A DNA stretch of 64,000 nt from Lacrimispora celerecrescens (GTDB taxonomy: Bacteria > Bacillota > Clostridia > Lachnospirales > Lachnospiraceae): NCBI RefSeq assembly GCF_000732605.1, contig NZ_JPME01000029.1:1-64000 (forward strand), given 5' to 3'. Shown here one piece after another: positions 1 through 64,000 of this stretch; position 1 is the stretch's first letter; every line of letters begins with the position of its first letter. A program made the position numbers and the translations under genes. Below the pieces are notes generated by a model, which saw only the letters and a list, made by a program, of their open reading frames with translations, made no database searches and had not been told where the DNA came from.

Positions 1-47
1 GTACTGTTTCTCCCAATATTTGGAGCATAAAAAAGTTTAAAAACCTG

Positions 48-79
48 TTGACATTTACCCTAGGGGGAACATTTATACT
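48..79 (+). promoter_or_regulatory. MerR-type promoter of the choline microcompartment operon
   Basis: A consensus -35 TTGACA (48-53) is followed by TATACT (74-79) with an unusually long 20-bp spacer. The spacer holds the 8-bp palindrome CCCTAGGG (58-65), extended by matching TT/AA pairs at 54-55 and 68-69. Over-long 19-20 bp spacers with a dyad between -35 and -10 are the hallmark of MerR-family activated promoters. No regulator gene lies in the window, so the activator is inferred and may be encoded just upstream. A TTTATA reading of the -10 (72-77) would give an 18-bp spacer and an ordinary promoter. Confidence 0.6.
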
Positions 80-143
80 AAATGCATAGAAAAACACAAA
101 GCGACTACGTAAAATTAGTAACATTAACTGGCGTGATGTGTTT

Positions 144-157
144 TCTAAACGTTTTCA
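144..157 (+). promoter_or_regulatory. Putative cre site (CcpA catabolite repression)
   Basis: TCTAAACGTTTTCA matches 13 of 14 positions of the classical consensus TGWAARCGYTWNCW; only the second base differs. It lies about 60 bp downstream of the predicted transcription start and before the first gene at 235, a place where CcpA acts as a roadblock. Repression of choline fermentation by preferred sugars is the inference. The rest of 80-234 shows no gene, only the Shine-Dalgarno GGGGAAGG at about 218-225. Confidence 0.55.
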
Positions 158-234
158 GCTGAACGTGAAGAAAAAAGCAGAGAAACATGCTAACTTGAAT
201 TTTGTGCAGCACCAATTGGGGAAGGAAAACTTAA

Positions 235-1209
235 ATGACGGAAGCACGAAAAAAATTTAAAGCAATTGGCGTTACAACAGGCTTGATATCCGGTCTTATG
301 TATGGGTTATATACCACATTCGTTTTGATTGCCGGTTATTACAAGCCTCTAGCCGGAGCGGTTGGGTTGTTTGCTGCTCCCTATGTAACCTCGGGCCTGA
401 ATGATTTGTTTGCAGGCATCTGGCTGACCGCTTATAACGTAAAGACCGGAAGAATCCGGGAAATCGGAAGAAGCTTACGCCTGTTCCCGGGAAAAATTAT
501 TCTAATAGGCTCTCTGGTTGGCGGACCCATAGCAAGTGGAGCATACCTCATGGGACTTGCCATGGCAGGAGCTTACGCAATACCGATTTCCGCCATGTAC
601 ATACTCTTTGGAGCATTGTTTGCAAGGATTTTCCTAAAGCAGAAAATCGTGCCCAGAGTAGGCATTGGAATGGTGATCTGTGTAGTTGGTGCCATTGTCA
701 TCAACTGGGTAAAGCCGGAAGGCAGCATGAATTTTACCCTTGGAATCATCTGCGCGTTTGTTGCGGCCATCGGCTGGGCTTTGGAAGGTGTATTCGCAGC
801 TTACGGAAGTGCCATGCTGGATACCGATGTTGTAATCAACATTCGCCAGCTCTTATCCGGTATTGTGGATCTGATTGTTATTTTGCCGATGGTGGGAGGC
901 ATGGGACTTTTAAAAGGCACCCTGTTCTCACTGCCGCCGGTTATGTGGCTGCTGGTTTCCGGACTTTGCGCCGCAATATCCTATTTGTGCTGGTATAAAT
1001 CCAACAGTACCATAGGCTGCGCTATGGGAATGTCACTGAATATTACCTACGCGTTCTGGGGCGTGCTGTTTTGTATCCTGTTTTTAAAACAGCCATTGAC
1101 CCCAACTATCATCATTGGTTCCATTATTATCATTTTGGGCGCGGTTTTAGTATCCGTAGACCCATTTGAATTGCTCAAAAAAAAGGAGGAAGTAAGCAAT
1201 GAAATTTGA
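235..1209 (+). CDS. DMT-superfamily (EamA-type) permease, copy 1
   Basis: This 324-residue integral membrane protein has about ten hydrophobic segments in two internal halves, typical of drug/metabolite transporters. Gly-rich turns such as AGAYAIPIS and a Lys-rich C-terminus (LLKKKEE) are visible. The ATG follows GGGGAAGG. It is the first gene of the choline operon and overlaps the next shell gene by 11 bp. A second permease at 1489, roughly two-thirds identical by eye, makes this a duplicated pair. No recognised BCCT or ABC choline importer is in the operon, so the pair are the best candidates for choline uptake or trimethylamine/ethanol export. That role is inferred from context; the family assignment is firm. 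Confidence 0.85.
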
Positions 1210-1489
1210 TGCATTAGGAATGATCGAGACAAAGGGCCTGATCGGTTCAATCGAAGCTGCAGATGCAATGGTAAAGGCAGCAAATGTTACTCTGGTAGGA
1301 AAAGAATTTGTCGGCGGCGGTCTTGTTACCATTATGGTAAGAGGTGACGTTGGTGCGGTAAAGGCAGCGACCGATGCAGGTGCGGCTGCAGCCCAGAGAG
1401 TTGGAGAACTGGTTTCTGTTCATGTAATTCCTCGTCCTCATGCTGAGGTTGAAACCATTCTTCCGAAAGAGAAAAAGGAGTGTAAATAA
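1199..1489 (+). CDS. BMC-H hexameric shell protein (EutM/PduA-like), copy A
   Basis: The 96 residues form a single canonical BMC domain: [10 protein letters not shown] for the first strand, [12 protein letters not shown] for the main helix, pore loop EFVGGGLVT, then [14 protein letters not shown] and the C-terminal HVIPRPH signature. These proteins form flat hexamers that tile microcompartment facets, with the GGG loop lining the central pore. The SD AAAAGGAGG sits in the 3' end of the permease gene, giving translational coupling. It is almost identical in protein, but not in codons, to the operon's last gene at 15942, so both probably build the bulk facet. Confidence 0.95.
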
Positions 1490-2487
1490 TGAGTAACCAA
1501 GGAATGACAACTGCATCCGCGGATGCAAAAATGGCGGCGGTCAATAAAAAATTCAGGACAACCGGTATGACAACCGGTGCATTCTCCGGACTGACATACG
1601 GGATTTATACCGTACTTGTACTGGTTGCCGGTTATTATGAACCTCTTGTCAGTGCGGCAGGACTTTTAGCAGGACCATATGTGTGCTCCGGCTTAAACGA
1701 TCTTTTCGCAGGAATCTGGCTGACTGCTTATAATGCAAAAAGCGGCCGTATCCGTGAGATGGGAAGAAGTCTTAATACATTCCCTGGTAAAATGATAGTC
1801 GTTGGATCCATCCTCGGAGGACCAATTGCCAATGGCGCTTATCTGGTAGGTCTTGCCATGGCCGGTGCCTATGCGATTCCGATTTCCGCATTATGCAGTT
1901 TATTCGGAGCAATTTTTGCATGGATCTTCTTAAAACAGAAAATCACCAAGAGAGTCATGATGGGTATGCTGGTATGTGTGGCCGGTGCCATCATCATCAA
2001 CTGGACGAAGCCGGAAGGCAGCGATAACTTTACGCTGGGAATTATCTTCTCCTTTGTTGCAGCAATCTGCTGGGCCTTAGAAGGTGTATTTGCCACTTAC
2101 GGCGGAGCCATGATCGATACCGATGTTGCAGTAAACTTACGCCAGCTGATTTCCGGTATTGTGGATTTGTTCGTAATTGTGCCTATCGTTGGTGGATTAG
2201 GACTTCTTGGCGGAACACTTATGGCAGGAATACCAGCCATCTGGCTTGCAGTATCCGGCTTAAGTGCCGCAGTGTCTTTCCTTTGCTGGTATAAGAGTAA
2301 TTCCACCGTTGGATGTGCTGTGGGAATGTCCTTAAATGTAACCTATGCGTTCTGGGGAGTTTTCTTCTGTATCCTGTTTTTGGGACAGGCAGTGACACCT
2401 ACGATTGTAATCGGTTCTTTTGTAATCGTATTTGGTGCGATTCTGGTTACCATGAATCCACTGGATTTATTCAGGAAAGGGGAATAA
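1489..2487 (+). CDS. DMT-superfamily (EamA-type) permease, copy 2
   Basis: This 332-residue paralogue of the permease at 235 shares long blocks such as [16 protein letters not shown] and YAFWGV, with the same ten-segment hydrophobic pattern. It has a longer polar N-terminus of about 17 residues ([15 protein letters not shown]). Its ATG overlaps the stop codon of the preceding shell gene by one base (taatg), so the two are translationally coupled. Two near-homologues separated by a shell gene may work as a heterodimer or divide import and export. Substrate is unproven; choline, trimethylamine or ethanol are contextual candidates. Confidence 0.85.
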   Translation: MSNQGMTTASADAKMAAVNKKFRTTGMTTGAFSGLTYGIYTVLVLVAGYYEPLVSAAGLLAGPYVCSGLNDLFAGIWLTAYNAKSGRIREMGRSLNTFPGKMIVVGSILGGPIANGAYLVGLAMAGAYAIPISALCSLFGAIFAWIFLKQKITKRVMMGMLVCVAGAIIINWTKPEGSDNFTLGIIFSFVAAICWALEGVFATYGGAMIDTDVAVNLRQLISGIVDLFVIVPIVGGLGLLGGTLMAGIPAIWLAVSGLSAAVSFLCWYKSNSTVGCAVGMSLNVTYAFWGVFFCILFLGQAVTPTIVIGSFVIVFGAILVTMNPLDLFRKGE

Positions 2488-2491
2488 GGAA

Positions 2492-2773
2492 ATGTTATTA
2501 CCTGCAAGAACAGCGGTTTTAAATTATTTATATGGAGTAGAAAATGCGGATATTGCCCAGATCATGGAGGCTTTAAAACCGCTTTACGGCGGAGAGCGCC
2601 AGTTTACCAAAGATCGTTACATGGATCATGTCATGTCTTTGGAAGCAAACGGTATGGTCAACTTATGCAGCTATGACTTGGATCAGAACGGAGAGCTGCG
2701 CATGCGTTACGAAATCAATGATGACGGAAGATACGCAGTTGACAAATATGTGGATAAGAAATACCGCAAATAG
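2492..2773 (+). CDS. Small conserved-looking protein, winged-helix-like, in the cut operon
   Basis: The 93 residues match no family I can name with certainty. The pattern is an Ala/Leu-rich helix (TAVLNYLYGVENADIAQIM), a second helix with basic residues (TKDRYMDHVMSLEANGMV) and a beta-hairpin-like stretch (YDLDQNGELRMRYEI), ending in a charged tail. This looks like a small winged helix-turn-helix fold. It starts 5 bp after the permease with SD AAGG and lies inside the operon, so it belongs to the microcompartment unit. It could be a small regulator or an assembly factor; neither is shown. Confidence 0.75.
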   Translation: MLLPARTAVLNYLYGVENADIAQIMEALKPLYGGERQFTKDRYMDHVMSLEANGMVNLCSYDLDQNGELRMRYEINDDGRYAVDKYVDKKYRK

Positions 2774-2793
2774 CATAGAGGAGGTTTACAAAG

Positions 2794-3090
2794 GTGAGAT
2801 ATTACGGCGAAGAAGCTTTAGGCCTGGTAGAGACCGTTGGACTGGTTCCTGCATTGGAAGCAGCAGACAAAATGCTTAAGGCAGCAGATGTAGAATTGAT
2901 TTCCTATGAAAACGTAGGTTCCACCCTGGTGACCATTATGGTAAAGGGTGATGTGGCAGCGGTACGTTCCTCCGTAGAGGCAGGTGCGGAAGCGGCAGCA
3001 GCAATCGGCAAGTTAACGGCAAAGAACGTAATGCCAAGGCCGATCAAAGAAGTCGGAGACATTGTATCCGTACATGACATTGACGCATAG
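2794..3090 (+). CDS. BMC-H shell protein, variant pore
   Basis: This 98-residue single-BMC-domain protein starts at GTG, preceded by a strong GAGGAGG. Domain landmarks are ALGLVETVGL, EAADKMLKAADV, the pore region ENVGSTLVT, KGDVAAVRSSVEAG and the NVMPRP signature. The usual GGG pore triplet is replaced by GST, which should change pore size and polarity compared with copies A and D. It is followed 17 bp later by another BMC-H gene with its own pore type, so the operon provides several distinct hexamer conduits. Confidence 0.92.
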   Translation: MRYYGEEALGLVETVGLVPALEAADKMLKAADVELISYENVGSTLVTIMVKGDVAAVRSSVEAGAEAAAAIGKLTAKNVMPRPIKEVGDIVSVHDIDA

Positions 3091-3107
3091 AGAAAGGAAA
3101 ACAGTAT

Positions 3108-3416
3108 ATGGAAAGATATGAAGCCATAGGCTCAATAGAAACGTTTGGTCTGGTATTTGTTCTCGAAGCGGCGGATGCAATGTGCAAGGCAGCAGATGTG
3201 GAACTCATCGGCTATGAAAACGTAGCTTCCGGTTATATTTCTGTTTTAGTACGGGGAGATGTGGGAGCCTGCAAAACGGCTGTAGAAGCTGGAATTAAGG
3301 CAGTAAAGGATATGGGAGCGGATGTTTACAGTTCCGTAGTCATTCCAAGACCCCATCCCCATCTTGAAAAAATCATCAGACGATATGCCTTAAGTATTGC
3401 TCCAGAACAGGAATAG
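3108..3416 (+). CDS. BMC-H shell protein, second variant pore
   Basis: The 102-residue BMC-domain protein shows AIGSIETFGL, EAADAMCKAADV, pore region ENVASGYIS, RGDVGACKTAVEAG and VVIPRPH. The pore loop carries ASGY, placing an aromatic residue near the pore, unlike the GGG and GST loops of its sisters. It also has two extra Cys residues (CKAAD, GACKT). SD AGAAAGGA precedes the ATG. It probably forms hexamers mixed into facets with the main shell protein; a specialised metabolite or cofactor pore is inference. Confidence 0.9.
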   Translation: MERYEAIGSIETFGLVFVLEAADAMCKAADVELIGYENVASGYISVLVRGDVGACKTAVEAGIKAVKDMGADVYSSVVIPRPHPHLEKIIRRYALSIAPEQE

Positions 3417-3446
3417 CAGGCATCCCGGATGAAGGGAGAATCGAAA

Positions 3447-4940
3447 ATGAGTTTTGTAGATAAAGACCTGCTCTCCATACAGGAGGCAAGGATTTTAATG
3501 GAAAGTGCACGGGAGGCCAGAGAGACCATGCTAACCTTTCCCCAGGAAAAGCTTGATCTCATTATCGGCACCCTGGCTGCGGCAGCAAAGGAACTGGCGG
3601 AGGAATTGGCGGCCATGTCTGCGGAAGAAACCGGATATGGACGTTTCCAGGACAAGTACGTAAAAAACACCTTTGTCTGCAATTTTCTGCCGGAACGTTT
3701 AAAAGATATGAGGTGCGTCGGCATCTTAGAAGAAGACTCACGGTTAAAAACCATGGCAGTAGGCGTTCCAGTGGGTGTGATTGTCGCACTGACGCCGGCA
3801 GTGAGCCCGGTTTCTACCGCGATTTACAACATTCTGATTGCTGTTAAGTCCGGCAATCCCATCGTTATCGCGCCTCATGATAGGGCAAGGAAGGTAACGG
3901 GCAGGCTGATTGACCGGCTGATGGAAGCAGGAAAAAACTGCGGGCTTCCGGAAGGAGCCATCGGGTATTTAAAGACAGTGACAAGGGCAGGAGCCCTGGA
4001 GCTGATCCGCCACCCGGCAGCAGCCATGGTAGTAAACACCGGAGTTCCGGAGCTGTGCCGTGAGGCGGCAGAAAGCGGAAAACCTTATATTTACGGCGGT
4101 ACAGGAAACGGACCGGTCTTTGTGGAGCGGACTGCTGATGTAAGACAGGCGGTAGAGGATATCATTGCAAGCCGTACCTTTGATTACGGGATCGTGTCTG
4201 CAGCCGAACAGTATATGGTGGTAGACAGCCTCATTGCAGCAGAAGTTAAAGCCGAGATGCTTAAGAATGGTGCCTACTTTATGAATGGGGAAGAGGAGAA
4301 GCAGTTAATCGACCTCCTTTGCCTGGAAAGTGGGAAGGCGGATACGGAAATCATGGGAAGACCGGCAGCAGAACTTGCGGTCAGAGCAGGATTTACGGTA
4401 CCTGATTCCGCAACGGTGCTGGTTTCCGAACAGAAGTATATTTCTGACAGGAATCCGTTTGCAAAAGAGCTTCTATGTCCAGTACTTGCTTATTACATCG
4501 AAAATGACTGGATGCATGCCTGCGAGAAATGCATGAGTCTTCTGGTTAACGAAAGCCATGGACACACCCTGGTGATCCACTCCAGGGATGAAGAAATAAT
4601 ACGCCAGTTCGCCTTAAAGAAGCCGGTGGGCAGAGTTCTTGTCAATACACCTGCCACTCTGGGCAGCATGGGAGCAACCACGAACCTGTTTCCGGCTATG
4701 ACCCTTGGAAGTATTACAGCAGGTGCCGGAATCACGGCTGACAACGTTTCGCCCATGAATTTCATCTACGTCCGGAATGTGGGATATGGAGTTCGGGGTG
4801 CGAAGGAATTCCTTGGAGTTGCAGGGAACGCTTCGGGCGGATATGGAAAAGCTCCTGAGACAAAAGAGAGCAGCGAAGATGCAAAAGCGCTCCTGAAGCA
4901 GATTTTAGAGACCTTGTCTAAGGAGCTGGATGATAAATAA
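3447..4940 (+). CDS. Aldehyde dehydrogenase homologue lacking the catalytic cysteine
   Basis: This is a CoA-acylating aldehyde dehydrogenase fold (EutE/PduP type) of 497 residues. The ATG at 3447, behind AAGGGAGA, aligns with the N-terminus of the paralogue at 13693; an upstream in-frame ATG at 3429 has no good SD. The paralogue's catalytic motif DYGTICASEQ reads DYGIVSAAEQ here, so Cys251 is Ser251. Conserved blocks before it (FVERTADVRQAV) and after it (RVLVNTPA, DNVSPMNF) are intact and the frame is open, arguing against simple decay. A linker and amphipathic C-terminal helix (ALLKQILETLSKEL) look like an encapsulation peptide. It is probably a structural or regulatory partner of the active enzyme rather than a thiol-ester-forming dehydrogenase. 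Confidence 0.85.
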   Translation: MSFVDKDLLSIQEARILMESAREARETMLTFPQEKLDLIIGTLAAAAKELAEELAAMSAEETGYGRFQDKYVKNTFVCNFLPERLKDMRCVGILEEDSRLKTMAVGVPVGVIVALTPAVSPVSTAIYNILIAVKSGNPIVIAPHDRARKVTGRLIDRLMEAGKNCGLPEGAIGYLKTVTRAGALELIRHPAAAMVVNTGVPELCREAAESGKPYIYGGTGNGPVFVERTADVRQAVEDIIASRTFDYGIVSAAEQYMVVDSLIAAEVKAEMLKNGAYFMNGEEEKQLIDLLCLESGKADTEIMGRPAAELAVRAGFTVPDSATVLVSEQKYISDRNPFAKELLCPVLAYYIENDWMHACEKCMSLLVNESHGHTLVIHSRDEEIIRQFALKKPVGRVLVNTPATLGSMGATTNLFPAMTLGSITAGAGITADNVSPMNFIYVRNVGYGVRGAKEFLGVAGNASGGYGKAPETKESSEDAKALLKQILETLSKELDDK

Positions 4941-4961
4941 TTGAAAGAGAGGGAAACCAGA

Positions 4962-7505
4962 TTGGATATTCGTGAATTTTCAAATAAATTTGTAGAAGCA
5001 ACGAAGAACATGACACCGGAAGAAAGAGCTTCTCTGATGAAAATGTTTGAAACTGTTTCCGATGAAATTAACAAAAAAGAGCCTGCTTCCCAGGCAGCAG
5101 TAAGCTTTGAGGGAGGAACGGAGATACCGGATGGCATTACTCCAAGACTTCAGAATTTAAAGGAAAATTATTTAAAACATAAACCATCTATTACAACGTA
5201 TCGTGCACGTGCCATTACCAAGATCGCAAAAGAAAATCCTGGTATGCCAAAGATCATGCTTCGTGCAAAATGTTTCCGTTACTGCTGTGAGACAGCACCT
5301 CTGGTAATTCAGGACAACGAGCTCATCGTAGGCGCTCCTTGCGGCGCTCCCCGTGCAGGTGCATTCTCCCCGGATATCGCTTGGAGATGGATGGTAGATG
5401 AGATCGATACCATCGGAACCCGTCCTCAGGATCCATTCTATATTTCCGACGAAGACAAGAAAATCATGAAAGAAGAGCTGTTCCCATACTGGTCCGGCAA
5501 ATCGGTTGATGAGTATTGTGAAGATCAGTACCGTGAAGCAGGCGTTTGGGAATTATCCGGAGAATCCTTTGTATCTGACTGCTCCTACCATGCCATCAAC
5601 GGCGGCGGAGATTCCAACCCCGGCTATGATGTGATCCTTATGAAGAAGGGCATGCTTGATATTCAGCAGGAAGCCAAGGATCATTTAAAAGAACTGGATT
5701 ATGAGAATCCTGATGATATAGAGAAGATTTATTTCTACAAATCCATTATCGATACCACAGAAGGCGTTATGATCTACGCAAAGAGACTTTCTGAGTATGC
5801 AGCAGAGCTTGCAGCAAAGGAAACCAATCCAAAGCGTAAGGAAGAACTGTTAAAGATTTCTGAAGTAAATGCTTACGTTCCTGCTCACAAGCCAAGAACC
5901 TTCTGGGAGGCAATCCAGGCAGTATGGACCATCGAGTCTCTGCTCGTAGTGGAAGAGAACCAGACCGGTATGTCCATCGGACGTGTGGATCAGTATATGT
6001 ATCCATTCTACAAAGATGATATCGAATCCGGACGTATGAATGATTACCAGGCATTTGAGCTTGCAGGCTGTATGCTGATCAAGATGTCTGAGATGATGTG
6101 GATCACCAGCGAAGGCGGCTCCAAATTCTTCGCAGGCTACCAGCCATTCGTAAACATGTGCGTAGGCGGTGTGACCCGCAGCGGACACGATGCAACCAAT
6201 GATTTAACTTACTTACTTATGGATGCAGTTCGTCATGTAAAGATTTACCAGCCATCACTTGCATGCCGTATCCACAACAAGTCCCCGAAAAAGTACATGA
6301 AGAAGATCGTAGATGTGGTTCGTTCCGGTATGGGATTCCCAGCCTGCCACTTTGATGATGCTCACATCAAGATGATGCTTGCAAAAGGCGTATCCATTGA
6401 AGATGCACGTGATTACTGTCTGATGGGCTGTGTTGAGCCTCAGAAGTCAGGACGTCTGTATCAGTGGACATCCACTGCTTATACCCAGTGGCCGATCTGT
6501 ATCGAGCTTGTTTTAAACCACGGAACTCCTTTATGGTATGGCAAGCAGGTTTGCCCGGATATGGGTGACTTAAGCAGCTTTAAAACTTATGAAGAGTTTG
6601 AAGCAGCCGTAAAAGAAGAGATCAAATATATTACAAAGTGGAGTGATGTTGCTACGGTTATTTCCCAGCGCGTTCACAGAGACTTAGCTCCAAAGCCACT
6701 TATGTCCATCATGTACGAAGGCTGTATGGAAAAAGCCAAGGATGTATCCGCAGGCGGTGCGATGTACAACTTCGGACCTGGTGTGGTATGGTCCGGACTT
6801 GCTACCTATGCAGATTCTATGGCAGCAATCAAAAAGCTTGTATTCGAAGATAAAAAATATACATTAGAGCAGATTAACGAGGCGTTAAAGGCTGACTTTG
6901 TTGGATATGACCAGATCCGCACCGATTGCCTTAATGCTCCAAAATACGGAAATGATGATGATTATGCAGATTTAATTGCTGCTGACCTGGTCGACTTTAC
7001 AGAGCATGAACACAGAAAATATAAGACCTTATACTCTGTATTAAGCCATGGTACCTTATCCATTTCCAATAACACCCCATTCGGACAGATGACAGGCGCT
7101 TCTGCCAACGGCCGTAATGCATGGCTGCCTCTTTCCGACGGAATCAGCCCGACCCAGGGTGCAGACTTCAAGGGCCCGACTGCAATCATCAAGTCCGTAT
7201 CCAAGATGTCCAATGACAGCATGAATATCGGTATGGTTCATAACTTTAAGATTATGGCTGGTCTTTTGGATACTCAGGAAGGGGAAGAAAGCCTTATCAC
7301 CCTTCTTCGTACGGCCTGCATGTTAGGAAACGGTGAGATGCAGTTCAACTATCTGGATAACAATACCTTAGTTGAGGCTCAGAAGCATCCGGAGCTGTAC
7401 CGCGACTTAATCGTCCGAGTAGCCGGCTATAGCGCATTCTTCGTAGAGTTATGCAAAGATGTACAGGATGAGATCATAAGCAGAACCATGCTGACACATT
7501 TCTAA
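4962..7505 (+). CDS. cutC: Choline trimethylamine-lyase (glycyl radical enzyme)
   Basis: CutC cleaves choline to trimethylamine and acetaldehyde by radical chemistry. From the TTG at 4962, behind AAGAGAGGG, the protein has 847 residues, one more than the 846-residue Desulfovibrio alaskensis enzyme. Every recalled active-site residue falls exactly one position later: Tyr209, Asp217, Phe396, Cys490 and Glu492 in GCVEPQ, Thr503, Tyr507 and the glycyl-radical Gly822 in [13 protein letters not shown] at 4941 is also open but sits directly after the upstream stop without an SD. The short form (no long N-terminal extension) fits GRM1 rather than the ~1100-residue GRM2 enzymes. It acts inside the shell and is activated by CutD, encoded next. 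Confidence 0.97.
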
Positions 7506-7527
7506 AAGAAAGTTGAGATCAATCACA

Positions 7528-8481
7528 ATGGACCATGGAACAACAGGAGAGATTGAACGTAAGGCGTTTATCTTTAACGTGCAGAAGTACAACATGTATG
7601 ACGGGCCGGGAATCAGAACCCTGGTATTCTTTAAAGGCTGTCCGCTCCGGTGTAAATGGTGCTCCAATCCAGAAGGAATGGTGCGGAAATTCCAGGTGAT
7701 GTATAAGCAAAATTCCTGTGTAAGCTGCGGGGCATGCGCGGATGTGTGCCCCGTAGGAATCCATGTGATATCCAAGGAAACGGGAAAACATGAAATCCAG
7801 CGGGAAAAGGATTGCATTGGATGCATGAAATGCAAGAATGTCTGCCCCAATGCAGCGCTTACCATTGCCGGAGAGGTGAAAACCATTTCAGAACTGCTTA
7901 AAATCGTGGAAGAGGATTCTGCCTTTTATGATATTTCAGGCGGCGGCGTAACTCTTGGCGGCGGCGAAGTGACTGCCCAGCCGGAAGCAGCTTTAAATCT
8001 GTTAATGGCCTGCAAGCAGGAAGGGATCAATACAGCAATTGAGACCTGCGGTTATACCAATACGGAAACGATTTTAAAAATTGCAGAGTATGTGGACCTG
8101 TTTCTGTTTGATATCAAACATATGGATCCTGTCCGCCACAATGAACTGGTGGGTGTGAACAACGAACAGATTCTTACCAATCTAAAGGAACTGCTTCACC
8201 ACCGTTTCAATGTGAAAGTCCGCATGCCTATGTTAAAAGGGATCAATGACAGCCGGGAAGAGATCGATGAGGTCATTAAATTCTTAATGCCCTTCCGTGA
8301 TTACAAAAATTTTAAGGGAATTGATTTACTTCCGTACCATAAGCTGGGCGTTAACAAATACAATCAGCTTGATATGAAATACCCTATTGAAGGGGATCCA
8401 AGCTTAAGTGCGGAGGATTTAGACCGGATTGAAGGCTGGATGAAGGAATATCAATTTCCGGTTACTGTGGTAAAGCACTAA
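7528..8481 (+). CDS. cutD: CutC-activating radical SAM enzyme
   Basis: This glycyl-radical-enzyme activase abstracts hydrogen from the CutC glycine using S-adenosylmethionine. Counting from ATG 7528 (317 residues), the radical-SAM triad is Cys38, Cys42 and Cys45 (GCPLRCKWC). Two ferredoxin-like [4Fe-4S] motifs follow at Cys64/67/70/74 and Cys96/99/102/106, as in known GRE activases. A GGGEV motif follows in the SAM-binding region. A TTG at 7513 is in frame but overlaps its own weak SD, so the ATG is preferred. It lies 22 bp after cutC, the standard pairing. Confidence 0.95.
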   Translation: MDHGTTGEIERKAFIFNVQKYNMYDGPGIRTLVFFKGCPLRCKWCSNPEGMVRKFQVMYKQNSCVSCGACADVCPVGIHVISKETGKHEIQREKDCIGCMKCKNVCPNAALTIAGEVKTISELLKIVEEDSAFYDISGGGVTLGGGEVTAQPEAALNLLMACKQEGINTAIETCGYTNTETILKIAEYVDLFLFDIKHMDPVRHNELVGVNNEQILTNLKELLHHRFNVKVRMPMLKGINDSREEIDEVIKFLMPFRDYKNFKGIDLLPYHKLGVNKYNQLDMKYPIEGDPSLSAEDLDRIEGWMKEYQFPVTVVKH

Positions 8482-8497
8482 GAAAGGGGAAGAGGCC

Positions 8498-8836
8498 ATG
8501 ATTGAGATGCAGCGTGTCATAGAGGAATCCGTTCCCGGTAAACAGGTGACCATCGCCCATGTGATCGCATCCCCCATTCCGGAGGTGTATGAATGCCTTG
8601 GCATCGATGAGATGGGAGCCATCGGAATTCTCACCCTGTCCCCTTTTGAAACCTCTATCATTGCGGCGGATATAGCGGCAAAGGCGGCAGATGTGCAGGT
8701 GGGATTTTTAGACCGCTTCACAGGCTCTGTGATCATTGCCGGTGACGTGGACAGTGTAGAAACCGCTCTGAATGCGGTATGCGATACCTTAAAACGCGGG
8801 CTGGGTTATATGGTGCCCGCGGTAACCAAAACATGA
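8498..8836 (+). CDS. EutS/PduU-type circularly permuted BMC-H shell protein
   Basis: The 112 residues begin with the EutS/PduU-like segment ESVPGKQVTIAHVIASPIPEVYECLG and continue with a BMC core (AIGILTLSPFETSIIAADIAAKAADV, then GSVIIAGDVDSVETALNA). The order of elements is that of circularly permuted BMC-H proteins, whose N-terminal strands form a small beta-barrel plugging the pore. SD AAAGGGGAAGAGG precedes the ATG. It ends in an ATGA overlap with the EutP-like gene, so the two are co-translated. EutS-type proteins are minor shell components. Confidence 0.88.
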   Translation: MIEMQRVIEESVPGKQVTIAHVIASPIPEVYECLGIDEMGAIGILTLSPFETSIIAADIAAKAADVQVGFLDRFTGSVIIAGDVDSVETALNAVCDTLKRGLGYMVPAVTKT

Positions 8837-9267
8837 GAAAGAAAAGAATCATGATCATCGGTCCCGGCGGCAGCGGTAAAACCTCCCTGGCTCATGTCAT
8901 AAACGGTTTTACCGGTCCGGCCAGAAGAACCCAGAACATGGTATATGGGGAAAAAACCTTGGATGTGCCGGGGGTTTACTTAGAAAGTCCCTGGATGCAT
9001 AAGCATATCATTGCGGCGGCACAGGATGCCTCCCATGTACTGATGCTGGTAGACCAGTCCTCATGCCGGGAAAGTTACCCGCCAGGATTTGCAAAAGCCT
9101 TTCGGGTTCCCGTCATCGGCGTAATTACGGGATGCGGAGAAAAACCGGAACATGATGGCTGGTGTATCCGTCAGTTAAAAAAAGCCGGGGTCCGGGAGCC
9201 CTATTATCATATTAATCTGTCTGAACGGACAGGCCTTCAGGAATTAATGGAGGCATTAAAATATTAG
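8833..9267 (+). CDS. EutP/PduV-family small P-loop protein
   Basis: Starting at the ATG that overlaps the EutS stop (ATGA), the protein is 144 residues. It has a P-loop GPGGSGKT (residues 10-17) and a switch-II-like DVPG (44-47) followed by hydrophobic VLMLVD, as in EutP/PduV GTPase-like proteins. The guanine-specificity motif T/NKxD is not recognisable: the expected stretch reads VITGCGEKPEHD. Nucleotide preference is therefore uncertain. PduV has been linked to microcompartment positioning and EutP has been reported to have acetate-kinase-like activity, so the role here is open. An upstream in-frame start would overlap the EutS gene heavily and is not favoured. Confidence 0.85.
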   Translation: MRKKRIMIIGPGGSGKTSLAHVINGFTGPARRTQNMVYGEKTLDVPGVYLESPWMHKHIIAAAQDASHVLMLVDQSSCRESYPPGFAKAFRVPVIGVITGCGEKPEHDGWCIRQLKKAGVREPYYHINLSERTGLQELMEALKY

Positions 9268-9286
9268 GAAAGGAGGGAAATGTAAC

Positions 9287-10423
9287 GTGGAGCAATTTGT
9301 AATGAATACTAAGGTATATATGGGATCTTCCTGTCTGGATAAGATAAAGGATCTTCCTGTGACAAAGGCTTATATTATCTGTGACCCCTTTATGGCACAG
9401 TCCGGAAAGGTAAATTGGATTACAGAGCTTTTACAGGAGAAGGGGAGCAGCTATGAAGTATTTTCTGAGGTAGTGCCTGATCCGACCATTGAAGTCGTTT
9501 CAAAAGCCATAGGCGGAATGAAATGCTTTGGTCCTGATGCAGTGATCGCCCTTGGCGGCGGCTCTGCCATTGATACGGCAAAGGCGGCTAGCCATATCTA
9601 CAGTCAAATGGGAAATGAGAGACTGTTTTTAATTGCGGTTCCCACAACCAGTGGTACCGGCAGTGAAGTGACTAATTTTTCCGTAATTTCCGACCCGCAG
9701 GCCCAAGCGAAGTATCCGCTGCGCTCTGATAGTATGGTGCCGGATGCAGCGTTTCTTGATCCCCGCTTTACCGTGTCGGTTCCGCCTCACATTACAGCGG
9801 ATACCGGAATGGATGTTTTAACCCATGCCCTGGAAGCTTATGTTTCAACCAATGCAGGTGATTTTACCGATGCCTGTGCGGAAAAAGCGGTAAGACTGGT
9901 GTGGAACTATCTGGCACGTACCGTAGAAGAGGGAAACGACATGGAAGCCAGAACTCACATGCACAATGCATCATGTTTGGCTGGAGTTGCGTTTAACGGA
10001 GCTTCCTTAGGGCTTTGCCACAGCATGGCCCATGCTCTGGGCGCACGCTTTCACTTTCCGCATGGAAGAAGCAATGCGATTCTGCTTCCTCATGTCATCA
10101 GCTACAACGCTGGTCTGGAAGACGCCGGTGAACAGATAGCCTGCGGCAGGTATGTGGCAATTGCCAATATGCTTGGAATTGCAGCCGGAACAGATAAGGC
10201 CACGGTACACGGCCTGGTGCGTCACATCAAAAATCTGATGAATAAGATCAAAATACCTCAGCAGATTACAGACTTAAAAATCGATAAAGACGAATTTGAA
10301 CAGGCCGTTCGGGAAATGGCGGAAAAAGCCCTGGCTGATAACTGTACATTAACCAATCCAAGAGTGCCTACGGTAGAAGAGATTGAAACCATCTATCGGA
10401 AACTGTGTAAGGGGGGCTATTAA
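9287..10423 (+). CDS. Iron-containing alcohol dehydrogenase of the microcompartment
   Basis: This 378-residue group III (Fe) alcohol dehydrogenase resembles PduQ/EutG and the cut-cluster ethanol dehydrogenase. It has the NAD-binding GGGSAIDTAKA, then PTTSGTGSEVT, TGMDVLTHALEAY, and metal-ligand histidines in CHSMAHALG and HFPHGRSNAILLPH. It reduces acetaldehyde to ethanol and regenerates NAD+ for the acylating aldehyde dehydrogenase inside the shell. GTG start with AAAGGAGGG nine bases upstream. The stop overlaps the next ATG by one base. Confidence 0.93.
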   Translation: MEQFVMNTKVYMGSSCLDKIKDLPVTKAYIICDPFMAQSGKVNWITELLQEKGSSYEVFSEVVPDPTIEVVSKAIGGMKCFGPDAVIALGGGSAIDTAKAASHIYSQMGNERLFLIAVPTTSGTGSEVTNFSVISDPQAQAKYPLRSDSMVPDAAFLDPRFTVSVPPHITADTGMDVLTHALEAYVSTNAGDFTDACAEKAVRLVWNYLARTVEEGNDMEARTHMHNASCLAGVAFNGASLGLCHSMAHALGARFHFPHGRSNAILLPHVISYNAGLEDAGEQIACGRYVAIANMLGIAAGTDKATVHGLVRHIKNLMNKIKIPQQITDLKIDKDEFEQAVREMAEKALADNCTLTNPRVPTVEEIETIYRKLCKGGY

Positions 10424-11037
10424 TGAAATTCATCACGGAAGACGATTTGAGGATTTTGTTCAGAAGAGAACCCTTTACTTTTTATGATCTCCCTGCGGGA
10501 ACCAGATTAACACCTGGAGCGCGCCAATTCCTGGTGGATAAGAAGATTCCCATAAGTGACGATCCCATGATGGTAAAACGAAATCTTGTAAAGCCTGCAG
10601 AGAAAAAAGAAGAAGCACCGGAAAAAGAACTCTGTCAGGATCTGTTCTTATTAAAAAAGAAAACGCTGCAGGCACAGTTTTTGGAAGTGGGCCTTGAACT
10701 GTTAAGCCGTGACGTTCTTCTGGCAGAACAAGTATTTGATCTTGAACGGAAACTTTCCAACCTTAAAAAAGAGGGCAGGGAAGAGGAAATGGGTTTTAAA
10801 CCCTGCACCGGGTTTCATGAGGATAATATGCAGGAACCTTTTGAGGATTGCTTTGAAATAACAGGTTTTCATGCACAGTCAGAAAAGGGGAAAGAAATCC
10901 TTCTTCTGCACCGCCTTCGCTGCAGCACAAGAGAGCTGGCAGCGGAAGCAGGAAGCGAAAACTTAAACCCGGTCATCAACCGCTTATCACAGATGATATG
11001 TCTGGAATATGGAGGTAAAACATGTCAAAGGAAGTAA
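10423..11037 (+). CDS. EutT-like protein lacking the metal motif
   Basis: The 204-residue protein opens with MKFITEDDLR and LPAGTRLTPGARQFLVDKKI, close to the N-terminus of EutT corrinoid adenosyltransferase, and ends with LLLHRLRCSTRELAAEA and PVINRLSQMICLEY, like the EutT C-terminus. The middle is shortened and the EutT metal motif (His, then CCxxC) is absent; full EutT is about 267 residues. CutC chemistry needs no cobalamin, so this is more likely a repurposed structural or binding protein than an active adenosyltransferase. A coiled-coil-like charged helix lies near residues 70-120. It overlaps the EutJ gene by 16 bp. Confidence 0.65.
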   Translation: MKFITEDDLRILFRREPFTFYDLPAGTRLTPGARQFLVDKKIPISDDPMMVKRNLVKPAEKKEEAPEKELCQDLFLLKKKTLQAQFLEVGLELLSRDVLLAEQVFDLERKLSNLKKEGREEEMGFKPCTGFHEDNMQEPFEDCFEITGFHAQSEKGKEILLLHRLRCSTRELAAEAGSENLNPVINRLSQMICLEYGGKTCQRK

Positions 11038-11867
11038 TTACATTTGATGGCTGCAATGAGCTGGTAAGTCAGTTTGAAGCAGTTGTTAAGCAGCCCGTTA
11101 AGGGAAGCTCCTCTGTTTACTATACCGGTGTCGATCTGGGAACAGCGTGTGTGGTACTGGCCGTGTTGGATGAGAATTACAAGCCTGTGGCAGGCGCTTA
11201 CCGATATGCAGATGTGGTCCGGGATGGAATGGTGGTGGATTACATTGGTGCGATCCGGATTGTTCGGGAACTTAAAGAAGAACTGGAGGAAAAGCTGGGC
11301 ACTGAATTGATTTATTCGGCTGCAGCCATTCCTCCGGGCACTGATTCCCTGGATGGCGGAGCCATAAAAAACGTGGTGCAGGGAGCCGGATTTGAAATCA
11401 CAGCCCTACTCGATGAGCCAACGGCGGCAAATGCAGTTTTAAAAATAAAAAACGGTGCTGTCGTGGATATCGGAGGCGGCACCACCGGAATCTCCATTTT
11501 AAAAGATGGAAAGGTGGTGTATGTAGCGGATGAACCAACAGGAGGAACTCATTTCTCACTGGTGGTCTCCGGTGCTTACCAAATGTCCTTTCAGGAGGCA
11601 GAGGTTTATAAGAGGAAAGAAGAACACCATAAAGAACTGCTGCCGGTTTTAAAACCGGTTGTGGAGAAGGTTGCTTCCATCATAAAACGCCATATTGAAG
11701 GACACGACGTTCAGGAGATCTATCTGGTAGGCGGTACCTGCTGCCTGACCGGGATTGAAGCAATTATTGAAAAACAGACGGGAATCAGAACCAGGAAGCC
11801 TGAGAACCCAATGTTTGTAACTCCTCTTGGAATCGCATTTTCCTGTACTCAGGAAGAACTGGCATAA
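11022..11867 (+). CDS. eutJ: EutJ-type actin/Hsp70-fold chaperone-like protein
   Basis: A 281-residue ASKHA-fold ATPase. The phosphate-1 motif is TGVDLGTACVVLAVLD, phosphate-2 is VVDIGGGTTGISIL, and the adenosine motif is IYLVGGTCCLTGIE, the same order as EutJ of ethanolamine operons. PPGTDSLDGG and LDEPTAANAVL are further Hsp70-like landmarks. Role in microcompartments is presumed to be a chaperone or reactivation factor; no B12 enzyme is present here, so reactivation of a diol dehydratase cannot be its job. SD TGGAGGT lies within the previous gene. Confidence 0.88.
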   Translation: MSKEVITFDGCNELVSQFEAVVKQPVKGSSSVYYTGVDLGTACVVLAVLDENYKPVAGAYRYADVVRDGMVVDYIGAIRIVRELKEELEEKLGTELIYSAAAIPPGTDSLDGGAIKNVVQGAGFEITALLDEPTAANAVLKIKNGAVVDIGGGTTGISILKDGKVVYVADEPTGGTHFSLVVSGAYQMSFQEAEVYKRKEEHHKELLPVLKPVVEKVASIIKRHIEGHDVQEIYLVGGTCCLTGIEAIIEKQTGIRTRKPENPMFVTPLGIAFSCTQEELA

Positions 11868-11881
11868 AGGATGTGGACAAT

Positions 11882-12186
11882 ATGGAATACCGTATAATTA
11901 AATCTCCGTCACAGGGGACAATCGATATTTTGAACCGCAGGAAAGGCTCCGGCACCTCCTCCCCCATAGGCCGGTGGATGCAGTGGGACTGGTACAGGGC
12001 AGGATCATCGAAATGGTTTGTGCCGCTGATGTGGCAGAAAAAGCAGTAGGTGTTACGGTAGAAGACATTAGAGGAAGCTGCCCGCAGAACATGATCATGC
12101 TGGCGATTTTTGGAGATACGGCATCGGTGGAAGCAGCGATGGATGAGATTAAGCAAAGAGAGAAGAGAGGGGTGGAAGAATGGTAG
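11882..12186 (+). pseudogene. BMC shell protein split by a frameshift in a C5 run
   Basis: From ATG 11882 (SD AAGGA) frame 1 reads MEYRIIKSPSQGTIDILNRR and then runs out of frame to a TAG at 12047 (55 residues). A second frame, open to 12186, carries an unmistakable BMC core: DAVGLVQGRIIEMV, CAADVAEKAVGVT, then IFGDTASVEAAMDEI. One extra C in the run at 11961-11965 (TCCCCCA) would fuse them into a 101-residue BMC protein with a ~30-residue N-terminal extension. The second half has no SD of its own (only GTG at 11974). It is a true mutation, a sequencing or assembly error, or a -1 slip on CCC; the sequence alone cannot decide. Confidence 0.8.
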
Positions 12187-12443
12187 CGGCCAGATTGATT
12201 GATAACATATGGGCAACCAGAAAAGCGGAGTCCTTAAATGGGTATAAATTTATGCTTGCCGAGATCATTGGTGGCACACGGGAAGGTGAACGGCTGATTG
12301 TAGCAGATATCATCAGCGCGGGAATCGGTGACCGTGTGATCATTTCCACCGGATCTTCTGCCAGGCGGATGCTGGGAAGCGATGAGATTCCAGTCGATGC
12401 CGTAGTAATTGGGATCATTGATGAAGATTGCCAATTTATATAG
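12180..12443 (+). CDS. eutN: EutN/CcmL pentameric vertex protein (BMC-P)
   Basis: This 87-residue protein has the Pfam03319 pattern: ARLIDNIWATRKAESLNGYKFM, then IVADIISAGIGDRVIISTGSSAR and VDAVVIGIIDE. BMC-P pentamers cap the icosahedral vertices; it is the only one in the operon and so should be essential to close the shell. The ATG lies inside the end of the frameshifted BMC gene (7-bp overlap) with SD AGAGGGGTGGAAG upstream, so its translation may partly depend on ribosomes that finish the downstream frame of that gene. Confidence 0.93.
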   Translation: MVAARLIDNIWATRKAESLNGYKFMLAEIIGGTREGERLIVADIISAGIGDRVIISTGSSARRMLGSDEIPVDAVVIGIIDEDCQFI

Positions 12444-12458
12444 AAGGGAAGTGATCAT

Positions 12459-13091
12459 ATGAAGCAGTTGATTTGTGCAAAAGATGTAGAAAAGTTAAAT
12501 GCTGAGGGAAAAAAGGTATTTTACGTGGAAAGCGGAAGTATCATCACACCGTCTGCAAAAGATGCAGCGGATTCGTTTGGCATCAAATTTTGCGATAAGG
12601 TGGAGGAGCAGCAGACACAGGCTCCGGCTGCTCTTGCAGGCATGGATATTGACAGCGATAAAATTTATATGGTACTGAAGACTTTGATGGAAAAAGGGTT
12701 GTTAAATGATATTTTAAAACCCTATGAGTCGGAAAGTCATGGAAATGGTCTTAAGGTAGTTCGCGGAAGTTCTGTGAAAATGGACGTATTTGATACGGGT
12801 GATCCATCTGTCAAAGCTTATTATCAGGAATTGGTAAGCAAAGAGGAATCCCATATCAGTGCAGGTTTCCTTGTGATCGACCATTCAAGCTTTGAATGGG
12901 AGCTCACCTATGAAGAGATTGACTATGTAATCGAAGGAACCTTAACTGTTACCATTGACGGAAAGACCTATACGGCAAAAGCCGGAGATGTACTCTTCGT
13001 ACCGTCAGGCTCCAAGGTAGTCTGGGGTTCCCCGGATAAAGCAAGAGTATTTTACGCAACGTATCCGGCAAACTGGGCTGATTTGGTTTAA
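12459..13091 (+). CDS. eutQ: EutQ-like cupin protein
   Basis: The 210-residue protein has an N-terminal segment (MKQLICAKDVEKLNAEGKK, then SIITPSAKDAADSFGI) typical of EutQ, a Gln/Ala linker near residues 48-60, and a C-terminal cupin barrel (ELTYEEIDYVIEGTLTVTIDG, KAGDVLFVPSGSKVVW). EutQ of Salmonella has been reported to have acetate-kinase activity and to help assemble the ethanolamine microcompartment. A parallel assembly or acyl-phosphate role fits, next to shell genes and upstream of PduL. Metal-binding His residues of ordinary cupins are not evident. Confidence 0.9.
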   Translation: MKQLICAKDVEKLNAEGKKVFYVESGSIITPSAKDAADSFGIKFCDKVEEQQTQAPAALAGMDIDSDKIYMVLKTLMEKGLLNDILKPYESESHGNGLKVVRGSSVKMDVFDTGDPSVKAYYQELVSKEESHISAGFLVIDHSSFEWELTYEEIDYVIEGTLTVTIDGKTYTAKAGDVLFVPSGSKVVWGSPDKARVFYATYPANWADLV

Positions 13092-13102
13092 GGAGGTAAA
13101 CA

Positions 13103-13666
13103 ATGCAGGCACTTGGCTTTATAGAAACGAAAGGCGTGCTGACGGCCATTGAGGCGGCAGATGCCATGTTAAAGGCGGCGGACGTGTCTCTTCTGGAGAA
13201 GACCAAAGTCGGCGGAGGTCTCGTCGCTGTTACGGTGACCGGTGATGTGGCGGCAGTAAAGGCAGCGGTGGACGCCGGAGCAGCAGCGGTGGAACGCATT
13301 AACGATGCAGCTTTAGTAACACGCCATGTTATCGCCAGGCCTCATGATGAGCTGACGGCTGTAATCGGCGGCGGTACTCCTGATGAACCGGAAGAAGAAC
13401 CAGTTCCGGAAATCGCAGAAGAACACGAAGAATCTTCCAATGAACCGGAACCTGTGGATACCATAAATAGAGAAACCGTAGACTTATGGATCAAGCAGGA
13501 CGGTCAGGAAGAAACCATGAAGATACTTGAAGATATGAAGGTAACAGAGCTTAGGACTCTTGCCAGAGAATATCCGGAATTCAGCATAGCTGGACGGGAG
13601 ATTTCAAAGGCAAATAAAACCCTGCTGCTGGAAGAATTCGGGAAGTATTATGGACAGAATGATTAA
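13103..13666 (+). CDS. BMC-H shell protein with acidic linker and SAP-like C-terminal domain
   Basis: Residues 1-90 are a full BMC-H domain (ALGFIETKGVLTAIEAADAM, pore KVGGGLVAV, TGDVAAVKAAVDAG, HVIARPH). A Glu/Pro-rich linker of about 45 residues follows (DEPEEEPVPEIAEEHEESSNEP). The last ~50 residues form a short helical module with MKVTELRTLAREYPEF and ISKANKTLLLEEFGKYY, resembling a SAP or Rho-N type domain. EutK and PduK also carry C-terminal extras, but of other types. The tail could bind nucleic acid or cargo, or anchor the shell. Strong SD AAGGAGG. Confidence 0.9.
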   Translation: MQALGFIETKGVLTAIEAADAMLKAADVSLLEKTKVGGGLVAVTVTGDVAAVKAAVDAGAAAVERINDAALVTRHVIARPHDELTAVIGGGTPDEPEEEPVPEIAEEHEESSNEPEPVDTINRETVDLWIKQDGQEETMKILEDMKVTELRTLAREYPEFSIAGREISKANKTLLLEEFGKYYGQND

Positions 13667-13692
13667 TATTTTTAGAAAGGGAGAACGGGAAC

Positions 13693-15240
13693 ATGGATAA
13701 TTTTGATTTTGATTTACGTTCCATCCAGGAAGCAAGGGATTTAGCTAGATGCGGTGAAGCAGCCGCAAAGAAAATTGCAGAATTTACGGCAGAACAAATT
13801 GATACCATTCTTAAGAGTATGGCAAAGGCAGGAGAGGAACACGCTCTTTGCCTGGCAGAGATGGCAGTTGAAGAGACAGGTTTTGGAAAGGTCATGGACA
13901 AGGCATATAAGAACCATGCTGCCTCCACTCTTTTGTATGAAGAAATAAAAGATATGAAGACAAGAGGAATCCTTGCAGAGGATACCGTGAATAAGACCAT
14001 CGATGTGGCAGAGCCGGTTGGCCTTGTAATGGGTATCGTTCCATCTACCAACCCAACCTCAACCGTATTCTTTAAATCCATGGTAGCCATTAAGTCAGGA
14101 AACGCAATTGTATTTTCTCCCCATCCTTCAGCTGCAAAATGTACCTTAAAGGCTGCAGAGGTTATGCGTGACGCTGCAATTGCAGCAGGAGCACCGGAGG
14201 GAATCATCGGCTGTGTATCCATGCCTTCCATGGGATCTACCAATGAACTGATGAAGTGCAAGGAAGTTTCCGTTATCATTGCAACCGGCGGCCCGGGTAT
14301 GGTAAAAGCTGCATACAGCGCAGGAAAGCCAGCCATCGGCGTAGGTGCAGGAAACTCACCGGCTTACATTGAAAAAACGGCAGATGTTAAGCAGGCGGTA
14401 AAGACAATTCTTGCCAGCAAGACCTTTGACTATGGTACCATCTGTGCTTCCGAGCAGTCCATTATCTGTGAGGAGAGCAACCACGCAGAAGTTGTAGCAG
14501 AGTTAAAGAGCCAGGGCGGTTACTTTATGACAAAGGAAGAAACTGATAAAGTCTGTGCTCTGTTATTTAAAAATGGTCATAACATGAATGCCAAATTTGT
14601 TGGCCGTTCCCCTCAGGTGATTGCACAGGCAGCAGGAATCCAGATTCCGGAGGGAGCCAAGGTCCTCATCGGAAAGCAGGAAGGTGTTGGAGAGGGATAT
14701 CCGTTATCCTACGAAAAACTGACAACTGTACTTGGTTTCTACACAGTAAAGAACTGGGAAGAGGCCTGCGGCTTAAGCATTCGTCTTTTACAGAATGGAA
14801 TCGGACATACCATGAGCATTCATACCCAGGATAGGGATATGGTACTTAAGTTCGCTGCAAAGCCTGCTTCCAGAATCCTTGTTAACACAGGCGGCAGCCA
14901 GGGAGGAACCGGAATCAGTACAGGCCTTCCGATTTCCTTTACATTAGGATGCGGAACCTGCGGCGGAAGCTCTGTTTCTGAAAACGTAAGCCCGAAGCAT
15001 CTCCTTAATGTGAAAAAGGTAGCTTTTGGTATAAAGGATTGTTCTACTATCGCAGCCGATGATCCAACCTTTACATGGAAGGACAAATCTCAGGGAGCTT
15101 CCTTTAGCCCTGCTGACTTCGTAGCTTCTTTTGATAAAAAGGAAAGTGTGGCCTCTTCTTCCTGCCAGGGAGGAAATGATGACAATGAGAAGCTGGCTGC
15201 TCTTGTAAAGGAGATCGTACTGGCCATGAAAGGCCAGTAA
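13693..15240 (+). CDS. CoA-acylating acetaldehyde dehydrogenase (active copy)
   Basis: This 515-residue enzyme of the EutE/PduP type converts acetaldehyde, NAD+ and CoA to acetyl-CoA. The catalytic Cys251 sits in DYGTICASEQS, with the supporting blocks STNPTSTVFFK, AYIEKTADVKQAV, RILVNTGGSQGGTG and SENVSPKHL. After residue ~470 a Ser/Cys/Gly linker leads to the helix EKLAALVKEIVLAMKGQ, a classical C-terminal encapsulation peptide. It is paralogous to the Cys-less copy at 3447 and is presumably the functional enzyme. SD AAAGGGAGAACGGG. Confidence 0.95.
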   Translation: MDNFDFDLRSIQEARDLARCGEAAAKKIAEFTAEQIDTILKSMAKAGEEHALCLAEMAVEETGFGKVMDKAYKNHAASTLLYEEIKDMKTRGILAEDTVNKTIDVAEPVGLVMGIVPSTNPTSTVFFKSMVAIKSGNAIVFSPHPSAAKCTLKAAEVMRDAAIAAGAPEGIIGCVSMPSMGSTNELMKCKEVSVIIATGGPGMVKAAYSAGKPAIGVGAGNSPAYIEKTADVKQAVKTILASKTFDYGTICASEQSIICEESNHAEVVAELKSQGGYFMTKEETDKVCALLFKNGHNMNAKFVGRSPQVIAQAAGIQIPEGAKVLIGKQEGVGEGYPLSYEKLTTVLGFYTVKNWEEACGLSIRLLQNGIGHTMSIHTQDRDMVLKFAAKPASRILVNTGGSQGGTGISTGLPISFTLGCGTCGGSSVSENVSPKHLLNVKKVAFGIKDCSTIAADDPTFTWKDKSQGASFSPADFVASFDKKESVASSSCQGGNDDNEKLAALVKEIVLAMKGQ

Positions 15241-15263
15241 TCAGCGAGGAAAGGAGAACAGGA

Positions 15264-15899
15264 ATGGATAAGTATGAAGCGGTAATCAAACTCTTAATGG
15301 AAGCCGTGAAGGCGGAATCCGGAACCGATGAGTTTCGAATACCAGTTGGCGTTTCCAACCGCCATGTACATTTGTCACAGGAAGACTTGGATGCCCTTTT
15401 CGGCCAGGGATACGAACTGACCAAGATGAAGGAGTTATCCCAGCCAGGTCAGTATGCATGCAAGGAAACAGTTACCGTATGTGGTCCCAAAGGAGCCATT
15501 GAGAAGGTCCGTATATTAGGTCCGGTCAGAAAACAGACTCAGGTCGAGGTTCTGGCAGCAGACTGTTTTAAGCTAGGAAAAAAATCTGAGCCTAAGATGT
15601 CCGGTGAATTAGCAGGAACGGCAGGGATCACCCTGGTGGGACCAAAGGGTTCCGTTCAAACGAAAGAGGGTTTAATCATCGCCCAGAGACACATTCATAT
15701 GACTCCTCAGGATGCCGTGAAATTCGGCGTTCATGACGGTCAGACAGTAAGCATTCAGACTGAGGGAATCCGCGGCGGTATCTTTCAGCATACGGCAATC
15801 CGCGTAACCGATACATCGAGCCTGGAATGTCATCTTGATACGGAAGAAGCAAATGCTATGGGACTTGGCAGTTCTTCCACCGTAACCATTGTTAAATAA
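15264..15899 (+). CDS. pduL: PduL-type phosphate acyltransferase
   Basis: The 211-residue enzyme converts acetyl-CoA to acetyl-phosphate and recycles CoA inside the shell. Two PTAC repeats are visible with zinc-ligand motifs SNRHVHLS (His34, His36) and AQRHIHMTP (His143, His145). The N-terminal amphipathic helix EAVIKLLMEAVKAE before residue 20 looks like an encapsulation peptide. It follows the aldehyde dehydrogenase by 23 bp. Acetate kinase is not in the operon, so acetyl-phosphate is probably used by a cytosolic enzyme after leaving the shell. Confidence 0.95.
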   Translation: MDKYEAVIKLLMEAVKAESGTDEFRIPVGVSNRHVHLSQEDLDALFGQGYELTKMKELSQPGQYACKETVTVCGPKGAIEKVRILGPVRKQTQVEVLAADCFKLGKKSEPKMSGELAGTAGITLVGPKGSVQTKEGLIIAQRHIHMTPQDAVKFGVHDGQTVSIQTEGIRGGIFQHTAIRVTDTSSLECHLDTEEANAMGLGSSSTVTIVK

Positions 15900-15941
15900 G
15901 TGAACCATTAAAAATTAATTATAAATCAGGAGGATTTAAAA

Positions 15942-16226
15942 ATGAAATATGATGCATTAGGAATGATTGAAACAAAAGGTTTAATTGGATCCGTTGAAGC
16001 AGCAGATGCTATGGTTAAAGCAGCAAACGTTACCCTGATCGGTAAAGAATTCGTAGGCGGCGGTCTTGTTACTGTTATGGTAAGAGGCGATGTAGGTGCC
16101 GTTAAGGCAGCTACTGATGCAGGAGCAGCAGCAGCTCAGCGTGTTGGTGAGCTTGTATCCGTACATGTAATCCCACGTCCACATGCAGAAGTTGAAACAA
16201 TTCTTCCAGGTACAAAAGAAGCATAA
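15942..16226 (+). CDS. BMC-H hexameric shell protein, copy D
   Basis: The 94 residues differ from the product at 1199 at only four positions in the first 89 (Tyr3, Val18, Ile33, Val45) plus the short tail. The codons differ at many third positions, so the copies are old and held by selection or gene conversion of protein sequence. The pore loop is GGG. A strong AGGAGG lies seven bases before the ATG. It is the last gene of the operon and is followed directly by a terminator. Confidence 0.95.
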
Positions 16227-16238
16227 TTAAAATTTGAT

Positions 16239-16285
16239 AAGGTCTGTTTTTTCAGGTTCTTCCTGCAAAAAACAGGCCTTTTTTC
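16239..16285 (+). terminator. Rho-independent terminator of the cut operon
   Basis: AAGGTCTGTTTTTTCAGG pairs with TCCTGCAAAAAACAGGCCTT across a short loop, with one G-U pair and one bulged C, and the stem runs into a T tract. It separates the choline operon from the ATP synthase operon. Confidence 0.9.
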
Positions 16286-16354
16286 AAGGTTATTTTAAAA
16301 AAATTGTAAAAACAGAAAAATTTTTAGGACGTCAAGTTAAATTTTCGCATATAA

Positions 16355-16383
16355 TAGACAAAATATGTTTTTTTAGGTATAAT
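16355..16383 (+). promoter_or_regulatory. SigA promoter of the ATP synthase operon
   Basis: TAGACA (16355-16360), a 17-bp spacer, and a perfect TATAAT (16378-16383) lie 40 bp upstream of the first gene of the atp operon and downstream of the cut terminator. Confidence 0.8.
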
Positions 16384-16422
16384 ACCAGTTATATGTGCAG
16401 GATGCAGAAAGCAGGTGTAATT

Positions 16423-16758
16423 ATGCGGCATAAAAAGAGCGTAATGAGAAGTTTCATGATGGTGACCCAACTTGGGATCAGTGTCATGGTACCTGTATTT
16501 GTCTGTATTCTTGCAGGTTACTATATTGACCGGTATGCTGGGACAAAACTAACATTATTATTTATGGTTCTGGGGTTTCTGGCTGGGGGAGCCAATGCCT
16601 ATAAGCTGGCAAAGGCTACACTGGCCATGAATGAAAGGGAGGAGAGGGTTGAGGATCAGAAGGAGCGCGTAGAGCGGCAAGTAGAGGCTGGCCCCAAGGT
16701 GCATAAACCGAAGCAGCCAAGCCGCGTGAAAGGACATGATGATGAGAAACTTTCGTAG
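16423..16758 (+). CDS. AtpZ/AtpI-like small membrane protein
   Basis: From ATG 16423 (SD AGGTG) the protein has 111 residues: two hydrophobic helices (TQLGISVMVPVFVCILAGYYI and a Gly-rich second segment with FMVLGFLAGGANAY) and a long charged Lys/Glu/Arg tail. This is the F0F1-ATPase subunit AtpZ / AtpI-like pattern at the head of clostridial atp operons, helping c-ring assembly or Mg2+ homeostasis. Longer in-frame starts reach back across the promoter and are rejected. Confidence 0.8.
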   Translation: MRHKKSVMRSFMMVTQLGISVMVPVFVCILAGYYIDRYAGTKLTLLFMVLGFLAGGANAYKLAKATLAMNEREERVEDQKERVERQVEAGPKVHKPKQPSRVKGHDDEKLS

Positions 16759-16773
16759 ACAGGAGGACTTGTA

Positions 16774-17175
16774 ATGGGGAAGGAAACAAAGAATCTGATG
16801 CTTGAGGTTTCTGCCGGAATTGTTATTTTCACGGCAGTGGCTATGCTGGGGGCATTATTTATCTATCCAAGACGTGCTGTATTTGCAGGACTGATTTTGG
16901 GAATGATGTTAGCCTTGGCTATGTTTTTATCAATGGGCATAGTACTTGAACGTTCTATGAAGACGGAAGATCCAAAGGCTGTACAGAAACAGAGTATTAT
17001 TAGTTCAGTTCTTCGCTATCTGCTGCTTATTGTTATACTGGTGGCAGTTATTGTCCGGTTTTCGAGCTGGTTCAATCCGGTCGCAGTAGTAATCGGAGTC
17101 CTCGGACTCAAGGTTGGAGCATTTTCTCAGCCTATTATCCACAAGATCTTGGCCAACAGGTCAAAAGGAGAGTAA
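16774..17175 (+). CDS. atpI: ATP synthase subunit I-like membrane protein
   Basis: This 133-residue protein has four predicted membrane helices, with the first pair connected by YPRRAVF and the second pair near residues 72-90 and 95-118. Position (second gene, directly before atpB), length and topology match the ATP synthase I family of clostridia, which assists assembly of the c-ring. SD GGAGG. Primary sequence of this family is poorly conserved, so the call leans on context. Confidence 0.8.
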   Translation: MGKETKNLMLEVSAGIVIFTAVAMLGALFIYPRRAVFAGLILGMMLALAMFLSMGIVLERSMKTEDPKAVQKQSIISSVLRYLLLIVILVAVIVRFSSWFNPVAVVIGVLGLKVGAFSQPIIHKILANRSKGE

Positions 17176-17223
17176 TTTTCTCTGCGGTCAAGTGGAATCT
17201 CTTAAGAAAGGAGGCTTAAGCGT

Positions 17224-18218
<995 letters not shown>

Positions 18219-18228
18219 AGAGTGAAAT

Positions 18229-18249
18229 GGCGGGAGGCGAAAGCCTGCC
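18229..18249 (+). other. atpE-atpF intercistronic hairpin
   Basis: A GC-rich stem with a GAAA tetraloop (GGCGGGAGGC / GCCTGCC) lies 11 bp after atpE without a T tract. Such hairpins can protect upstream mRNA and help the c subunit be made in excess over b; this is inference. Confidence 0.5.
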
Positions 18250-18290
18250 TCAGAACGGGGAAAGAATAAAGAGCGAAAGGAGGCGAAACC

Positions 18291-18793
18291 TTGGATCGAT
18301 TATTGGGATTTGACCCACAGCTGCTTTTCGATGCATTTGTAACAGGCATCAACGTATTCATCCTGTTTTTTGCGTTATCCTATATGCTTTTCAATCCGGT
18401 ACGTGAAGTGCTGGAAAGGAGAAGGCAGAGGATTGCGGGAGAATTAAAGAACGCTGCCGACGATAAGGAAGCTGCGCGGGCAATGAAGGAAGAATATGAA
18501 GCCAGACTTCATGAAGTGAAGAAAGAGGCAGAAGAAATCTTAGAGGATGCCAGAAAAAGAGCAAAACAGCGTGAGGCAGAGATTATTACAGAAGCCAGGG
18601 AAGAAGCGGACCGTATTGTTACACGGGGCAGCCGTGAGGTGGAACTGGAGAGAAAGAAAGCGCTTGATGATATGAAGGAACAGATCATATCCATCGCTTC
18701 TGTTATGGCCGGCAAGGTCGTAGCTGCTTCCATAGACACTACGGTGCAGGAGGCCCTGATTGACGAGACTTTGAAAGAGATGGGTGAAAGCAC

Positions 18794-18806
<13 letters not shown>
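18291..18806 (+). CDS. atpF: ATP synthase subunit b
   Basis: The 171-residue peripheral stalk subunit has one N-terminal membrane helix (LFDAFVTGINVFILFFALSY) and a long, highly charged coiled-coil with many Ala/Glu/Lys/Arg heptads to the end. TTG start with AAAGGAGG eight bases upstream. It overlaps atpH by 13 bp. Confidence 0.93.
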
Positions 18807-20898
<2,092 letters not shown>

Positions 20899-20914
20899 AG
20901 GCAGGTGAACAATC

Positions 20915-21769
20915 ATGGCATCCATTAGGGATATCAAACGAAGAAGAGACAGTATTTCCAGTACCGAACAGATTACGAAAGCCATGAAGCTCATATCTAC
21001 CGTTAAGCTGCAGAAGTCCAAAGCGAAGGCAGAGGAATCCAAACCCTATTACGGAATGATGTATGATACCATAGGTTCCATGCTGCGCAAATCAGGCAAC
21101 ATTGACCATAAGTATTTAAAGGCAGGCGATTCTAAGAGGAAGGCGGTCATTGTCATCACTTCAAACCGTGGACTGGCAGGGGGCTATAACAGCAACATTG
21201 TCAAATTGGTTCATGGAAATGACAATTTTACGCCGGAACTTACAGATGTTTATGCCGTAGGACGGAAAGGGAAGGAAGCACTAGCAAGAAAGGGATATAA
21301 GATTGCCGAGGATTATTCCGAGGTGATCAATGAACCGATCTATCGCGATGCGGCCGATATTACCATGGAGCTTCTGGATGCATTTGGACAGAACCGGATA
21401 GGCGAAATTTATCTGGCTTATACATCTTTTAAGAATACTGTGACCCAAATACCGACTCTTAAAAAGCTTCTCCCGGTTGAAATGGAAAAGGGAAGCGAAA
21501 AAACAGATCTGACTTTAATGAATTATGAGCCGGATGAGGATCAGGTATTGGATTCCATTATTCCTAAGTATATGAGCAGCATGATCTATGGCGCTTTGCT
21601 GGAGGCCGTTGCCAGTGAAAACGGGGCCAGAATGGCAGCCATGGACTCTGCAACCAATAATGCGGAAGAGATGATAGAAGAACTTGGACTGGCATATAAC
21701 CGGGCAAGACAGGGTTCTATAACCCAGGAGCTTACCGAGATCATAGCCGGAGCCAATGCGATTTCATAA
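20915..21769 (+). CDS. atpG: ATP synthase subunit gamma
   Basis: The 284-residue central shaft subunit has the diagnostic N-terminus IRDIKRRRDSISSTEQITKAM, ITSNRGLAGGYNSN in the middle, and the C-terminal helix with ARQGSITQELTEIIAGANA. SD CAGGTGAA. Normal length for the family. Confidence 0.96.
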   Translation: MASIRDIKRRRDSISSTEQITKAMKLISTVKLQKSKAKAEESKPYYGMMYDTIGSMLRKSGNIDHKYLKAGDSKRKAVIVITSNRGLAGGYNSNIVKLVHGNDNFTPELTDVYAVGRKGKEALARKGYKIAEDYSEVINEPIYRDAADITMELLDAFGQNRIGEIYLAYTSFKNTVTQIPTLKKLLPVEMEKGSEKTDLTLMNYEPDEDQVLDSIIPKYMSSMIYGALLEAVASENGARMAAMDSATNNAEEMIEELGLAYNRARQGSITQELTEIIAGANAIS

Positions 21770-21791
21770 GGCGAATCGAACTTCATTTTAG

Positions 21792-23222
<1,431 letters not shown>

Positions 23223-23233
23223 GGGGTGGGAAT

Positions 23234-23632
23234 ATGGCTGATTTATTTAAACTGCAGATCATTACTCCGGAACGGAAGTTTTACGAGGGAGAGGCTTCCA
23301 TGGTGGAGCTTACTACCACGGAAGGGGATATCGGCGTATACCGCAATCATATCCCCATGACTGCCATTGTCGCCCCGGGAATCTTAAAGATTCACGAGGA
23401 GGGCGGAGTGAAGAATGCGGCCCTGATGTCTGGTTTTATTGAGATTTTACCGGAGAAGATCGTCGTAATGGCGGAAGTTGTGGAATGGCCGGATGAAATC
23501 GATACAAACCGTGCAGAAGAGGCTAAGGTACGTGCAGAACGCCGCTTAAAAGAACAGAGCGGAAAAATTGATAATGCGAGAGCGGAAGCTGCTCTGAGAA
23601 GAGCTCTTATAAGGCTTTCACTTACAAAGTAA
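23234..23632 (+). CDS. atpC: ATP synthase subunit epsilon
   Basis: The 132-residue protein has the epsilon beta-sandwich (FKLQIITPERKFYEGEASMVEL, GDIGVYRNHIPMTA) and the C-terminal helical pair with RAEERLKEQ-like repeats. It is the last gene of the operon, 11 bp after atpD, and inhibits ATP hydrolysis when extended. Confidence 0.95.
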   Translation: MADLFKLQIITPERKFYEGEASMVELTTTEGDIGVYRNHIPMTAIVAPGILKIHEEGGVKNAALMSGFIEILPEKIVVMAEVVEWPDEIDTNRAEEAKVRAERRLKEQSGKIDNARAEAALRRALIRLSLTK

Positions 23633-23636
23633 AGAA

Positions 23637-23678
23637 AAGGGATTTGGGCCTTATAAAAAGGTTCAGATCCTTTTTTAT
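23637..23678 (+). terminator. Terminator of the atp operon
   Basis: AAGGGATTTGGGCC pairs with GGTTCAGATCCTT, using several G-U pairs, around TTATAAAAA and is followed by six T residues. The remaining sequence to 23806 contains an extended -10 (TGGTATACT near 23771) serving the next gene. Confidence 0.8.
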
Positions 23679-23806
23679 TGACCTACAAGGATTTGTTGTG
23701 ATATCATTATTGCAGATGAAACGATGGGATAATCCAGAATCCATGGATTAAACCTTACTTTTGTGGTATACTATTAGGCAGATTATACAAACAGGGGGAT
23801 AGTATT

Positions 23807-24736
23807 ATGAAGAAAACATCATTAGTGATTATGGCGGCAGGCATCGGCAGTCGGTTTGGCGGAGGAATCAAACAGCTGGAACCGGTAGGGCCAAGCGGTG
23901 AGATTATCATGGACTATTCCATATACGATGCTCTGAATGCTGGATTTGACAAAGTTGTGTTCATCATAAGAAAGGATCTGGAAGAGGATTTTAAGGAGAT
24001 TATAGGGAAGAGAATCGAAAAGATTGCTCATGTGGAGTATGCTTATCAGGAACTGGACGACCTTCCAAAAGGCTTTACAAAGCCGGCTGACAGGACAAAG
24101 CCATGGGGAACCGGACAAGCCCTTTTATGTGCAAAACCGGTAATTCATGAACCTTTTGTCGTGATCAATGCAGATGATTATTATGGTAAAGAAGGTTTTA
24201 TAAAGATTCATGAATATCTGGTTAATGAGATGGTTCCAAATTCAATGCCTTTTGATATCTGCATGGGTGGATTTGTTCTTGGCAATACCTTAAGCGAAAA
24301 TGGGGGAGTGACCCGTGGGGTATGTCAGGTGGATGATAGAGGAATCTTAAAAGGGGTTACAGAGACGTACGAGATCAGACGATGCGAAGACCGGGCGGAA
24401 GGACGCAGTGAGGAAGGAACCCCGGTGAATATCCCTTTGAGCCAAAATGTTTCCATGAATATGTGGGGGCTTTCCCCTGCGTTTCTTGAGGAACTGGAGA
24501 GAGGATTTCCAGGATTTTTGACCGGTTTAAAAGAAGGGGATGTGAAAACGGAATATCTCCTTCCTAAGATCATCGATAAGCTTGTCGGGTTACAGAAAGC
24601 CCAGGTAACGGTGCTTGAAACAAGAGATCGGTGGTTTGGCGTGACCTATAAAGAGGACAAGCCTGCTGTTGCGGCGGCAATCAGGAATCTGGTTTTAGAA
24701 GGTGTATATCCTGAGCGCTTATTCGATGTGAAGTAA
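23807..24736 (+). CDS. Sugar-phosphate nucleotidyltransferase family protein, copy 1
   Basis: This 309-residue protein has the NTP-transferase signature MAAGIGSRFGGG near the N-terminus, KPWGTGQALLCAK, and the metal-binding FVVINADDYYG. These motifs mark enzymes that join a sugar-1-phosphate to an NTP. A paralogue of the same length at 30736 is linked to a NahK-like kinase and GalE, so UTP:(N-acetyl)hexose-1-phosphate uridylyl transfer is the best guess; the exact sugar is unknown. It is monocistronic, with its own extended -10 promoter and a terminator behind. Confidence 0.82.
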   Translation: MKKTSLVIMAAGIGSRFGGGIKQLEPVGPSGEIIMDYSIYDALNAGFDKVVFIIRKDLEEDFKEIIGKRIEKIAHVEYAYQELDDLPKGFTKPADRTKPWGTGQALLCAKPVIHEPFVVINADDYYGKEGFIKIHEYLVNEMVPNSMPFDICMGGFVLGNTLSENGGVTRGVCQVDDRGILKGVTETYEIRRCEDRAEGRSEEGTPVNIPLSQNVSMNMWGLSPAFLEELERGFPGFLTGLKEGDVKTEYLLPKIIDKLVGLQKAQVTVLETRDRWFGVTYKEDKPAVAAAIRNLVLEGVYPERLFDVK

Positions 24737-24742
24737 AAGATA

Positions 24743-24785
24743 TATACGGTTTTCTGATTGGCTGTCCATCAGAAACCGTATTTTC
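24743..24785 (+). terminator. Terminator after the nucleotidyltransferase gene
   Basis: ATACGGTTTTCTGAT pairs with ATCAGAAACCGTAT (one bulged T) around TGGCTGTCC, followed by TTTTCATTT. Confidence 0.85.
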
Positions 24786-24866
24786 ATTTAACGGGATTCG
24801 CACTTTCCCTTTTTGCACTGCATATTATAGTGTTGTATAAGCAGAAAGCAGGGAGTGATAACAGCC

Positions 24867-25571
24867 GTGCCGATTAACCCGGATTATACTTATGGAAGCA
24901 GATTTCAGGAACTGGAGCCATATATGCTTTATGGCGATAGGAGTGCTGCAGAGCGTTCCTTTGAAAGAAAAGATTCCATTGTGCAGGATTTGGAATATCT
25001 ACAAGGAATGTACCCAGGACATATGAAACGTTTACAGGAATATGTAATTTCAGCGTGTGATCATCTGGATTACAAGAACAGTCCCATGTATGACGAATAT
25101 CCGGACCGTATGATGATCAACCAGGTCTGCGATTCTATCTGTGACCAAATACGCAGGGATGGTATCCTAAATGATGAAATGGCAGCAGAACAAGAAGATT
25201 CACAACAGTCGGCTGCAGAGCAAGAAAGAGCGGAACAGATGGAGTGGGGAGCAGACGAGGCGGATAATTCGAATCTACTGTCCCAGGACCGTGGTTCATC
25301 ATGGGATCAACCGCCATGGGGACCAAGAGGGCCAAGAGGACCAAGAGGACCATGGGGGCCAAGAGGACCGTGGGGACCAAGAGGGCCGTGGGGACCATGC
25401 GGACCATGGGGACCATGTGGGCCGAGAGGACCGTGGGGACCGTGGGGGCCATGGGGACCGAGAGGACCGTGGGCTCAGAGTCTCGATGACGGCTGGCTGG
25501 ATGGCGTCGTTAACGTGCTGCTGCTAAATGAGATGCACCGCAGGAGATGCCGCAGCGGGCTTTGCACATAG
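24867..25571 (+). CDS. Protein with Gly-Pro-X repeat domain, function unknown
   Basis: Three parts are visible in about 234 residues. The N-terminal ~90 residues are a folded helical region ([20 protein letters not shown], then [20 protein letters not shown]) that I do not recognise. An acidic Gln/Glu-rich linker follows. Then comes a block of 17 Gly-Pro-X triplets (X = Arg, Trp or Cys) and a conserved-looking end [17 protein letters not shown]. No signal peptide or membrane helix is seen. The GTG at 24867 follows AGGGAG by 11 bases; a GTG at 24855 has no SD. It could be a spore-coat or surface-layer scaffold, but this is only a guess from repeat type and lineage. Confidence 0.75.
25320..25472 (+). 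repeat. Tandem 9-bp coding repeat, 17 Gly-Pro-X units
   Basis: Seventeen uninterrupted units of GGN-CCN-NNN encode Gly-Pro followed by Arg (6), Trp (9) or Cys (2). The unit and the second-order pattern (Arg/Trp alternation) suggest expansion by slippage or unequal crossing-over. The reading frames on both strands stay open through it, so neighbouring-frame ORFs here are artefacts. Confidence 0.95.
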
Positions 25572-25579
25572 GGAGAAGA

Positions 25580-25614
25580 AAGGCAGTTGTCCTTGGGAGG
25601 ACAGCTGCTTTTTA
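25580..25614 (+). terminator. Terminator after the Gly-Pro-X gene
   Basis: GCAGTTGTCC pairs with GGACAGCTGC around TTGGGA and runs into TTTTT. The stretch to 25738 shows no gene. Confidence 0.9.
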
Positions 25615-25738
25615 TGTGGTTTGCAGTACTGGTTGGGCAACGTTTAACGAATGTTTAAGAAAGTTTTCATTGTAGTTTTGGATATTATTGTATACAATAA
25701 AGAAGACAAGGTTGACAGACAAGTAAAGGAAATTCAGG

Positions 25739-28216
25739 ATGAATCGAATGGTTAAAAAAATAGGAATCTTATCTGCGGTTTTTATAGCGGCAATCGCAGT
25801 TTATTTTATGTGGAATCAGAAAGATACGGAAAAAAGCGATGTTATGGTATATACCTCCATGGAAGAGGCGGCTTTGCCTGTGGTATATTCCGATATGTAC
25901 GGAAGAAAGATGAACATTCTCCATGGGTACACCCAGGATATGAAGCAGGTGGTCTCCAGGGAGGCCCTTACCGTTCTTCCTGCAGACAGATCGATGAACA
26001 TACAGGTATCAGATTATAAAGGCAGCATCCAGGGGATTGAGTATGAAGTCCGCAGTATGGATCTGGGACGTCTGGTGGAACGGACAAAGGTAGATACATG
26101 GAATGAGGGAGAGGGAGGTGTCACGGCCACGCTTCCGATCCAGAACCTTTTGACAAAGGATAAGGAATACCTTCTCATCCTGACACTGGATACCTCCGGG
26201 AATGGGAAGCTCCTTTATTATACCCGCATCATGTGGACGGACAGTACCAATGCAAAGGATATGATCGATTTTGCAGTTGATTTTACGACCAGGACCTTTG
26301 ATTATGATCAGGCCAGGCAGCTTACCACTTATCTGGAAACCAGCGAAGGCGAGGATAACAGCTCCCTTGGCCATGTGACCATCCGCTCCAGCTTTTCCCA
26401 GCTGACATGGGGAGGGCTATCGGTGAAACCGGTAGGAGACATAAGGGTAACGCTTAAGGACTTAGATGGAATCATGTGCAGCGTACAGCTGGACTATGAA
26501 GTGACCAGGACCGGAGAAGATGATATTCAGGAATTGTATGAGGTGGAAGACAGTTTTACTATGAAATGGGACAGCAGGCGTATCTACCTTATGGATTTTG
26601 AACGGAATACCAATCAGGTGTTTTCCGGCCAGAAGGGATTGTTCTCCGGAAAACGGATTATGCTGGGGATTTCCAACCCGGATGAGATAAGGACGGCAAA
26701 AAGCCCGTCAGGGGATTGCCTGGCATTTGTGGTAAACCGGGATCTATGGACTTTTGACCAGAGCCGTGAGCATGCGGTTAAGGTGTTCTCCTTCCGAAGC
26801 GGCGAAGACGATGGACTTCGCAGCGGTTATAATCAGCATGATATTAAGATATTGTCGACCAAAGATAATGGTGATGTGGACTTCCTGGTATATGGGTATA
26901 TGAACCGGGGGATTCATGAGGGAAGCTTAGGGATCGCAATGTATCAGTACAGCAGTCAGGACAATGCCACCACGGAGCGCTTTTTCACTCCGGTGACCCT
27001 GTCCTTTGGGATGCTTAAGGAAGACATTGACCAGCTGGCTCATGTTGGAGCCAATGGGATGCTTTATCTGATGGCGGACCGGGCGGTTTACGGTATTGAT
27101 TTAAACAGCAATGAATATATGGTTCTGGCTGATTCACTCGTTGAGGGTGGATATGCGGTCAGCAGCGGGTCCAGCCGTTTTGCATGGCAGGAGGGCAGTG
27201 ACCTTTATGGAGCCGGAGTGGTTCATCTCATGGATTTAGATACCGGGGTGAAGAGAGAAATAACAGGCGGTGAAGATAATATTTACAGGCCCCTTGGATT
27301 TGTGGGGGATGATTTCATTTACGGAATTGCCCGGAAGGGCGACGTTTGGGTGCAAAACGGAAGAACAAAGGATGCTCCCATGTATCGGATCGAGATTATG
27401 GATCAAAGCGGAAAAATCGTAAAGGAATATGAGCATGAGAATGTTTATATCGCAGACGTGTCCGTGGATGACAGCCGGATCCATCTGACCCAGGTGTCAA
27501 AATCCGGAGATCAGTCTTATGCGGCTTTTAAGCAGGATACCATTGTCTGCAACCAGGAGCTTGCAGACGGAGAGATGGAAGGCATTGGCTGGTATGCCTC
27601 AGAGGACAGGAGAAAGCTGTACTTTGTCCAGCTGGATAAAGATGCGGCAAGCCGGGATGTAAAGATTGCAGTCCCCAAAAAGGTGGCCTATGAAACCACA
27701 GAAGTAGTGGAGTTAAAGGGGAATGTCAGAAACCAGGAAAACCGGTTTTATGCCTATGGGGGAGGCCATTATCTCGGAGGCAGCCACAGCTTTACGGATG
27801 CCCTTGCCCTTGCTTATGATAAAATGGGAGTTGTGACCGATAAGAATCAGGAAATTATATGGAGCAGAGTGAATCGTCCGCCGGTCCGCAATATGAAGGA
27901 TCCCATGAAAACAGGGGCAGCCTTTGTGCGGAATTTAGAAGGGTTTACTGACAACAGCTTCTATGGGGATGGAGTTTTTATGCTGGATGCCAGGGGCTGC
28001 ACCTTAAGTCAGGTATTATATTTCATCGGCCATGGTTGTCCGGTGGCAGCCTATACTCTTCAGGGAGGCTATGTACTCCTTTCCGGCTATGATTCCTATA
28101 ATGTGACGGTCTATAATCCGGTATCTGGAGAGAGTCAGAAAATGGGCTTAAATGATGCCTCTGCATACTTTGCCGGCCAGGGAAATGACTTTGTCTGCGG
28201 AGTATTTACGGAATAG
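25739..28216 (+). CDS. Membrane-anchored, propeller-like exported protein of unknown function
   Basis: This 825-residue protein has an N-terminal signal anchor (KIGILSAVFIAAIAVYFMW, residues 7-25) and then a wholly extracytoplasmic body. The middle (about 330-640) has repeated beta-rich segments like GMLYLMADRAVYGIDLNSNEYM and DDFIYGIARKGDVWV, typical of a beta-propeller. The C-terminal ~130 residues (RGCTLSQVLYFIGHGCPVAA, then LLSGYDSYNVTVYNPVSG) resemble a C39-like or papain-like peptidase domain, with Cys and a following Asp-containing strand, but I cannot confirm a catalytic His. It is monocistronic upstream of murA, which hints at a cell-envelope role. Confidence 0.75.
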   Translation: MNRMVKKIGILSAVFIAAIAVYFMWNQKDTEKSDVMVYTSMEEAALPVVYSDMYGRKMNILHGYTQDMKQVVSREALTVLPADRSMNIQVSDYKGSIQGIEYEVRSMDLGRLVERTKVDTWNEGEGGVTATLPIQNLLTKDKEYLLILTLDTSGNGKLLYYTRIMWTDSTNAKDMIDFAVDFTTRTFDYDQARQLTTYLETSEGEDNSSLGHVTIRSSFSQLTWGGLSVKPVGDIRVTLKDLDGIMCSVQLDYEVTRTGEDDIQELYEVEDSFTMKWDSRRIYLMDFERNTNQVFSGQKGLFSGKRIMLGISNPDEIRTAKSPSGDCLAFVVNRDLWTFDQSREHAVKVFSFRSGEDDGLRSGYNQHDIKILSTKDNGDVDFLVYGYMNRGIHEGSLGIAMYQYSSQDNATTERFFTPVTLSFGMLKEDIDQLAHVGANGMLYLMADRAVYGIDLNSNEYMVLADSLVEGGYAVSSGSSRFAWQEGSDLYGAGVVHLMDLDTGVKREITGGEDNIYRPLGFVGDDFIYGIARKGDVWVQNGRTKDAPMYRIEIMDQSGKIVKEYEHENVYIADVSVDDSRIHLTQVSKSGDQSYAAFKQDTIVCNQELADGEMEGIGWYASEDRRKLYFVQLDKDAASRDVKIAVPKKVAYETTEVVELKGNVRNQENRFYAYGGGHYLGGSHSFTDALALAYDKMGVVTDKNQEIIWSRVNRPPVRNMKDPMKTGAAFVRNLEGFTDNSFYGDGVFMLDARGCTLSQVLYFIGHGCPVAAYTLQGGYVLLSGYDSYNVTVYNPVSGESQKMGLNDASAYFAGQGNDFVCGVFTE

Positions 28217-28229
28217 AAAATGCGTTCTC

Positions 28230-28257
28230 TTTACAAATTCATAAGATATGTTATAAT
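28230..28257 (+). promoter_or_regulatory. Promoter of murA
   Basis: TTTACA (28230-28235), 16-bp spacer, TATAAT (28252-28257), 66 bp before the murA ATG. Confidence 0.75.
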
Positions 28258-28323
28258 CATTAAAGGCTAATGGATGAAATTTAAGAAATTTGTAATAGAT
28301 AACAAGATAATCAGAGGTGTGAA

Positions 28324-29616
28324 ATGGAGCAGTATATAATGAAGGGCGGAAATCCCCTGGTCGGTGAAGTGACCATTGGCGGAGCAAAAAATGCCGCTTT
28401 AGGAATTCTGGCAGCAGCGATCATGACAGACGAGGATGTTCTGATCGATAACCTACCTGATGTCAGAGATATAAATGTGTTGCTGGAGGCTATAGAAGAG
28501 ATCGGTGCTAAGGTAGAGCGGATTGACAGGCATACGGTACGCATCAATGGAAAGACCATCCGGGAAGTTTCGGTAGATGATGATTATATCCGTAAGATCA
28601 GGGCTTCTTATTATTTTATAGGAGCTATGCTTGGTAAATATAAAAGCGCACAGGTCCCACTTCCGGGAGGCTGCAACATCGGAAGCAGGCCCATTGACCA
28701 GCACCTAAAGGGTTTTCGCGCTCTTGGAGCCGATGTGAGGATTGAACGTGGGGCAGTAATCGCCCATGCCATAGATTTAGTGGCGAGCCATATCTATCTG
28801 GATGTGGTTAGCGTTGGAGCTACCATCAACGTTATGATGGCGGCAACCCTTGCAGAGGGACAAACGATACTGGAAAACGTGGCAAAAGAGCCTCATGTGG
28901 TTGACGTGGCAAACTTTTTAAACAGTATGGGCGCCAATATTAAGGGAGCCGGTACGGACACCATCCGTATCCGCGGGGTGAGAAAACTCCATGGGACTGA
29001 ATATTCCATCATTCCGGATCAGATTGAAGCAGGTACTTTTATGTGTGCTGCTGCCATTACCCGTGGAGATGTTATGGTAAAAAATGTCATACCAAAGCAC
29101 TTGGAGGCCATTTCTGCAAAGCTTTTGGAGATGGGATGCGAGGTCGTGGAGTTCGATGATGCTGTCCGTGTAGTAGGGAAATCCTATCAGAAACATACCG
29201 ACATCAAGACACTTCCCTATCCGGGATTTCCAACTGATATGCAACCTCAGATGACCGTGACCCTGGCCCTTGCAAAAGGCACCAGTGTGGTCACAGAGAG
29301 TATTTTTGAAAACCGTTTCCGCTATGTGGATGAACTTTCCCGCATGGGAGCAAATGTAAAAGTAGAAGGAAATGTAGCCGTTATAGACGGTGTAGATGGC
29401 TTTACCGGGGCGTTTGTCAACGCTCCTGATCTCCGTGCAGGTGCGGCGCTGGTGATTGCCGGACTAGCTGCGGATGGATATACGGTTGTGGATGAGATTG
29501 GATATATCCAGAGAGGCTATGAATGCTTTGAAGAAAAGCTTCAGGGACTTGGCGCCATGATCGAAAAGGTAGATTCTGAGCATGAAGTAAAGAAATTTAA
29601 ATTAAAAGTAGGCTAG
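28324..29616 (+). CDS. murA: UDP-N-acetylglucosamine 1-carboxyvinyltransferase
   Basis: MurA transfers enolpyruvate from PEP to UDP-GlcNAc, the first step of peptidoglycan synthesis. The 430-residue protein starts MEQYIMKGGNPLVGEVTIGG and has the active-site Cys117 in LPGGCNIGSRPIDQHL. The Cys (not Asp) predicts normal fosfomycin sensitivity of this enzyme. PGFPTDMQPQ and ENRFRYVDEL are further family blocks. The gene is single, between its own promoter and a terminator. Confidence 0.96.
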   Translation: MEQYIMKGGNPLVGEVTIGGAKNAALGILAAAIMTDEDVLIDNLPDVRDINVLLEAIEEIGAKVERIDRHTVRINGKTIREVSVDDDYIRKIRASYYFIGAMLGKYKSAQVPLPGGCNIGSRPIDQHLKGFRALGADVRIERGAVIAHAIDLVASHIYLDVVSVGATINVMMAATLAEGQTILENVAKEPHVVDVANFLNSMGANIKGAGTDTIRIRGVRKLHGTEYSIIPDQIEAGTFMCAAAITRGDVMVKNVIPKHLEAISAKLLEMGCEVVEFDDAVRVVGKSYQKHTDIKTLPYPGFPTDMQPQMTVTLALAKGTSVVTESIFENRFRYVDELSRMGANVKVEGNVAVIDGVDGFTGAFVNAPDLRAGAALVIAGLAADGYTVVDEIGYIQRGYECFEEKLQGLGAMIEKVDSEHEVKKFKLKVG

Positions 29617-29638
29617 GCGGGGATAATTCCCGCCTTTT
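29616..29638. terminator. Terminator between murA and the convergent araC-type gene
   Basis: GGCGGG and CCCGCC around GATAATT, followed by TTTT. It lies between convergent genes; the reverse strand lacks a good U tract, so it mainly serves murA. Confidence 0.85.
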
Positions 29639-29658
29639 CCTATCGTCTGAAAGCAGAT

Positions 29659-30567
29659 CTATTGATTCTCCATGCCTTTTTCCGAGAGAGACCGTATGGA
29701 GGTGGCATATTCCGACGGAGTCATCCCGGTCAGCTGTTTGAACTGTCTGGAAAAATAGTGGACAGAGGTGTATCCTAAACGGTCCGCAATTTCGGTAAAG
29801 TTCAATTGGTTGCTGCGGATCAGCTGCTTGGCTGCGTCGATTTTCATGCTTGTAAAGAAATCGATGACCCCGCAGCCATATGCCTTATGAAATATTTTCT
29901 GTAACTGTGACCGCCCGGTTAAATTATCCCGGCAGATGGTTTCAATGGTTAAGTGCTCCCCGATGTGTTCCTCCATATAGCGGATAATGCGGTTGTGGGC
30001 ATCCCCGTGCATGGGACTTGCTGTTACGCGTCCGGTGGAAATCTGCTTTGGATTCGAAAAGTATCTGCGGTAAAGATGGATGATCAGCTCTTCCAAATAA
30101 TTCCCGATCAACTGCTCCGCCCCAAAAGACAGGGCAGGCTGTCTTCGGACCAGCTCCTCCTGGTATGGGTCGTCAAGCCTTCCTGAAAATGCATTCCGCG
30201 CCTCAATGATGATTTGCGCCAGCAGCGCCATCTCTGTCTCCTGTACGGAAAGGACTTCTCCCTCAAAGGCTTTCATAAAGGGAGAGCTGCACTCAAAGCT
30301 TACCACCACCAGATTGGGGGCAATGGTTCCGTTGGTAAGGATATTGTGAAACTCCCCTGGCTTGTGGAAGATGATGTTTCCGCGTTTTAAAGGGATCCGC
30401 TTTTCACCGGCCATAACATCGATGACACCCTTATCAACGCAAACAAATTCCCAGAAGTCATGGCTTTCTCCTGGAAAGGAAAAATCGCTCATGTATTCGA
30501 AATAATGAATGGTTACAATTCTTTTAACAATCGCTGTAGAACGCAGCTGGGTACTTTTATATGCCAT
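29659..30567 (-). CDS. AraC-family transcriptional regulator, paralogue 1
   Basis: From the ATG with AAGGAGG five bases upstream the protein has 302 residues; the longer open frame has no SD. The N-terminal cupin-like sensor begins near IHYFEYMSDFSFPGESHDFWE and GNIIFHKPGEFH. The C-terminal double helix-turn-helix (about 200-295) has LTIETICRDNLTGRSQLQKIF and IADRLGYTSVHYFSRQFKQLTGMTPSEYA. It is divergent from the nucleotidyltransferase/kinase/galE operon and is very similar, and equal in length, to the regulator at 36315. A role as sugar-responsive activator of the divergent operon is inferred. Confidence 0.9.
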   Translation of the reverse strand: MAYKSTQLRSTAIVKRIVTIHYFEYMSDFSFPGESHDFWEFVCVDKGVIDVMAGEKRIPLKRGNIIFHKPGEFHNILTNGTIAPNLVVVSFECSSPFMKAFEGEVLSVQETEMALLAQIIIEARNAFSGRLDDPYQEELVRRQPALSFGAEQLIGNYLEELIIHLYRRYFSNPKQISTGRVTASPMHGDAHNRIIRYMEEHIGEHLTIETICRDNLTGRSQLQKIFHKAYGCGVIDFFTSMKIDAAKQLIRSNQLNFTEIADRLGYTSVHYFSRQFKQLTGMTPSEYATSIRSLSEKGMENQ

Positions 30568-30651
30568 GGAAACCTCCTTCCGGACAGGTATAAATGTAGT
30601 TATGGACAGTATACCACATTCCGTGATAAAATGGTGAGAAGAGAACAATAA

Positions 30652-30705
30652 TGCAAATTAAATAATAAATAGTGCAAATATCTTTTGGCTCGCATTCATT
30701 ATACT
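30652..30705 (+). promoter_or_regulatory. AraC-type activated promoter with 21-bp-spaced direct repeats
   Basis: Two TGCAAAT direct repeats start at 30652 and 30673, exactly 21 bp (two helical turns) apart. The second covers the place where a -35 box should be, since the -10 is TATACT at 30700-30705 and no -35 consensus is present. This is the class II layout of AraC-type activators. The divergent regulator gene starts at 30567, so the same region probably serves both. Confidence 0.6.
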
Positions 30706-30735
30706 GAGGTTAATAGAATTTAGGAGGTAACATCG

Positions 30736-31665
30736 ATGAACAAGAAACCGGTTCTGGTAATTATGGCAGCAGGTATGGGAAGCCGCTACGGGGGCTTAAA
30801 GCAGATTGATCCTGTAGATGCCTATGGAAACAAGATCATTGATTTTTCTATCTATGATGCGGTATATGCAGGATTTGAAAAAGTTGTCTTTATCATTAAA
30901 AAGGGCATTGAAAAAGAATTTAAAGAAAATATCGGGAACCGCATGGCGGCTCATGTGCAGGTGGAGTACGTATATCAGGAGCTTGATAAGCTTCCGGAAG
31001 GATATGAGATTCCGGAGGGAAGAGTAAAACCCTGGGGAACAGGACATGCAATTTTATGCTGCAAGGACGCGGTAGACGGACCTTTTGCGGTTATTAATGC
31101 AGATGATTATTATGGCAGAAGCGCCTTTGTTTCCATTTATAACCAGCTTACTAAGGTTACTGACGGGGAGAAGTACCAGTACACCATGGTCGGCTACCAG
31201 CTTTACAACACCTTAACGGAAAACGGCCATGTGGCAAGAGGCGTATGCAGTACCGATGAAGCAGGAAAGCTCGTTGACATTCATGAGCGGACCAGAATTG
31301 AAAAGCATGGCGACCAGGCAGAATTTACAGAGGATGACGGGAAAACCTGGACAGAACTTGGAGATGATACCATCGTATCCATGAATATGTGGGGATTCAC
31401 AAGCAGCATATTAAAGGAGCTTGAGGAACGGTTTGCTGCATTTTTAGACAGAGAGCTTCCTGTAAATCCTGTGAAATGTGAATATTTCCTTCCTTTTGTG
31501 GTTGATGAGCTGTTAAAGGAAGATAAGGCAGAGGTTTCAGTATTAAAGAGCGTGGACCGCTGGTACGGAGTCACTTACAAAGAAGACAAAGAGACGGTGG
31601 TAAATGCCATCAAAGAACTGAAAGAAGCCGGCCTGTATCCGGATAAGCTATGGGAGGTAAAGTAA
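30736..31665 (+). CDS. Sugar-phosphate nucleotidyltransferase family protein, copy 2
   Basis: The 309-residue paralogue of the gene at 23807 has MAAGMGSRYGGLKQIDPV, KPWGTGHAILCCK and FAVINADDYYG. SD TAGGAGGT. Its stop overlaps the start of the kinase gene (TAATG), indicating coupled translation. With kinase and GalE downstream it fits a (N-acetyl)hexose salvage route: sugar to sugar-1-P, to UDP-sugar, then C4 epimerisation, as in bifidobacterial lnp clusters, although the bifidobacterial uridylyltransferase is of another size class. Nucleotide and sugar are inferred. Confidence 0.85.
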   Translation: MNKKPVLVIMAAGMGSRYGGLKQIDPVDAYGNKIIDFSIYDAVYAGFEKVVFIIKKGIEKEFKENIGNRMAAHVQVEYVYQELDKLPEGYEIPEGRVKPWGTGHAILCCKDAVDGPFAVINADDYYGRSAFVSIYNQLTKVTDGEKYQYTMVGYQLYNTLTENGHVARGVCSTDEAGKLVDIHERTRIEKHGDQAEFTEDDGKTWTELGDDTIVSMNMWGFTSSILKELEERFAAFLDRELPVNPVKCEYFLPFVVDELLKEDKAEVSVLKSVDRWYGVTYKEDKETVVNAIKELKEAGLYPDKLWEVK

Positions 31666-32777
31666 TGGGAGAAGCACAATGCGGAAAAATCAAAGAGGCC
31701 ATCGGACTTCTGGCCTTTGAGGGAGAGCCGATTTCATGGAACCGCTATGGAAGCGGTCATATTAATGATACCTTTCGCCTGATCTGCAAGACAGGAGAAG
31801 GAGAAAAACACTACATCATCCAGAGAATCAACCATGAGGTTTTTAAGGATCCGGTTTCTCTTATGAGAAACATTGCAGGCGTTACTTCCTTTTTACGGGA
31901 ACGGATCCAGGCCCAGGGCGGAGATCCGGCCAGGGAGACGCTTAATATTGTAAAAGCAAAGAATGGCAAGGATTACTGCCAGGACAGTGACGGGAATTAT
32001 TGGAGAGGCTATCTATTTATTGATGGGGCCACCACCTATGATAAGGTAAGGCAACCGGAGGATTTCTACCGGAGCGGCAAAGCGTTCGGCCGGTTTAAAC
32101 GCCTGCTGGCAGAATATCCGGCAGATGAACTGGCGGAGACCATCCCCAATTTCCACAACACTCCGGTTCGTATGGAAACCTTTAAGGCGGCTGTGAAAGC
32201 CGATTCCTGCGGCCGTGCCCATCTGGTAGAGGCTGAAATAAAATTTGCCCTTGACCGGGAGAAAGAGGCAGCCATTGCCATGGATATGTTAAAGGAAGGC
32301 AGGCTCCCTCTCTGTGTTACCCACAATGATACCAAGCTTAATAACATCATGATCGATGATGTAACCGGAGAAGCCCTGTGCGTAATTGATCTGGATACAA
32401 TTATGCCAGGCCTGTCCATCTTTGATTTTGGCGATTCCATCCGTTTTGGAGCCAATACGGCAGAAGAGGATGAGCCTGATGTGAGCAAGGTGTCCTTGTC
32501 CCTGCCTCTGTTTGAGACCTATACCAGGGGATATTTAGAGGGGTGCAAGGGAAGTCTGACGACAGAAGAAAAGATGATGCTTCCTATGGGAGCAAAGCTG
32601 ATGACCTTTGAGTGTGGCGTCCGCTTCTTAACAGATTTCCTTCAGGGAGATACTTATTTCCATACAAGCAGAGAAAATCACAATTTAGACCGTGCCAGAA
32701 CCCAGTTCGCTCTTGTAGCTGACATGGAGAAGAAATGGGAAGAAATGGCTGAGATTGTCCGCGAGAGTAAAAAATGA
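31665..32777 (+). CDS. NahK-like sugar 1-kinase (aminoglycoside phosphotransferase fold)
   Basis: From ATG 31665 (SD GGGAGGT) this 370-residue kinase shows HYIIQRINHEVFKDPVSLM in the N-lobe, the catalytic loop VTHNDTKLNNIM and the metal-binding VIDLDTIMPG. HNDTKLNN and the length resemble N-acetylhexosamine 1-kinase of Bifidobacterium (359 residues). Expected reaction: anomeric phosphorylation of GlcNAc, GalNAc or a related sugar by ATP. An upstream ATG at 31650 is in frame but lies before the SD. Other APH-fold sugar kinases cannot be excluded. Confidence 0.8.
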   Translation: MGEAQCGKIKEAIGLLAFEGEPISWNRYGSGHINDTFRLICKTGEGEKHYIIQRINHEVFKDPVSLMRNIAGVTSFLRERIQAQGGDPARETLNIVKAKNGKDYCQDSDGNYWRGYLFIDGATTYDKVRQPEDFYRSGKAFGRFKRLLAEYPADELAETIPNFHNTPVRMETFKAAVKADSCGRAHLVEAEIKFALDREKEAAIAMDMLKEGRLPLCVTHNDTKLNNIMIDDVTGEALCVIDLDTIMPGLSIFDFGDSIRFGANTAEEDEPDVSKVSLSLPLFETYTRGYLEGCKGSLTTEEKMMLPMGAKLMTFECGVRFLTDFLQGDTYFHTSRENHNLDRARTQFALVADMEKKWEEMAEIVRESKK

Positions 32778-32827
32778 TCCGCTTAAATCATTAGTAAACA
32801 AAATATGAATAAGAAAGAGGAGAGAAT

Positions 32828-33844
32828 ATGAGAATATTGGTAACCGGAGGCGCCGGATATATCGGCAGCCATACTTGCATTGAACTATTGGAACAAGGCC
32901 ATGAAGTTATTGTAGTGGATAATCTTTGCAATTCCTCCAGGGTATCCCTGGATCGGGTAGAAACCATTACCGGGAAAAAGGTAACCTTCTACGAAGCAGA
33001 CCTTCTGGACCGGAAGGCATTAGATGAAATATTTGAACATGAATCCATCGATGCTGTCATCCACTTTGCCGGGTTAAAGGCTGTGGGAGAGTCCGTTGCC
33101 AAACCATTGGAATATTACCACAACAACATCACCGGAACTCTGATTCTGTGTGATGTTATGAGGGAGCATAAGGTAAAGAACATCATATTCAGCTCCTCAG
33201 CAACCGTATACGGAGATCCGGCTTTTGTGCCGATCACAGAAGAATGTCCCAAAGGAGAAATCACCAATCCTTACGGGCAGACGAAGGGCATGCTGGAGCA
33301 GATCCTAACAGACCTTCATACCGCTGATCCGGAATGGAATGTGATTATTCTTCGTTATTTCAATCCTGTTGGAGCCCATAAGAGCGGTTTAATCGGAGAA
33401 GATCCTGCGGGAATCCCCAATAACTTAACACCTTACATTACCCAGGTTGCAGTAGGCAAACTAAAGGAAGTAGGTGTATTTGGAAATGATTATGACACTC
33501 CTGACGGAACCGGAGTCAGAGATTATATCCACGTGGTAGATCTGGCCCTTGGACATGTAAAAGCCCTTGAAAAGATGGCTTCTTCAGAACCGTTGGTACG
33601 TATTTATAATCTGGGAACCGGGCAGGGCTTCAGCGTGCTTCAGATGATCGAAGCATTTTCAAAGGCATGCGGAAAAACCATCCCATATTCCATCAAGCCT
33701 CGCCGCCCAGGTGATATTGCAGAATGCTATGCAGATGCAGCTCTGGCTAAAAAAGAGCTTGGCTGGGAAGCAGAACGCGGAATTGACGAGATGTGCGAAG
33801 ACTCCTGGAGATGGCAGTCAGGGAATCCGAACGGATACAAGTAA
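32828..33844 (+). CDS. galE: UDP-glucose 4-epimerase
   Basis: The 338-residue short-chain dehydrogenase/reductase has the NAD-binding [15 protein letters not shown], the SSSATVYG strand with the catalytic Ser/Thr, and the [10 protein letters not shown] motif with Tyr and Lys. [11 protein letters not shown] near the end is GalE-like. It interconverts UDP-Glc/Gal and possibly the N-acetyl forms, which would suit the kinase and nucleotidyltransferase encoded upstream. SD AGAGGAGAG. Confidence 0.95.
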
Positions 33845-33944
33845 AGTCTTTAGGGCTTGCGCCCTGCATGATGCACCGGCTGGTTTGACCGATGGCCAGC
33901 CGGGAGCAGATGCTCTTTTGAGGTAAAGAGAACCAGATAAAAAC

Positions 33945-34208
33945 ATGCGGTTTCATATTATTTTTTCGGGAAGAGTACAACGCGTTGGTTTTCGCCTGGA
34001 AATCGAGCAGCTGGCATTAAGATTAAAATTAACCGGATGGATAAAGAATCTTGAGGACGGAAATGTAGAGATGGAGATTCAGGGAATGAAAAATAAAATA
34101 GACTTCTTGTTGGAGTTTATGAATTCTCTGAGACGTATCAAAATTAACCATATGCAAAAAGATATAAGATCTGTTTTAAACCAGGAACAGGAGTTTAAAA
34201 TAATTTAA
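33945..34208 (+). CDS. Acylphosphatase-family protein
   Basis: The 87-residue protein carries the acylphosphatase motif FSGRVQRVGFRLE with the phosphate-binding Arg and GWIKNLEDGNVEMEIQG with the catalytic Asn. It hydrolyses acyl phosphates such as carbamoyl or acetyl phosphate. The 100 bp before it holds an imperfect GGCTGG/CCAGCC hairpin but no T tract, so read-through from galE is possible. SD is weak (GAGGTAAAGAGAA). Confidence 0.85.
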   Translation: MRFHIIFSGRVQRVGFRLEIEQLALRLKLTGWIKNLEDGNVEMEIQGMKNKIDFLLEFMNSLRRIKINHMQKDIRSVLNQEQEFKII

Positions 34209-34258
34209 TTAGGTGGCTATGCACAATCATGACAATTAAAACTGATAATTTCCGTTGT

Positions 34259-34307
34259 TAAAGTATCTATCCCTAGGATTTCATTCCATGGACGGATACT
34301 TTTTTCT
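34259..34307 (+). terminator. Terminator after the acylphosphatase gene
   Basis: AAAGTATCTATCC pairs with GGACGGATACTTT around CTAGGATTTCATTCCAT, followed by a T-rich tract. Confidence 0.75.
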
Positions 34308-34393
34308 TTTATTCGGCTTTCAATTATCAAAGGATTAATTCAATACGACACCAAGTATTGAGCTTATTGTTAATGATTATGAAAGGAGCAAAA

Positions 34394-35212
34394 ATGCAAG
34401 TTATTGAAAAATTCATTGCATCAAAGTATGGTGATGATGCTTTGTGTGAGGACGGGTTATTTATCAATGATAAATTTATTGCGGTAATGGATGGAGTCAC
34501 AGCAAAGGGAGATATTTTATGGAATAATAAGACCAGCGGATTTCATGCCAAGGAAACTTTATTGCATGCAATGGAACAATTAAATGGAAGTGAAAGCGCG
34601 GTTCAGACATTCGAGTATTTAAATGCTCAGCTTCATAAACAATACAATGGAAACGATGATTTTTTCCTTAACAATACAACGGAGAGAATACGGTCTACCA
34701 TTGTGATTTACAGCCGCAGATACAAACAGATTTGGTGCTTTGGAGATTGCCAATTCAGCATTAACGGTCAGGTGTTTCAAGAAGAAATGGAAATCGATCT
34801 ACTGCTGGCTGAAGTAAGATCAGTATATCTCCAATCAGAGATTATCAGAGGAAAGTCAGTAGAAGAACTATGTATTTCAGACCCGTCTCATGACATTATT
34901 TTTCCTGTCATAAAGAATCAGCTGTACTTTTCCAACTGTGAGAAAGGCGGCAAGTACGGATTTAACGTATTAGATGGTTTTTGTAATGATTTCTCAAAGT
35001 TAATCATCCATGACGTGGAAGAGGGAGATACGGTCATATTAGCATCTGACGGATACCCCAAACTGGAACCATCATTATATAAAAGTGAGCTGTATTTAAT
35101 GGAACTTAAGAAAAATGATCCGTTGTGCATCGAAAATTATAAAGCCGGATCTGGCTTTACAAACGGAAAGACCTCCCTCGATGACAGGACATACATAAAA
35201 TTTGTGGTGTAA
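34394..35212 (+). CDS. PP2C-like phosphatase domain protein
   Basis: From ATG 34394 (SD AAAGGAGC) the protein has 272 residues. Metal-site motifs of the PPM/PP2C fold are seen: NDKFIAVMDGVTAKGD near residue 30, IWCFGDCQFSI in the middle, DTVILASDGYPKL and the C-terminal LDDRTYIKFV. The family dephosphorylates Ser/Thr residues, but this is a divergent stand-alone copy without a linked kinase. The stretch 34310-34393 holds no gene. Confidence 0.75.
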   Translation: MQVIEKFIASKYGDDALCEDGLFINDKFIAVMDGVTAKGDILWNNKTSGFHAKETLLHAMEQLNGSESAVQTFEYLNAQLHKQYNGNDDFFLNNTTERIRSTIVIYSRRYKQIWCFGDCQFSINGQVFQEEMEIDLLLAEVRSVYLQSEIIRGKSVEELCISDPSHDIIFPVIKNQLYFSNCEKGGKYGFNVLDGFCNDFSKLIIHDVEEGDTVILASDGYPKLEPSLYKSELYLMELKKNDPLCIENYKAGSGFTNGKTSLDDRTYIKFVV

Positions 35213-35216
35213 AGAA

Positions 35217-35257
35217 AAAGCAAAGACTTCATCAGGTTTCGTTGAAGTCTTTGCTTT
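35217..35257. terminator. Bidirectional terminator
   Basis: AAAGCAAAGACTTCA and TGAAGTCTTTGCTTT form a perfect 15-bp stem around an 11-base loop, giving T-rich ends on both strands between the convergent PP2C-like and metF genes. Confidence 0.9.
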
Positions 35258-35258
35258 A

Positions 35259-36122
35259 TTACTCTTTAATCAGCCGATAAACCGCTTCATGTATCTTTTT
35301 AGCTATGTATGGATTGTTCATTGTATACAGGTGAATGCCATTGACTCCATGCACAACAAGATCAACAATTTGATCAATTGCATAAGCAATGCCTGCATCA
35401 CGCATTGCAACCGGATTATTTTCGTACCGGTTCATCATCGTAATAAATTTTGAGGGCAGTTCTACGTGGCAGAGTGATACCATGCGTTCGATCTGCTTTT
35501 TATTAATTACCGGCATAATGCCTGCCTCAATGGGAACATGGATTCCCGCAAGGGAACAGCGCTCCTGAAATCGGTAAAGATAGTCATTATGAAAGAAAAG
35601 CTGTGTAATTAACTGATCCGCTCCTGAATCCACTTTTTTCTTTAAATTCCGGATGTCTTCAATGAGATTTTTTGATTCATTATGTCCTTCAGGATAGCAA
35701 GCCGCTGTTATGTCAAAATCTCCGTGCTCCTTAATAAATGCAATCATATCACTGGCATAGGTAAAGTCGCCTTTGGACTGTTTGGGATCTAAAATATCTC
35801 CACGGAGCGCAAGGATATTTTCGATTCCGTTTTGCTTAAAAATATCCAACTGAGAAAGCAAATCTTCTTTGGATAGGCCAGCACAAGTTAAATGAGCCAG
35901 ACTTTCAATCTTATATTGATTCTTAATCGTGGATGCAATTTCACAGGTTGCATGGCCGTTACCATTGCCGCCTGCTCCATAGGTTACGCTGATAAAGTCG
36001 GGATTTAATTCCTGCAAAGCGTTAAGGGTATTATAAATTGTTTGAATAGAGCCGTCTCTTTTGGGTGGAAAAACCTCAAAAGATAATGTTGCCTGATTTT
36101 TTAGTATATTAGATAGTTTCAT
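35259..36122 (-). CDS. metF: 5,10-methylenetetrahydrofolate reductase
   Basis: The 287-residue TIM-barrel flavoenzyme has the MetF N-terminus TLSFEVFPPKRDG, SVTYGAGGNG, HLTCAGLSKEDL and ALRGD motifs. It makes 5-methyl-THF for methionine synthesis or serves the Wood-Ljungdahl methyl branch; it stands alone here, with no metV or metH nearby, so the methionine role is favoured. SD AAGGCAG. A 28-codon reading frame overlaps its start. Confidence 0.94.
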   Translation of the reverse strand: MKLSNILKNQATLSFEVFPPKRDGSIQTIYNTLNALQELNPDFISVTYGAGGNGNGHATCEIASTIKNQYKIESLAHLTCAGLSKEDLLSQLDIFKQNGIENILALRGDILDPKQSKGDFTYASDMIAFIKEHGDFDITAACYPEGHNESKNLIEDIRNLKKKVDSGADQLITQLFFHNDYLYRFQERCSLAGIHVPIEAGIMPVINKKQIERMVSLCHVELPSKFITMMNRYENNPVAMRDAGIAYAIDQIVDLVVHGVNGIHLYTMNNPYIAKKIHEAVYRLIKE

Positions 36123-36195
36123 TTCTCAACTGCCTTGCTTCTTGAACCATGTTTTCAAGACTGGGTTCATTTAAGTCTTCGCTGTCCCGGTTCAT
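36109..36195 (-). CDS. Short 28-codon ORF overlapping the metF start
   Basis: On the minus strand an ATG behind GGAAGGG opens a 28-residue frame (MNRDSEDLNEPSLENMVQEA...) that ends 14 bp inside metF. The overlap would couple its translation to metF. It may be a leader peptide, the remnant of a larger gene, or chance. I recognise no family. Confidence 0.3.
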   Translation of the reverse strand: MNRDSEDLNEPSLENMVQEARQLRNETI

Positions 36196-36270
36196 GTAGC
36201 AAAAGCCCTTCCATTTATTTTACTTCAAATAATAACACAGGAATGAGGTTATAACGTAATAGAAAATAAT

Positions 36271-36284
36271 TATAGGTACCTATA
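36271..36284. promoter_or_regulatory. 14-bp perfect palindrome upstream of metF
   Basis: TATAGGTACCTATA reads the same on both strands and lies in the 190-bp gap between metF and the second AraC gene, about 150 bp before metF. Its minus-strand reading overlaps a possible -10 (TATAAT). It is a plausible dimeric repressor operator; no matching regulator is identified. Confidence 0.4.
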
Positions 36285-36314
36285 GGAAAAAACTATTACA
36301 CGAAGGGCAAGAGT

Positions 36315-37223
36315 TTATAGGCTTGTATCGCGCACTATATTTTTTTCGGACAGTTTTTTTATGGAGGTGGCGTACTCCGAAGGGGTCATTCCGGTGAGAT
36401 GCTTGAATTGCCTGGAGAAATAGTGAACCGAGGTATATCCCAGCTGATTGGCGATCTGGGTAAAATTAAGCTGCCGGTTCCTGATGAGCTGCTTGGCTGC
36501 ATCAATTTTCATACAGTTAAAATATTCAATGACACCGGTGTTCCCCTTTTCAGAAAAAAGCTTTTTTAACTGGGAAGTGCTGATTAAATTATCACGGCTG
36601 ATCTGGTCAATGGTCAGCTGGACACAGATGTTCTTTTCGAAATAACAAAGGATAGTTTCATAGATGTCCTCTGCGGAAGGGGTGTCCTTAAGTGGAGTGG
36701 GAGCTTGCCGGGCTGAAAAGGAATGGCGGTACATTTGTATCAGGAACTGTTCCAGATAAATCTTTATCATCTGCTCTGCTGCAAAGGGCCCATGGTCCTT
36801 TCGTACCAGCACTTCCTGGTAAGGGTTGTCAAGCCTTCCCTCAAAGCACAGGCGTGCTTCTGCTATGATCCGTGCCAAAAGCTCCTGCTCTTCTTGCCCC
36901 ACCTTTAAGATCTGCTCCTTAAAAAAGTCCATACGAGGTGATTGACAGTCAAATCCGATGACCACAAGGTTGGGAGCAATGACTCCATTGGCCAGAACTC
37001 GGTGGAATTCATTGGGCTGATGGAAGATGACTTCTCCTTTTTGAAGCGTCAGCCGTTCATGGTCAGCCACCACATCCACTTCTCCCTTATCAACGCATAG
37101 CAGTTCCCAAAAGTTATGAGATTCTCCCGCAAATGTGAAGTCGCTCATATATTCAAAATAATGGATGCTGATTATCCGGTGTATTGTTACCTCTTCTGTT
37201 AATTCTGTGTACTTATATTTCAT
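36315..37223 (-). CDS. AraC-family transcriptional regulator, paralogue 2
   Basis: The 302-residue protein is the same length as and closely similar to the regulator at 29659: IHYFEYMSDFTFAGESHNFWE, GEVIFHQPNEFHRVLANGVIAPN, and C-terminal IANQLGYTSVHYFSRQFKHLTGMTPSEYA. Cupin-like sensor first, double HTH last. It is divergent from a sugar ABC importer at 37457, so it probably activates that operon in response to the imported sugar. SD GGGGGGA. Confidence 0.9.
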   Translation of the reverse strand: MKYKYTELTEEVTIHRIISIHYFEYMSDFTFAGESHNFWELLCVDKGEVDVVADHERLTLQKGEVIFHQPNEFHRVLANGVIAPNLVVIGFDCQSPRMDFFKEQILKVGQEEQELLARIIAEARLCFEGRLDNPYQEVLVRKDHGPFAAEQMIKIYLEQFLIQMYRHSFSARQAPTPLKDTPSAEDIYETILCYFEKNICVQLTIDQISRDNLISTSQLKKLFSEKGNTGVIEYFNCMKIDAAKQLIRNRQLNFTQIANQLGYTSVHYFSRQFKHLTGMTPSEYATSIKKLSEKNIVRDTSL

Positions 37224-37456
37224 ACAATCCCCCCTGTTTTATAGACTAGTTGCTTGCCTTTTCAAATACGGCATTGTGCAAATGGTATATAATTTACCTG
37301 TATTTTAACTTCTAATTATGAAAAAAGCAAATGATAAAAACCTAAATTGTTAAAAATGATGACCTTTTGTACAAAGCATTTTGCCTAAAAGTATAATAAT
37401 ATAGACTCACCAAGAACATCTGACGGTAAAGTCGGATAACAGAGGGAGGTAAAATT

Positions 37457-38770
37457 ATGAAAAGACGTTTTATGGGTATTATGCTAAGTGCGGTCATGGC
37501 TGCCGGTCTTCTGGCAGGCTGTGCAGGAGGGGCTTCCACAGCTACTACAGCAGAAACGACGGCTGGCGGAGCGGCCACTGATGCACCGAAGGAAACGGCT
37601 GCAGGCGGCGGGGAAGGACTTATTTACTGGTCCATGTGGGAGGCAACAGAGCCTCAGGGTCAGGCAATTCAGATGGCAATTGACAAGTTTACTGCAGATA
37701 CAGGAGTGAAGGTTGATGTTCAGTTTAAGGGACGTACGGGAATCCGTGAAGGACTGCAGCCGGCTTTGGATGCGGGAACCAACATTGACTTATTTGACGA
37801 GGATATTGACCGTGTAAATACCACATGGGGACAGTATCTGATGGATCTGGAGGATCTGGTAAAGACTTCCGGCTATGAAGCCAATGCCAATGCAGGCTTA
37901 ATAAAGGCTTGCAGGGAAGTGGGAGAGGGAACATTAAAATCCATTCCTTACCAGCCCAACGTATTCGCATTTTTCTATAATCAGACTATTTTCGATGAGG
38001 CAGGAATAAAGGAAGTACCAAAGACCTGGGAAGAGCTTGATGCAGCATGCCAGAAGATCAAGGATGCGGGCTATACTCCTATTACCTGTGATGACGCTTA
38101 CATAACATCCATGTTTGGCTATCATATGTCCAGACTATTAGGCGAACAGGGAACAGAGGCTGTTGTAAAGGAAGGCAAGTGGGATGACCCGGCAGTTCTT
38201 AAAACCGCACAGGCCTATGAGGACTTTGCACAAAAAGGGTATTTTTCAGAAACCATTGCCTCTAATGTATGGCCTGCTGGACAGAACCAGGAACTTGCTA
38301 TGGGAACGGCAGCTATGTATTTAAACGGCTCCTGGCTTCCGAATGAAGTAAAGGATATGGCAGGAGAAGACTTTAAATGGGGTTGCTTCAGCTATCCTGC
38401 ATTGGACGGCGGAAAGGATGGCACCAATGCCTCTAACTACGGCGCTCAGGTTCTGGCAATCAACAAGAATACTAAAAACGGAGAAAATGCATTTAAACTG
38501 ATTGAATACATCACTCAGGGAGAATTTGACAAGAAAATGTCCGAGATGTCAATGGGTATTCCGGCAGATTCAAGGAATGCAGAATGGCCGGCACAGCTTG
38601 CCAGCGTGAAGCCGGTTATGGAGAGCTTAAGCGTGCGTTATCCTTGGGCAGCCGGAGCGGAAGCAAATGCAGATTTAACACCAATTATTAAGGAGAACTT
38701 TATGAAGCTTTGCGGTGGTTCTATTACAGCGACAGGGTTCGTAGATGCTCTTAAAGCAGCGGGTAAATAA
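37457..38770 (+). CDS. Sugar ABC transporter solute-binding lipoprotein 1
   Basis: The 437-residue family 1 solute-binding protein has a lipoprotein signal with lipobox LLAGC (Cys22), a Thr/Ala-rich linker, then the mature body with IYWSMWEATEPQGQAIQMAI, QFKGRTGIREGLQPAL and AAMYLNGSWLPNE. It captures an oligosaccharide or sugar outside the membrane for the two permeases downstream. TATAAT at 37392-37397 is the likely -10. SD GAGGGAGG. Confidence 0.92.
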   Translation: MKRRFMGIMLSAVMAAGLLAGCAGGASTATTAETTAGGAATDAPKETAAGGGEGLIYWSMWEATEPQGQAIQMAIDKFTADTGVKVDVQFKGRTGIREGLQPALDAGTNIDLFDEDIDRVNTTWGQYLMDLEDLVKTSGYEANANAGLIKACREVGEGTLKSIPYQPNVFAFFYNQTIFDEAGIKEVPKTWEELDAACQKIKDAGYTPITCDDAYITSMFGYHMSRLLGEQGTEAVVKEGKWDDPAVLKTAQAYEDFAQKGYFSETIASNVWPAGQNQELAMGTAAMYLNGSWLPNEVKDMAGEDFKWGCFSYPALDGGKDGTNASNYGAQVLAINKNTKNGENAFKLIEYITQGEFDKKMSEMSMGIPADSRNAEWPAQLASVKPVMESLSVRYPWAAGAEANADLTPIIKENFMKLCGGSITATGFVDALKAAGK

Positions 38771-38791
38771 TCCAGATCAATAGATTTTTAT

Positions 38792-38817
38792 GGTGGCACC
38801 GCCCTGGCGGTGTCACC
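38792..38817 (+). other. Hairpin between binding-protein and permease genes
   Basis: GGTGGCACCGCC and GGCGGTGTCACC form a 12-bp stem with a two-base loop and no following T tract. It probably stabilises the binding-protein mRNA or gives partial attenuation so the lipoprotein is made in excess. Confidence 0.7.
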
Positions 38818-38851
38818 CTGTGATTAAGGAAAGCCGGGGGAGGTATTTAAC

Positions 38852-39757
38852 GTGAAGAAGAATAAGACAATGATTGCCGTATTTCTAACACCGGCAGTTT
38901 TAATGTTTGTCCTTGTATTCCTTTATCCCATACTCAGGACAATTTTAATGAGCTTCTTTAAAATTGAAGGAATCACGGATTCTATGACTAAGTGGCAGTT
39001 TACCGGATTTGCCAATTACAGCAAGCTTGCGTCCACCAGCTTATTCCGCATTTCCATGTGGAATCTGTTCCGCATCTGGTTGATCGGCGGACTGGTTGTT
39101 ATGTCTCTCGCTCTTTTGTTTGCGGTGATCCTCACCAGCGGGATACGCTTTAAAAGCTTTTTTAAAGCAATGATCTATCTTCCCAACGTAGTCAGTGCGG
39201 TCGCCCTTGCGACCATGTGGCTTCAGTATGTATACAGCCCTAAATTCGGTCTCCTTAAAAATGTATTTTCCGCCATGGGACTTAAATACTTATCCAAAGT
39301 CCAGTGGCTTGATAATGATCATAAATTCATGGCCCTTCTGGTTGCCTACTGTTTTGGAATGGTAGGATATCACATGCTGATATTTGCAAGCGGAATTGAG
39401 CGGATCGGAGAGGACTACTATGAGGCAGCCACTCTGGATGGAGCAAATAAGGTAAACCAGTTCCGTTATATTACCCTTCCCTTGTTAAAAGGGGTATTCA
39501 AAACAAATATTACCATGTGGAGCGTTACATCGGTGGGATTTTTCGTCTGGTCCCAGCTGTTCTCAACGGTTACGGCGGATACCCAGACCATTACTCCCAT
39601 GGTTTATATGTACATGATGATTTTTGGTGCCGGCAACAGCATGACCGAGCGGAATGCAGGCCTTGGTGCGGCAATTGGTGTCCTCTTAAGCATCTGTGTG
39701 GTTGCTGTATTCCTGCTATGCAACAAACTGATAAAAGAGGATGATCTAGAATTCTAA
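38852..39757 (+). CDS. Sugar ABC transporter permease (MalF-type)
   Basis: The 301-residue integral membrane protein with six helices carries the EAA loop YYEAATLDGANKVNQFRYIT that docks to the ATPase. GTG start behind GGGGGAGG. It forms a heterodimer with the product of 39770. No ATPase gene follows, so a shared MsiK/UgpC-type ATPase encoded elsewhere is needed. Confidence 0.92.
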   Translation: MKKNKTMIAVFLTPAVLMFVLVFLYPILRTILMSFFKIEGITDSMTKWQFTGFANYSKLASTSLFRISMWNLFRIWLIGGLVVMSLALLFAVILTSGIRFKSFFKAMIYLPNVVSAVALATMWLQYVYSPKFGLLKNVFSAMGLKYLSKVQWLDNDHKFMALLVAYCFGMVGYHMLIFASGIERIGEDYYEAATLDGANKVNQFRYITLPLLKGVFKTNITMWSVTSVGFFVWSQLFSTVTADTQTITPMVYMYMMIFGAGNSMTERNAGLGAAIGVLLSICVVAVFLLCNKLIKEDDLEF

Positions 39758-39769
39758 GGAGGGGAATCT

Positions 39770-40645
39770 ATGGCTAAAAAGAGAGGGTTTATGGAGCCAT
39801 TCAACTGGAAAAGAGAGCTTAGGCTTTTTCCGGGATATCTGCTCCTTAGTGTTTGGATATTATTTACCATTGTATTGTTAGGCTGGGTGGTAGCTGCCAG
39901 CTTTTCTACGACAAAGGCCATCTTTTCAGGCCATGTCTTATCCCAGGGAATTCATTTTGAAAACTATGCAAAGGCCTGGAACAATTCCAATGTGTCCGCT
40001 ATTTTCTTTAATTCCCTGATGTATTCCGTTATATCATGTACGCTTCTCGTTTTGATTTGTGCGCCTGCTGCGTACGTATTGTCCCGATTTCGCTTTGCAG
40101 GGAATAAAATGATCCAGACCAGTCTCGTTTCTGCCATGGGAGTGCCTGTGGTCATGATCGTTCTTCCCTTATTCAGCCTGATCGCCGGTATGAATGTGTT
40201 AAACAACTACATTGCAAATAAGGCAGTGCTCATATTTCTTTATGTGGGGATCAATGTTCCTTATACAACGATTTTTCTGCTCACATTTTTTGCCAATATC
40301 TCCAGGGCATACGAAGAAGCGGCTGCCATTGACGGCTGTCCTCCCATGAGAGCTTTCTGGCTGATCATGTTCCCCATGGCTCAGTCCGGGATTATAACGG
40401 TAACTATATTCAATTTTATTAATATATGGAATGAGTATTTTATTTCCCTGATTTTCGCCAACTCCGACAGGGTGCGGCCGGTTGCAGTAGGACTTTATTC
40501 CATGATTAATTCCATGAAATATACAGGAGACTGGTCAGGGATGTTTGCATCTGTTATCATCGTATTTCTTCCTACCTTTATCCTTTATATCTTTTTATCG
40601 GAGAAGATCATTGCCGGTATTACCGGGGGCGGAGTCAAAGGCTGA
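39770..40645 (+). CDS. Sugar ABC transporter permease (MalG-type)
   Basis: The 291-residue protein with six helices has the EAA loop YEEAAAIDGCPPMRAFWLIMF and the usual C-terminus KIIAGITGGGVKG of MalG-type permeases. SD AAGGAGGGG. It ends the operon ahead of a long hairpin. Confidence 0.92.
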   Translation: MAKKRGFMEPFNWKRELRLFPGYLLLSVWILFTIVLLGWVVAASFSTTKAIFSGHVLSQGIHFENYAKAWNNSNVSAIFFNSLMYSVISCTLLVLICAPAAYVLSRFRFAGNKMIQTSLVSAMGVPVVMIVLPLFSLIAGMNVLNNYIANKAVLIFLYVGINVPYTTIFLLTFFANISRAYEEAAAIDGCPPMRAFWLIMFPMAQSGIITVTIFNFINIWNEYFISLIFANSDRVRPVAVGLYSMINSMKYTGDWSGMFASVIIVFLPTFILYIFLSEKIIAGITGGGVKG

Positions 40646-40664
40646 TCGCTTTGATGGAAAAATA

Positions 40665-40754
40665 AAAAACCTCCTGCTTTATGCGGGACTGCGAGACAAT
40701 CCATTTACCGGAGGAATGTTTCTTTCGCAGCCCAAGAAAGGCAGGAGGTTTTTA
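40665..40754. terminator. Long bidirectional hairpin terminator
   Basis: AAAAAACCTCCTGC and GCAGGAGGTTTTT bound an interrupted inverted repeat of about 35 bases per arm (inner block GGGACTGCGA / TCGCAGCCC). The A and T ends make it work for the permease gene and the convergent symporter gene. Confidence 0.9.
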
Positions 40755-40759
40755 AGTTA

Positions 40760-42145
40760 TTATTTATCTACGACAGGAATCGGAGTTTCGTCTCTTTCGT
40801 CTAAGTGGTTTAAGTAATATTTGGTATCCTTTGCTACTACACCCGATAGAAGCAGCACAGCCACAAGATTGGGAATCGCCATCAGCGCGTTTAGGATGTC
40901 TGAAATAGTCCACACCAGATCCAGGGACAGCACGGGGCCGACAACTACGATTGACACGAAGATGATTTTATAGGGCAGCATCCCCTTGGCGCCGAATAAG
41001 TACTCGCAGCAGCGCTCTCCGTAATAAGACCAGCCAAGAATGGTGGAGTAAGCAAAGGTGATAATGCCAACTACCAGGATCACCGGCCCAAGGACTGGAA
41101 TCTGACTGAAAGCAGCGGTGGTCATCTGGCCGCCGTTTTGAATCATATCCATGTTAATGTCCGGGTTTTTCATTATGGTCGAAACCAGAACCAAACCGGT
41201 CATAAGGCAGACGACAACCGTATCCCAGAAGGTACCGGTTGAGGAAACCAGCGCTTGGCGCACCGGATTGCGTGTCTGTGCAGCCGAAGCGACTAACGGT
41301 GCAGAACCCATACCGGACTCATTGGAAAACAAGCCGCGGGCAATACCGTACTGCATGGCAAGCATAATGCCTCGGCCAACCAGGCCGCCTGCGACCGCAC
41401 CGGGGTGAAAGGCAAGAGTTATAATCGCCTTCAGCGCAGGAATGATAAAATCAGCATTGATACTAAGGATGATCAGACAGCCTGCCACATAGAATGCAGC
41501 CATAAATGGTACAAGCTTTTCGCACACCGTTGCGATGGACTTGATACCGCCGATAATAACTACAGCAGTAATCGTGCCGAATACAAGGCCGATCGCAATG
41601 CGTGGAATCGGAAGAGGTACGTTGTTTTCAATAATCTCAGCAATGGCGTTGATCTGAGTTCCGCTTCCAATGCCAAAGGAAGCAAACAGGGCGAACAGTG
41701 CAAAGAGTACGCCCAGCCACTTTAAGCCCAGTGCGCGCTCCAGCGCATACATGGCCCCTCCTTGCATTCGTCCATCCTTCGTCTGCACACGATATTTAAC
41801 TGCAATCAGGGACTCAGAATATTTGGTAGCAATGCCGAATACACCGGTCAGCCAGCACCAGAGAACTGCGCCCGGACCGCCTAAGAACACTGCTGTACCA
41901 ACCCCCACAATATTGCCGGTGCCGATGGTAGAGGCAAGGGCAGTAGTCAGCGCTTGAAACTGGCTGACCTCACCTGGTGAATCAGGGTCTTTTGTTACGG
42001 AAAGTTTAATGGCTGTAAAGGTTTTGCGTTGGATAAAGCCTGTGCGTACGGTCAAAAATAGGTGAGTGCCAAACAGAAGTACAATCATGGGTAACCCCCA
42101 AATTGCTGAGTCCAGCTTGTTGAAAAGTTCAATAACTGTTTGCAT
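40760..42145 (-). CDS. Sodium:alanine/glycine symporter (AgcS family)
   Basis: The 461-residue polytopic carrier has the family signature ALTTALASTIGTGNIVGVG and GLFSNESGMGSAPLVA. It imports alanine or glycine with Na+. SD GAAGGAAGGGAAG. The upstream glycine riboswitch at 42254 with a terminator hairpin points to glycine as physiological substrate or signal, and Na+ coupling fits the Na+-type ATP synthase in the same window. Confidence 0.93.
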   Translation of the reverse strand: MQTVIELFNKLDSAIWGLPMIVLLFGTHLFLTVRTGFIQRKTFTAIKLSVTKDPDSPGEVSQFQALTTALASTIGTGNIVGVGTAVFLGGPGAVLWCWLTGVFGIATKYSESLIAVKYRVQTKDGRMQGGAMYALERALGLKWLGVLFALFALFASFGIGSGTQINAIAEIIENNVPLPIPRIAIGLVFGTITAVVIIGGIKSIATVCEKLVPFMAAFYVAGCLIILSINADFIIPALKAIITLAFHPGAVAGGLVGRGIMLAMQYGIARGLFSNESGMGSAPLVASAAQTRNPVRQALVSSTGTFWDTVVVCLMTGLVLVSTIMKNPDINMDMIQNGGQMTTAAFSQIPVLGPVILVVGIITFAYSTILGWSYYGERCCEYLFGAKGMLPYKIIFVSIVVVGPVLSLDLVWTISDILNALMAIPNLVAVLLLSGVVAKDTKYYLNHLDERDETPIPVVDK

Positions 42146-42177
42146 TGTTTTCTACTTCCCTTCCTTCATATTTTTTA

Positions 42178-42207
42178 ATAAAAAAAGAGTGGGATATACT
42201 CCCACTC
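42178..42207 (-). terminator. Expression-platform terminator of the glycine riboswitch
   Basis: On the minus strand GAGTGGGAGTATATCCCACTC is followed by TTTTTTTATT, between the riboswitch aptamer and the symporter start. It is the likely switch point for premature termination. Confidence 0.85.
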
Positions 42208-42253
42208 ACAAAAAACAGAGATCATGCGATATTCCAAAAAGAAAGTGAAAAAA

Positions 42254-42388
42254 TCGCCTCTGTCCTTTTGCCTGAGAGTTTCGCGCCTAAGCGCTTGCCC
42301 CTTCGGCCCCTGCGTGGTAGCAGATGTCTCCAGAGTGCCATCCGTCCACGGTCTGCACTGGGCGCATTCCGGAGATTTCATATGGCGA
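42254..42388 (-). ncRNA. Glycine riboswitch
   Basis: On the minus strand the aptamer core reads GCCGAAGGGGCAAGCGC, then AACTCTCAGGCAAAAGGAC and AGAG, the hallmark of the gcvT motif. The ends TCGCC (42384-42388) and GGCGA (42254-42258) close P1. Only one complete aptamer is visible, so it is a singlet type rather than the common tandem. It precedes the AgcS symporter, with an intrinsic terminator between; whether glycine turns the gene on or off cannot be told by eye. Confidence 0.93.
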
Positions 42389-42407
42389 ATATTTAAAGAA
42401 TGGTGTA

Positions 42408-42436
42408 ATTATACATTATGGATTAAAATTTTGCAA
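42408..42436 (-). promoter_or_regulatory. Promoter of the riboswitch-symporter transcript
   Basis: On the minus strand TTGCAA, a 17-bp spacer and TATAAT lie 20 bp upstream of the aptamer. Confidence 0.75.
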
Positions 42437-42466
42437 GAACTTTATCCATGATCTACGACCATTCAC

Positions 42467-43285
42467 TTATAGCTTTAACCTTCTTTTAACATATTCAATA
42501 CTTTCCAGATACTCTTTTTCCGAATGCAGATGCTCGATAATCATCGGCATATCCGAGTTGTATTTATCCGCAAGTTTTGCATATTTTTCCAGATTCATTA
42601 TGCCGCCGCCGCATTCGGTTTCCCTGTACATCATCGTGAAATCCTGCTCAAGCAGGACATCTTTTATATGGCAGCTCTTCATGTATTTGCCAAGTTTATC
42701 AAAGGCTTCTTCCATAAACTCCTCATTGAAGAAATACCTGTAAGGTGTGGTGATCCAGTTAAAGATGTCCATATGTACGGCAAAGCGATCTCTTCCGACG
42801 TCTTCAATCAGATGCAGATATTCATCAGGTCCTGTCGGATACATCCATGGCATCGGCTCTATGGTATAGTAAGTGTTTTGTGGATTTGCCGCATCGATGA
42901 TTGTCTGGATGCTTTTTACTGCTTTTTTCCAGGTTTCTTTTGTAAAGTTTTCTCTATAAGCACCGTCCCAGCGTTCACCTGCTGAACCGACTACATTGAC
43001 AGCACAGTTAGCACCAATTGAATCCGCCAGTTTAAGCTGCCCTATGGCATAATCCATGGCGTCCTTTCTTACATCGTCAAATGGCGATATCGGGTTTCTC
43101 CAAACCCCAACTTCCGCAATCAGTAAATCGTGTTCTTTGGCAGCTTTTACATAGCTTTGTACCAGGTCTTCCCCCTGCCTGTAATTGATTGGAAAGTTTA
43201 CACACTTACAACCGGCTAAAACGTTTCTCTCCGCCCATTCTGCCGGCGAAGAGTGTTCTAATGCTGCTGATAAGCCTATTCGCAT
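42467..43285 (-). CDS. Xylose-isomerase-like TIM-barrel sugar isomerase/epimerase
   Basis: The 272-residue AP-endonuclease-2-type TIM barrel has candidate metal ligands in YTIEPMPW (Glu), VHMDIFNW (His, Asp) and ETECGGGIMNL (Glu). Such enzymes isomerise, epimerise or dehydrate keto sugars and inosose derivatives. It is the last gene of an eight-gene minus-strand operon with two oxidoreductases, two VOC proteins and an ABC importer. Substrate is unknown. SD AGGAGGT. Confidence 0.82.
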   Translation of the reverse strand: MRIGLSAALEHSSPAEWAERNVLAGCKCVNFPINYRQGEDLVQSYVKAAKEHDLLIAEVGVWRNPISPFDDVRKDAMDYAIGQLKLADSIGANCAVNVVGSAGERWDGAYRENFTKETWKKAVKSIQTIIDAANPQNTYYTIEPMPWMYPTGPDEYLHLIEDVGRDRFAVHMDIFNWITTPYRYFFNEEFMEEAFDKLGKYMKSCHIKDVLLEQDFTMMYRETECGGGIMNLEKYAKLADKYNSDMPMIIEHLHSEKEYLESIEYVKRRLKL

Positions 43286-43328
43286 AATCTAACCTCCTGA
43301 ATATTTTTAAACCGGACTCATTTGCAGA

Positions 43329-43796
43329 TTACTTTTTGTAGCTTTCCAGCAATTCTATGATGCACTTTAAGTCTTTCTCACCGTTCATATAGTTATATTC
43401 GCCCGATCCGTCTCCATATATGCCGTGCTGTTCTAAGCTTAACCCGAAAGCCTCGCACTGGGCAATTGCTTCTTTGGAATCGTTCACCTGGAAAGCTACG
43501 TGATGGATGCCTTCGCCTTTTTCATTCAAGTAATTTCTCCATGTGGAGGGTGCCTCGCCAGGCTGAATCAGTTCCAGCTGAAGACCGGGGCCGACATCAA
43601 AGAATGCCATGAGGCAGCTTGCATCGGGCGCTGGCTCACCTTTATAGGTTGTTCTGGTTATGGAATACTCACCGACAGGCACGGTCGGAGGTACTTCTAC
43701 TCCTAAAAACTGTGCCCATTTTACCTTTGTTACTTCAACATCTTTAACGATAAAACCTACTTGTGCGACTAAGTTTGTTCCTACTACTCCACTCAT
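43329..43796 (-). CDS. VOC-family (glyoxalase fold) protein 1
   Basis: The 155-residue protein has two beta-alpha-beta-beta-beta units. Candidate metal ligands are Gln in AQVGFIV, Glu in LQLELIQP, His in GIHHVAFQV and Glu in CIIELLE. Gln in place of the usual first His is notable. It resembles methylmalonyl-CoA epimerase and lyase-type VOC members. A second, related VOC gene opens the same operon at 49575. Likely a lyase or epimerase on a keto-sugar intermediate; inference from context. SD AAAGGAGA. Confidence 0.82.
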   Translation of the reverse strand: MSGVVGTNLVAQVGFIVKDVEVTKVKWAQFLGVEVPPTVPVGEYSITRTTYKGEPAPDASCLMAFFDVGPGLQLELIQPGEAPSTWRNYLNEKGEGIHHVAFQVNDSKEAIAQCEAFGLSLEQHGIYGDGSGEYNYMNGEKDLKCIIELLESYKK

Positions 43797-43858
43797 GATT
43801 TTCTCCTTTAATTTAAAATATTGTTGTTTAGCGTATTAATGATTATGACGCCTGTATT

Positions 43859-45013
43859 TTACTGCAGCTCTCCGACAGAAAGTCCCGGTTCTACCGGTCT
43901 TGGAATCGTACAGCTGGTAATCATTTTATAGATTCGCTGTTCTTTTGAGGCTGTCATAATTCCTTCTATCACTTCGGTGACATGTCTCGCCAATTCCGCA
44001 CTCGCTCTGTTAGGCCGGCCATATTCAAGCGCATATGCCAGATCAAGTACGCCAAGTCCGCGAGAGTAGTGATTAACCCTATGGTAAAGCTCAGGCAGTT
44101 CGTAGGTCTTTAATTCCCGCTGCCTGTATTCTTCATTCTCTTGAAAAGCCGTATCAAGTACCTGCTCTTTGCGATAAACTGAAGGCACTCCCCCGCCGTA
44201 GTTAGGGTCCGGGTAGCTTATGGTACCATCAGTCCCATAGATTTCAAATTTCGGAAGACCGGATTGCCAGATATCAAAACTCATATTCATGCTTACAATT
44301 ACGCCTGATTTAAGCTTCAATACTGCACTGTAGTGTGTCGGAACTTTGACATCCACATATTTTCCAAGTTGAGATTTACTGAATATCGGGCGTCTGTCAA
44401 ATCCTTTGCCGCAGGCGCCCGATATGGAATCAACCGGACCTAGCATTGAAACTATGGCGGAGAGGTAATAACCTGCCATATCATGAAGCGGACCGCCGCC
44501 TTCTTCGTAGAATGGTGATGGATAAGGATGCCACATCTCCACTCCATGCGACATCATATTGGCTGTTACATAAAGCGGTTTTCCGATGATACCGTCACGA
44601 ATGTACTTATTCATACTTTGCAGTCCCGAGGACAAGAACGTATCCGGAGCGCTGCCTATCATAAGTCCCTTATCCTTTGCAAGATTTATCAGTTCATCGG
44701 CTTCAGAAAGGCTCAGGGCAAACGGTTTTTCTGTAAATAGATGTTTCCCTGCCGAGAGTATAGACAGATTTACCGGATGATGAAACTTAGGCGGTGTTAA
44801 ATTGACTACGATCTCTACTTCGCCGTCGGCTAATAATTCTTCCGGTCTGTATGCTTTTCTTATGCCGAATTTCTCCCCGGTCTCTCTGGCCCGCAAAAGG
44901 TCTGTGTCTGCGACCGCACAGATGTCCAGATAATGATAATAATTCTGAATATCGGGAATGTAGGTATTGCTGATCATACCGCACCCGATTATGCCTATTT
45001 TGTAAGTTCTCAT
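43859..45013 (-). CDS. Gfo/Idh/MocA-family oxidoreductase
   Basis: From the ATG at 45013 (SD AAAGGAT) the protein has 384 residues. The Rossmann motif is IGIIGCGMISNTYIP and the catalytic Lys is in FTEKPFALS, typical of inositol dehydrogenase and glucose-fructose oxidoreductase relatives. The usual role is NAD-dependent oxidation of a sugar or cyclitol hydroxyl, often at C3. It is adjacent to the SDR gene and to VOC 1. Confidence 0.88.
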   Translation of the reverse strand: MRTYKIGIIGCGMISNTYIPDIQNYYHYLDICAVADTDLLRARETGEKFGIRKAYRPEELLADGEVEIVVNLTPPKFHHPVNLSILSAGKHLFTEKPFALSLSEADELINLAKDKGLMIGSAPDTFLSSGLQSMNKYIRDGIIGKPLYVTANMMSHGVEMWHPYPSPFYEEGGGPLHDMAGYYLSAIVSMLGPVDSISGACGKGFDRRPIFSKSQLGKYVDVKVPTHYSAVLKLKSGVIVSMNMSFDIWQSGLPKFEIYGTDGTISYPDPNYGGGVPSVYRKEQVLDTAFQENEEYRQRELKTYELPELYHRVNHYSRGLGVLDLAYALEYGRPNRASAELARHVTEVIEGIMTASKEQRIYKMITSCTIPRPVEPGLSVGELQ

Positions 45014-45092
45014 AAAATGCATCCTTTTTGTGAAGTTCGCCGGTTCCAAAAATCAGGACGCCGCAGACTGCTTTCCATCTGATCGGCATGTG

Positions 45093-45815
45093 TCAGTGCG
45101 GCATAGTCTCGCCCTTATAGTTGATAAACGGTATGTCCAGCTTCGGGTCTATCTCTCCCTCAATCACCTTATAGATACCTTCTGCGGACTCCGACGGGGA
45201 TATCTGAGCATTTTCGGCGCCCATGACCGTCTGCATTCTGCCCGGATGCATCATAAATATTCTTACACCGAGTTCAGGCCGCACATCATGCAGATAATTT
45301 CGGATTTTCTGTGTGTACATGTTTGCCGCGTATTTTGAAACCGAATAAGAAAGATAGTTATAACCGCCTGATCCAAGATAACCGGCTTCGGAGGTGATAT
45401 TTATAATGACCGGATAGGAAGAATGGTATAAGTAAGACATAAAATACTTAAGAACAATAGCCATACCCGTTACATTGACATCTAAGGTTTTTCTGAATTT
45501 TGCAACATCAAGATCAACAATCTCGTCAATCTTGTCGTATTTTGAGCCGAACAGTACACCTGCGTTGTTGACGATAAAATCGATACCTTCAAACTTGTCC
45601 GAGATCCCGGCTGCCGCATTCTTAATAGCTTCTTCTTCCGTTATATCCGCAGCTATGACAGTCAGTTTATCGGGGTATTCGGACTGAAGACCGGTTATCT
45701 GTTCGCCCGATGCATTCAGCACGATGGCAATCATTCGATTGCCTTTTAATAGCCCCATCTTTGTAAGTTCAAAACCAAGTCCTGTATCTGCTCCTGTTAT
45801 AAGTCCTGTTGCCAT
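45093..45815 (-). CDS. Short-chain dehydrogenase/reductase
   Basis: From the ATG at 45815 (SD AAAGGGTGG) the protein has 240 residues. It has the cofactor motif ITGADTGLGFELT, the NNAG motif (FIVNNAGVLFG), and the catalytic triad region INITSEAGYLGSGGYNYLSYSVSK with Tyr and Lys. A longer open frame to 45908 would overlap the permease gene and is rejected. It is probably the second redox step on the imported sugar. Confidence 0.88.
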   Translation of the reverse strand: MATGLITGADTGLGFELTKMGLLKGNRMIAIVLNASGEQITGLQSEYPDKLTVIAADITEEEAIKNAAAGISDKFEGIDFIVNNAGVLFGSKYDKIDEIVDLDVAKFRKTLDVNVTGMAIVLKYFMSYLYHSSYPVIINITSEAGYLGSGGYNYLSYSVSKYAANMYTQKIRNYLHDVRPELGVRIFMMHPGRMQTVMGAENAQISPSESAEGIYKVIEGEIDPKLDIPFINYKGETMPH

Positions 45816-45829
45816 ATCACACCACCCTT

Positions 45830-46702
45830 TCAGTTTTCTGCCTCGCCGAATTTGAACACTTTGAATAGTACAAGAATAATCGCAAGGGATATTACTAGCA
45901 GCACCCAACCCATTGCGCAGGCGTATCCCATCTTAAAAAAGCGGAAAGCGTTCTGATACAAATACAGCGAGTAAAACAATGTCGCATTGCCTGGCCCGCC
46001 CTCCGTGATGATGAGCGGTTCGGCGAACCACTGAAATACACCGATGATCAGTGTTACCATATTGTACAGGATCGTCGAGCGCAGAAGCGGTATGGTGATA
46101 GACATCGTCTGTCTGATAAAACCCGCTCCGTCGATCTCGGCAGCTTCATAAAGATTCGGATCGATATCCTGCAAACCCGCCAGATATATGATGACTGCGT
46201 TGCCTATGGTCCATATCATATAGAATATAAATGCAGGTTTTGCGTATGTGATGCTCGACAGCCATGCCGGCCCGGATATGCCGAAATACCCCAGTACCGT
46301 ATTGACAATACCACCCGACTGAAACATCCATATCCACAAAAAACAAGCCACAATGGTCGGGACAAGGGTCGGTATAAAGAATACCACTTTGAAAATCCCT
46401 GCGTGATGCAGATGTTTGTTATTTAAAAGAATTGACACCGCCACTGCAGTAACTGTGGTAACCGGTACACCGAATATCAGCATATATACCGTATTGCCTA
46501 GTGCCGCAAGGTAACTCTTATCTCCGAATAAATTAATATAATTTCTCAGACCAATAAATACCGGCGCTTTTATTACCTTATATTCGCAAAATGAATAATA
46601 AAGCGAACTTAAAATCGGATAAAGTGTAAATACTAAAAAGCCGATAATCCATGGTGATATGAAAAGCAATGCATTGCGAATGTCTTTTTTTCTATAATCC
46701 AT
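45830..46702 (-). CDS. Sugar ABC transporter permease (MalF-type) 2
   Basis: The 290-residue, six-helix permease has the EAA loop LYEAAEIDGAGFIRQTMSIT and the N-terminal SPWIIGFLVFTLYPILSSLYYS. It pairs with the product at 46713. No linked ATPase. Confidence 0.92.
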   Translation of the reverse strand: MDYRKKDIRNALLFISPWIIGFLVFTLYPILSSLYYSFCEYKVIKAPVFIGLRNYINLFGDKSYLAALGNTVYMLIFGVPVTTVTAVAVSILLNNKHLHHAGIFKVVFFIPTLVPTIVACFLWIWMFQSGGIVNTVLGYFGISGPAWLSSITYAKPAFIFYMIWTIGNAVIIYLAGLQDIDPNLYEAAEIDGAGFIRQTMSITIPLLRSTILYNMVTLIIGVFQWFAEPLIITEGGPGNATLFYSLYLYQNAFRFFKMGYACAMGWVLLVISLAIILVLFKVFKFGEAEN

Positions 46703-46712
46703 GCGCTCCTCC

Positions 46713-47579
46713 TTACCCTTTTATTCCTGACATGGTTACGCCTTGAATGAAATACTTCTGCAGTACAAAAAACAGTATAAGAACAGGCATAACCATCATT
46801 GAGCCAAGTGCCAAAAGCACCGTCCACTGCGGATCAAGATTTGATTTTAACATGGACGCCGCAAGAGATAGCGTGTAAAGCTTCTGATCCGAAAGAAATA
46901 TAAGGGGACCAATATAATCATTCCAGCTTTTCATAAAGGCAAAGATGGCAACTGTGGCGAGCACGGGTTTTGCAAGTGGGAGAGTAAGCTGCCAGAATAT
47001 CCTGAATTCACCTGCACCATCTATCTTGGCGGATTCAGAAAGTTCGGCCGGCAGCCCGATTAAAAATTGCCGGATCAGGAATATGTAAAACGGGTATCCG
47101 AAAAAACAGGTAAACGTAAGCGGTAAGAAGGTACCGATCCAGCCCCATTTATTAAACATCAGATACAGGGGAACCATGGTGATTTGAAAAGGCAGGATCA
47201 TGGTAACGATAACCAGTATAAATACCTTGTCCCGTCCCGGCCATTTGATACGGGAAAATCCATAAGCCACCAGGCTGTTTGAAACAAGAGAACCGATCAT
47301 GTTAAAAAACACAATGATCAGAGTATTCTTCAAATACAAGAAAAACGGAATTTTCTCAAAAACTGCCTTAAAATTGGTGAAATTAAAACTGTCCGGCATC
47401 CACTTAAACGGTACCCTTGTCAATTCCTTAGTCATCTTAAAGGAACCTAAGAACATAAAAGCGATCGGAGCGACAAACGCAACTGAGATAAGGGTCAGTA
47501 TCGCGTACATGACAACCTTTCTTGCTATTACACTGGGAGAGTATTCAATGCTGTCGTATTTTATTTTTCTTTTTTTCAT
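46713..47579 (-). CDS. Sugar ABC transporter permease (MalG-type) 2
   Basis: From ATG 47579 (SD TAGGAG) the protein has 288 residues, six helices, the EAA loop LSESAKIDGAGEFRIFWQLT and the C-terminus YFIQGVTMSGIKG. The longer frame to 47606 has no SD and overlaps the upstream hairpin. Confidence 0.92.
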   Translation of the reverse strand: MKKRKIKYDSIEYSPSVIARKVVMYAILTLISVAFVAPIAFMFLGSFKMTKELTRVPFKWMPDSFNFTNFKAVFEKIPFFLYLKNTLIIVFFNMIGSLVSNSLVAYGFSRIKWPGRDKVFILVIVTMILPFQITMVPLYLMFNKWGWIGTFLPLTFTCFFGYPFYIFLIRQFLIGLPAELSESAKIDGAGEFRIFWQLTLPLAKPVLATVAIFAFMKSWNDYIGPLIFLSDQKLYTLSLAASMLKSNLDPQWTVLLALGSMMVMPVLILFFVLQKYFIQGVTMSGIKG

Positions 47580-47608
47580 CTTCGCACTCCTAACCAGTTC
47601 ATCCATCT

Positions 47609-47639
47609 ACGGCAGGGGCAGTTGTTCACTGCCCGCCGT
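47609..47639 (-). other. Hairpin between binding-protein and permease genes, second ABC operon
   Basis: On the minus strand ACGGCGGGCAGT pairs with ACTGCCCCTGCCGT (two-base bulge) around GAACA, without a T tract. Its location after the binding-protein gene matches the hairpin at 38792. Confidence 0.7.
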
Positions 47640-47656
47640 TTTCGTCTAAGCATCTG

Positions 47657-49105
47657 CTAATTTGCACTGTCAAGTGCGGATTGCATCCTGTCCTGCAGCG
47701 CCTGCAAGGTAGACGTGATATCAGCACCGTTAAATATAATCTCCTGACGTGCTTTCTGGAATTGATCCGCAAGTTCTGTTGAAACCGAACACATGGCAGG
47801 AACACCATTTTCCGGATTATTAGCTATCTCACGTTCCAGGGCATACATGGCATCTCCGTTCTTTGTAAGGCTTACGCCATCAAAAGCAGAATCTGAGCAG
47901 GGTATGGATCTCCACTGTGCGAAGTTATCTTCCTGAATCGCTGGGCTTATGCAGAATTTGATAAAGAATGCTGCAAGCTCTGCGTTACTGGAACCTTCGA
48001 CGATAGCAAATGGGTTAGCACCCAAAGTTGTGGCTTTTGCACGGCCGTAATCAGGTGCAGGAACTGCCGTTACGCCCCATTCAATTGCGTCACCGACAGT
48101 CAGTTTGATTGCATTGGCCATCCAGTTACCGCAGAAGTACATGGCTACTTTTTCGGTATAGAAAGGACAGGAAGGATCGAATACGCCTCCTGCCGAGGTA
48201 CCCCATTCCTGAATCGTGGGTGAATATTTTTCAGAATATCCTTTTATCCATTCAAAATACTTAATCATCTTATCTTCCGTAAGATTAAGCTTATTGGCTG
48301 CCGGATCATATACGTTGGTGCCGAATACAAAGGGAATGTGGAACGCGTCGCCGCTGGTGTCACCGCCGTCTCCAATCCACGGGATAAGGCCAAGCTGTTT
48401 AAAGCCGCCGTTTCCATCTGGTATTGAGAGAGCCTCCGCCCAGCTGTTAAGTTCTTCGATCGTCGTAGGCGGTGCTTCCGGGTCAAGACCCGCTTCCCTT
48501 ACCAGCTTCTTGTTGTAATATAGGAGATGCACGTTTGCATCCTGTGGGATCAGATATGTCTTGCCGTCTACCTTAATGAGGTCATCAAGGCCGTCAAAGA
48601 AGCTGCCGGGGTCGATGCCTACCTTCGGAAGCAGGTCATCAACAGCCATAAAAGCGCCTTCAACCGCAAAGGAGTATACATCAATAGGTGCGTCCGAAAT
48701 GATTAAGTCGGGAGCGTTAGTTCCCGAAGCAACCGCTGACATAAGAGCACCGTTTTTGATACCTGCGCCTTCGATTTGCTGACGGGTTACATGGATCCCC
48801 TTATCCGCATACATTTTGTTGAAGAGGTCGACCCTGCTCTGATCCCATTCACCCGATCCGCCTGTAAATGCCGACCAGTAGATGAGTTCACCGCTCAGAT
48901 CCGTTTCTTCTTTTTCGACTCCTGCAAAAACTCCTGCCGCAGAGTTCTCACTGGCCGTGGTTTCCGCCGCTGTTTCTGTCTTTGCGGTTTCGGCTGCCGC
49001 TACCGCTACCGTTGTGCCGGACTTTGCCGAACCCGAACTACATGCCGCCAGGTTTGTGACTGTCATTCCCGCAAGTACTAATGCTGCAATCCTACGTAAC
49101 TTCAT
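47657..49105 (-). CDS. Sugar ABC transporter solute-binding lipoprotein 2
   Basis: The 482-residue protein has a signal with lipobox NLAAC (Cys22), a Ser/Ala/Thr-rich linker of about 40 residues, then IYWSAFTGGSGEWDQSRVDL and LLYYNKKLVREAGLDPE of family 1 sugar-binding proteins. It is longer than the one at 37457 and not a close paralogue. It feeds the permeases at 45830 and 46713. SD GGGAGGAAG. Confidence 0.92.
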   Translation of the reverse strand: MKLRRIAALVLAGMTVTNLAACSSGSAKSGTTVAVAAAETAKTETAAETTASENSAAGVFAGVEKEETDLSGELIYWSAFTGGSGEWDQSRVDLFNKMYADKGIHVTRQQIEGAGIKNGALMSAVASGTNAPDLIISDAPIDVYSFAVEGAFMAVDDLLPKVGIDPGSFFDGLDDLIKVDGKTYLIPQDANVHLLYYNKKLVREAGLDPEAPPTTIEELNSWAEALSIPDGNGGFKQLGLIPWIGDGGDTSGDAFHIPFVFGTNVYDPAANKLNLTEDKMIKYFEWIKGYSEKYSPTIQEWGTSAGGVFDPSCPFYTEKVAMYFCGNWMANAIKLTVGDAIEWGVTAVPAPDYGRAKATTLGANPFAIVEGSSNAELAAFFIKFCISPAIQEDNFAQWRSIPCSDSAFDGVSLTKNGDAMYALEREIANNPENGVPAMCSVSTELADQFQKARQEIIFNGADITSTLQALQDRMQSALDSAN

Positions 49106-49122
49106 AATTCTTCCTCCCTTAT

Positions 49123-49575
49123 TTATAAGTTTTTGTCTTCCTTGACCTGGATATATGTACCAAACGTTTCCTTACTGTCAAATACGGTGTAGTTGCCGCC
49201 CGTATACTCGCCGTAGTGGCGAACCGGCATTCCGTTTTCTTCAAAATACCGGACAACCGGTTCTCTGTCTCTGGCCATAAATGCGATGTGATGTATTCCG
49301 TCTCCATTCCTGTCTAAGAAATCCTGCCATGAACTCGGCTCGCCGTCAGGTTCCGTAAGTTCCAGAACAACCTGTCCCAAATCAAATACTGCGAGTTTCG
49401 CTCTCGTATTCGTAGGCATTCCTCTAAATTTTGTGTGCGCCTCACTCTCGGGCGGAACCTCAAATATGTTGGGAACGTCTACTCCGAAGAGTTCGGCATA
49501 TGCCTTTGCAGTCTTTTCAATGTTCCTTACCACCAACGCCACCTGGCAGATGGTCTTCCCGTCCACAATCCCCAT
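49123..49575 (-). CDS. VOC-family (glyoxalase fold) protein 2
   Basis: From the ATG at 49575 (SD AGGAGGAG) the protein has 150 residues. Candidate metal ligands are Gln in CQVALVV, Glu in VVLELTEP and His in GIHHIAFMA; the last ligand position seems to be Gln/Glu in YIQVKED. It shares with VOC 1 the block EPxGEPSSWxxxLxxxGxGIHH. It is the first gene of the operon, before the binding protein, so it is likely a core catabolic enzyme. Confidence 0.82.
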   Translation of the reverse strand: MGIVDGKTICQVALVVRNIEKTAKAYAELFGVDVPNIFEVPPESEAHTKFRGMPTNTRAKLAVFDLGQVVLELTEPDGEPSSWQDFLDRNGDGIHHIAFMARDREPVVRYFEENGMPVRHYGEYTGGNYTVFDSKETFGTYIQVKEDKNL

Positions 49576-49647
49576 GAACAATCTCCTCCTTTTGTCTGTA
49601 AACATTTTATGTACAATACACCCTACAGTGTGTTACTATAGCGTTAG

Positions 49648-49668
49648 TAGCATTTACAATGCGTAAAT
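49648..49668. promoter_or_regulatory. Inverted repeat in the divergent control region
   Basis: ATTTAC and GTAAAT flank AATGC within the 236-bp gap between VOC 2 (minus) and the AraC gene (plus). The rest of the gap is AT-rich with no gene. An operator for the divergent AraC regulator is possible. Confidence 0.35.
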
Positions 49669-49811
49669 ATCGTACTTTTACCCTGTTCTTTTAGTAATTA
49701 TGTAATAATTTTCGCAAATGAACCACTGAAATATTGCGTAATATGCTGTCATTTATTGCTATAGTTAAAATGAAGTGGTAAATATTTGACATGGTTGCAG
49801 AGGAGGATACT

Positions 49812-50663
49812 ATGCTGATTAGTGAATATTATGAGAACTTAAGTTTCAGTCACGGACTCATGATGAATATTTCTTATGTGAATATTCCGACGGATTTTCC
49901 ACTGCATTGGCATACGTTTGCTGAAATTATGATTTGTTTTGAAGGGAGCTTTGAACTGGGGCTGGGACATGATATTTACCAGATGGAAAAGCTTGATGTG
50001 GCTATTTGCTACCCCGGCGTCCTTCACTCCATCAAATCTAAGGGCTGCAAAAAAGACTTTCTGATCCTTCAGTTTCCATTTGAACTTATCACGAATATGA
50101 ATGAATTCAACCGTATGACCTATCTGTTCACAGGAATGAAGATCATACGTGCTCACGAATCGAAAGAGTTAGCAATTAAGATGAAGGATATTCTTATTCA
50201 TATGAAAGATGTATATTATTCTGACCTGCCTTTTAAAGAAGTGATTTTATATACTGATTTACTGTCATTATTTACACAGTTGGGAAACTGGTGTCTTAGG
50301 GAGATGAAGGATGCGACTTTAGATTCCGGCAGCACAAAATCTATTGACCTAATTGCGGAAGCATGTCTATTTATCGCCAGGAATTGTACCGAACCTATTG
50401 AGCTGGAGACAGTGGCAAAGCATGTAGGCTTCTCCAAGTATCATTTTGCACACACATTCAAGAAGTATGTGAATATGACGTTTTTGGAATTTCTCACGAC
50501 CGAAAGGATAAAAAAGGCAGAGACTCTTCTTGCCGATCCGCACATATCAATAACCGAGATCGCTCTGCGTACAGGCTACACGAACTTCTCCACCTTCAAC
50601 CGGACCTTCAAGAGGAATAAGGGCTGTACCCCAAGCGAATTCAGAAATAAGGTTGCCAGATAG
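49812..50663 (+). CDS. AraC-family transcriptional regulator 3
   Basis: From ATG 49812 (SD GAGGAGG) the protein has 283 residues. The N-terminal cupin has DFPLHWHTFAEIMICFEGSFEL and the C-terminal HTH region has IELETVAKHVGFSKYHFAHTF and ITEIALRTGYTNFSTFNRTFKRNKGCTPSEF. It is not a close paralogue of the pair at 29659/36315. Its divergent position makes it the probable activator of the operon 42467-49575. Confidence 0.9.
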   Translation: MLISEYYENLSFSHGLMMNISYVNIPTDFPLHWHTFAEIMICFEGSFELGLGHDIYQMEKLDVAICYPGVLHSIKSKGCKKDFLILQFPFELITNMNEFNRMTYLFTGMKIIRAHESKELAIKMKDILIHMKDVYYSDLPFKEVILYTDLLSLFTQLGNWCLREMKDATLDSGSTKSIDLIAEACLFIARNCTEPIELETVAKHVGFSKYHFAHTFKKYVNMTFLEFLTTERIKKAETLLADPHISITEIALRTGYTNFSTFNRTFKRNKGCTPSEFRNKVAR

Positions 50664-50728
50664 ACTAAAAAACTATGCGGATCCCATGAATGAAAACAGG
50701 TTTGCCCAGGCAAAGAGAGAGAATTCCC

Positions 50729-50757
50729 TTGACAGCCGTTTTTAAATACGTTAAAAT
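50729..50757 (+). promoter_or_regulatory. Promoter of metK
   Basis: TTGACA (50729-50734), 17-bp spacer, TAAAAT (50752-50757), about 55 bp before the riboswitch. Confidence 0.85.
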
Positions 50758-50812
50758 GTACATGCAATAAAACAGCTTACAATTGAATAACAAATGAAAA
50801 GTACGTAATATC

Positions 50813-50941
50813 CCTTATTCAGAGTGATGGAGATACAAAGGATCTGTGAAGTCACGGCAACCCCGACCGAAAATGATGGCCTTGGCCAGAAATGAGCGGC
50901 TGGAAGGTGCCAACCTGAGCGAGAAATCGAGCAATAAGAGG
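50813..50941 (+). ncRNA. SAM-I (S-box) riboswitch
   Basis: The leader has CTTATTCAGAGTGATGGAGA at the 5' side, then GATCTGTGAAGTCACGGCAA, GGAAGGTGCCAACCTGAGC and closing AATAAGAGG that pairs with the 5' CTTATT (P1). These are the conserved S-box elements. It is followed by a terminator and metK, so high SAM should stop metK transcription. Confidence 0.95.
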
Positions 50942-50961
50942 ATTTGATATATTGTTGAATC

Positions 50962-50990
50962 AAGTCCGCGTTGCTGCGGACTTTTCTTTT
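50962..50990 (+). terminator. S-box expression-platform terminator
   Basis: AAGTCCGC and GCGGACTT around GTTGCT, then TTCTTTTTG, just upstream of metK. Confidence 0.9.
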
Positions 50991-51029
50991 TGTTATTCCC
51001 CCATGTGATATCAAGGAGGAAATGACAAC

Positions 51030-52217
51030 ATGGAAAAATTATTATTTACATCCGAGTCCGTTACAGAAGGACATCCGGATAAAATGTGTGACCAGATTTC
51101 AGATGCGATCTTAGATGAGATGTTAAAGCAGGATCCAATGAGCCGTGTGGCTTGTGAAACCTGCTGTACCACAGGTCTTGTTATGGTTATGGGAGAAATA
51201 ACGACTCATGCCTATGTAGACATTCAGAAGGTAGTAAGAGAGACCGTAAGAGAAATCGGCTATGACCGTGCAAAATACGGATTTGACTGCGATACCTGCG
51301 GCGTAATCGTTGCTTTGGACGAGCAGTCCGCTGACATTGCCTTAGGTGTTGACCGGGCTTTGGAAGCAAAGGAACACAAGATGTCTGACGAAGAGATCGA
51401 TGCCATCGGAGCAGGAGATCAGGGAATGATGTTCGGCTTTGCAAGCAATGAAACCGAGGAGTATATGCCATATCCTATCGCACTTGCTCACAAGCTGGCC
51501 CTTCGGCTTACAAAGGTACGTAAGGATGGTACCCTTACTTATCTCCGTCCTGACGGAAAGACCCAGGTAACCGTGGAATATGATGAGAATGGCACTCCTC
51601 TCCGTCTGGATGCAGTGGTTTTGTCTACTCAGCATGATGAGAACGTGAGCCAGGAGCAGATTCACGCAGATATTAAAAAGTATGTATTTGATGAAGTTCT
51701 GCCTGCTGAGCTGGTAGATGAGAAGACCAATTTCTTTATTAATCCTACCGGACGCTTTGTAATCGGCGGACCTCACGGAGACAGCGGTTTAACCGGCCGT
51801 AAAATCATCGTAGATACCTACGGCGGCTATGCACGCCACGGCGGCGGTGCATTCTCCGGTAAGGACTGCACCAAGGTAGACCGTTCCGCTGCTTATGCGG
51901 CACGTTATGTTGCAAAGAACATCGTAGCAGCAGGGCTGGCTGACAAGTGTGAGATCCAGCTTTCCTATGCCATCGGTGTGGCACATCCAACTTCCATTAT
52001 GGTGGATACCTTTGGAACCGGAAAATTAAGCAATGAAAAGCTTGTGGAGATCATCAGGGATAACTTTGACCTGCGTCCTGCAGGAATTATCAAGATGCTG
52101 GACTTACGCCGTCCGATTTACAAACAGACCGCAGCTTACGGACATTTTGGAAGAAATGACTTAGATCTGCCCTGGGAAAAGCTTGACAAGGTTTCTCTTT
52201 TAAAAGAATATTTATAA
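51030..52217 (+). CDS. metK: S-adenosylmethionine synthetase
   Basis: The 395-residue enzyme makes SAM from methionine and ATP. Motifs: [44 protein letters not shown] and GGGAFSGKD (P-loop-like). Intact and of normal length. SAM is also the co-substrate of CutD. SD AAGGAGG. Confidence 0.97.
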
Positions 52218-52231
52218 TTTATATACATTAG

Positions 52232-52283
52232 AAAGATGCCGCAAAAGCAGTTTGTTCCAAGCTGCTGAGCGGCATCTTTTTCT
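52232..52283 (+). terminator. Terminator after metK
   Basis: AAAGATGCCGC pairs with GCGGCATCTTT; an inner AGCAG/CTGCT stem continues it, then TTTTTC. Confidence 0.9.
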
Positions 52284-52383
52284 ATTTGGATCATAAAGTC
52301 AGATTGATTCCCAAGGCAATATTTCCGCTGGTTCCAAGTGGATCAGAGGAAGCATTGGGACAGGGGGCTCAGGCTTTTTAAGC

Positions 52384-52453
52384 TTTGGCACTAAAACTAG
52401 CGCCAAATCCTTGTTTCTTCCTGTTGAAATCTTAAGTTGACATTGATTATAAT
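52384..52453 (+). promoter_or_regulatory. MtlR-like operator and promoter of the EIICB-1 gene
   Basis: The inverted repeat TTTGGC...GCGCCAAA (52384-52407) resembles Firmicute MtlR boxes. Sixteen bases later comes TTGAAA (52424-52429), an 18-bp spacer and TATAAT (52448-52453). The copy at 57670-57740 has the same 16- and 18-bp spacings. The box lies upstream of -35, as expected for an activator. The segments 52284-52383 and 52454-52539 hold no gene. Confidence 0.7.
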
Positions 52454-52539
52454 AAGGCTAACGAAAGGAATTGATTGGCCAATCATACCTTACACGGATC
52501 ATGAAGTAAATACTATATAATTAAGTGAGGGTATGTTAT

Positions 52540-53925
52540 ATGAAAGAGAAGGTACAAGTATTTGGCCGCTTTTTAAGCGGTATGGTAATGCCGAATATCG
52601 GTGCATTTATTGCATGGGGACTGATTACGGCATTGTTTATTCCCACCGGCTGGTATCCCAATGAAACACTTGGTGCCCTGGTATCCCCAATGGTTTCCAT
52701 GCTGTTGCCGCTTCTCATCGCTTATACGGGCGGCACGGCAGTCTACGGACAGCGGGGCGGTGTTATCGGTGCAATCACAGCCATGGGTGTGATTGTTGGC
52801 TCCAGTATTCCTATGTTTATGGGAGCAATGATCGTAGGACCTCTCAGCGCCTGGGTGATTAAGAAGTTTGACCGCAAGATCGAGAGCAAGATCCCTGCCG
52901 GGTTTGAGATGCTGATAAACAACTTTTCTCTGGGCATCATCGGTGCGATCCTGGCGGTAATCGCCTTAAAAGGAATTGCTCCTTTTGTTGAGGTGATGAA
53001 CCGGGTGATGGAAGCCGGAGTTGGATTCTTTGTGGATCACAGACTTCTTCCGCTGGCAAGTGTTTTTATCGAACCTGCTAAGATCCTGTTCCTCAATAAT
53101 GCCATCAACCATGGAATCCTTTCTCCTATGGGAATCCAGCAAGTTGAGGAAATCGGAAAGTCCATATTCTTTCTTCTTGAAGCGAATCCGGGGCCGGGAC
53201 TTGGTGTTTTACTGGCTTACTGCCTTGCAGGAAAAGGATCAGCCAAGAGCTCTGCACCTGGCGCAATTATCATTCACTTTTTAGGCGGAATCCACGAGAT
53301 TTATTTCCCATACATACTGATGAATCCTCTTTTACTTCTGGCGGTTGTATCAGGTGGGGCCAGCGGAATCTTCGTATTCCAGCTCCTTGGTGTTGGACTT
53401 ACCTCACCCGCATCTCCTGGAAGTATCCTTGCTGTTCTTGCAATGACACCAAGAGGCGGATACTTTGGAGTTTTAGCCGGAGTTACGGTTGCAGCAGTCG
53501 TTTCCTTCTTAGTTGCCCTTCCCTTACTGCGGTTTACAGGAAAAAGCGGGGATTTAGAAGAGTCAGCGGAAAAAGTGAAACAAATGAAGCAGGAGTCTAA
53601 GGGAAATCAGACCACAGAAAAGAAAATTATGCCAGCAGGACTCGTCAAAAAGATCGTGTTTGCCTGCGATGCAGGTATGGGCTCCAGCGCTATGGGCGCT
53701 ACCATATTGAAGAAAAAGCTGGCGGCAGCAGGATTTGGAGATATTGAAGTGGTTCATTCACCCGTATCCTCCATTCCACAGGATGCCCAGATTGTGGTGA
53801 CTCATAAAGAACTGAAGGAGCGCGCAGCCCGCAGCAATCCTGAGGCGGAACTGGTTTTAATCACTAATTTTATGGCGGCACCGGAATATGATGAACTGGT
53901 GGAAACGTTAAAAAATAAACAATAA
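52540..53925 (+). CDS. mtlA: PTS mannitol-type EIICB component 1
   Basis: The 461-residue membrane permease of the mannitol PTS starts at ATG 52540 (SD GAGGG). The EIIC part has MVMPNIGAFIAWGLITALFIP, ANPGPGLGVLLAY and the substrate-binding GGIHEIYFPYIL. A Lys/Glu linker (about 345-365) leads to EIIB with the phosphorylation Cys376 in VFACDAGMGSSAMG. EIIA is encoded separately at 57775. It imports and phosphorylates mannitol or a related hexitol at C1. Confidence 0.92.
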   Translation: MKEKVQVFGRFLSGMVMPNIGAFIAWGLITALFIPTGWYPNETLGALVSPMVSMLLPLLIAYTGGTAVYGQRGGVIGAITAMGVIVGSSIPMFMGAMIVGPLSAWVIKKFDRKIESKIPAGFEMLINNFSLGIIGAILAVIALKGIAPFVEVMNRVMEAGVGFFVDHRLLPLASVFIEPAKILFLNNAINHGILSPMGIQQVEEIGKSIFFLLEANPGPGLGVLLAYCLAGKGSAKSSAPGAIIIHFLGGIHEIYFPYILMNPLLLLAVVSGGASGIFVFQLLGVGLTSPASPGSILAVLAMTPRGGYFGVLAGVTVAAVVSFLVALPLLRFTGKSGDLEESAEKVKQMKQESKGNQTTEKKIMPAGLVKKIVFACDAGMGSSAMGATILKKKLAAAGFGDIEVVHSPVSSIPQDAQIVVTHKELKERAARSNPEAELVLITNFMAAPEYDELVETLKNKQ

Positions 53926-53965
53926 AATGAAATAGATAGCCTTTCTAGTATCCGATTGTGAATCA

Positions 53966-53974
53966 TGGTATAAT
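53966..53974 (+). promoter_or_regulatory. Extended -10 promoter before EIICB-2
   Basis: TGGTATAAT is an extended -10 without a clear -35. It would give a leader of about 190 bases before the gene at 54172. Confidence 0.5.
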
Positions 53975-53998
53975 GTACACGAAAGCAATGAGCAGTGC

Positions 53999-54113
53999 GA
54001 AATAATACAGAGATAAAATTTCGTTGTGCCTGCACATAAGAAATTCTATCCCTGTATTATTTCATAGGGCGAATGCCCGTGAGCTGGTAAACCTGCGGTT
54101 TTACCAGCTCCAC
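53999..54113 (+). other. Structured leader with three successive hairpins
   Basis: Hairpin A (53999-54063) has arms of about 31 bases, GAAATAATACAG pairing with CTGTATTATTTC at its base, only a few mismatches and a tip GTGC-CT-GCAC. Hairpin B is GGGC-GAAT-GCCC (54067-54078). Hairpin C (54079-54113) pairs GAGCTGGTAAA with TTTACCAGCTC. None has a following T tract. The element could be an RNA regulator or an inserted palindromic repeat. It matches no riboswitch I recognise. Confidence 0.65.
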
Positions 54114-54171
54114 TGCGGACCCACGGTACAATATAATTTACGTATAACGGATTCAAAAGGGGATTATATAA

Positions 54172-55515
54172 ATGAAATATGCGGGGAGAATACTAAAGCA
54201 ATACAGCAGGGTAATTGCCGAGTGCATACCTTTATTCGTGACAGCGGGGCTTCTGTCAGTCTTATCGGCAGTGATATTCCAGAATAGATACCTGCCTGAA
54301 ATGTCCAATATTTTGTCTTTTCTGGTGATTCCGGTATTTATGGGATACAAAGCAGGCACGATGTGCGGCGGGGATGTCGGCGGTTTAGCCGGCACCCTTG
54401 CCGCTTCTGCTGTTGTCATGGCAGAACCTGCTTCTGCCATGATTTTATCTGCCATAGCAGGCAGCATTGCCGGTTTATTATCCAGGAAGGGGCTGGACCG
54501 GATCAAACATCGGATTCCGGCCGGGTTTGAGATGCTCTTTAGTAACCTATATATATCGGGGCTAGGTTTATTAGCCGGAGCGCTTACCCATTACATGCTG
54601 GTACCGATAGCGGCATGGCTTCTTACTTTTTTAGGAAATGGCCTATCATTTATGATTGCAAGGGGAATCATTCCTTTCATCAGCTTCGTGGTAGAGCCTT
54701 TAAAAATAATTTTCTTTAATAACTGGATCAATCATGGCTTTTTCCTTCCCTTGGGATTGGAGCAGATGAAAACACAAGGAAGCTCCATCTTATTTCTCTT
54801 AGAGACCAATCCGGGCCCGGGATTTGGAATTCTCCTTGCCTATGCCCTGGTTTACCGGAATATGAGAAAGCAAATGCTCTCCAGCCTTATTATTCAGTCC
54901 CTGGGTGGTATCCATGAGGTTTATTTTCCCTATGTGCTGTCAGATATTCGATTATTGGGAGCTGCCATAACAGGCAGTATTGCGGGAAATTACTGCTTCA
55001 TGGTCACCGGAAGCGGTCTTCTGGGCCCGGCTTCTCCCGGAAGTATCATTACAATCATGATTATGGCAGACAAAAAACATTGGCTGGGAATTCTTACGGG
55101 AATCTTTGTCTCTGCCGGAGTGACTTGTCTTCTCTCCTGCCTGATTATGTCCGGAAAGAAACAAAAAACAGTTGTTGATGAAGAAATACTACAGAAAGAT
55201 GAAGGGATGCCAATGAAGAAAATGGAACATGCCAAAATCTATTTTGTTTGCGATGTTGGTTTGGGTTCCAGTGCCATGGCCAGCGCGTTGTTTAAGAAAA
55301 GACTGAAACTGGAAGGCTTAACAGATGTCCAGGTGTTTCACGTATCGGCTGACCGCATTCCGCCTGACGCGGATGCGATTGTTTGTCAAAAGGATTTTGC
55401 CCGTTCCCTGTCAGGAATTGATAAACCATGCTTTACAGTCAATAATCTTACGGATATGTCTGGCTATAAGGAACTCCTGAACTGGTTAATGGGAGGTGGA
55501 GAAAATGGCAAGTAA
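54172..55515 (+). CDS. PTS mannitol-type EIICB component 2 (divergent)
   Basis: The 447-residue protein is clearly homologous to the one at 52540: TNPGPGFGILLAYAL, LGGIHEVYFPYVLS and EIIB Cys in YFVCDVGLGSSAMAS are all kept. The N-terminal 60 residues differ strongly (VIAECIPLFVTAGLLSVLSA instead of the PNIGAFIAWG motif). It may transport another hexitol or ketose, or act as a sensor for MtlR, whose gene overlaps its end by 11 bp. Substrate is unknown. Confidence 0.85.
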   Translation: MKYAGRILKQYSRVIAECIPLFVTAGLLSVLSAVIFQNRYLPEMSNILSFLVIPVFMGYKAGTMCGGDVGGLAGTLAASAVVMAEPASAMILSAIAGSIAGLLSRKGLDRIKHRIPAGFEMLFSNLYISGLGLLAGALTHYMLVPIAAWLLTFLGNGLSFMIARGIIPFISFVVEPLKIIFFNNWINHGFFLPLGLEQMKTQGSSILFLLETNPGPGFGILLAYALVYRNMRKQMLSSLIIQSLGGIHEVYFPYVLSDIRLLGAAITGSIAGNYCFMVTGSGLLGPASPGSIITIMIMADKKHWLGILTGIFVSAGVTCLLSCLIMSGKKQKTVVDEEILQKDEGMPMKKMEHAKIYFVCDVGLGSSAMASALFKKRLKLEGLTDVQVFHVSADRIPPDADAIVCQKDFARSLSGIDKPCFTVNNLTDMSGYKELLNWLMGGGENGK

Positions 55516-57610
55516 TGATCTTACACCCAGAATGCAGCAGATCGTTCTGGCTCTTCTTAACGAGGACGGACCTATTCCTGTTAAGCAGCTTGCGGATCAG
55601 ATCCATATCAGCAAAAGAACGGTACAAAGAGAGCTGGAGTATATTCCCAGAGTGCTAAAGAAATACGGGCTCACCTTTTGCTCAAAAACGGGAACCGGTA
55701 TCTGGCTGGAGGGAGATCAGGATCAGATCGAAGCCATTAAAGCTGAACTTGAAGAGGATGATGCTCTTGATGTTTCTGACCGGATTGAACGCCAGAAGCG
55801 CCTTACTCTTGAGATTCTCAAGGACAAGACCTTAAAAAAACTATATTACTACAGTGACTTATTTGGAGTCAGTGAAGCCACCGTCAGTTCAGATTTAGAG
55901 GTAGTAAAAGAGTGGTTTCACAAATGTCATCTGGAGATAAAGAGAAAACCCGGATATGGTGTGTTTATTGAGGGCAGCGAACGGAATTTCCGCCGTGCCC
56001 TGCGCGTGTTTATTGATGAAAACATCCATACGGAAATCATACAGGAGATGTATGAGGACAGGAACCAGTCTGTGTTAAACGTGATACAGAATAAAAGTGA
56101 ACGGAATATTTACCGGATCTTAGATGACGATATTGTAAAAAGGGTGACGGCCTGCATCTTAAGAATCCGGGATAAACGCATTCTCAATTTAACCCAGGAT
56201 TCTTACCTTGGGCTGGTGATCCATGTGGCTATTGCTGTGAACCGGATCCGAAGGCAGGAGATCATTGAGGAAAATTCTCTCATGACAGATGGTTTGCGGA
56301 ATGATCAGGATTACGACCTGGCAAAGAGAATCACCAAATCCCTGGAAGATGAATTTCAGATTCAGATCCCGGAAATTGAGTGTGCCTATATTTGTCTGCA
56401 TATTAAAGGCTCCAAAATCCAGCAGCTGAATATTGACGAGAAATCAAGAAGTGAAATAGAGGAATCCAGGGAACTGTGGGATGTGGTCAATGAGATGATC
56501 GACTGTTATGACGACAGTATTGCCTATCTTCTAAAGCAGGATGAGGAATTTGTGATTCAGGGATTGATTGCCCATTTAAAGCCGACTCTGGTCCGCTTAA
56601 CCAATGGCATGAAGATCCAGAATCCTTTGCTGGAACAAATTAAGCAGGATTATCCGGTGATATTTGAACGGTGCAGATCGGTTGCAAAGGTGATCGAAGG
56701 CCGGTATGGGTATGAAGTGCCGGAATCAGAGATTGGCTTTCTTGCCATTCATTTCGGCGCGGCAGAGGTTCGGATGGAAAGCAGGAAGGAAAGCCGGAGA
56801 AAGGTAAATATTGGGATCGTCTGCGCCAGCGGGATCGGTATCTCACGGCTCATGTCTTCCAAGGTAGCCAGGGATTTTGCAGACAGGGTGGAGCTGTCGG
56901 TCTATGGAATGACGGATCTGTCTCCTTACGTGCTAAGCAAGACGGATTTCTTTGTATCCACCATACCAATTAAGGAGGAGGCTGATATCCTGTATGTAAG
57001 CCCCCTGCTTCCTGCTGAGGATATGGAACAGATCGCCGGAAAGGTACGCCGGTGTGAATTTATGCCTAAAAAGCAGGATAACCAGGAGTTTACCATTCAA
57101 TTAGATCAGGTGAATTTTATTGCCGTTCAGATTAAAAATGTCATTCGGCTTATGGAATATCAACGTGTAAATAATGGGATCACCTTTGAAGAACTGCTGA
57201 TTGCTGTCAGCGAGAAGCTGGCTGCCTATCCGGAACGGCAGAGCATCATTCAGGAGGATTTAATGAGGAGAGAACGGCTTTGCAGCCAGATATTTCCTGA
57301 TTTAAGCTTTGCCCTGCTTCATGCCAGAACAGAAGGAGTGGTAAAGCCGGTGTTTTCGGTGTGCCAGACAAAGGATGGTGAGCCGTTTAGTGACCCTTAT
57401 TTTAGGGGAGTATGCGTTGTATTAATCATGCTGGTACCAAAGGATGATCATGAAGTAGAAAACAGTGATATCCTGGGTGTGTTAAGTGAGCGGCTGATCG
57501 AGGAGGAAGAGTTTCTGGATACGGTAAGACATGGGGGAAAAGAGGAGATAAGAGCTTTGGTTTCCCAGTATTTAAACCAATATTTCAAACATTATCTGGA
57601 TAAGATATAA
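55505..57610 (+). CDS. mtlR: MtlR-type PRD transcriptional activator
   Basis: From ATG 55505 (SD GGGAGGTGG) the protein has 701 residues. Order: N-terminal HTH (PVKQLADQIHISKRTVQREL, residues ~18-40) and second HTH-like region (FGVSEATVSSDL); PRD1 and PRD2 (about 190-400, with VIHVAIAVNRI and AIHFGAAEV); EIIB-Gat-like domain with Cys in IGIVCASGIGISRL; and a C-terminal EIIA-like domain with His in FALLHARTEGVV. PTS phosphorylation of these domains controls activity. It should bind the paired operators at 52384 and 57670. Confidence 0.93.
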   Translation: MASNDLTPRMQQIVLALLNEDGPIPVKQLADQIHISKRTVQRELEYIPRVLKKYGLTFCSKTGTGIWLEGDQDQIEAIKAELEEDDALDVSDRIERQKRLTLEILKDKTLKKLYYYSDLFGVSEATVSSDLEVVKEWFHKCHLEIKRKPGYGVFIEGSERNFRRALRVFIDENIHTEIIQEMYEDRNQSVLNVIQNKSERNIYRILDDDIVKRVTACILRIRDKRILNLTQDSYLGLVIHVAIAVNRIRRQEIIEENSLMTDGLRNDQDYDLAKRITKSLEDEFQIQIPEIECAYICLHIKGSKIQQLNIDEKSRSEIEESRELWDVVNEMIDCYDDSIAYLLKQDEEFVIQGLIAHLKPTLVRLTNGMKIQNPLLEQIKQDYPVIFERCRSVAKVIEGRYGYEVPESEIGFLAIHFGAAEVRMESRKESRRKVNIGIVCASGIGISRLMSSKVARDFADRVELSVYGMTDLSPYVLSKTDFFVSTIPIKEEADILYVSPLLPAEDMEQIAGKVRRCEFMPKKQDNQEFTIQLDQVNFIAVQIKNVIRLMEYQRVNNGITFEELLIAVSEKLAAYPERQSIIQEDLMRRERLCSQIFPDLSFALLHARTEGVVKPVFSVCQTKDGEPFSDPYFRGVCVVLIMLVPKDDHEVENSDILGVLSERLIEEEEFLDTVRHGGKEEIRALVSQYLNQYFKHYLDKI

Positions 57611-57626
57611 TATAAAAGCAAGGTGA

Positions 57627-57655
57627 AAGCCGGGCCCGAAAGGGCCCGGCTTTTT
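57627..57655 (+). terminator. Terminator after mtlR
   Basis: AGCCGGGCCC and GGGCCCGGCT with a GAAA loop and TTTTTC. Confidence 0.95.
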
Positions 57656-57669
57656 CTGTTGGTTTCAGA

Positions 57670-57740
57670 TTTGGCGTTATCTGATGGCGCCAAATGCCAT
57701 TTTGTTTTCATTGAAAAGGAGGAGATAACACCCCTATAAT
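57670..57740 (+). promoter_or_regulatory. MtlR-like operator and promoter of the EIIA operon
   Basis: Inverted repeat TTTGGC...GGCGCCAAA (57670-57694), 16 bases, TTGAAA (57711-57716), 18-bp spacer, TATAAT (57735-57740). Box sequence, -35 hexamer and both spacings match the element at 52384, which makes a common activator very likely. Confidence 0.75.
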
Positions 57741-57774
57741 TTAGTTAGAAAGTTAACACAGGAGGGCAAGAAAC

Positions 57775-58245
57775 GTGTTTGGCTACGGGAAAAAGAATGT
57801 AGAAAAAAGTGCAGAGCTTCTGGAGCTTGGGAATATTCGTTTGAATTGTAAACCCGGGGAAAAGGAGGCGGTAATAAGGGAGGTAGGGCAGCTGCTTTAT
57901 CAGTGCGGCTGTGTTGAAGAATCCTACATAGAGGCTATGCTTCAGCGTGAGCTGACGTTTTCCACGAATATCGGCAATGGAATTGCACTTCCCCATGGCG
58001 TAGAGGCAGCTAAAAAATCGGTTAAGCGCTCCGGCATTGCAGTTATGGTTTTCCCTGAGGGAACAGACTGGGGAGGAGAAAAGGTAAAACTGGTCATAGG
58101 GATTGCAGGGGCAGGAGAGGAACATTTGGAAATACTCTCAATCATCGCTGAGTGTCTGGCTGATCCGGCTGATGTAGAACGGATTACCGGATGCAGTGCA
58201 GAAGAAATCCTTACCATGTTTACAGGAAAGAGGTGTCCGCAATGA
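57775..58245 (+). CDS. mtlF: PTS mannitol-type EIIA component
   Basis: The 156-residue phosphocarrier has the active-site His74 in NGIALPHGV and VMVFPEGTDWGGEKVKLVIGIAG. It passes phosphate from HPr to the EIIB domains of the two EIICB proteins. GTG start with CAGGAGGG upstream. It ends in an ATGA overlap with the kinase gene. Confidence 0.93.
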   Translation: MFGYGKKNVEKSAELLELGNIRLNCKPGEKEAVIREVGQLLYQCGCVEESYIEAMLQRELTFSTNIGNGIALPHGVEAAKKSVKRSGIAVMVFPEGTDWGGEKVKLVIGIAGAGEEHLEILSIIAECLADPADVERITGCSAEEILTMFTGKRCPQ

Positions 58246-59189
58246 TCGTTACAGTAACAATGAATCCGGCCATTGATAAAACCGTAGATATTGACCGGTT
58301 TGAACGGGGAGATTTAAACAGAATAGAACGTGTGGAGTTAGATGCCGGAGGTAAAGGCATCAATGTCTCCAAGACCATCAGGGAATTAGGCGGAGAAAGC
58401 ATTGCCATGGGCTTTGTGGGAGGAACCAGCGGAACCATCATAAAACATGTGCTGGCTGACCAGAACATTCAGACAGATTTCGTAGAAGTAAAAGGGGAGA
58501 CGAGAACGAATCTGAAGATAGTAGAGGAAAATGGAGAGGTGACAGAGCTTAATGAACCTGGACCTGAGGTGTCAAAAGAGCAGCTGGAAGATCTTCTTGA
58601 TAGGCTGAATGGCTATGCAAATCCGTATACCTTGTTTGTACTGGCGGGAAGCATACCGGCTGGCATACCAACGGATATATACCGGAGGATCACGGAAGAA
58701 GTCCACCGGAAAGGGGCAAAGGTCTTGTTAGATGCAGACGGTCCGCTGTTTGCCGAATCCTTAAAAGCAGCACCGGATATGTTAAAGCCTAACCGTTCAG
58801 AGCTGGAACGTTATTACCAGATGGATTACCGTGCATCGGAACAGGAGCTGGTTTCCATGGGTGAAAAGCTGCTGGATCATGGAACCGATATGGTTGCGAT
58901 ATCCCTTGGCCAGATGGGAGCATTATTTTTAACAGGGGATAAACGGTACCGGTGCCCCGGGCTTCGTGTGAAGGCACATTCAACGGTAGGTGCCGGAGAT
59001 GCCCTGGTGGGAGCCATGGCTTACGCCTGGAATGAGAAGCTTCCCCTTGAAACATGCATCAGATTATGCATGGGAGCCTCGGCAGGTGCTGTTACCAGCA
59101 TTGGAACCAAACCGCCTCATCGCAGTCTGGTAGATGAACTCATGCAGCAGGTGGAATTGTTGGAAATCCAGAAATATATTGATAAATAA
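58242..59189 (+). CDS. fruK: 1-phosphofructokinase (PfkB family)
   Basis: The 315-residue kinase starts at the ATG overlapping the EIIA stop (MIVTVTMNPAIDKTVDIDRF). Family signatures are LDAGGKGINVSKTIRELGG and the catalytic AHSTVGAGDALVGAMAYAW. It phosphorylates fructose-1-phosphate to fructose-1,6-bisphosphate; the related tagatose-6-phosphate kinase activity cannot be ruled out. Presence of this kinase, with no mtlD, is the key to the proposed fructose-1-P route. Confidence 0.88.
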   Translation: MIVTVTMNPAIDKTVDIDRFERGDLNRIERVELDAGGKGINVSKTIRELGGESIAMGFVGGTSGTIIKHVLADQNIQTDFVEVKGETRTNLKIVEENGEVTELNEPGPEVSKEQLEDLLDRLNGYANPYTLFVLAGSIPAGIPTDIYRRITEEVHRKGAKVLLDADGPLFAESLKAAPDMLKPNRSELERYYQMDYRASEQELVSMGEKLLDHGTDMVAISLGQMGALFLTGDKRYRCPGLRVKAHSTVGAGDALVGAMAYAWNEKLPLETCIRLCMGASAGAVTSIGTKPPHRSLVDELMQQVELLEIQKYIDK

Positions 59190-59206
59190 GCTTGGAGGAT
59201 AGAAAT

Positions 59207-60481
59207 ATGAAAACAAAAGCGGTAAGAATGTATGGCACAGATGATTTAAGGTTAGAAGAGTTTGAATTGCCTCAAATTGCTGAAAATGAGATTCTTGTAA
59301 AAATCATGAGTGACAGCATCTGCATGTCTACTTACAAACTGGTAAAACAGGGGAAAAAACATAAAAGGGCTCCCCAGAATATAGATACCAATCCGGTGAT
59401 TGTTGGTCATGAATGCTCAGGACTGATTGTAGAAGTGGGAAAAAAGTGGCAGGAACAGTTTCGCCCGGGACAAAAGTTTTCTCTGCAGCCTGCTTTAAAT
59501 TACATGGGAAAACTGGATTCGCCGGGATATTCTTATGAATTCTGCGGAGGCGCCTGTACATACTGCATCATGCCAAACGAGGTCATGGAATTGGGGTGCT
59601 TGCTGGATTACACGGGAGATAGTTTTTTTGAGGCATCCCTTGGAGAACCAATGAGCTGTATCATAGGCGGATTTCATGCCAACTATCATACCAATAAAAG
59701 GAATTATGATCATGCCATGGGGACAAAAGTAGATGGAAGTATCCTGATCATGGGAGGCTGCGGACCTATGGGCCTAGGAGCGGTAAGCTATGGCCTTCAG
59801 TTTGAGAATAAGCCGAAGAGGATAGTCGTTACGGATATCAGCGATGAGCGGATTGCCCGGGCCAGGGAAGTGATTTCAGAAGAATCCGCAAGGGAGAGAG
59901 GAATTGAGCTTCTTTATGTAAATACCGATAAGATGGCAGATCCTGTATCTGATTTAATGGCTATTACAGGCGGCCAGGGCTATGATGACGTGTTTGTATA
60001 TGTTCCTGTGAAAGAGGTTGCAGAGATGGGAGATAAGCTTCTGGCCTTTGACGGTTGTATGAACTTCTTTGCCGGTCCATCAGACAGCCAGTTTAAAGCA
60101 GAAATCAATCTTTATAACTGCCACTATACAAGTACTCACATTATGGGAACCACCGGCGGCAATACAGATGATTTAATTGAGGCCAATAAGCTCTCTGCAG
60201 AAGGTGCCATAGAAGCGGCTGTTATGGTAACCCATGTAGGAGGAATTGACAGCATTGTAGAAGCAACCAAGAATCTGCCGTCCATTCCTGGAGGAAAGAA
60301 GCTTGCCTACACACAATTTGATATGCCTTTGACGGCTATTGAAGACTTTGAGAAGCTGGGCAGCACCGATCCGCTGTTTAAAAAATTAAACGACTCTTGT
60401 AAAGCGCACAAGGGATTATGGAATGGGGAGGCAGAAAAGATTCTGTTTGATCATTTTGAAATTGATCCAAAGGAATTGTAA
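59207..60481 (+). CDS. Zinc-type dehydrogenase, L-sorbose-1-phosphate reductase-like
   Basis: From ATG 59207 (SD TTGGAGGAT) the 424-residue MDR-superfamily enzyme has the zinc-domain motifs SDSICMSTYKL and VIVGHECSGLI and the Rossmann segment ILIMGGCGPMGLGAVSYGL. Length and N-terminus recall SorE, which interconverts L-sorbose-1-P and glucitol-6-P. The oxidised carbon there neighbours the phosphate-bearing carbon. With a mannitol PTS it would make fructose-1-P. A sorbose or sorbitol role is the alternative. Confidence 0.8.
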   Translation: MKTKAVRMYGTDDLRLEEFELPQIAENEILVKIMSDSICMSTYKLVKQGKKHKRAPQNIDTNPVIVGHECSGLIVEVGKKWQEQFRPGQKFSLQPALNYMGKLDSPGYSYEFCGGACTYCIMPNEVMELGCLLDYTGDSFFEASLGEPMSCIIGGFHANYHTNKRNYDHAMGTKVDGSILIMGGCGPMGLGAVSYGLQFENKPKRIVVTDISDERIARAREVISEESARERGIELLYVNTDKMADPVSDLMAITGGQGYDDVFVYVPVKEVAEMGDKLLAFDGCMNFFAGPSDSQFKAEINLYNCHYTSTHIMGTTGGNTDDLIEANKLSAEGAIEAAVMVTHVGGIDSIVEATKNLPSIPGGKKLAYTQFDMPLTAIEDFEKLGSTDPLFKKLNDSCKAHKGLWNGEAEKILFDHFEIDPKEL

Positions 60482-60508
60482 AAATAAAATAAAGAATAAA
60501 AATCATGT

Positions 60509-60550
60509 ATGCTGTATTCTTCCACTTATTGGAGGGATGCAGCATTTTTA
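60509..60550 (+). terminator. Terminator of the PTS operon
   Basis: ATGCTG...CTTCC pairs with GGAGG...CAGCAT around ACTTATT, followed by TTTTTA. From here to 60760 there is no gene, only an extended -10 TGTTATAAT at 60689-60697. Confidence 0.75.
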
Positions 60551-60760
60551 ATAAGCTGTGAGGAAATGGAAAGATTAGAGTTTTCCTTCTGGAATCAGCC
60601 GAAAGTCTTCGTTTCCTGGTAAATTTCGGGAATTATGCAAAAATGCCTTAAATTTTAGAATTGTTTTATAAATTCTCTTGTCCATGTGTGTTATAATACC
60701 CCTAAGAAATATTAAATTTTCGTTATAAATAAAGTTCAGAGCATGGGAGAGACGAGAAAA

Positions 60761-62257
60761 GTGAAATTAAGATTAAGAACCCGTCTTGTTGTAGCATTTT
60801 TGATTATAACGGTAATCCCCCTGATCCTGATCTTTGCAGTGGTGGCAGGGCTTGGCAATTACCAGATGAAGGCGTTCCGCAAAGCCTATGATATAACGGA
60901 GCAGATTGATCTTCTGTCAAGCAATTCCCTGCAGTTATTTAACCGCCTGACCCGGTCGGAACAAAGGGAAATCAGCCAGATCCTACAAAGTGATCCAGGG
61001 CAGTTTCAGGATCCGGTTTATTTGGAATCACTTAATGAGAATCTGGTATCAAAGTATGCCTATATGATCGTTCGAAAGGGAGATTCCCTGATTTTTGACG
61101 GGAACAGCCATATCACCCAGGGTCTTTATGACCAGCTTCCTAAATATGAGGAAATAGACAGCACCGTTGACGGTGCCATTTATCTGGATGGGGAAACACA
61201 GCATCTGGTAAAACAGATGGACTTTATGTATCCCGATGGGGACAGGGGGAGCGTATTCATTGTTTCCAATGTAAATGGTCTTCTTCCCGAGATCAAGGTC
61301 ATGATGGCGGAGATGCTGACGGCCATCATTATGATCATCGTGTTTACCGATGCGATTCTCATGATGTGGGTATACCGGTCTGTGGTAAGTCCCCTTGGGC
61401 GGCTTCAAACCGCCACCAAGAATATACGGGATGGAAATCTGGATTTCTCTCTTGAGGTGGAGAATGACGATGAGATCGGACAGCTTTGCCAGGATTTTGA
61501 AGAGATGAGGATCCGCTTAAAGGAATCTGCGGAAGAAAAGGTGGAGTATGATAAGGAGAACAAGGAGCTGATCAGCAATATTTCCCATGATCTAAAGACC
61601 CCCATTACAGCCATTAAGGGATATGTGGAGGGAATCATGGATGGAGTTGCTTCCTCCCCGGAAAAGCTGGACCGTTATATTCGCACCATCTACAACAAGG
61701 CCAATGACATGGATAAGCTGATTGATGAATTGACCTTTTATTCAAAAATTGACACCAATAAAATTCCCTATACCTTTTCCAAGATCAACGTAGCAGGCTA
61801 TTTCAGAGACTGCGTGGATGAAGTGGGACTTGAGATGGAAGACCGCAGCATTGAGCTTGGATATTTTAATTATGTGGATGAGGATGTGATGGTCATCGCG
61901 GATGCGGAGCAGCTGCGCCGTGTCATTAATAATATTGTCAGCAATTCTGTAAAATATATGGATAAGAGGAGTGGGATCATCAACATCCGGATTAAGGATG
62001 TGGGAGACTTTATCCAGGTGGAGATTGAGGACAACGGAAAAGGGATTCCGGCAAAGGATCTGCCCAGTATTTTTGACCGGTTTTACCGCACGGATTCATC
62101 CAGAAATTCCTCTCAGGGCGGAAGCGGAATCGGCCTGTCCATTGTTAAAAAGATCATTGAGGATCACGGAGGCCGGATCTGGGCTACCAGTAAGGAAGGC
62201 ATTGGAACGGAGATACATTTTGTTTTGAGAAAATACCAGGAGGTCATACAGGAATGA
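60761..62257 (+). CDS. Sensor histidine kinase
   Basis: From GTG 60761 (SD GGGAGAG) the protein has 498 residues; an ATG at 60743 is in frame with a weaker SD. Order: TM1 (LVVAFLIITVIPLILIFAVV), ~155-residue extracytoplasmic sensor, TM2 (LTAIIMIIVFTDAILMMWVY), HAMP (SPLGRLQTATKNIRDGNLDF), HisKA with His276 in LISNISHDLKTPI, and HATPase with N box NNIVSNSVKYM, IEDNGKGIP and GGSGIGLSIV. The signal is unknown. It overlaps the regulator gene by 4 bp (ATGA). Confidence 0.93.
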   Translation: MKLRLRTRLVVAFLIITVIPLILIFAVVAGLGNYQMKAFRKAYDITEQIDLLSSNSLQLFNRLTRSEQREISQILQSDPGQFQDPVYLESLNENLVSKYAYMIVRKGDSLIFDGNSHITQGLYDQLPKYEEIDSTVDGAIYLDGETQHLVKQMDFMYPDGDRGSVFIVSNVNGLLPEIKVMMAEMLTAIIMIIVFTDAILMMWVYRSVVSPLGRLQTATKNIRDGNLDFSLEVENDDEIGQLCQDFEEMRIRLKESAEEKVEYDKENKELISNISHDLKTPITAIKGYVEGIMDGVASSPEKLDRYIRTIYNKANDMDKLIDELTFYSKIDTNKIPYTFSKINVAGYFRDCVDEVGLEMEDRSIELGYFNYVDEDVMVIADAEQLRRVINNIVSNSVKYMDKRSGIINIRIKDVGDFIQVEIEDNGKGIPAKDLPSIFDRFYRTDSSRNSSQGGSGIGLSIVKKIIEDHGGRIWATSKEGIGTEIHFVLRKYQEVIQE

Positions 62258-62943
62258 GCAGAATTCTGATAGTAGAAGATGAAGAAAGCATTGCAGAGCT
62301 GGAGAAAGATTATCTGGAGCTGAGTGGATTTGAGGTTGAGATTGAGAATAACGGAGAAGCAGGACTTCATAAGGCTCTCCATGAGGACTTTGATCTGGTG
62401 ATCCTTGATCTGATGCTGCCGGGAATGGATGGCTTTGAAATATGCAGGAAGGTCAGGGAAGTAAAAAACACCCCGATCATTATGGTTTCTGCAAAAAAAG
62501 AGGATATTGATAAAATCCGGGGCTTAGGTCTGGGAGCCGATGATTACATCACAAAACCCTTCAGCCCAAGTGAAATGGTTGCCCGTGTAAAAGCCCATCT
62601 GGCCCGTTATGAGAGGCTGATTGGTAGCGGAGTGCCGGACAATGAGATCGTTGAGATCCGAGGCCTTAAAGTTGATAAAACAGCCAGACGGGTATGGATC
62701 AATGGAGAGGAAAAGAATTTTACCACAAAGGAATTTGACTTATTAACCTTCCTTGCCCAAAATCCAAACCATGTATTTACGAAAGAAGAATTATTTAATA
62801 AAATATGGGATATGGAATCCATCGGTGATATTGCTACCGTTACCGTCCATATCAAAAAGATCAGGGAAAAAATCGAATTTAATACGGCTAAGCCCCAGTA
62901 CATCGAGACCATCTGGGGAGTCGGTTACCGGTTTAAGGTATAA
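62254..62943 (+). CDS. OmpR-family response regulator
   Basis: The 229-residue protein has a receiver domain with phospho-acceptor Asp52 (LVILDLMLPGMDG), acidic pair in IVEDEESI and Lys in VSAKKEDI, followed by a winged helix with FTTKEFDLLTFLAQNPNHVF and VTVHIKKIREKI. It is the partner of the histidine kinase. SD AGGAGG. Confidence 0.95.
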   Translation: MSRILIVEDEESIAELEKDYLELSGFEVEIENNGEAGLHKALHEDFDLVILDLMLPGMDGFEICRKVREVKNTPIIMVSAKKEDIDKIRGLGLGADDYITKPFSPSEMVARVKAHLARYERLIGSGVPDNEIVEIRGLKVDKTARRVWINGEEKNFTTKEFDLLTFLAQNPNHVFTKEELFNKIWDMESIGDIATVTVHIKKIREKIEFNTAKPQYIETIWGVGYRFKV

Positions 62944-62945
62944 AA

Positions 62946-63704
62946 ATGAAAGAAAAGTTATACGAGATACCGCTAAATGACGCCATGGATGCAGATGACG
63001 AGTGCCTGTTCTGCTTTCTCGAGAGAAAAGCGGAGCAGGAGCTTATGGATTTTGCATTAGGTTCCTGTGCGTCCTATATGGAAAGCGATACAAGAGAAGC
63101 CACAGACCGTTCGGGGTTTTGCCGGGTCCATCAAAAGAAAATGTTTGATTACGGCAATGCTTTAGGAAACGGCTGGATCTTAAAAACCTATTATAAGAAA
63201 CTGATAAGGGAAATGAAGGAGGAATTTAAGGAGTTTACTCCCGGAAAAACCTCCTTAAAAGACCGTTTTACGGGTAAGACAGGAAATGGCAATTCCGTCA
63301 GCGCCTGGATTGAAGGGAAAGAGAAGACCTGCTATATATGCGACCGGTTTTCTGAAAGCTATGAGCGCTATGTGGCAACCTTTTTCCATCTTTATAAAAA
63401 GGATTCTGTTTTTCGGGAAAAACTTGAGAAAAGCAGAGGATTCTGCCTCCACCACTTTGCTGACTTATGCAGTGGAGCAGATAAATATTTAAGTGACAAG
63501 GAGCGGAAGGAATTTTATCCTGTCATTTTTCAGATCATGGAGCAAAATATGGAGCGGGTATCCGGTGATATCGACTGGTTCATTGAGAAATTTGATTATT
63601 TAAACAAAGATGCGGATTGGAAGCAGTCAAAGGATGCCGTCCAGCGTGGGATGCAAAAGCTGCGGGGCGGATACCCGGCAGATCCTGCCTATAAACAGCG
63701 GTAA
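62946..63704 (+). CDS. Protein with twin CxxC/CxxH modules, DUF6062-like
   Basis: The 252-residue soluble protein has two similar modules: ECLFCFLERKAE with SGFCRVHQKKMF, and KTCYICDRFSES with RGFCLHHFADL. Each pairs a CxxC with a CxxH about 45-70 residues later, suggesting two metal (zinc) sites from an internal duplication. Family name is from memory and function is unknown. It starts 2 bp after the response-regulator stop, so it is in the same operon and may be an accessory or output of the two-component system. Confidence 0.75.
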   Translation: MKEKLYEIPLNDAMDADDECLFCFLERKAEQELMDFALGSCASYMESDTREATDRSGFCRVHQKKMFDYGNALGNGWILKTYYKKLIREMKEEFKEFTPGKTSLKDRFTGKTGNGNSVSAWIEGKEKTCYICDRFSESYERYVATFFHLYKKDSVFREKLEKSRGFCLHHFADLCSGADKYLSDKERKEFYPVIFQIMEQNMERVSGDIDWFIEKFDYLNKDADWKQSKDAVQRGMQKLRGGYPADPAYKQR

Positions 63705-63707
63705 GCT

Positions 63708-64000
63708 TTACCGGCTAAGGCGCTTAAACTGTCCGGGCGTATAACCTGTGGTCTGGCGGAAGGTGCGAATAAAGTTGGAGTAATCGTGAAAACCTGATAA
63801 ATGGCAGGTTTCTAAAACCGTATGTCCCTGGGAAAGCAGCTCCTTTGCCAGAGCCACCCGTTTCACCACGATATACTGAAAGATGCTGCTTTCTGTCTCG
63901 GATTTAAACAAATGACTGATATAATATTTATCAAGGGAAAGAGCCTGGGAGATGGAATCCAGGGTCATGGGCGTTGTTAAGTTTTTGTCAATATAACTCA
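63708..64000 (-). CDS. AraC-family regulator, C-terminal part (cut by window edge)
   Basis: The reading frame stays open to the last base, so the N-terminus lies beyond the window. Visible is a double HTH: YIDKNLTTPMTLDSISQAL, LDKYYISHLFKSETE and CHLSGFHDYSNFIRTFRQTTGYTPGQF. It is convergent with the DUF6062-like gene and not closely similar to the three other AraC genes here. Confidence 0.88.
   Translation of the reverse strand, partial: SYIDKNLTTPMTLDSISQALSLDKYYISHLFKSETESSIFQYIVVKRVALAKELLSQGHTVLETCHLSGFHDYSNFIRTFRQTTGYTPGQFKRLSR

Follow-up and report, generated by a model that had tools for sequence, protein, structure and literature searches.

The window, a stretch of 64,000 nucleotides from the gut-type bacterium Lacrimispora celerecrescens, carries a mannitol phosphotransferase (PTS) locus with a swapped dehydrogenase, an observation of the original prediction that is confirmed here. 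Mannitol is a polyol common in the diet and in microbes, and its PTS route is taken to go via MtlD and fructose-6-phosphate. Gene content and the comparison of relatives make it likely that this is a regulon for mannitol, which would be converted via mannitol-1-phosphate and fructose-1-phosphate to fructose-1,6-bisphosphate. The interpretation originally put forward, that a SorE-family zinc dehydrogenase (DH) replaces MtlD in this regulon, is supported by inference: the mutual exclusion of the two dehydrogenases, the operon slot, the interleaving of the transporters, the association with FruK and a palindrome all agree with the view that the gene set fits a mannitol regulon.

The hexitol-PTS genes that had been named (EIICB, EIIA, MtlR, 1-phosphofructokinase and SorE-like DH) are all found on the forward strand at 52540-60481, with coordinates, NCBIfam matches and identity in agreement, and the EIICB gene does begin with an ATG at 52540. 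The features are as follows:

52384..52407, + strand: palindrome TTTGGC-N12-GCCAAA upstream of mtlA, a putative operator of the regulator; the same site precedes mtlA in relatives
52424..52453, + strand: promoter-like site TTGAAA-18-TATAAT (11/12 matches)
52540..53925, + strand: EIICB of the mannitol type (MtlA-like), by family models, identity and motif
54172..55515, + strand: second, divergent EIICB, 33% identical to the first and under the MtlA cut-offs
55496..57610, + strand: MtlR-like regulator with HTH, PRD and EIIA-like domains, by domain matches
57625..57654, + strand: terminator-like hairpin of 13 pairs, after the regulator gene
57670..57694, + strand: palindrome TTTGGC-N13-GCCAAA upstream of EIIA-fruK-DH
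57711..57740, + strand: second promoter-like site, TTGAAA-18-TATAAT
57775..58245, + strand: EIIA of the mannitol/fructose type (family PTS_EIIA_2, NCBIfam search)
58242..59189, + strand: FruK, 1-phosphofructokinase family, with its ATG at 58242 and a 4-base overlap with EIIA
59207..60481, + strand: SorE/YggP-family zinc dehydrogenase (DH), with its ATG at 59207, 17 bases past fruK; a candidate mannitol-1-phosphate 2-dehydrogenase

The terminator-like hairpin and the second promoter-like site suggest two transcription units with a break after the regulator gene. The promoter-like site at 52424..52453 is weak on its own, since the region holds 19 such sites against 16.0 expected. Neither the second EIICB, the hairpin and the second promoter-like site nor the palindrome of each unit figured in the original prediction. 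One palindrome precedes mtlA and EIIA-fruK-DH alike, and it recurs in relatives, with a perfect copy upstream of mtlA at two loci of the MtlD type (L116 and L166). The palindromes were spotted in alignments; compared locally without gaps, the two upstream regions matched only weakly. As the pattern was taken from the two sites in the window, the chance estimate for it is partly circular, and its independent support is the recurrence in relatives, many of which are near kin and which were set against single-base shuffles. This common palindrome would place both transcription units under the PRD regulator.

In its transporter family, PRD regulator, EIIA and gene order the locus resembles the classical mtlA-mtlR-mtlF-mtlD operon of the Firmicutes. 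However, in the place of MtlD, which converts mannitol-1-phosphate to fructose-6-phosphate, stands a SorE-family zinc dehydrogenase, often accompanied by fruK. The EIICB at 52540..53925 is 61-62% identical to E. coli MtlA, passes both NCBIfam MtlA cut-offs (692.6 against 589 bits and 528.6 against 468.4 bits) and carries the E. coli MtlA motif NNAINHG in its EIIC; the NCBIfam search finds PRD and EIIA-like domains in the regulator. Thus, the mannitol-type EIICB, the EIIA and the MtlR-type regulator of a classical mtl operon are all present, whereas mtlD is found neither in the operon nor in the genome. The proposal had noted its absence from the locus and called for a genome search, which bore this out: the NCBIfam MtlD model has no match at E<=0.001 in the assembly, which is 99.07% complete. 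Two proteins of the genome match Mannitol_dh_C. One is a tagaturonate reductase, over the cut-off of that family; the other falls below the cut-offs and most resembles D-arabinitol 4-dehydrogenase and fructuronate reductase.

Among the MtlA genomes sampled, MtlD and DH are mutually exclusive. Of 200 genomes from the family 24 have MtlA: 17 carry DH, with MtlD not seen next to MtlA, 6 lack DH and have MtlD next to MtlA, and 1 has neither. In the class sample (393 genomes, 26 with MtlA), 9 carry DH at their mtlA locus and lack MtlD genome-wide, 16 have MtlD and 1 has neither. DH hence partners MtlA where MtlD is missing, and it occupies the slot of MtlD in the mtlA-mtlR-mtlF-mtlD order (7 loci with DH, 6 with MtlD). 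A relative of DH does occur elsewhere in three MtlD genomes (G253, G313 and G339), and of the 25 genomes with DH in the family sample 8 are without MtlA; therefore, membership in the family is by itself insufficient to assign the substrate. One genome placed in the genus of the window (G405) has neither MtlA nor DH. In trees built by a quick method from every fourth of the rows L007-L086 and some chosen rows, the MtlA-type EIICs partnered with DH or MtlD interleave, with 10 changes of partner and 9 independent pairs on starred branches. This interleaving of the transporters argues for one substrate, mannitol-1-phosphate, for both dehydrogenases. A chance neighborhood was rejected upon comparison of the loci of relatives.

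According to the proposed route, the EIICB and EIIA would import D-mannitol as mannitol-1-phosphate, as their family, motif and tree position suggest. The zinc dehydrogenase of the SorE superfamily would stand in for MtlD and oxidize C2, next to the phosphate, probably with NAD+, yielding fructose-1-phosphate. The operon FruK, which passes the curated 1-phosphofructokinase cut-off (TIGR03828; about 324.8-324.9 against 292 bits), would convert this to fructose-1,6-bisphosphate, so that fructose-6-phosphate and 6-phosphofructokinase would be bypassed at equal ATP cost. SorE chemistry takes place at the carbon adjoining the phosphate, and D-mannitol-1-phosphate oxidized at C2 gives D-fructose-1-phosphate; the stereochemistry of the original prediction is correct by this established knowledge. 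No curated NCBIfam model gives DH a name, and no close solved structure was found for its family; its predicted structure was of poor quality (mean pLDDT 61) and was not used as evidence.

We infer oxidation at C2 rather than C5. That DH replaces MtlD yet oxidizes C5 to give fructose-6-phosphate, with fruK serving some other purpose, for instance the co-use of fructose, would be in keeping with its occupying the operon slot of MtlD beside the same transporters, but we consider it unlikely: the chemistry of SorE points to the phosphate-adjacent carbon, the EIIA-fruK-DH unit has the palindrome upstream of it, and the genome already has another fruK, beside fruA on contig C12. Moreover, fruK is far commoner near DH than near MtlD (10/19 against 1/19 sampled loci, p=0.003), in several gene orders, and the kinases in other orders (L098, L103 and L105) pass the 1-phosphofructokinase cut-off too. 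These counts were made after dropping L107, L119, L120, L158, L163, L164 and L169; L100, L109, L110 and L111, where neither DH nor MtlD lies near the EIIC, are in neither count, and L099 is uncounted as its EIICB is of the divergent type. With correction for ancestry the comparison comes to about 3 pairs to 0, uniform in direction and not significant. Oxidation at C5 would also accommodate the MtlD locus that has fruK (L166) and the 9 of 19 sampled DH loci without an adjacent fruK, a count that concerns adjacency rather than the whole genome and includes Eubacterium-type loci, L133, L134, L137 and L138.

The other alternatives concern the substrate. The second EIICB might import another hexitol or pentitol, whose phosphate DH and the kinase would handle, with mannitol secondary. 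Such an EIICB is present in 19 of the 60 loci with a full-length EIICB, drawn from the best 80 of 184 DH relatives (in L064 it is a 49% MtlA-like copy), and two loci (L019 and L099) have only the divergent type near DH. Nevertheless, this is highly improbable, as 41 of the 60 have a single EIICB and it is the MtlA-like one that interleaves with the partners of MtlD. Hardly credible is a sorbose/glucitol operon in which DH acts as SorE between L-sorbose-1-phosphate and glucitol-6-phosphate. DH is indeed 41-46% identical over its full length to three SorE proteins from the sorbose operons of Klebsiella, Citrobacter and Lactiplantibacillus, members of the same superfamily, with conserved residues in common that include the zinc-ligand positions. 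However, SorE in those operons adjoins a mannose-family sorbose PTS and a SorD-type SDR, whereas DH adjoins FruK and a mannitol PTS whose EIIC has the E. coli MtlA motif. A sorbose operon was rejected because the SorE proteins form a branch separate from DH (97*; quick tree) and no sorbose PTS or SorD occurs in the flanks examined of the best 80 of 184 DH relatives. These flanks contain no MtlD either.

A closer relative of DH, 52% identical over its full length, is YggP from the E. coli K-12 cmtB-cmtA-yggP-yggF-fumE-yggC locus, annotated as a mannitol PTS, where it too adjoins a mannitol-family EIICB. That locus is without fruK and has the P-loop protein YggC and an FBPase instead; CmtA has NNAIDQG in place of NNAINHG and hence its substrate may differ. 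In Haloarcula hispanica, according to the parts of the source available, mannitol carbon enters glycolysis via 1-phosphofructokinase, as proposed here, but uptake is by an ABC system and free mannitol is first converted to fructose, with no PTS or mannitol-1-phosphate step (PMC11519228). For Defluviitalea phaphyphila, the available portion has a figure legend with mannitol-1-phosphate dehydrogenase and FRUK, while the text gives fructose-6-phosphate as the product (PMC4818487). The reported lack of growth of E. limosum SA11 on mannitol would count against the route if that strain carries the locus, and the available passages of that paper name no mannitol PTS (PMC4791908). The portions available of PMC10625859, PMC4706839 and PMC5217608 add nothing on the route, and the literature searched yielded no description of a path from mannitol-1-phosphate via fructose-1-phosphate to FruK.

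Taken together, we lean on balance towards a widespread, undescribed class of mannitol-1-phosphate 2-dehydrogenases of the SorE superfamily, repeatedly swapped with MtlD across the Clostridia, which would channel PTS mannitol through fructose-1-phosphate and FruK without fructose-6-phosphate; E. coli YggP would be kin to this class and work on a similar polyol phosphate, and YggC would serve as its kinase. Fructose-1-phosphate is a regulatory metabolite in some bacteria. If the proposal is true, current annotations misread how mannitol is catabolized in many Lachnospiraceae and in other Clostridia: carbon would bypass 6-phosphofructokinase and fructose-1-phosphate would rise. The proposal would also assign a testable role to a dehydrogenase family for which no close structure has been solved, and give a clue to E. 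coli YggP.

The gene set of the original prediction (mannitol-type EIICB, EIIA and MtlR, 1-phosphofructokinase and SorE-like zinc dehydrogenase) was recovered in full, together with a repeated palindrome:

52540-60481, + strand: EIICB, second EIICB, MtlR-like PRD regulator, EIIA, FruK and zinc dehydrogenase
52384-52407 and 57670-57694: palindrome TTTGGC-N12/13-GCCAAA

The first EIICB shares 61% (BLAST) to 62% (alignment) identity with E. coli MtlA. By ORF coordinates, the last 4 bases of the EIIA gene are shared with fruK, which is followed after a 17-base gap by the ATG of the dehydrogenase (DH). The operon kinase exceeds the curated 1-phosphofructokinase cut-off in a profile match; because two other kinases of the genome, one adjoining a fruA gene on contig C12, also exceed it, the operon fruK is an extra copy. 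The predicted lack of MtlD extends to the rest of the genome: a profile search with the MtlD model gave zero matches in the assembly (99.07% complete). Of its two Mannitol_dh_C matches, one is a tagaturonate reductase and the other, under all cut-offs, is closest to D-arabinitol 4-dehydrogenase and fructuronate reductase. The second EIICB (54172-55515) is 33% identical to the first and retains the phospho-cysteine motif; its relatives at other loci diverge strongly among themselves. Elsewhere in this genome, a locus on contig C15 (L004) carries an additional zinc dehydrogenase gene with the gene for a third 1-PFK-type kinase downstream of it and one for an FGGY-looking sugar kinase upstream.

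DH is 52% identical to E. coli YggP, 46% to Citrobacter SorE, 43.5% to Klebsiella SorE and 41% to a Lactiplantibacillus relative adjoining sorbose PTS genes; its closest relatives include Lacrimispora records at 89-91%, and its best PDB matches are sorbitol dehydrogenases (~50 bits). The three SorE proteins group on a single branch (97*) of a 78-row tree, separate from most MtlA-partnered dehydrogenases. We compared conservation in 20 MtlA-partnered, 5 SorE-clade and 9 third-clade sequences (residues counted from the TTG at 59192). In the MtlA-partnered and third-clade sets, 74 positions are conserved or allow no more than one exception, among them C44, H73, E74, E152 and D215. The first four correspond to zinc-ligand positions in sorbitol dehydrogenase, and D215 is consistent with NAD use. 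The third clade (L142, L143, L145, L146), ~58% identical to DH, adjoins a DeoR-type gene; at L143 and L146 the next genes encode E1/E2/E3-type components of a 2-oxoacid dehydrogenase complex.

Among the best 80 of 184 relatives, picked by likeness to DH, which is present in all 80, we found mtlA in 63, mtlR in 66, EIIA in 70 and a fruK-type kinase in 68, many of the misses being contig ends. At L036 and L063, several kb of upstream sequence contain no mtlA, and L067 has only an mtlA fragment. No MtlD, sorbose PTS genes or SorD were seen in the examined flanks of these best 80 of 184. Loci of Eubacterium barkeri/callanderi type (L064, L085, L139) retain only DH and a fused EIICBA from the set, accompanied by a divergent DeoR-like regulator, and lack a nearby fruK. 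The combination cmtA-yggP-yggC appears repeatedly among distant bacteria, namely E. coli K-12 (L171), Photobacterium (L091) and a Lachnospiraceae genome (L107 in G027); YggC, a nucleoside-kinase-like P-loop protein, may be the sugar-phosphate kinase of these sets. CmtA-like EIICs also occur with an MtlD relative at L158 and L164, perhaps a pentitol system, whose further genes we take to be one ribulose-phosphate-epimerase-like and one SIS-type.

As these relatives were picked by likeness to DH, genome samples of the family and class provide a fairer test. Among 200 Lachnospiraceae genomes (DH threshold E<=1e-60), MtlA occurs in 24, DH in 25 and both in 17 (Fisher p=1.5e-13), close together on one contig in 14 of the 17; in G117 they lie 25 kb apart, with a divergent EIICB adjoining DH, and in G019 and G169 contig ends separate them. 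Among the matches listed, MtlD adjoins MtlA without DH in 6 genomes, and G116 has MtlA with neither enzyme; in G094 and G163, frames of 464-467 residues from the wider Mannitol_dh_C family lie on other contigs. Of 393 Clostridia genomes, 26 have MtlA: 9 carry DH at the mtlA locus with no MtlD match genome-wide, 16 have MtlD (on a separate contig in G482 and G515) and one, G344, has neither. Three MtlD-bearing genomes (G253, G313, G339) encode a DH relative elsewhere. G405, of the window's genus, lacks both MtlA and DH. The order mtlA-mtlR-mtlF-mtlD (L153, L154, L155, L157, L162, L165, L167) is matched by mtlA-mtlR-mtlF-DH (L133, L134, L137, L138), with fruK preceding DH at L135 and L136; DH occupies the mtlD position in the gene order.

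The two partner states interleave on the EIIC tree (77 rows), with 10 changes and 9 independent pairs on starred branches. Since this transporter lineage keeps exchanging DH and MtlD, it most likely delivers a single substrate, mannitol-1-phosphate. The motif NNAINHG (residues 190-196 of E. coli MtlA) keeps its last three residues, NHG, in 17/18 DH, 54/61 DH+FruK and 21/22 MtlD rows, the remainder having NQG; all four YggC-type rows, of which two represent one E. coli locus, have NNAIDQG or NNVIDQG.

A fruK-type kinase lies near 10/19 sampled DH loci versus 1/19 MtlD loci (p=0.003), and 61/83 versus 1/24 across all EIICB rows examined; the exception, L166, is an MtlD locus with fruK adjoining mtlA. 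After allowing for shared ancestry, all informative pairs point the same way (about 3 to 0, with 6 ties), without reaching significance. Kinases from loci with other gene arrangements (L098, L103, L105) also score above the 1-PFK cut-off. For L103 and L105, identity is 59-62% with the fru-type FruK of C12 but roughly one third with the operon FruK, which suggests that these two kinases were recruited separately.

Both palindromes are retained across the window and six close relatives, and a TTGAAA-18-TATAAT site lies downstream of each; the window has no third copy (0.06 expected, the pattern itself being derived from these two sites). Scored by best half-site match (>=10/12), the palindrome precedes mtlA in 51/80 DH rows (35/1600 shuffles) and EIIA in 41/85 (37/1700); at MtlD loci it precedes mtlA in 4/24 (4/480 shuffles; perfect in L116 and L166) and EIIA in 0/4. 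The palindrome common to mtlA and EIIA therefore ties fruK and DH to the mannitol transporter, and we infer that the PRD protein binds it as a putative operator. A 13-pair terminator-like hairpin lies 3' of the regulator gene; region totals are 19 promoter-like sites against 16.0 expected and 18 terminator-like sites against 8.6.

SorE interconverts L-sorbose-1-phosphate and D-glucitol-6-phosphate at the phosphate-adjacent carbon, whereas MtlD-type oxidation at C5 yields fructose-6-phosphate. Because D-mannitol-1-phosphate and D-glucitol-6-phosphate, viewed from the phosphate end, differ only at the far end, SorE-like chemistry by DH on the former would yield D-fructose-1-phosphate, the substrate of FruK. 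That DH instead oxidises C5, as MtlD does, is unlikely, as the operon fruK would then be without purpose. We found no description of PTS mannitol catabolism via fructose-1-phosphate among the matches listed from the open-licence literature, nor the phrase 'mannitol-1-phosphate 2-dehydrogenase' in that literature. The nearest published case is Haloarcula hispanica, where mannitol degradation reaches 1-phosphofructokinase by a route that, unlike the window locus, proceeds without a PTS (PMC11519228). Comparative evidence supports, as originally proposed, a mannitol route in which a SorE-family dehydrogenase stands in for MtlD, with fructose-1-phosphate as its predicted product.
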